Source of the DNA: a virus
Virus record (IMG/VR): IMGVR_UViG_3300025151_002957
Coordinates: 1-20,438 of that record
DNA length: 20,438 bases
Reading direction: 5' to 3' (one strand)
The translations under genes were made by a program, and so were the position numbers. Each line of letters begins with the position of its first letter. Position 1 is the first letter of the stretch. The notes beneath the pieces were generated by a model, which worked only from the letters and a program-made list of their open reading frames with translations, made no database searches and had not been told where the DNA came from. Below are positions 1-20,438 of the stretch, piece by piece.

Positions 1-1
1 T

Positions 2-3000
2 ACAGTTTCTAGTGGAGCTGTAAGTTTAGCAACAACATCAACTGCTGCAGAATTAAATATATTAGATGGTGCTACAGTAACTACTGCAGAACTTAATATA
101 CTTGATGGAGTTACATCAACTGCTGCAGAACTTAATTTACTTGATGGTGTTACAAGTACTACAGCCGAGTTAAATATTTTAGATGGTGTTACTTCTACTG
201 CTGCTGAGTTAAATATACTAGATGGTGTTACAAGCACCACAGCAGAATTAAATATTCTTGATGGTGTTACAGCTAGTGCAACAGATATAAATCTTATAGA
301 TGGAATAACAAACGGAACAGTAATAGCAAGTAAAGCTATTATAACAGATGCAAACAAAGATATTACTGGTGGTAGAAATATTACTATTAGTGGTGAGTTA
401 GATGCAGGGTCACTTGACATATCAGGTGATGCAGATATTGATGGAACATTAGAAGCTGATGCAATTACTATTAATGGAGTTACACTAGCAGAAACAATTA
501 GTGATACTGTAGGAGCTATGGTAACTTCTAATACAGAAACAGGAGTTACAGTAACTTATGATGATAGTGATAATACATTAGACTTTGTTATTGGAACACT
601 AAATCAAAATACAACAGGTAATGCAGCTACAGCTACAGCATTAGAAACAGCTAGAACTATTCATGGTGTTTCATTTGATGGTACAGCTAATATAGATTTA
701 TCAGAAGTTATTCAAGATACTGTAGGAGCTATGGTATCTAGTAATACTGAAAGTGGTATTACAGTTACATATGAAGATAGTGATGGAACATTAGATTTTG
801 CAATCGGTACGCTTAATCAAGATACTACAGGTACAGCAGCTACAGTTACAACAGCAGCACAACCAAATATTACAAGTCTTGGAACTCTTACAACACTTAC
901 AGTAGATGATATAACTATAAATGGTTCTACTATTTCTGATAGTGGTGATTTAACACTAGATGTTGGTGGAGACATAATTCTTGATGCCGATGGCTCAACT
1001 ATAACTATGAAAGATGGTGGTACTACTAGAATTACATTTAATTTAGATTCTACACCAGATTTAGTTATGGCAGGTGGTAACGCCAGTATAACTGCATCTA
1101 CATCTGACGCAGATTTTACTATTATAGGTAATGATGGTGGAAGCGATATTAATGCCCTTACCTTTGATATGTCAGAGGGTGGTAATGCTACTTTTGTTGG
1201 TCAAATTATTACAAGCACAGCAGGTAGTAACAATGTAAGATTAGGTGATGGTGCTGGTGCTGCATTAGCAAGTGGTGGAACTAGAAATGTTGTTATAGGC
1301 TCTAATGCTGGTGCTGCTCTAACAACTGGTGATTATAATGTAGCTGTTGGATATAATGCTCTTGATGCAGAAGATACAGGAAGTAGGTCAACAGCTGTAG
1401 GTTATTATGCTTTATCTACACAAAATAATGATGCAGCTAACCATAATACAGCAGTAGGTTTTACTGCGTTAGAAGCAACAACAGAAGGTCAACATAATAC
1501 CTCTGTAGGTTCAAATTCTTTAAACGCAAACACTACAGGAGATAATAACACAGCTTTAGGTTCTGGTGCTTTAACAGCAAATACTACAGCTAATTCTAAT
1601 ATTGCTATAGGAGTAGATGCTTTAAATGACAATACTACTGGTGATTTAAATGTAGCAGTAGGAACTTATGCACTAGACACAAACACAACAGCATCAAGAA
1701 ATACAGCTATCGGTTATGCTGCTATGGATGCTAATACAGAAGGTGCATTTAATACAGCAGTTGGAGCTAATGCTTTAGATGCTAATACTACTGCAAGTAA
1801 TAATGTAGCGATTGGTTATAATACTTTGACTACAAATAGTACTGGTGATGAAAATGTAGCTGTAGGTTCATTAGGATTACAAGCAAATACAACTGGTAGT
1901 GGTAATGTTGGTATTGGTCGTGAAGCTTTATTAGCTAATACAACTGGAGCTGAAAACACAGCAGTAGGTAAATTAGCTTTGTCTGCGAATACTACAGCTG
2001 CTGGTAATACAGCTGTTGGACATGATGCTTTGCGAAGCACAACAACAGGTGCTACTAATACAGCTGTTGGTTATGATGCTTTAAGAAGTAACACTACAGG
2101 AGCTAATAATGTTGCTATAGGAATTAATGCTCTAACTGGTAATGACACAGGTTCTTATCAAGTAGCTATAGGTAGAAATGCTTTACAAGTTGCTGATGGT
2201 GTAGATAAAAATATAGCTATAGGATATAACACATTAGCAGCTGTAACATCAGGTAATAACAACATTGCCATGGGTTATGTTGCTGGTGATGCAATAACTA
2301 CTGGTGCTGCTAATACTTGCATAGGCTCAAGTGCTGGTACTGCAATAACTACAGCTTCTAATAACACAATAGTAGGTTCTGATGCAGGAAAAAATGCAAC
2401 AACAGGATTAGTAGATAGTGTTCTTGTAGGTTTTCAAGCAGGTAGTTCTGGTACTATGGGTAGCTATACTGTAGGTGTAGGGTATAACTCATTATATAAC
2501 AACACGGGCAATAACAATACTGGGTGTGGTTACAACACTTTGTTTGCTAACACAAGTGGTGCTAATAATACAGCAGTTGGTTTACAAGCATTAGATGCAA
2601 ATACTACAGGTGGTAATAACACAGCTATAGGTCTTAATGCTATGACTTCTGCAACAACAGGTAATTATAATACTATTGTAGGTTCTGCTTCTGCAATTAA
2701 TCAAACTACAGCTAGTAATAATACAGTAGTTGGTTATCAAGCTGGTAGTAACATTACTATTAAAAGTGGTAGTATGCTTTTTGGTTATGAAGCTAATACA
2801 AGTTCTAATAGTGCATCAGAATTAGTTATAGGTAATTCAGTTGTAGGTAAAGGTGATAATACAGGTCTTATCTATCCTCCCGGTGGTGGTGGTGTTCACA
2901 ATGCTAATAATACAACTACTTGGGCAACAACTTGTGATAGAAGAATTAAAAAGAATATAAAAGATAATAATACTGGTCTTGATGTTATAAATAAAATACA

Positions 3001-3325
3001 AGTTAAAAACTTTGAATACAGAACTGAAGATGAAATAGTTGATTTTGAAAATACAGCTTCAGCAGTTGTAAAAAAAGAAGGAATACAACTTGGAGTCATA
3101 GCACAAGAAATAGAAACAATTTTACCGAATATGGTTAAAACAGAATCAACAGGAGTAAAAACTGTAGATTCAGATAACTTAACTTGGTACTTAATAAATG
3201 CAGTAAAAGAACTTTCTGCACAAGTAGAAGAACTTAAAAAAGATTCCCACAAACCAAAAGGTTTAAAGGATATGGATGGTTATGATGAACTCATGGCTGA
3301 AATTAAAAACTTAAAAGGAGAATAA
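2..3325 (+). CDS. Phage tail fibre/spike protein, 5'-truncated, with YadA-like repeats and C-terminal S74 autoprocessing chaperone
   Basis: The open frame runs without a stop from base 2 to the TAA at 3323-3325 (1107 residues visible), so the true start lies upstream of the window; the ATG at 518 is internal. From N to C the product shows: seven 13-residue repeats ending in LDGVT-type motifs; a duplicated 41-residue module; the fibre motif ARTIHGVSFDGTANI; about 30 repeats of a 17-residue NTAVG..AL..NTTG unit like the YadA/Hep-Hag head, which forms trimeric left-handed beta-rolls; and a Peptidase_S74 domain from about base 2927, with CDRRIKKNI, GVIAQEI and a terminal coiled coil (LINAVKELSAQVEELKK). 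In the family, S74 is an intramolecular chaperone that trimerises the fibre and then cuts itself off. The usual catalytic Ser is Cys here (2933-2935), with Lys at +5 present. Role inferred: receptor recognition at the virion surface. Confidence 0.93.
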   Translation, partial: TVSSGAVSLATTSTAAELNILDGATVTTAELNILDGVTSTAAELNLLDGVTSTTAELNILDGVTSTAAELNILDGVTSTTAELNILDGVTASATDINLIDGITNGTVIASKAIITDANKDITGGRNITISGELDAGSLDISGDADIDGTLEADAITINGVTLAETISDTVGAMVTSNTETGVTVTYDDSDNTLDFVIGTLNQNTTGNAATATALETARTIHGVSFDGTANIDLSEVIQDTVGAMVSSNTESGITVTYEDSDGTLDFAIGTLNQDTTGTAATVTTAAQPNITSLGTLTTLTVDDITINGSTISDSGDLTLDVGGDIILDADGSTITMKDGGTTRITFNLDSTPDLVMAGGNASITASTSDADFTIIGNDGGSDINALTFDMSEGGNATFVGQIITSTAGSNNVRLGDGAGAALASGGTRNVVIGSNAGAALTTGDYNVAVGYNALDAEDTGSRSTAVGYYALSTQNNDAANHNTAVGFTALEATTEGQHNTSVGSNSLNANTTGDNNTALGSGALTANTTANSNIAIGVDALNDNTTGDLNVAVGTYALDTNTTASRNTAIGYAAMDANTEGAFNTAVGANALDANTTASNNVAIGYNTLTTNSTGDENVAVGSLGLQANTTGSGNVGIGREALLANTTGAENTAVGKLALSANTTAAGNTAVGHDALRSTTTGATNTAVGYDALRSNTTGANNVAIGINALTGNDTGSYQVAIGRNALQVADGVDKNIAIGYNTLAAVTSGNNNIAMGYVAGDAITTGAANTCIGSSAGTAITTASNNTIVGSDAGKNATTGLVDSVLVGFQAGSSGTMGSYTVGVGYNSLYNNTGNNNTGCGYNTLFANTSGANNTAVGLQALDANTTGGNNTAIGLNAMTSATTGNYNTIVGSASAINQTTASNNTVVGYQAGSNITIKSGSMLFGYEANTSSNSASELVIGNSVVGKGDNTGLIYPPGGGGVHNANNTTTWATTCDRRIKKNIKDNNTGLDVINKIQVKNFEYRTEDEIVDFENTASAVVKKEGIQLGVIAQEIETILPNMVKTESTGVKTVDSDNLTWYLINAVKELSAQVEELKKDSHKPKGLKDMDGYDELMAEIKNLKGE
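38..310 (+). repeat. Seven tandem 39-bp repeats in the tail-fibre gene
   Basis: Units start at 38, 77, 116, 155, 194, 233 and 272. Each encodes 13 residues of the form STAAELNILDGVT; the last is degenerate (ASATDINLIDGIT). The third codon positions differ between copies (for example aca/aca, tct/act), while the protein repeat is kept, which indicates selection on the protein. They probably form repeated shaft elements of the fibre. Confidence 0.9.
497..832 (+). repeat. Duplicated 41-residue fibre module
   Basis: Two copies, 497-619 and 710-832, each begin I-[SQ]-DTVGAMV and end TLNQ[ND]TTG. They differ at only a few residues. They are separated by a 30-residue linker that carries the ARTIHGVSFDGTANI motif often seen in phage fibres. 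Confidence 0.85.
1283..2840 (+). repeat. About 30 tandem 51-bp YadA/Hep-Hag-like repeats
   Basis: A 17-residue unit with a core [TV]A[VI]G and a following AL..NTTG recurs from about 1283 to 2840. Spacing is mostly an exact 17 codons, with a few longer units. Such units build trimeric beta-rolls in bacterial adhesins (YadA head). The copies are diverged at the nucleotide level, so this is an old protein repeat rather than a recent DNA expansion. Confidence 0.88.
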
Positions 3326-3326
3326 C

Positions 3327-3587
3327 ATGGCAACAGTATCAGAAGTATTAACAGCAGCAACTGATAGCGTATCACTTATTAATGGTGTAAAAGCTGGAAG
3401 TTGGAATGTTACAGGTATGACTCAAGCTGAAATAAATGCAATGGTTCAAAGAAATGTAGACCATTTAGAAATTATTTTAGATTATGATGGAACTGATAAT
3501 TTCCCAAATGTAAAAGGCTCTTCAGATAGTAAAACATCTTATACAGATGCTATTACAACTGGTAAAGCATACATCGCAGCTAACTAA
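3327..3587 (+). CDS. Small phage protein of unknown function, downstream of the tail fibre
   Basis: The 86-residue product starts at ATG 3327, one base after the fibre stop. An AGGAG ribosome binding site lies at 3316-3320, inside the end of the fibre gene, so the two are likely translated together. It has no signal peptide or membrane segment. It looks like a small soluble protein with helical N and central parts (AEINAMVQRNVDHLEIIL) and a glycine/serine/aspartate-rich C-terminal third. I do not recognise the family. A virion accessory role is suggested only by position between the fibre and the large structural genes. Confidence 0.85.
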   Translation: MATVSEVLTAATDSVSLINGVKAGSWNVTGMTQAEINAMVQRNVDHLEIILDYDGTDNFPNVKGSSDSKTSYTDAITTGKAYIAAN

Positions 3588-3593
3588 TAAGCT

Positions 3594-3836
3594 ATGGAAT
3601 TAACACCTTATTTATTTTGGAACATCTTTATAACTTTGGTGTTAGCTCCGGTGCTTTATGGCATTCGTAAAAACGAAACAGAAGCAAAAAGAATAGACAT
3701 ACTTTTAAACAAGACTCGTGAAGAGATTGCAAAAGATTATGTTACAAAACAAGAAGTAAAAGATGATATGAATATCCTTATGGACAGATTAGAAAAATTA
3801 CATGAAAAGGTTGACAAACTCTTTGAGGTAAAGTAA
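3594..3836 (+). CDS. Single-membrane-segment coiled-coil protein (holin- or spanin-like, unassigned)
   Basis: The 80-residue product has one N-terminal hydrophobic segment (about residues 5-23, PYLFWNIFITLVLAPVLYG) followed by a charged helical region with heptad-like spacing (RIDILLNKTREEIAKDY, then NILMDRLEKLHEKVDKLF). This is the layout of XhlA-type and other small phage membrane proteins. No clear ribosome binding site precedes ATG 3594; the upstream stop is only seven bases away, so translational coupling is likely. A role in lysis or in anchoring a virion component is possible, but nothing in the sequence decides between them. A protein of similar layout is encoded at 16444-16731. Confidence 0.85.
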   Translation: MELTPYLFWNIFITLVLAPVLYGIRKNETEAKRIDILLNKTREEIAKDYVTKQEVKDDMNILMDRLEKLHEKVDKLFEVK

Positions 3837-3837
3837 A

Positions 3838-6213
3838 ATGGCAAAAAAACAAAAGAAAAAAAGAAATAAAAAATATAGACAAAAATATACTACAGGTGGT
3901 AGATTAGATATGCGTACTGGTGGAAGAGTTGGTTATCAACTTGGTAAAATGGTTCAAGACCCTAGTCAAGAAGAACTGTCTATAGAAAGACAAGATGAGT
4001 TTACGCCTAATCTTCCTCCTGTACAAGGTAATCAACCTGTATTAACAGGCGACATGAAAGATTTAACAGCAGGAGGTCAACAAGGACCTGCATTAGATAA
4101 AATGCCAGTTGACCAACAACAAAGACCTGACAGAAGTCAAATAATATTTGCTGACAATATGGACAGAGCATCTATGAGAGATACTATGTATGGCAGTTTA
4201 GTAGATGATGTTATGGATGGTAGACAAGGAGGTAGGCAAGCTGATAGTAATAGATTTACTGTAGGACAAACTAGAACATTACCTAATGGAACAGTTTTAG
4301 TATGGAATGGTACATCATGGGTAATTCAAAGTGGAGGTGGTGCTAATAATACAACTACTGATATTCCTGTAGACCAAATGACAGATAAACAAAAACAAGA
4401 TAAGTTTGAGTCTGATAGAGGTACTAGAATTATAGAAACAGGTCAAACTGCACAAGATATAGCTGCAGGAAATTTACCAGAAGGAATGATACCTGAACAA
4501 GAGTTAGTAAATGTTGGTCAAGGAGAAGAATACGAAGCAGGTGTAATTGAATTAGCTGAAAGAAAAGGAGTTACTCCTGAGTATATAAAAGAAGTTGGAC
4601 TAGAAGTTGTTCAACAAATGGAAGATATTTCTACAGTAAAAACTCCAGAACCTTCTGTTACTTCTACAATGAATGCAAAAACTGTAGGTGAAGATGTTTT
4701 TGTAGAATCTGCTAAAGGAGAAGTACGAGATGAAGCATTAGCAAAAGCTACAGGGGTAGATAAAGTTGACCCAATAGAAGGTACACAAATTGAAATAGAA
4801 CCCGGTGCTTTAGCAGAAAGAGTAGTAGGAGAATTAAGTCCTGAAGCAAAAGCAAGTGCTGCACAAGTAGCTGGTACATCTTTAGCTAGAATAACAAGAG
4901 CTAAAAAACAATTAAGAAATGCAGGATTATCAGAAGCAGATATAACAGAGCTTGGTAATGACCCAGAAGAATTAGAAGCTAAATTAACTGAATTTAGTGA
5001 AGAACAAAGAGGTATGATAGCAGGATTACCTAAAGAAGCTTTAGTTTCTAATCAAATAGATAGTTTATTAAGTGGTATGGAAAATGGTGAAATACCAGCA
5101 TGGGCAAGACCTGCTGTTGCTAGTGTAGAATCTATGTTAGCCAGAAGAGGATTAAGTGCTTCTAGTGTTGGTAGAGATAATTTATTTAATGCTATTATTC
5201 AAAGTGCTGTACCTATAGCTCAAAGTAATGCACAAGCTATTCAACAAAGTATAAGTCAACAAAAAAGTATTGAAGCACAAACAAATATTGAAAATGCTAA
5301 ACTTAGACAACAAACAGCTTTAAGTAATGCTGACAAAGTATTTAATCTTGACATGGCTCAGTTTAATGCTGACCAACAAACAGAGTTATCTAATAGTAAA
5401 TTTTTACAAACAGTAAGTATAGTAGAAGCTAATAATGAACAAAAAGCTGCTATACAAAATGCTGTTCTTATGTCTCAAGCTAATCTTTTAGAAGCTAATA
5501 TAGAAGGACAAAGACAAATACAAAATGCTAAAAACTTTTTAGCTATGGATATGCAAAATTTATCTAATGAACAACAATCTATTATGGTTCAATCTCAACA
5601 AGAGCAACAAAGACTTTTAAGTAACCAAGCTGCAGAAAATGCTGCAAGACAATTTAATGCTACAAGTCAAAACCAAATGATGCAATTTATGGCTAACTTA
5701 AATACACAGATATCACAGTTTAATTCTCAACAACTAAATGCTTCAAAACAATTTAATGCACAACAAGCAAATGCTGCAGAAGCTAGAAGAGCAGGAAGAG
5801 AAGCTGATTTAAACAAAGCAAATGCTGCTATAGTAAATCAAACAAGACAGTTTAATGAACAAATGGATTTTAATAGAGACCAATTTAATACACAAAATGC
5901 ATTAGCAATTCAACAATCAAATGTAGAATGGAGAAGAAGAGCAAACTTAGCTGATACTGCAGCACAAAATGCTATTAATCAAGAAAATGCTAAAATGGCA
6001 TATGGTATGACTACAGCAGCTCAAGCATTTTTGTGGCAAGAATTAAGAGACCAAGCAGATTATAACTTTAGATGGGCTAATGATACTGCTACAAGAAAAG
6101 TACAAGCTATGATAGCTGCTGCTGGTGCTGAAGGAGATGTTGCTAAAAACTGGCAAAGTAATTTTAATAATATATCAAGTATAATAGATAGAGTATTTCC
6201 ACAATCATCGTAA
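3838..6213 (+). CDS. Large Q/N-rich phage structural protein, probable virion or internal protein
   Basis: The 791-residue product begins with a very basic tail (MAKKQKKKRNKKYRQKY) and GGR motifs (TTGGRLDM, RTGGRVGYQLG) of a kind common in large marine phage proteins. Residues about 140-165 contain a short NGTVLVWNGTSW motif. Residues about 330-450 are acidic to mixed helix. Residues about 450-720 are a long glutamine/asparagine/alanine-rich helical stretch with recurring QFNAQQ-type segments. The C terminus (WQELRDQADYNFRWANDTATRK) is also helical. There is no signal peptide. It begins two bases after the previous stop, with GAGG at 3825-3828. Long helical Q-rich proteins of this kind are typical internal virion or tail-associated proteins; the precise role is not visible. 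Confidence 0.9.
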   Translation: MAKKQKKKRNKKYRQKYTTGGRLDMRTGGRVGYQLGKMVQDPSQEELSIERQDEFTPNLPPVQGNQPVLTGDMKDLTAGGQQGPALDKMPVDQQQRPDRSQIIFADNMDRASMRDTMYGSLVDDVMDGRQGGRQADSNRFTVGQTRTLPNGTVLVWNGTSWVIQSGGGANNTTTDIPVDQMTDKQKQDKFESDRGTRIIETGQTAQDIAAGNLPEGMIPEQELVNVGQGEEYEAGVIELAERKGVTPEYIKEVGLEVVQQMEDISTVKTPEPSVTSTMNAKTVGEDVFVESAKGEVRDEALAKATGVDKVDPIEGTQIEIEPGALAERVVGELSPEAKASAAQVAGTSLARITRAKKQLRNAGLSEADITELGNDPEELEAKLTEFSEEQRGMIAGLPKEALVSNQIDSLLSGMENGEIPAWARPAVASVESMLARRGLSASSVGRDNLFNAIIQSAVPIAQSNAQAIQQSISQQKSIEAQTNIENAKLRQQTALSNADKVFNLDMAQFNADQQTELSNSKFLQTVSIVEANNEQKAAIQNAVLMSQANLLEANIEGQRQIQNAKNFLAMDMQNLSNEQQSIMVQSQQEQQRLLSNQAAENAARQFNATSQNQMMQFMANLNTQISQFNSQQLNASKQFNAQQANAAEARRAGREADLNKANAAIVNQTRQFNEQMDFNRDQFNTQNALAIQQSNVEWRRRANLADTAAQNAINQENAKMAYGMTTAAQAFLWQELRDQADYNFRWANDTATRKVQAMIAAAGAEGDVAKNWQSNFNNISSIIDRVFPQSS

Positions 6214-6226
6214 TTAGGAGTAATAA

Positions 6227-7156
6227 ATGGGATTTATAAGAAAGACAGTAAAAAAAATAGGCAAAGCAATTAAGAAAGTTGTTAAAAAAGTTGGTTCAGC
6301 TTTTGGTAAACTTGGTGTTGTTGGTCAAATAGGATTGATGATGTTCATGCCTCAACTTGCTGGAACTCTTTGGGGTAAACTAGGAAGCTTTGCAACAAAA
6401 GGAACTTCTTTATTTCATAAAGCTGTAGGAGCTGTGTACAATGCTGGAAGTGCTATAGGTAATGTTTATAAAACTGTAACACAAGCTATAAGCAATGGAT
6501 TTGATAGAGCTGGTAATTTTTTAAAAGGAGAAGGATTTAAATTAACAGACCCTAGTAAAGGTTTTTTTGGAGCTGAAAAAGCAGAGTATGCTAAATTAAC
6601 AGATGGTGATACTTTGTTTGATGTTACTCCAGAAACAGAAGCCTTTCATGAGAAGATTAAAAGTGGAAATACTGGTATAACTATTGATAAAAAAGGAGTA
6701 GATTTAATGAAACCTGATTCAACAAATATACAAACTTTTGATAAACCAAGTTTATTAGGTAAAGTAAAAGATGATGCTGTTGAGTTTTTTGAAGGAAGTA
6801 TGAAAGGAGTTAGAGATGCTTTTGCTAATCCCGGAGAATTAGTAAAAGATAGTATACAATCTGGTGCTACAAGTGGTCTTTCTAATAGAATTGCTTCAGA
6901 AATAGCAGGAGAACCTCCAATACAAAGAGTTATAAGAACTAATTTTGATGTAATGAATATGAACTCTTATAGTCAAAATGGAATAATGAATCAAGTAGAC
7001 TTTACAGCAGGTAATAATGCATATCAATCAATGGGAAGTTCTTGGGGAGCTGTTAATAGTGTTGCTGCTCCTTATTTAACTAAAGAAATTTTTAGTGGTG
7101 GAGATATACAATACGCTAATAGAGTAAGTAAATTACGATTTGGGAGTGGAATTTAA
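6227..7156 (+). CDS. Phage protein with basic amphipathic N terminus, candidate membrane-active ejection protein
   Basis: A strong ribosome binding site (TTAGGAG, about 6213-6219) precedes ATG 6227. The 309-residue product starts with a lysine-rich amphipathic helix (residues 1-30, IRKTVKKIGKAIKKVVKK) that runs into a glycine/hydrophobic stretch (residues 28-60, with VVGQIGLMMFMPQLAGTLWG). This resembles membrane-inserting peptides. The remainder is mixed, with the motifs NFLKGEGFKLTDPSKGFFGAEKAEY and FDVMNMNSYSQNGIMNQVDF. It sits two genes ahead of the helical 631-residue protein and three ahead of the giant lysozyme-bearing protein, a position like T7 gp14. An ejection or internal virion role is inferred from position and composition, not from a recognised domain. 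Confidence 0.88.
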   Translation: MGFIRKTVKKIGKAIKKVVKKVGSAFGKLGVVGQIGLMMFMPQLAGTLWGKLGSFATKGTSLFHKAVGAVYNAGSAIGNVYKTVTQAISNGFDRAGNFLKGEGFKLTDPSKGFFGAEKAEYAKLTDGDTLFDVTPETEAFHEKIKSGNTGITIDKKGVDLMKPDSTNIQTFDKPSLLGKVKDDAVEFFEGSMKGVRDAFANPGELVKDSIQSGATSGLSNRIASEIAGEPPIQRVIRTNFDVMNMNSYSQNGIMNQVDFTAGNNAYQSMGSSWGAVNSVAAPYLTKEIFSGGDIQYANRVSKLRFGSGI

Positions 7157-7158
7157 AA

Positions 7159-7755
7159 ATGAGAGAAGAATATAATCAAGCAGGAATAGATGCATTAGCT
7201 AATGCAGGTAGACCTATACCCGGACAATCTTTAACAAATGACCCAGACCAAAGATATGCTTGGGAAGGTCCACCAGAATTTACAGAGTTTAGACCAGCTT
7301 TAAATTTTATAGCTGATAAATTATTAGATAAAGAAGTATATATTCCTCTTATGAAAGGAATAGGAGATGGTATTCCTTTAACAGATATAACACTACAAAT
7401 GTTACAAGAGGGATTTCAACAAGGTAAATGGAATCCTGATTTGTTAATGATGTTAGTAGAACCTACTATTTATACATTAATGGCTTTAGCTGAAAAAGCA
7501 AATATTAAATATCGTATAAATGGAGATGAAGAAGATGATATAGATGCTGATGATGAAGATGAAATTGCAGAAATGAGAAGAAATAATTTAAAAAAATTAG
7601 CATCAAATAAAATGAAAAATCAAACTCAAATACCTTCGGGAGCAATACCCTCAGAAATATTAGAAAGAGTTAAAAATATTGAAATGTCTGATAGTTTATT
7701 AGATAAACAAGAAAGTCAACCAGAAGAAAGTTTGTTGGCTAGAGGAGAAAGATAA
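7159..7755 (+). CDS. Conserved marine-phage structural protein of the PGQSLT type (function unknown)
   Basis: The 198-residue product contains PIPGQSLTNDPDQRYAWEGPP near the N terminus, then helices with PLTDITLQMLQEGFQQGKWNPDLLMMLVEP and IYTLMALAEKANI. I recall proteins with this arrangement (PGQSLT, a WE.PP motif, an EG.W.PD motif, then an acidic stretch) from many marine phage genomes, where they are unnamed. The acidic run EEDDIDADDEDEIAEM lies at about residues 124-139. Two bases separate it from the previous gene, with GGGAG upstream at 7141-7145, and its stop overlaps the next start by one base. A structural or assembly role is inferred from neighbours. Confidence 0.88.
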   Translation: MREEYNQAGIDALANAGRPIPGQSLTNDPDQRYAWEGPPEFTEFRPALNFIADKLLDKEVYIPLMKGIGDGIPLTDITLQMLQEGFQQGKWNPDLLMMLVEPTIYTLMALAEKANIKYRINGDEEDDIDADDEDEIAEMRRNNLKKLASNKMKNQTQIPSGAIPSEILERVKNIEMSDSLLDKQESQPEESLLARGER

Positions 7756-9650
7756 TGGCAATGTATGAAGATGGTGGTGTAACTTTTGCACAAGAACAAT
7801 TTGATAAATCTAGAAAAAGAAGAGATAAACAAGCTAAAGACCAAGACAAATTTAGTAAAAGATTATTAACAGCACTTGGAGCAGTAAATGCTGTAACTTC
7901 AAAATTAAATAACAAAGCAAATTTATTAGAGCAAGAAAATCTTTTTGAAAAAAGTCATTACTTTAGTTTAAATCAAAATGCTCAAACTTTTAATAAAGGT
8001 TATCAAGCATATGTGGACCTAGGATATACTAATCAAGAAATATTAGAACTTGAAACAGTAAACAAACTTAATAGTTATATTACTCAAACATATGGAGAAG
8101 GTTATAAATCAGATGCAGTACAACAAATAGCTAAAGACTTTGCTGCTAATCCAGATAATTTACAATCTTACAACGAAATGATTGAAGCCTATTCAAAAAT
8201 ACCAAACATGACTAGGGAAGAACTTACAAATTATATTAAAACAAAAGATGCACCTCCTAGAAATATAGGAGAGTGGTTTGGTAGTAAAATTAAAAAAATA
8301 CATAAGTCTCATGATGAAGAAACTTTAACTGAAGAAGATAAACAAGCAGCAAGAAGACAAATTGGTGGTATTCTTGGTGCAGATTTTGAAAATGTTAGAA
8401 CAGCTTTAACTGATTGGAAAGCTCAAGATAATGCTGTTAGCGAATTAGCAAGAGTAATAATGGCTAATAAAGATGACCCAAATTTTATTCCTTACAAAAA
8501 TCTTAAACAGTCATTTGAAACAAGAGATGTTTTTGATAGTAATGGAATCAAAAGAAAAGTAACATATGCTATTAGTTCTGGACTAGATTCAAATAATCAA
8601 AACATTGTATTTGATAGTACACCAGTAATAGATACTGTAGCAGAAATATCAGAAGAAGAATTTACTGTTGACCCTCAATCTTTACCTATGATAAATAATA
8701 GAGTTCAAGGAATAATAAGTAGTATTGGAGCTAAAAATAGAGGAGCTAAAAATTATTGGGATTTAATTACAGAAAATAAAACAAACCTTTCAAAAGTAAA
8801 AAACACATCACAATTAAATGGTGCTGCAATTAATATTGCACACACTATGAACAATTTAAAAAAATATAAATTAAATGAAGCTACATCATTTGCAATAGCT
8901 ACTGAGTTTGTACTACAGCAACAAGCAAATGCTTATATAGATACTACTCCAACTTTATATGAAATAGATAAATTAAGAGGACAAGCTGATGATGAAAGAG
9001 CTGATAGTTATGTTTTAGATATATTAGAAAATAATAAGTTAAATAAATCAGAAAAAGATGAAGCATTAACAAGTATGCAAGAAGAAATGGTACAAGCTAT
9101 TAATAATACATATCCATCTCAAGATGAAAAAGAACAAGCTTTAATAGCGTTAGATAATCTTTACAAATCTATTGGTTATCCTACCTATGAAGAAACACAA
9201 GAACAAAAAAATGACAATACTCCTCCTCCACCTGATGAACCAGAAGAGGAAGAAATTGATTATAAATCTAGAGCTTATAGAAAGAAACAAAATTCAATTT
9301 TTAAAGCTATAGATAAAAATAGAAAAAATATACCTTTTTTATATAGTCAAACTAATAAAAATGGAACTAGCCTAGAAGCAGTTTTAAAAGATTTATATAA
9401 TATAGAAAATGATAAAACAAATTATAAAGGTATTTATACCAAAACCTTTTCAGTTGAAAATATGGTAAGAGAATATTATTTATCCTTACCAGAAAATAAA
9501 GGTAAAACTAGAAATGATTATTATACTTTAGCAGATAATAATGAAGAATACAAAAAACTTTTTAACAATTATTATCAAACTTTAAGAAGTCAAATACTAA
9601 ATTTAGGTTATGACATATCTTATTTAGATAATTATTCACTTACTCAATAA
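7755..9650 (+). CDS. Helical internal virion protein candidate (T7 gp15-like position)
   Basis: The start shares one base with the preceding stop (TAATG), a sign of coupled translation. The 631-residue product is charged and almost wholly helical, with no membrane segment or signal peptide. A proline/acidic linker (TPPPPDEPEEEE, about residues 492-503) separates the main body from a lysine/tyrosine-rich C-terminal domain (about 505-631). It lies immediately ahead of the giant lysozyme-bearing gene, again by a one-base overlap, as gp15 lies ahead of gp16 in T7. I see no sequence motif that proves homology, so the assignment rests on size, composition and order. Confidence 0.88.
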   Translation: MAMYEDGGVTFAQEQFDKSRKRRDKQAKDQDKFSKRLLTALGAVNAVTSKLNNKANLLEQENLFEKSHYFSLNQNAQTFNKGYQAYVDLGYTNQEILELETVNKLNSYITQTYGEGYKSDAVQQIAKDFAANPDNLQSYNEMIEAYSKIPNMTREELTNYIKTKDAPPRNIGEWFGSKIKKIHKSHDEETLTEEDKQAARRQIGGILGADFENVRTALTDWKAQDNAVSELARVIMANKDDPNFIPYKNLKQSFETRDVFDSNGIKRKVTYAISSGLDSNNQNIVFDSTPVIDTVAEISEEEFTVDPQSLPMINNRVQGIISSIGAKNRGAKNYWDLITENKTNLSKVKNTSQLNGAAINIAHTMNNLKKYKLNEATSFAIATEFVLQQQANAYIDTTPTLYEIDKLRGQADDERADSYVLDILENNKLNKSEKDEALTSMQEEMVQAINNTYPSQDEKEQALIALDNLYKSIGYPTYEETQEQKNDNTPPPPDEPEEEEIDYKSRAYRKKQNSIFKAIDKNRKNIPFLYSQTNKNGTSLEAVLKDLYNIENDKTNYKGIYTKTFSVENMVREYYLSLPENKGKTRNDYYTLADNNEEYKKLFNNYYQTLRSQILNLGYDISYLDNYSLTQ

Positions 9651-12600
9651 TGAAACTTAAATTCAATAATCAAAATAATTTTGAAGCACTACCCTACAAG
9701 TATACTTTAGATGACCTTGAAAATGATGAGCAATTTCAAATTGTTGCTGAAAGATTTCTTACATCTATTGGAGAAAAATCAGATGATGTATTTGAATATT
9801 TAAGAGATGCTGATTTTAATTTGTTTTCAGGTTTTAAAAGAATGAGTGAAACTAAAAATTTTACTGAGCAACAAAAAGAAGACTACGCTTATCTTCGTAG
9901 AACTTTTGATGGTGCAGATATGGGAAGTTTAAAACAATATGTAGAACTTGTTAAAGATGCTGGATGGGATATGGTAAGAGACCCAACTATGTTAGCATCA
10001 GTTTTACTAACTCCTGTAACTGGAGGAACTTCATTCGCTGCACGAATGACTGCAGCAACTGCAGCTAAAGCTGGTTTAAAAGCTCTTGCTAAATCTGCTG
10101 CTAAACCTAGTAAAATTACAGCAAAAGGAAGTACTGGATATTTTGCTGCTGAAGCTGGTACTTGGAGTGGTACACAAAACCATTTTATACAACAAGCAGA
10201 GTTAAACACAAACATGAGAACATTTTATTCTAATTCAGAGTTAGCTAAGTCTATAGGTTTAGGTACTTTAACAGGTGGTGTCTTTGGAGGTCTTGCAAAT
10301 AAAAATGAATTTTTTAAACAAAGAATGGAAAGACTGTATACTAATGATGGTTATAGAAAAGATGCAGGTAGCGATGCTATGTTTAAAGCTAGAAGATTTA
10401 AAGATAGAATTATAGGTAAATTTTTATTTGGTTCTGCTGCTCATCCACTTAAAACTTTTGCAGAATATTCTCCAACTGCTAGATTACTTGGTCAAAAATT
10501 TAATTCTGAATTTAACAAAGATTTAACTAGAAGGTCTAAGCAAAGAATAGGATATTCTTATGCAGAAGATATACAATTTAGAAGAGGAAATTATAAAGAA
10601 GGGTACGAACTTGCTATAGCTCCTCTTTACAAAACAGGTCGTATGTCTCCAGAATTAGGTGAGCAAGTTGTAACTTTATTAAGAGGTGGTAGAGTTCCTA
10701 ATGCTTCTAAAGAAGTAGTACAAACTGCTAAAAATTTAAGAAAGTTTTTTGATAGTGTAAGACAAGATGCTGTTGAAGTTGGTATAGATGTTACAAATCT
10801 TAAAAATTATTTTCCTCGTAGTTGGAATAGAGATGCAATACAACAAAATCCTGACAAGTTTAAAAAGATGTTATCAAGACTTAGAACAGATAAAAATGGA
10901 AATAAATTTAGAATTGTTGAAGTAGATAAAGTAGATGATGTTGTTGATGGAATGCTAACTAAACAAAATGAACTTTATAGTTCTCATTCTAATTTATTAA
11001 CACATGGTAGAGTATTTGAAAATTTAGATGATAATTTATTTAGAGAATTTTTAACAAATGATTTACATAGTGTTACTACTGATTATTGGATGAATGCTGC
11101 TAGAGCTATAGAACATAAAAAACATTTTTTAGGAAAAGGTAAAAATGTAAAAGCTATTCCTACACAAGAAGGTAATGTAGTGTTATTTAAACAAACTAAT
11201 GAAGAACAGTTTATAAAGAAATTTATTGACCCTATAAATAAAGAGTTAAAAAGATATGGTAGTAATAGACAATTAAGAGCTAAAGATAAAAGAGAAATTT
11301 TAAATATTTATAAATCTATTACAGGTCAAGTAGATTATTTTACAAGTGAGCTTGGTCAAGGTATATATGATTTTACTAAACTAGCAAATGCTATGGCTTA
11401 TCTTCCTTTAGCTACTGTATCTTCATTGTCAGAAGCATTTATAACATTAGGTAAAGCTCCTACAAAATCTGCAATTAAAGGTATGCAAGATGCTATAACA
11501 AATGGAGGACACATATTTCAAAGAGATATGGGTCAAATTTTAAAAGAAAAACATAAACTAACTGACAATGAAATAGTAAAAGAAATGAACAAAGTTTTTC
11601 TGGCTGTAGATGAAGCTGTTGCAGATTTAACAAATCGTTTAGATGGTGAAGGACTACAAAACGAAACACTTAAAAGAGCATCAAGAGGTTTTTATAGACT
11701 TAATATGCTTATACCTTGGACAAAAACAGTACAATTATCTGCCTTTTCTACAGGTAAAGATATGATAATGACTAACTTACAACAACTTTCAAGTGGTAAA
11801 AATCTTTTTGGTAAAAAATTAACTAAAAATTCTAGGACAAGACTTGAAGAAGAATTATTTGATTTAGGAGTAGATATAAAGAAAGGATTAAAGTGGCACA
11901 AAAAGTTTGGTGATGATATAAATATAAATGCTATAAATGATGATTTTTATCAAAATGATATTATAAGAGGAGCAGGAAGATTTACAAATAGTGTTATATT
12001 ACAAACAGGTAGAGAGTTTGCTAATGTTCCTACATATATGACAAATCCTAAATGGGATATTTTATATCAGTTTTTAAGATATCCTACAGTATTTGGTAAT
12101 ACAGTACTAAGAAATTTTGCAAGAAGTACTATAAAAGATACGACAGTTAATGCTCCTAAACTTGCAGCTTTTGTAGCTATATCTACTAATGTTGCTAAAG
12201 CTACTAACTATTGGAGAAGTAGTGAAGCACAAAGAAGATATATAGATGAAGAAGATGATTGGAGAACTACTTTAAAAGCTTATCAGCGTGTTGGATTATT
12301 AGGTCCAACTGAATATCTTTATAGAGGAGCTGAAGGAATATCTTACGGACAAAATCCTTTAATAGCTGGTATAGGAACAGGAGGACCTATACTAGGAGAT
12401 TTTATTGGAATGGCATTATACGATAGAGGATTTACAGAAACATTAGCTCGTAAACTTCCTTTAAGAGGAACTAAAAATATAATGGATAGATATCTTGGTG
12501 ATACTATAGAAGGATATTTTGATGTTAGAGAACCTTATACACCTATAGAACAAGCAGCTAGAAATGTAGATAAAAAAATGGGAGGAGGATTAGATGTTGT

Positions 12601-15600
12601 TGGTAGATTTATAGCACCTGCATTAGAGTATGAACAAGAAAAAATAAAAGGATTACCTGATTATGAGAAAGGACTACCTGATTATGATAGAGAACAAAAA
12701 AATATTGGTGGTCAAATAAGTAGACTTTTAAGTAAAAAAGTTCCAAATATTTTTTCTAAAGTTGGCGATGATATGGGTGGTGGAACTAGTAAACCTATTA
12801 AAGATATTGTAGATAAAGAAGAAGAAGATATGCTAAAAGCTTTGTATATGGATGACTATGGTAACTATTCTCCTACTATTAAAACTTTAGTACTAGATGC
12901 TCCTGATGATATAACTGGTCCTAAATTAAGTAAATGGTTAAAAAAACAAAGAAGCTCTAAAGGTATTAAACAAAAAGAATTAGATTATTTAGAAGTAGAA
13001 AATTATATAAAAGAAACTCCTTATGCTACAGGAAGAGAAGTAGGAGAAGCATTATCACCACAAAGATTAAAAATTATCTCTAATATAAGAAAACAAAGCT
13101 TTGACCCAGATGACATCCGAACAGAATCCTATACGGGTGGTATAGATTCACCAGAAGCTAATCAAAGATTTTTAGAACGAATAGAAGAAGATATAAAATT
13201 TTCTACTAAAGTTATTGAGTATGATGAATTAACAGATACTTTAAGTGATAAAATAAATAAAGAAGATATGAAATTTTATGAATCAGCAGAAAAAGCTTTA
13301 CGAAGTCGTATACCAAGTTTTCTTAAAGAAAAAAATAGAATACCAAATGAAATATATGAAAGACACGATGACTTATATTTTCCAAATGACCCTCAAAATA
13401 TAGCAGGAAGACAGGATAAAAGTATATATGATATGAATCCTTTTGAAAGAATAGATTTTACAATTAGCAAGACTAATCCAATGAGAACGGACCATATGTA
13501 CCCCGGTAAAGATATAGAAGGATTTATTTTTGGTAATACTGAAGTTGGTTATAAATATTATTTTCCTAAATTAGAAGAAGAAAACATAATAAGTAAAAGT
13601 GAAATTTTAGATTTTTTTGATTTATTTAATACTCCTTTTAATCCTACTGAAGCTAAAATACAACTAAAAAGATTTTTAGAAGACCTTAATTTTTTAAAGA
13701 AACCAAGAGAAACTGAACCTATACTTAAAGAGGTAATTGATGAAAATTCTCCGGGTGGAGCTAATTATAGAAACATAATTTTTGGAGTATCAGGTCCTAA
13801 GACAAAACAGCTTAATTATGAAGATATGGACTATATGCATTTTATGGGTAGAACAGAAGCAGAACAAAAACAATTTGGTCATGTTGTTACTAAAGATAGA
13901 AAATTAATAAATCCTGTTAATAAAAATAATAAGCTAACTACTATACATGGTGAAGAAGTACAAAGTGACTATATTACTAATGTATATGATTTGGGATTAA
14001 AGACTGAAAAAAATGTAAAATTAGTTGATGAAATAAATAAGGAGGCTGATTCATTAATTGAAAACTTAAACAAAAAAACAGACATTCTTGAAGAATTAGT
14101 AGAAAATTTAGTAAAAAATAGAAAAGACCCTGCAGCAGAAATATTTGCACAAGACAGTTATGCAAGAAGATATTCTACTCCTAGAAGTCCTTTAAATTAT
14201 ATTTATCTCGACAAGGCAGGAGATGTTGAATTTCGAGATTGGTTAGTTGAATCATTTGGATTTAGTGGTGGCAAATACACAGAATCTGATTTAAAAATAC
14301 TAAATAAATATATAAACAAATATAATAAATTTGTTGAAAATGATAAAAATTTTACTTCACTAGATAAAATAAATGATATTGCAAATAAAAGAGAAGGAAA
14401 AACTAGAAAAATAAATTCTGCTTTACTAGATATTGTCCAAGATAACGAAATAAAGTTTGGTAAAAAACTAGAATTGACAAGTAAGAAAAATGCAAGAGAT
14501 ATGTCTGATACAGGTGCTAGACTTGTTATTGAAGAATACCGAAAAAAAGTAGGTAGTGATGTTGATTTTCCAGCTTATTATAAAGATGCTTTAGATATTT
14601 ATGTACCAACTAGTATAAATGCACCCTTACCTGTTGGTTCAAATACTGTAGCACATGTTACTCCAACAAGAATATTTCAAATAATATCACAAATGAATTA
14701 TATGAAAAAAGAGCTTTATGAAATGATGGCAAAATATGGAGACACCTCTAAACTTGTACCAGAAAATCCTATACAAGATAAAGAAGCTATAAAAAGAGCA
14801 GTAGATAGAGTAATGTTACAAGCTGTAAAAGAAAATAAACAAGCTGTATCTTTTGCTAAATCAGATATTATAAAACAAAGATATCCCGGTCAGGACAATC
14901 AATATTATGAATATATATATGATAAAATAGTTCCAAAACATTTAAAAAAATTAGCTAAAGAATATGATATTAAATTTGCTGAACTTGAAATAGACCCTTA
15001 TGATTTAGATAAATCTGGAAAATTTGAATATTTTGATACTTACGCTAGTGATACAATAAAGGACTCACCTTACAACAAAGAAAATTTATTTAAAACTAAT
15101 GCTTTAATATTTGATGAAAAATTTAAAGACAGAATAACAAAAGAAGGAGTTAAAACTTTTGCTAAAGGTGGATTAGTAACAGGTACATTTGATGTTCCTA
15201 ATACTAAAGAAGACCCTGCAGATAGAAAAGACCCTAATACAGGATTACCTTACTCTGACCAATTAGATAGACTTGGATTATCTCAAGGTGGTCCGTTAAC
15301 TCCAGAAAAACTAATAAGGTTTGGATTATCTGGAACTACTCCATCTTATTTAGCTAAAGATTTAACAGACCCATCTAAAATAAAAGCAGAACAAGATTTA
15401 AAAAATATGGATAAATTATTTCATGGTGCTAAAGATAAAGATTTTGTTACTATAGATAGTATTTTGTTACCAGAATATAATCGTTTATCACAAGACCCTA
15501 GATTTAAAGAGTTAGCAGCAGACACTACATATGAACAAGCCAAAGAAAATATTATAGAAATTTTACTAAATACAACAAAAAAAATAGAAAGCAGTAATAG

Positions 15601-16003
15601 AAATGCACCTAGAGGTTCAAATAAGTTAGGTAGTACTGCATCAGGATTTTATCAATATATAATTACAAGTGTACCTCCTGCTTTCAATAGAGTAGAAAGA
15701 TATTTTACTAGAAAAGAAGCAGAAAAAATATTTGGTAAAGCTTTAGTAAATAACGATACAAGTGTATTAACACAAAACAAACAAGATATGTTATTTTTAG
15801 CTGATATGTTTCAAAGAAACGGAACTGATAAATTTTTAGCTCCAATATTTTTTATGGATGTAACTGATGAGGATAGTTTGAATAAAGCACGACAAGGTGC
15901 ATTTGATTTATTTGGAAAAGAACATCACACTTTGTCTAGTAAAAAGAAAGAGTATAATGAAGAAACTATAAAATTAGCTAAAAAAGAATGGAGAAGAAAA
16001 TAA
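9650..16003 (+). CDS. Giant 2117-residue virion protein with polyvalent-type domain and C-terminal lysozyme-like domain (T7 gp16-like role)
   Basis: An Ala/Gly-rich hydrophobic stretch lies at about residues 115-150, another at 200-217, and helical hydrophobic parts at about 580-605 and 830-930. Around residues 1375-1445, GGANYRNI and LTTIHGEEVQSDY match the conserved core (EE-V/I-QSD) of a domain in large phage polyvalent proteins. The later YDKIVPKHLKKLAKEYDIK fits the same domain's end. After the linker KGGLVTG..DVPNTKEDPADR, the C terminus has E1980-S-S followed by S-T-A-S-G-F-Y-Q-Y (1995-2003), which resembles the catalytic Glu and the G-x-x-Q-F/Y core of transglycosylases and lysozymes. 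In T7 gp16 the transglycosylase is N-terminal; here it is at the opposite end. Likely co-ejected to open the cell wall and conduct DNA (inference). Confidence 0.9.
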   Translation: MKLKFNNQNNFEALPYKYTLDDLENDEQFQIVAERFLTSIGEKSDDVFEYLRDADFNLFSGFKRMSETKNFTEQQKEDYAYLRRTFDGADMGSLKQYVELVKDAGWDMVRDPTMLASVLLTPVTGGTSFAARMTAATAAKAGLKALAKSAAKPSKITAKGSTGYFAAEAGTWSGTQNHFIQQAELNTNMRTFYSNSELAKSIGLGTLTGGVFGGLANKNEFFKQRMERLYTNDGYRKDAGSDAMFKARRFKDRIIGKFLFGSAAHPLKTFAEYSPTARLLGQKFNSEFNKDLTRRSKQRIGYSYAEDIQFRRGNYKEGYELAIAPLYKTGRMSPELGEQVVTLLRGGRVPNASKEVVQTAKNLRKFFDSVRQDAVEVGIDVTNLKNYFPRSWNRDAIQQNPDKFKKMLSRLRTDKNGNKFRIVEVDKVDDVVDGMLTKQNELYSSHSNLLTHGRVFENLDDNLFREFLTNDLHSVTTDYWMNAARAIEHKKHFLGKGKNVKAIPTQEGNVVLFKQTNEEQFIKKFIDPINKELKRYGSNRQLRAKDKREILNIYKSITGQVDYFTSELGQGIYDFTKLANAMAYLPLATVSSLSEAFITLGKAPTKSAIKGMQDAITNGGHIFQRDMGQILKEKHKLTDNEIVKEMNKVFLAVDEAVADLTNRLDGEGLQNETLKRASRGFYRLNMLIPWTKTVQLSAFSTGKDMIMTNLQQLSSGKNLFGKKLTKNSRTRLEEELFDLGVDIKKGLKWHKKFGDDININAINDDFYQNDIIRGAGRFTNSVILQTGREFANVPTYMTNPKWDILYQFLRYPTVFGNTVLRNFARSTIKDTTVNAPKLAAFVAISTNVAKATNYWRSSEAQRRYIDEEDDWRTTLKAYQRVGLLGPTEYLYRGAEGISYGQNPLIAGIGTGGPILGDFIGMALYDRGFTETLARKLPLRGTKNIMDRYLGDTIEGYFDVREPYTPIEQAARNVDKKMGGGLDVVGRFIAPALEYEQEKIKGLPDYEKGLPDYDREQKNIGGQISRLLSKKVPNIFSKVGDDMGGGTSKPIKDIVDKEEEDMLKALYMDDYGNYSPTIKTLVLDAPDDITGPKLSKWLKKQRSSKGIKQKELDYLEVENYIKETPYATGREVGEALSPQRLKIISNIRKQSFDPDDIRTESYTGGIDSPEANQRFLERIEEDIKFSTKVIEYDELTDTLSDKINKEDMKFYESAEKALRSRIPSFLKEKNRIPNEIYERHDDLYFPNDPQNIAGRQDKSIYDMNPFERIDFTISKTNPMRTDHMYPGKDIEGFIFGNTEVGYKYYFPKLEEENIISKSEILDFFDLFNTPFNPTEAKIQLKRFLEDLNFLKKPRETEPILKEVIDENSPGGANYRNIIFGVSGPKTKQLNYEDMDYMHFMGRTEAEQKQFGHVVTKDRKLINPVNKNNKLTTIHGEEVQSDYITNVYDLGLKTEKNVKLVDEINKEADSLIENLNKKTDILEELVENLVKNRKDPAAEIFAQDSYARRYSTPRSPLNYIYLDKAGDVEFRDWLVESFGFSGGKYTESDLKILNKYINKYNKFVENDKNFTSLDKINDIANKREGKTRKINSALLDIVQDNEIKFGKKLELTSKKNARDMSDTGARLVIEEYRKKVGSDVDFPAYYKDALDIYVPTSINAPLPVGSNTVAHVTPTRIFQIISQMNYMKKELYEMMAKYGDTSKLVPENPIQDKEAIKRAVDRVMLQAVKENKQAVSFAKSDIIKQRYPGQDNQYYEYIYDKIVPKHLKKLAKEYDIKFAELEIDPYDLDKSGKFEYFDTYASDTIKDSPYNKENLFKTNALIFDEKFKDRITKEGVKTFAKGGLVTGTFDVPNTKEDPADRKDPNTGLPYSDQLDRLGLSQGGPLTPEKLIRFGLSGTTPSYLAKDLTDPSKIKAEQDLKNMDKLFHGAKDKDFVTIDSILLPEYNRLSQDPRFKELAADTTYEQAKENIIEILLNTTKKIESSNRNAPRGSNKLGSTASGFYQYIITSVPPAFNRVERYFTRKEAEKIFGKALVNNDTSVLTQNKQDMLFLADMFQRNGTDKFLAPIFFMDVTDEDSLNKARQGAFDLFGKEHHTLSSKKKEYNEETIKLAKKEWRRK

Positions 16004-16444
16004 ATGGGTTTTCCATTTGAAATAATAACTATGTTAGCATCAACTGTGCTTGGTGGATTAATGAGTATCTGGGCTGAAAGTAGAAAAGCTAAAATGGAAA
16101 ATGAAAAACTACTTATAACCAGAGGCGAGTTTAATTTAAAAGCAACTAAAGCAGCTAGAAATCATGGATTAAAAGATAAAGGATTTGCTTGGACTAGAAG
16201 AATTATAGCTTTAAGTTCTGTATTTGCTATTGTTGTGTTTCCTAAATTAGTTGCTGTATATTATCCAGAAGTTGCAGTTACTGTTGGTTATACACAATGG
16301 AATCCCGGAGGACTGTTTAGAAGTGGTAGAGAAGTATTTGATTGGATAACCTTTCAAGGTCTTGTAATTACACAATTAGACACCAACTTAGTATCAGCTA
16401 TTATAGGTATGTACTTTGGTGGTAGTTTAGCAAAAGGTAGATAA
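16004..16444 (+). CDS. Three-membrane-segment holin-like protein
   Basis: The 146-residue product starts directly after the giant gene's stop. Hydrophobic segments lie at about 5-24 (FEIITMLASTVLGGLMSIW), 66-87 (RIIALSSVFAIVVFPKLVAV) and 114-140 (ITFQGLVITQLDT, then LVSAIIGMYFGG). A charged amphipathic region lies between the first two. Size and topology match the three-segment phage and gene-transfer-agent holins (GTA_holin_3TM type). It shares one base with the next gene, which is also a membrane protein, and precedes the CsgG/CsgF genes. A holin would permeabilise the inner membrane at lysis; an alternative is an inner-membrane partner of the curli-type pore. Assignment is moderate. Confidence 0.88.
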   Translation: MGFPFEIITMLASTVLGGLMSIWAESRKAKMENEKLLITRGEFNLKATKAARNHGLKDKGFAWTRRIIALSSVFAIVVFPKLVAVYYPEVAVTVGYTQWNPGGLFRSGREVFDWITFQGLVITQLDTNLVSAIIGMYFGGSLAKGR

Positions 16445-16731
16445 TGAACAGCAGTCAATGGATGGATTTATTAGAAACTGTAGGTATTCCTGCAGCTTTT
16501 GCAGTTGCTGCTGGTTGGATGGTTTGGAAATTATTTAATCACTTAATAGCAGATGTGCATAAAAAACTAGACACACAACATGGTATGATAGTTGCGTTAA
16601 TAGATAGAGTAAGACAAATGGATAACGATATGATACGAATAGATACAATGGTAAGAACAGCCATGAAAGTTCCTATAGATGTCGATAAATTAGCGAGGGC
16701 AGATGGAAAAAAAGACCAAAGGAAAGATTGA
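16444..16731 (+). CDS. Small single-membrane-segment coiled-coil protein next to the holin-like gene
   Basis: The start shares one base with the previous stop (TAATG), and AAGG lies at about 16434-16437. The 95-residue product has one hydrophobic segment (about residues 12-31, VGIPAAFAVAAGWMVWKLF) and then a helical charged region (HKKLDTQHGMIVALIDRV, DNDMIRIDTMVRT). Its C-terminal tail is lysine/aspartate rich. The layout suits an antiholin, a holin partner or an inner-membrane spanin component. The ATG of the csgF-like gene lies inside its last 29 bases. I cannot name the family. Confidence 0.85.
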   Translation: MNSSQWMDLLETVGIPAAFAVAAGWMVWKLFNHLIADVHKKLDTQHGMIVALIDRVRQMDNDMIRIDTMVRTAMKVPIDVDKLARADGKKDQRKD

Positions 16732-17230
16732 TAGACTAGAAGATGTGCATCCAATGACACAAATAACTGTGGCATCATTTGTACAAGTAGGAATGTTTGG
16801 ACTTATGTTATTAGCATTTTGGGGTAACTCTAAACTTTTTGCAGATGAAATGGTACATCAATTTAAGAATCCTAGTTTTAGTGGTATAGGTACATCAGCA
16901 CATTATCTTACTATAGAAAACCAAGAGTTTAATAGAAAGATGTCTATTAAAGAAGAAATAAAAGCTTTACAAGACCAGATTAAAAGAGACAAAGAAAATA
17001 CAACACTAGCAAGGTTTATTAGAAATTTAGAATCTAGAATATATGCACAACTATCAAGGCAGTTAGTAGAAAATTTGTTTGGAGAAACAGCAAGTACAGA
17101 GGGTACTTTAACTTTAGAAGGTAACACTATTACATATAGTGTTGAAGATGGAATTATAACTTTGGTGATAACGGACAGTAATGGCGATACGACTACTATA
17201 CAGCTTCCTATTGGCAATTTTAGTTTCTAG
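16703..17230 (+). CDS. csgF: CsgF-like curli pore accessory protein
   Basis: CsgF lines the top of the outer-membrane CsgG pore: its N-terminal peptide enters the barrel and adds a second constriction. Two parts match. Residues 51-61 (VHQFKNPSFSG) correspond to the inserting peptide around FRNPNFGG of E. coli CsgF. The C-terminal half, with helix RFIRNLESRIYAQLSRQL and strands ending DSNGDTTTIQLPI, matches the CsgF helix and final strand (TDRKTGQTSTIQV). Between them is a charged helical stretch (about 78-102). Residues 19-47 form a hydrophobic export segment that could be cut after A47. The start is uncertain. ATG 16703 has GCGAGG upstream and gives a 29-base overlap with the previous gene; ATG 16754 (M18) would avoid the overlap and give a shorter signal. 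The final strand is encoded in the overlap with csgG. Confidence 0.85.
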   Translation: MEKKTKGKIDRLEDVHPMTQITVASFVQVGMFGLMLLAFWGNSKLFADEMVHQFKNPSFSGIGTSAHYLTIENQEFNRKMSIKEEIKALQDQIKRDKENTTLARFIRNLESRIYAQLSRQLVENLFGETASTEGTLTLEGNTITYSVEDGIITLVITDSNGDTTTIQLPIGNFSF

Positions 17231-18035
17231 TTGTGCAGTCTTAAATAAAAACACAGACTTATCACTAACTAGAGATATACAACCTGCTAATATTTTAGAT
17301 TTACAATCAGCTCAATTAGCTGAATTACCTCCTGCTAAAAGAAAACCAGTAATAGCAGTATATAGAGATAGCTTTCAAGATTTAACAGGGCAAAGAAAAA
17401 GTAATAGTAGCTTTGCTTTATTTAGTACAGCAGTCACACAAGCTCCTGAAGCATTACTTATCAGGGCTTTAAAACATGCTGCTAATGGTGAATTTTTTAG
17501 AGTTGTTGAACGAGTAGGTTTAGATAACCTTACTAAAGAACGACAACTAATACGGTCAACTAGAGAGAACTTTGAAGAGGACCAAAAACTTCAACCTTTG
17601 TTATTCGCAGGGTTGTTAATACAAGGTGGAGTTATTAACTACGATACCAATGTTCAATCTGGTGGTATGGGTGCTAGGTACTTAGGAATAGGTACAAGCA
17701 AACAATACCGAGAAGATGTAGTGACTATATCATTGCGATTAGTTTCTGTATCAACAGGAGAAGTGCTAGTAGAAACATTAGTTTCTAAAAGCATTGTCTC
17801 CACAAGTGTTTCTCAGGATGTTTTCCGTTTTATAGAAGCCGGTACTGAACTGGTAGAAATAGAAGGAGGCGTTGCTGAGAACGAGGTGGGTTCTATAGCT
17901 TTGCAAAAGGCAATAGAAACTGGAGTATTTAACTTAATAGAAATAGGAATAGAAAGAGGGTATTGGGAATATGAACAAATTGAAATTAATGAGCCTGATT
18001 GTGATGCTGACTGCATTGACAACATACGGGGCTGA
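17181..18035 (+). CDS. csgG: CsgG-family outer-membrane secretion lipoprotein
   Basis: CsgG forms the nonameric outer-membrane channel that exports curlin subunits. The 284-residue product has a lipoprotein signal with lipobox V-S-S-C18. Family motifs follow in order: IAVYRDSFQDLTGQRK, ALFSTAVTQAPEALLIRAL, VVERVGLDNLTKERQLIR, GGVINYDTNVQSGGMGARYLGIG, LRLVSVSTGEVL and AIETGVFNLIEIGIERGYW. Each matches E. coli CsgG closely. By eye, the constriction residue F56 of E. coli aligns with F81, while Y51 and N55 align with S76 and L80. The C-terminal tail carries C274 and C278. The start is fixed by the signal peptide, which lies wholly within the last 50 bases of csgF. No strong ribosome binding site is visible, so coupling to csgF translation is likely. 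Confidence 0.95.
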   Translation: MAIRLLYSFLLAILVSSCAVLNKNTDLSLTRDIQPANILDLQSAQLAELPPAKRKPVIAVYRDSFQDLTGQRKSNSSFALFSTAVTQAPEALLIRALKHAANGEFFRVVERVGLDNLTKERQLIRSTRENFEEDQKLQPLLFAGLLIQGGVINYDTNVQSGGMGARYLGIGTSKQYREDVVTISLRLVSVSTGEVLVETLVSKSIVSTSVSQDVFRFIEAGTELVEIEGGVAENEVGSIALQKAIETGVFNLIEIGIERGYWEYEQIEINEPDCDADCIDNIRG

Positions 18036-18687
18036 TAACGAAATATATGTTGACCAATCAGGTGCTACTGCTAATATAGATTTAGAACAACTTGGTTCTG
18101 GAAATATAATGGGTGGATTAAATTCTGTTGCAGGAACTTTAACTGCTTTAGATTTAGATGGATTAAATTTAACTCTAGATATTAATCAAATTGGAGATAG
18201 TAATAAATTTCTTGGAGATATACTAGGAGATAACATTACAGGTTTCTTTGAATTTGATGGAGACAGTAATACATTTACCATACAAGCAGACCCAACAAAT
18301 ACTTATGGTGTTGATAGTTCTAATTTAAATGTAGATGCTACAGGTAGTAGTAATACTTTTACACTAGATTTAGGTACAAGTGCTATGGCTAGTAATACAG
18401 ACTTAGACTGGATTATTAATGGAGATAGTAATACATTTGATTTTGATATAAACTATGATAGTGGTACTTCTTATGTTGATGTTGATGGAGATAGCAACAA
18501 TGTTACCTTTACAGGTAGTGGTTATGCTGGTGGTTATTTTTATTTAGACCAAACCGGTAATTCTAGAACTTTCAATATACAACAACTAAGTACATTAGAC
18601 AATGATTGGCTCAAGATACTTTCTACTGGCAATAATGGTACTGTCTGTGTTATCCAAAACGATGGTGGCACAACAGTCGGATGCTAG
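17971..18687 (+). CDS. Secreted curlin-like repeat protein, candidate cargo of the CsgG pore
   Basis: The 238-residue product has a signal peptide (MNKLKLMSLIVMLTALTTYG) likely cut after residue 20 or 21. The mature part is built from about seven strand-turn-strand units of the form phi-x-phi-x-x-x-G-x-[SG]-N-x-phi-x-phi, for example DINQIGDSNKF, FEFDGDSNTFTI, VDATGSSNTFTL, IINGDSNTFDF, VDVDGDSNNVTF and YLDQTGNSRTF. This follows the curlin pattern (S-x5-Q-x-G-x-G-N-x-A-x3-Q), but most of the glutamines are replaced by aspartate. Position directly after csgG supports secretion through that pore. The last unit carries the only two cysteines (C226, C238). The start overlaps csgG by 65 bases, with GAGGG at about 17956-17960. 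It may be an amyloid subunit, a nucleator or a non-amyloid beta-solenoid. Confidence 0.85.
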   Translation: MNKLKLMSLIVMLTALTTYGADNEIYVDQSGATANIDLEQLGSGNIMGGLNSVAGTLTALDLDGLNLTLDINQIGDSNKFLGDILGDNITGFFEFDGDSNTFTIQADPTNTYGVDSSNLNVDATGSSNTFTLDLGTSAMASNTDLDWIINGDSNTFDFDINYDSGTSYVDVDGDSNNVTFTGSGYAGGYFYLDQTGNSRTFNIQQLSTLDNDWLKILSTGNNGTVCVIQNDGGTTVGC

Positions 18688-19708
18688 TATTGGAAGCGTA
18701 ACAGAACTTAAAGGTACAGGCAGAGTTGTAAGGGATATACCTTATGATGCTGCCTTATCTTTTAGTATAGAAAGTTATGACAATGTCGAAACTTCTAATG
18801 GTAGGATAGGAATAACATTTTTAAACGACACTAGAGTTAGACTAACAGAACATTCACAATTAGTTATAGATGAATTTATCTATGACCCTGACCCATCTAA
18901 ATCTAAGATGGCTCTAGAATTTGCTAGTGGAACTGCAAGGTTTATTACTGGCAAGTTAAATAATATAAACAAAGAGAACATAGCTATCTCAACTCCGAGT
19001 GCTAATGTTTCAATTCGTGGTACAGATTTTACAATCACAGTCAATGAGATTGGAGAGTCTTTAATTATATTATTACCAAAAGCAGATGGTACTCCTAGTG
19101 GAGAAATATTAGTAGCAACAGCTATGGGAGAAGTAGTGCTTAACCAACCCTATCAAGCTACTACAGTTTCTATGTTTGAAACCGAACCTACTAAACCAGT
19201 TATATTAGATATTACTTTAGAGTTAATAGATAATATGTTAATTGTTAATCCACCACAGGAGAATGTAGATGTACAGGGAGAAGATGGAGGTAGCGTTTCT
19301 AATATTCTTGATGCTGACTTCCTTGACTTTGATGATTTAGAAGTAGACTATCTTGCAGAAGATGAGTTAGAGTTTACTGAACTTGATATAAATTATTTAG
19401 ATGTAAACTTTCTTGAAGACTTGTTAGACATTATACAAGATGTAAACGAACTTGACCAGACTGAAACAATATTAAAAGCTGACCTAGATTTAAAAGGAAC
19501 AGCTATGGGTTTTGATTCTAACACACAAATTAATACTTTTGCTACAGATAATATCATAACTTTCTTACGAACATTAGAAGATACCATAAGATTAGATTTA
19601 GATAAGACAGGCTCTTATACTGTTATCCTTGTACAAAATGGAAAGAGTACACAAATTATAGTAAATGGTGGAAGTTCTTCAACAATCACTATAAAACAGG
19701 GCGATTAG
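18602..19708 (+). CDS. Secreted FecR-domain protein with acidic pentameric leucine repeat
   Basis: The 368-residue product begins with a signal peptide (residues 1 to about 23 or 28). A FecR-type domain follows at about 30-145: GSVTELKGTGRVVRD, a hydrophobic strand with VETSNGRIGITFLNDTRVRL, and STPSANVSIRGTDFTI, all typical of stand-alone FecR domains. It lacks the cytoplasmic anti-sigma part and transmembrane anchor of FecR regulators. Residues 236-271 carry leucine at every fifth position, with D/E/N between, resembling an acidic pentapeptide repeat. The C terminus (SYTVILVQNGKSTQIIV..TITIKQ) is beta-rich. It overlaps the curlin-like gene by 86 bases and has no clear ribosome binding site. 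Being last in the cassette, it may be a second secreted cargo, a surface anchor or a periplasmic partner. Confidence 0.9.
   Translation: MIGSRYFLLAIMVLSVLSKTMVAQQSDASIGSVTELKGTGRVVRDIPYDAALSFSIESYDNVETSNGRIGITFLNDTRVRLTEHSQLVIDEFIYDPDPSKSKMALEFASGTARFITGKLNNINKENIAISTPSANVSIRGTDFTITVNEIGESLIILLPKADGTPSGEILVATAMGEVVLNQPYQATTVSMFETEPTKPVILDITLELIDNMLIVNPPQENVDVQGEDGGSVSNILDADFLDFDDLEVDYLAEDELEFTELDINYLDVNFLEDLLDIIQDVNELDQTETILKADLDLKGTAMGFDSNTQINTFATDNIITFLRTLEDTIRLDLDKTGSYTVILVQNGKSTQIIVNGGSSSTITIKQGD
19310..19414 (+). repeat. Pentameric acidic leucine repeat within the FecR-domain protein
   Basis: Leucines at residues 236, 241, 246, 251, 256, 261, 266 and 271 are spaced exactly five apart. 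The third position of each unit is mostly D or N, preceded by A, V, I or F, as in pentapeptide repeats (A-[DN]-L-x-x), which form a right-handed quadrilateral beta-helix. The aromatic or acidic residue at the usual central leucine position and the very high acidity are atypical. Confidence 0.6.
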
Positions 19709-19831
19709 AGAAAATTGACCTCACCAGATGCTCTGTATTGCATTTTCTGACCATACCTAATACGATAAGTATCGGAAGACCAATTATTCAACACAGAGCT
19801 TCTCCGTGCCTCTGAGAGGATTTAGCTATTT
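19709..19831. other. Convergent intergenic region, structured, no gene
   Basis: This is the only non-coding gap of note between the plus-strand unit and hsp20 on the other strand. It is visibly richer in G and C than the flanking genes. A 7-bp closing stem pairs 19730-19736 (GCTCTGT) with 19793-19799 (ACAGAGC). Inside it, ATTG 19737-19740 can pair with CAAT 19781-19784, and CGAT 19763-19766 with ATCG 19771-19774. I see no tRNA, no credible open frame longer than 10 codons and no att-like duplication. It may encode a small RNA or serve only for termination. Confidence 0.5.
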
Positions 19832-19833
19832 TT
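19799..19833 (+). terminator. Candidate intrinsic terminator of the plus-strand late unit
   Basis: A 6-bp stem pairs CTTCTC (19799-19804) with GAGAGG (19814-19819), with one G-T pair and a nine-base loop; CCTC/GAGG inside the same stretch is an alternative. It is followed by ATTTAGCTATTTTT, a U-rich but interrupted tail on the plus-strand transcript. The position, about 90 bases past the last plus-strand gene and at the end of the convergent hsp20, suits a terminator. The spacing to the U run is longer than usual, so confidence is limited. Confidence 0.4.
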
Positions 19834-20266
19834 AACCAGAAATCTTAATCTTTTTTGGTTTTTCGCTGTCTGGTATGTTTTTTTCTAGTATAATTTGTAG
19901 AATACCATCAGACATTGTAGCTTTTTTAACTTCCACATGTTCTGCAAGAGCAAACGATTTGTAAAACTCTTTAGTAGAAATACCCTTGTGAAGAAATTCT
20001 GCTCTCTGTATTCCTGTTTTGTCTTCATGACACACAGAAACTGTCAAAGTATTATCATCTAATTCAATATCAACATCAGATTTTTTAAATCCTGCTATTG
20101 CTATTCTAATAATATACTTATCATCAGTATCGCTGATTTCTTCCTTAAGAATATCATAAGGTGGATAGTTTGATGAAGGTATTGATGCTCTTTGTAATGT
20201 ACTAAAGATATCATCAAACCCTACCGAGAACGGGCTGAACTGCCCAAATGCTTTTATACTTGTCAT
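19832..20266 (-). CDS. Hsp20/IbpA-type small heat-shock protein
   Basis: Small heat-shock proteins are ATP-independent holdases that keep unfolding proteins soluble. The 144-residue product starts at the ATG at 20266-20264, fixed by AAAGGAG at 20272-20278 five bases upstream; a longer frame to 20314 has no such site. Family features in order are GFDDIF, YPPYDI, the alpha-crystallin domain from about 38 to 130 with YIIRIAIAGFKKSDVDIEL, FLHKGISTKEFYKSFALAEHVEV, DGILQIILEKNIP, and a C-terminal I-K-I motif. The match to E. coli IbpA (YPPYN, AVAGF, YLYQGI, LERVIP, KKPRRIEI) is close. Phages of marine bacteria often carry hsp20. It is transcribed opposite to the late unit from its own promoter, so early or stress expression by host polymerase is likely. 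Confidence 0.95.
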   Translation of the reverse strand: MTSIKAFGQFSPFSVGFDDIFSTLQRASIPSSNYPPYDILKEEISDTDDKYIIRIAIAGFKKSDVDIELDDNTLTVSVCHEDKTGIQRAEFLHKGISTKEFYKSFALAEHVEVKKATMSDGILQIILEKNIPDSEKPKKIKISG

Positions 20267-20269
20267 ATT

Positions 20270-20290
20270 AACTCCTTTGTAAAGCAAGTT
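20270..20290 (-). promoter_or_regulatory. Candidate RNA thermometer hairpin masking the hsp20 ribosome binding site
   Basis: In the minus-strand leader, AACTTGCTT (20290-20282) can pair with AAGGAGTT (20277-20270) across the loop TACA. This gives AACT/AGTT, a T-G pair with a bulged G, and CTT/AAG. The 3' arm holds the core AAGGAG of the Shine-Dalgarno site, so the folded form hides it. A second hairpin lies just upstream (20294-20316, GAGTG-T-GC with GCACTC). Weak, bulged stems over the site in hsp20 leaders are the hallmark of ROSE and related thermometers. The fold was judged by eye without energy calculation. Confidence 0.45.
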
Positions 20291-20323
20291 AGTGAGTGCC
20301 GACCTTTCGCACACTCTTCTTAT

Positions 20324-20351
20324 ATTATAGTGATTATTCTAAATTTGTCAA
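20324..20351 (-). promoter_or_regulatory. Consensus sigma70-type promoter for hsp20
   Basis: On the minus strand, TTGACA (20351-20346) and TATAAT (20329-20324) are both perfect and separated by 16 bases. Transcription would start near 20317, leaving a leader of about 50 bases. The -35 box lies within the end of the upstream minus-strand gene. The perfect match suggests use by the host housekeeping polymerase. Confidence 0.8.
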
Positions 20352-20438
20352 GTCTATTGTATAAATTTTTATAGCTTTTGATTTACCTTTAACTTTAATA
20401 GGTTTTAACTTAACAAGTTTAATATCTGTTTGTAGTGC
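20334..20438 (-). CDS. 3' end of an unidentified minus-strand gene (possible class III nucleotidyl cyclase C terminus)
   Basis: An open frame enters from the right edge and ends at the TAA at 20336-20334, giving 34 C-terminal residues. The end reads LVKLKPIKVKGKSKAIKIYTIDL. The VKGKS-x-x-I-x-[IV]-Y pattern resembles the last strand of class III adenylate/guanylate cyclase domains (LKGKSEPVEVYEL type). With so little sequence this is only a hint; other folds can end this way. The gene is co-directional with hsp20, whose -35 box sits in its last codons. Confidence 0.6.
   Translation of the reverse strand, partial: ALQTDIKLVKLKPIKVKGKSKAIKIYTIDLTNLE

Follow-up and report, generated by a model that had tools for sequence, protein, structure and literature searches.

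Does the leader of a marine phage's small heat-shock gene control translation of that gene, and if so, what opens it? The window (the whole stretch of DNA that was analysed, a 20,438-base IMG/VR virus record) carries hsp20 and its leader near its 3' end, on the minus strand. The gene (19832..20266) encodes a 144-amino-acid alpha-crystallin small heat-shock protein (Pfam HSP20, E = 3e-17). Marine T4-like cyanophages have hsp20 among their core genes (PMC3037559). In open-access journal papers, we found no prior report of phage thermometers, of phage dnaK or groEL genes with ROSE elements, or of the control of cyanophage hsp20. We lean towards the view that the leader is a ROSE-type translational switch, most likely opened by heat and probably also by the loss of a protein reader, most likely Hsp20 itself.

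Two bulged hairpins in the hsp20 leader

The leader follows a sigma-70 promoter, TTGACA-N16-TATAAT (20324..20351, minus strand), which matches the consensus at 12 of 12 positions and is the sole such match in a scan of 15000-20438. In many T4-like relatives, a late promoter of the TATAAAT type takes its place. The Shine-Dalgarno sequence (AGGAG, 20272..20276) and the start codon 5 nt downstream of it (AUG, 20266-20264) are on the minus strand as well.

In the MFE fold, the leader forms two hairpins, both of 23 nt and of the same bulged shape. Hairpin I (GAGUGU[G]CGA-AAGG-UCGGCACUC; 20294..20316, minus strand) has G20310 as its bulge and is a stable 5' hairpin, with a dG of -12.0 at 20 C and -8.5 at 37 C. 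Hairpin II, the ROSE hairpin (UAACUU[G]CUU-UACA-AAGGAGUUA; 20269..20291, minus strand), pairs the entire Shine-Dalgarno sequence with CUUGCUU and leaves G20285 bulged. CUUGCUU over AAGGAG (20288-20272) contains the U(U/C)GCU anti-Shine-Dalgarno motif of the short ROSE_3 type, and the location, in the leader of a small heat-shock gene (Pfam HSP20), is that of a short ROSE-like thermometer. An earlier note on this DNA had placed the hairpins at 20294-20316 and 20270-20290, with the whole ribosome binding site paired in the second, and the fold bears this out: AGGAG (20276-20272) is fully paired. The note overlooked that hairpin I also has a bulged module, that the element also heads phage dnaK and groES genes, and that the bulged bases switch in concert (see below). 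We rejected a FourU thermometer, as four consecutive U against AGGA are absent and the opposing strand is CUU[G]CUU.

Taken alone, the fold energy of the window leader is unexceptional (z = -1.1; 31 of 200 shuffles fold equally well). If the Shine-Dalgarno sequence and AUG are kept fixed, then 39 of 500 shuffles sequester the Shine-Dalgarno sequence equally at 20 C. These weak single-sequence statistics are what speaks for a chance fold of an AT-rich leader, and they are too weak for us to rest our claim on them. Comparative tests refute this explanation, to which we give practically no credence: the motif counts, the counts of hairpin I, the covariation, and the results of a covariance model on whole genomes all stand against it.

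To score the motif, we gathered the hsp20 leaders of relatives from IMG/VR and from cultured phages and looked for T[TC]GCT...AGGA upstream of the start codon. (A nucleotide search of cultured phages with the window sequence gave no match.) The motif was present in 83 of 97 distinct phage hsp20 leaders, as compared to 2 of 478 control leaders from the same contigs. (The window's own hsp20 had been re-collected among the controls and was excluded.) One of the two controls with the motif is a small ORF that heads an hsp20 operon. Four operons (L067, L084, L090/L092, and L095) lack the motif at hsp20 and have the element before the first ORF instead. The motif is truly missing in a divergent Hsp20 subfamily (L009-L013) and in Vibrio phage L114. 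The leaders of L009-L013 are without hairpin II; some of them retain a hairpin-I-like GCC-GAAA-GG stem and have a GUGCUCAAA.CGAGGCUU hairpin in common.

Bulged hairpin I was present in 66 of 69 leaders, and hairpin I with at least 6 further pairs was found in 60 of the 69, versus 4 of 462 controls. SAR11 and other marine Alphaproteobacteria have the same leader before their own hsp20 genes (79 of 80 loci; the 80th is cut off).

The earlier note had proposed to check covariation of both arms in related phage hsp20 leaders, and this covariation is strong in both hairpins. In the model-fitted alignment, 94.9% of cells are paired and both bulged positions are nearly invariant. There are 272 cells with double changes, versus 77.8 +/- 10.5 in shuffles, and this count and the motif counts together exclude chance. 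The covariation score was 0.542 versus 0.168 and was reached by 0 of 500 shuffles, so pairing is maintained by compensatory changes. In hairpin II, pair b, which contains a base of the Shine-Dalgarno sequence, is formed in 68 of 69 leaders (at most 64 after permuting the 3' arms among leaders), and pair c is formed in 39 (at most 32 after the same permutation). All 66 leaders form the outer pairs 1-3 of hairpin I, and every Watson-Crick type is represented (permuted means of about 29-40), but the register of hairpin I was picked by pairing, so its counts are biased upward. A MAFFT alignment of all leaders was discarded because the variable loop length led to misalignment of the 3' arm.

The covariance model (R2) was built from nine other phages, none of them in the window's clade. 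(R2 replaced an earlier model, R1, whose hairpin II was shifted by one base.) In the 20-kb window, R2 gave three matches, of which the whole element (20263..20317, minus strand; 21.6 bits, E = 0.0006) was the best and the runner-up had E = 0.17. Across 344 kb of fetched loci, 91 of 92 matches were at hsp20 or hsp20-operon leaders. Of 16 whole phage genomes, 15 gave a match at the hsp20 leader, and there was one off-target match. These genomes include T4-like phages of Synechococcus and Prochlorococcus, Pelagibacter phages HTVC008M and HTVC103P, Methylophilales phage Melnitz-1, and Sinorhizobium phage Phosso.

Relation to known ROSE elements and computed melting

Searching the window against Rfam gave nothing at gathering or permissive thresholds, up to E = 10. 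The window thus stays below the gathering cut-off of ROSE_3 (RF02523), and such cut-offs mirror the seed alignment, not function. ROSE_3 does match phage locus L015 over its full length (34.1 bits versus a cut-off of 43; E = 8e-6 in a 161-base search), and several further phage loci match below the 43-bit cut-off; the scanned phage loci reach at most about 34 bits. In the other direction, R2 matches the Pseudomonas-type ROSE_3 leader L022 (24 bits). L022 comes from a record named Pseudomonas phage Y7 and exceeds the ROSE_3 cut-off itself; it may be host DNA. R2 also matches Salmonella ibpB over its full length (16.9 bits) and ibpA at hairpin II only (13.6 bits).

The closest known relative is the Pseudomonas ibpA element (ROSE_3), which also has two hairpins, U(U/C)GCU with a bulged G opposite the Shine-Dalgarno sequence in hairpin II, a bulged G in hairpin I as well (in the Rfam consensus), and a small heat-shock gene downstream. 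Unlike ROSE_3, whose leader is roughly 60 nt, the element described here is about 50 nt, is phage-borne, has AT-rich loops, also heads dnaK and groES, and has a variant with bulged A. The enterobacterial ibpA element (ROSE_2, RF01832) shares the bulged G in a UCGCU hairpin over the Shine-Dalgarno sequence and the small heat-shock gene, but its 5' part differs. ROSE-like and ROSE-G thermometers before ABC transporter genes have an anti-Shine-Dalgarno hairpin with a bulged G too, but they are bacterial and control other genes, and ROSE-G has two opposed bulged Gs. In the phage lambda cIII RNA thermosensor, leader folding controls a phage gene, but by two alternative folds, with the opposite temperature response and no ROSE motif. 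The ROSE-type reading in the earlier note is thus backed by the motif with its bulged G opposite the Shine-Dalgarno sequence, the stable 5' hairpin, the small heat-shock gene, the covariation, and the cross-matches with ROSE_3. Judged by its sequence, the element is a ROSE-type leader, predicted to sequester the Shine-Dalgarno sequence, in a new variant that is phage-wide and unusually widespread.

The short two-hairpin ROSE element of Pseudomonas is an experimentally proven thermometer; no added factor is needed for such elements to regulate translation in E. coli or to control the binding of 30S subunits in vitro (PMC3669281). The window's element could be a pure RNA thermometer of this kind, in which hairpin II melts, no protein reads the RNA, and hairpin I guides folding, as was proposed for other ROSE elements. 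The anatomy is the same, and so, nearly, is the computed melting. For the window leader alone, the probability that the Shine-Dalgarno sequence is unpaired rises from 0.06 at 20 C to 0.16 at 37 C and 0.29 at 50 C, while hairpin II weakens from -5.5 kcal/mol (20 C) to -0.3 kcal/mol (50 C). This gradual melting is close to the curve for L022. On folding at 10-40 C, a check that the earlier note had proposed, the computed opening of the Shine-Dalgarno sequence is modest, which speaks against the switch. The computed melting also varies with the length of coding sequence that is folded: with 15 or more coding bases, competing folds appear. We left those folds out of the argument, and because of them the melting computed here fits a thermometer without proving one. 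From these models, we infer only that translation of hsp20 may be temperature-controlled through the melting of hairpin II. Because a pure thermometer leaves two features of the element unexplained (see the final section), we consider it unlikely, though a serious alternative to a switch that is also read by a protein.

Several records that are filed as phages look bacterial: besides L022, these include L200 and several INPHARED records (Salmonella, Campylobacter, Listeria, Escherichia), for example a Salmonella ibpA/ibpB locus with ROSE_2. Conversely, a contig that is filed as a gammaproteobacterial MAG (L126 / L325) looks phage-like. It contains hsp20 with a ROSE-type leader, a clpS-like gene, and a gene for a LamG-like repeat protein.

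The element before dnaK, groES and other genes

A blind pattern scan of IMG/VR returned mainly hsp20 genes, along with three dnaK genes and one groESL operon. When R2 was run on fetched phage dnaK and groEL loci, it found the element before dnaK, before the hsp20 gene that follows, and before groES. The element is present in every one of the 66 distinct phage dnaK leaders in this set: 47 have a bulged G, 18 have a bulged A, and the last is L400. A strict scan for both hairpins across 2.57 Mb gave 271 elements, which lie before hsp20 (208), dnaK (38), groES (18), small ORFs of the hsp20-operon type (6), groEL (1), and anything else (0). The 2.57 Mb are loci that were picked around chaperone genes, and their flanks carry many other genes. 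Elsewhere in whole contigs, blind matches were before hsp20, a small ORF, and groES. T4-type gp23 capsid genes are present in 4 of the 14 dnaK contigs tested, and some dnaK contigs have other phage genes; for the rest, viral origin is per the IMG/VR classification.

These results bear on whether the hairpins regulate anything. Hairpin I might instead shield the 5' end of a strong late transcript, with the pairing of the Shine-Dalgarno sequence being incidental. Hairpin I does lie at the expected 5' end for either promoter type. But the UYGCU hairpin is nearly restricted to chaperone genes, the covariation extends to a base of the Shine-Dalgarno sequence, and an unpaired G, which a simple stem does not need, is kept, so we consider a non-regulatory role to be very improbable.

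A near-identical candidate switch thus stands before hsp20, dnaK, and groES across hundreds of sequences from phages, which appear to have an RNA-controlled chaperone programme of their own. In phages that have dnaK and groESL as well as hsp20, each gene has its own copy of the element, so one signal would switch on the whole set. Should the element prove functional, viruses would have a stress regulon that acts at the level of RNA and ties chaperone supply during infection to heat or to misfolded protein.

The arrangement of these genes varies. Some phage contigs (L286, L322, L324, and L327-L406) have dnaK and then hsp20, with a separate ROSE-type leader for each; some of these are 245-383 kb and carry T4-type gp23. 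A phage proteostasis cluster in L297 (3843-8111) comprises a clpX-like gene, a ROSE-type leader with a 14-codon ORF, groES, groEL, a second ROSE-type leader, hsp20, and a clpS-like gene. Small ORFs of 70-90 amino acids lie behind a ROSE-type leader in L067, L084, L090, L095, L211, L303, and L488, and in the first four of these hsp20 comes directly after. We considered whether these small proteins are phasins, but the likeness is by eye and there is no Pfam match, so we rejected this annotation.

Concerted bulge identity and a candidate protein reader

Across 368 elements, the bulged base was G in both hairpins of 269 and A in both hairpins of 35, with 2 discordant and doubtful cases; in the rest, hairpin I was below the score threshold. 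(Nine bulge pairs that were scored as A/G, as well as two labels on the DnaK tree, L330 and L335, were regex artefacts and were removed.) Among contigs with at least two elements, 47 are all-G, 18 are all-A, and none are mixed. In the A-bulge contigs (L349, L352, L355, L359, L361, L364, L366-L368, L372-L374, L378, L382, L389, L393-L395, L402, and L447), we found A in both hairpins of dnaK, groES, and hsp20 leaders, as well as Thr in place of Ala in the AxAG motif of Hsp20.

Hairpin I carries no ribosome site, so intramolecular melting does not predict that its bulge would change along with that of hairpin II; a shared reader does. A pure thermometer leaves unexplained both the invariant bulged base of hairpin I, which holds no Shine-Dalgarno sequence, and the joint change from G to A in both hairpins of all the chaperone leaders of a phage. 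The pattern suggests a trans-acting reader, perhaps Hsp20, besides temperature.

Hsp20 is a natural candidate because of the self-repression of IbpA in gamma-proteobacteria: the E. coli protein attaches to its own leader and keeps its own translation down until aggregates titrate it (PMC10474464). Like IbpA, the phage proteins are small heat-shock proteins with an AxAG motif, mostly with Arg at the R93 site, and are encoded next to a ROSE-type leader. In the window's Hsp20, A58 is at the position of IbpA A54, and K99 is at the position of IbpA R93. Arg93 of IbpA was reported to be irreplaceable, even by Lys (PMC10474464). The Lys of the window's protein therefore speaks against Hsp20 as the reader here; most other phage Hsp20s have Arg, and RNA binding by phage Hsp20 is a candidate activity.

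Residue 58, in the AxAG motif, follows the bulge: it is Thr in 19 of 19 Hsp20s from A-type phages and Ala or Ser in 228 of 228 from G-type phages. On the DnaK tree, the A type is in two separated places, both with Thr; it perhaps arose only twice, and with so few origins, its association with residue 58 could simply reflect shared descent. Recombination is also possible.

The reader might be another RNA-binding protein of the phage or host, such as RegA, that recognises the bulged hairpins. Concerted bulge identity requires a reader without naming one, and regA adjoins hsp20 in several cyanophages. But the element also precedes hsp20 in SAR11 bacteria, which calls for a reader common to phage and host, as Hsp20 is, and it is a residue of Hsp20 that follows bulge identity perfectly. 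We therefore think that a reader other than Hsp20 is rather improbable.

In the switch that we favour, with Hsp20 as its reader, hairpin II would keep the Shine-Dalgarno sequence of hsp20 in a weak bulged helix, and little Hsp20 would be made while it is closed. Opening of hairpin II would start translation. By analogy with bacterial ROSE elements, the opening is most likely driven by heat, and probably also by the departure of a protein that keeps the bulged hairpins closed, most likely Hsp20 itself; a build-up of unfolded protein would draw Hsp20 off the hairpins. We infer repression, opening by heat, and the role of Hsp20 from the features of the element and from these precedents, and the signal may be heat, chaperone titration, or both. 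A broader proposal, which we hold only tentatively, is a self-contained phage heat-shock regulon: the leaders of hsp20, dnaK, groESL, and the small ORFs would all be read by Hsp20 (and by temperature), and the reader and its RNAs would have co-evolved, with G changing to A in every leader along with Ala to Thr. The concerted G/G or A/A bulge offers genetics a direct way to ask whether ROSE elements act purely as thermometers or have small heat-shock proteins as readers too.

We also note two other features of the window. Adjoining hsp20 (17181-19708) are genes for a CsgG curli-export protein, a short secreted repeat-like protein, and a FecR-domain protein; the CsgG / FecR-domain neighbourhood is possibly a phage curli-type surface module. 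At the other end (2-3325) is a gene for a tail-fibre-like protein with TAELNILDG and NTAVGYNAL-type repeats, whose C-terminal region resembles an intramolecular chaperone.
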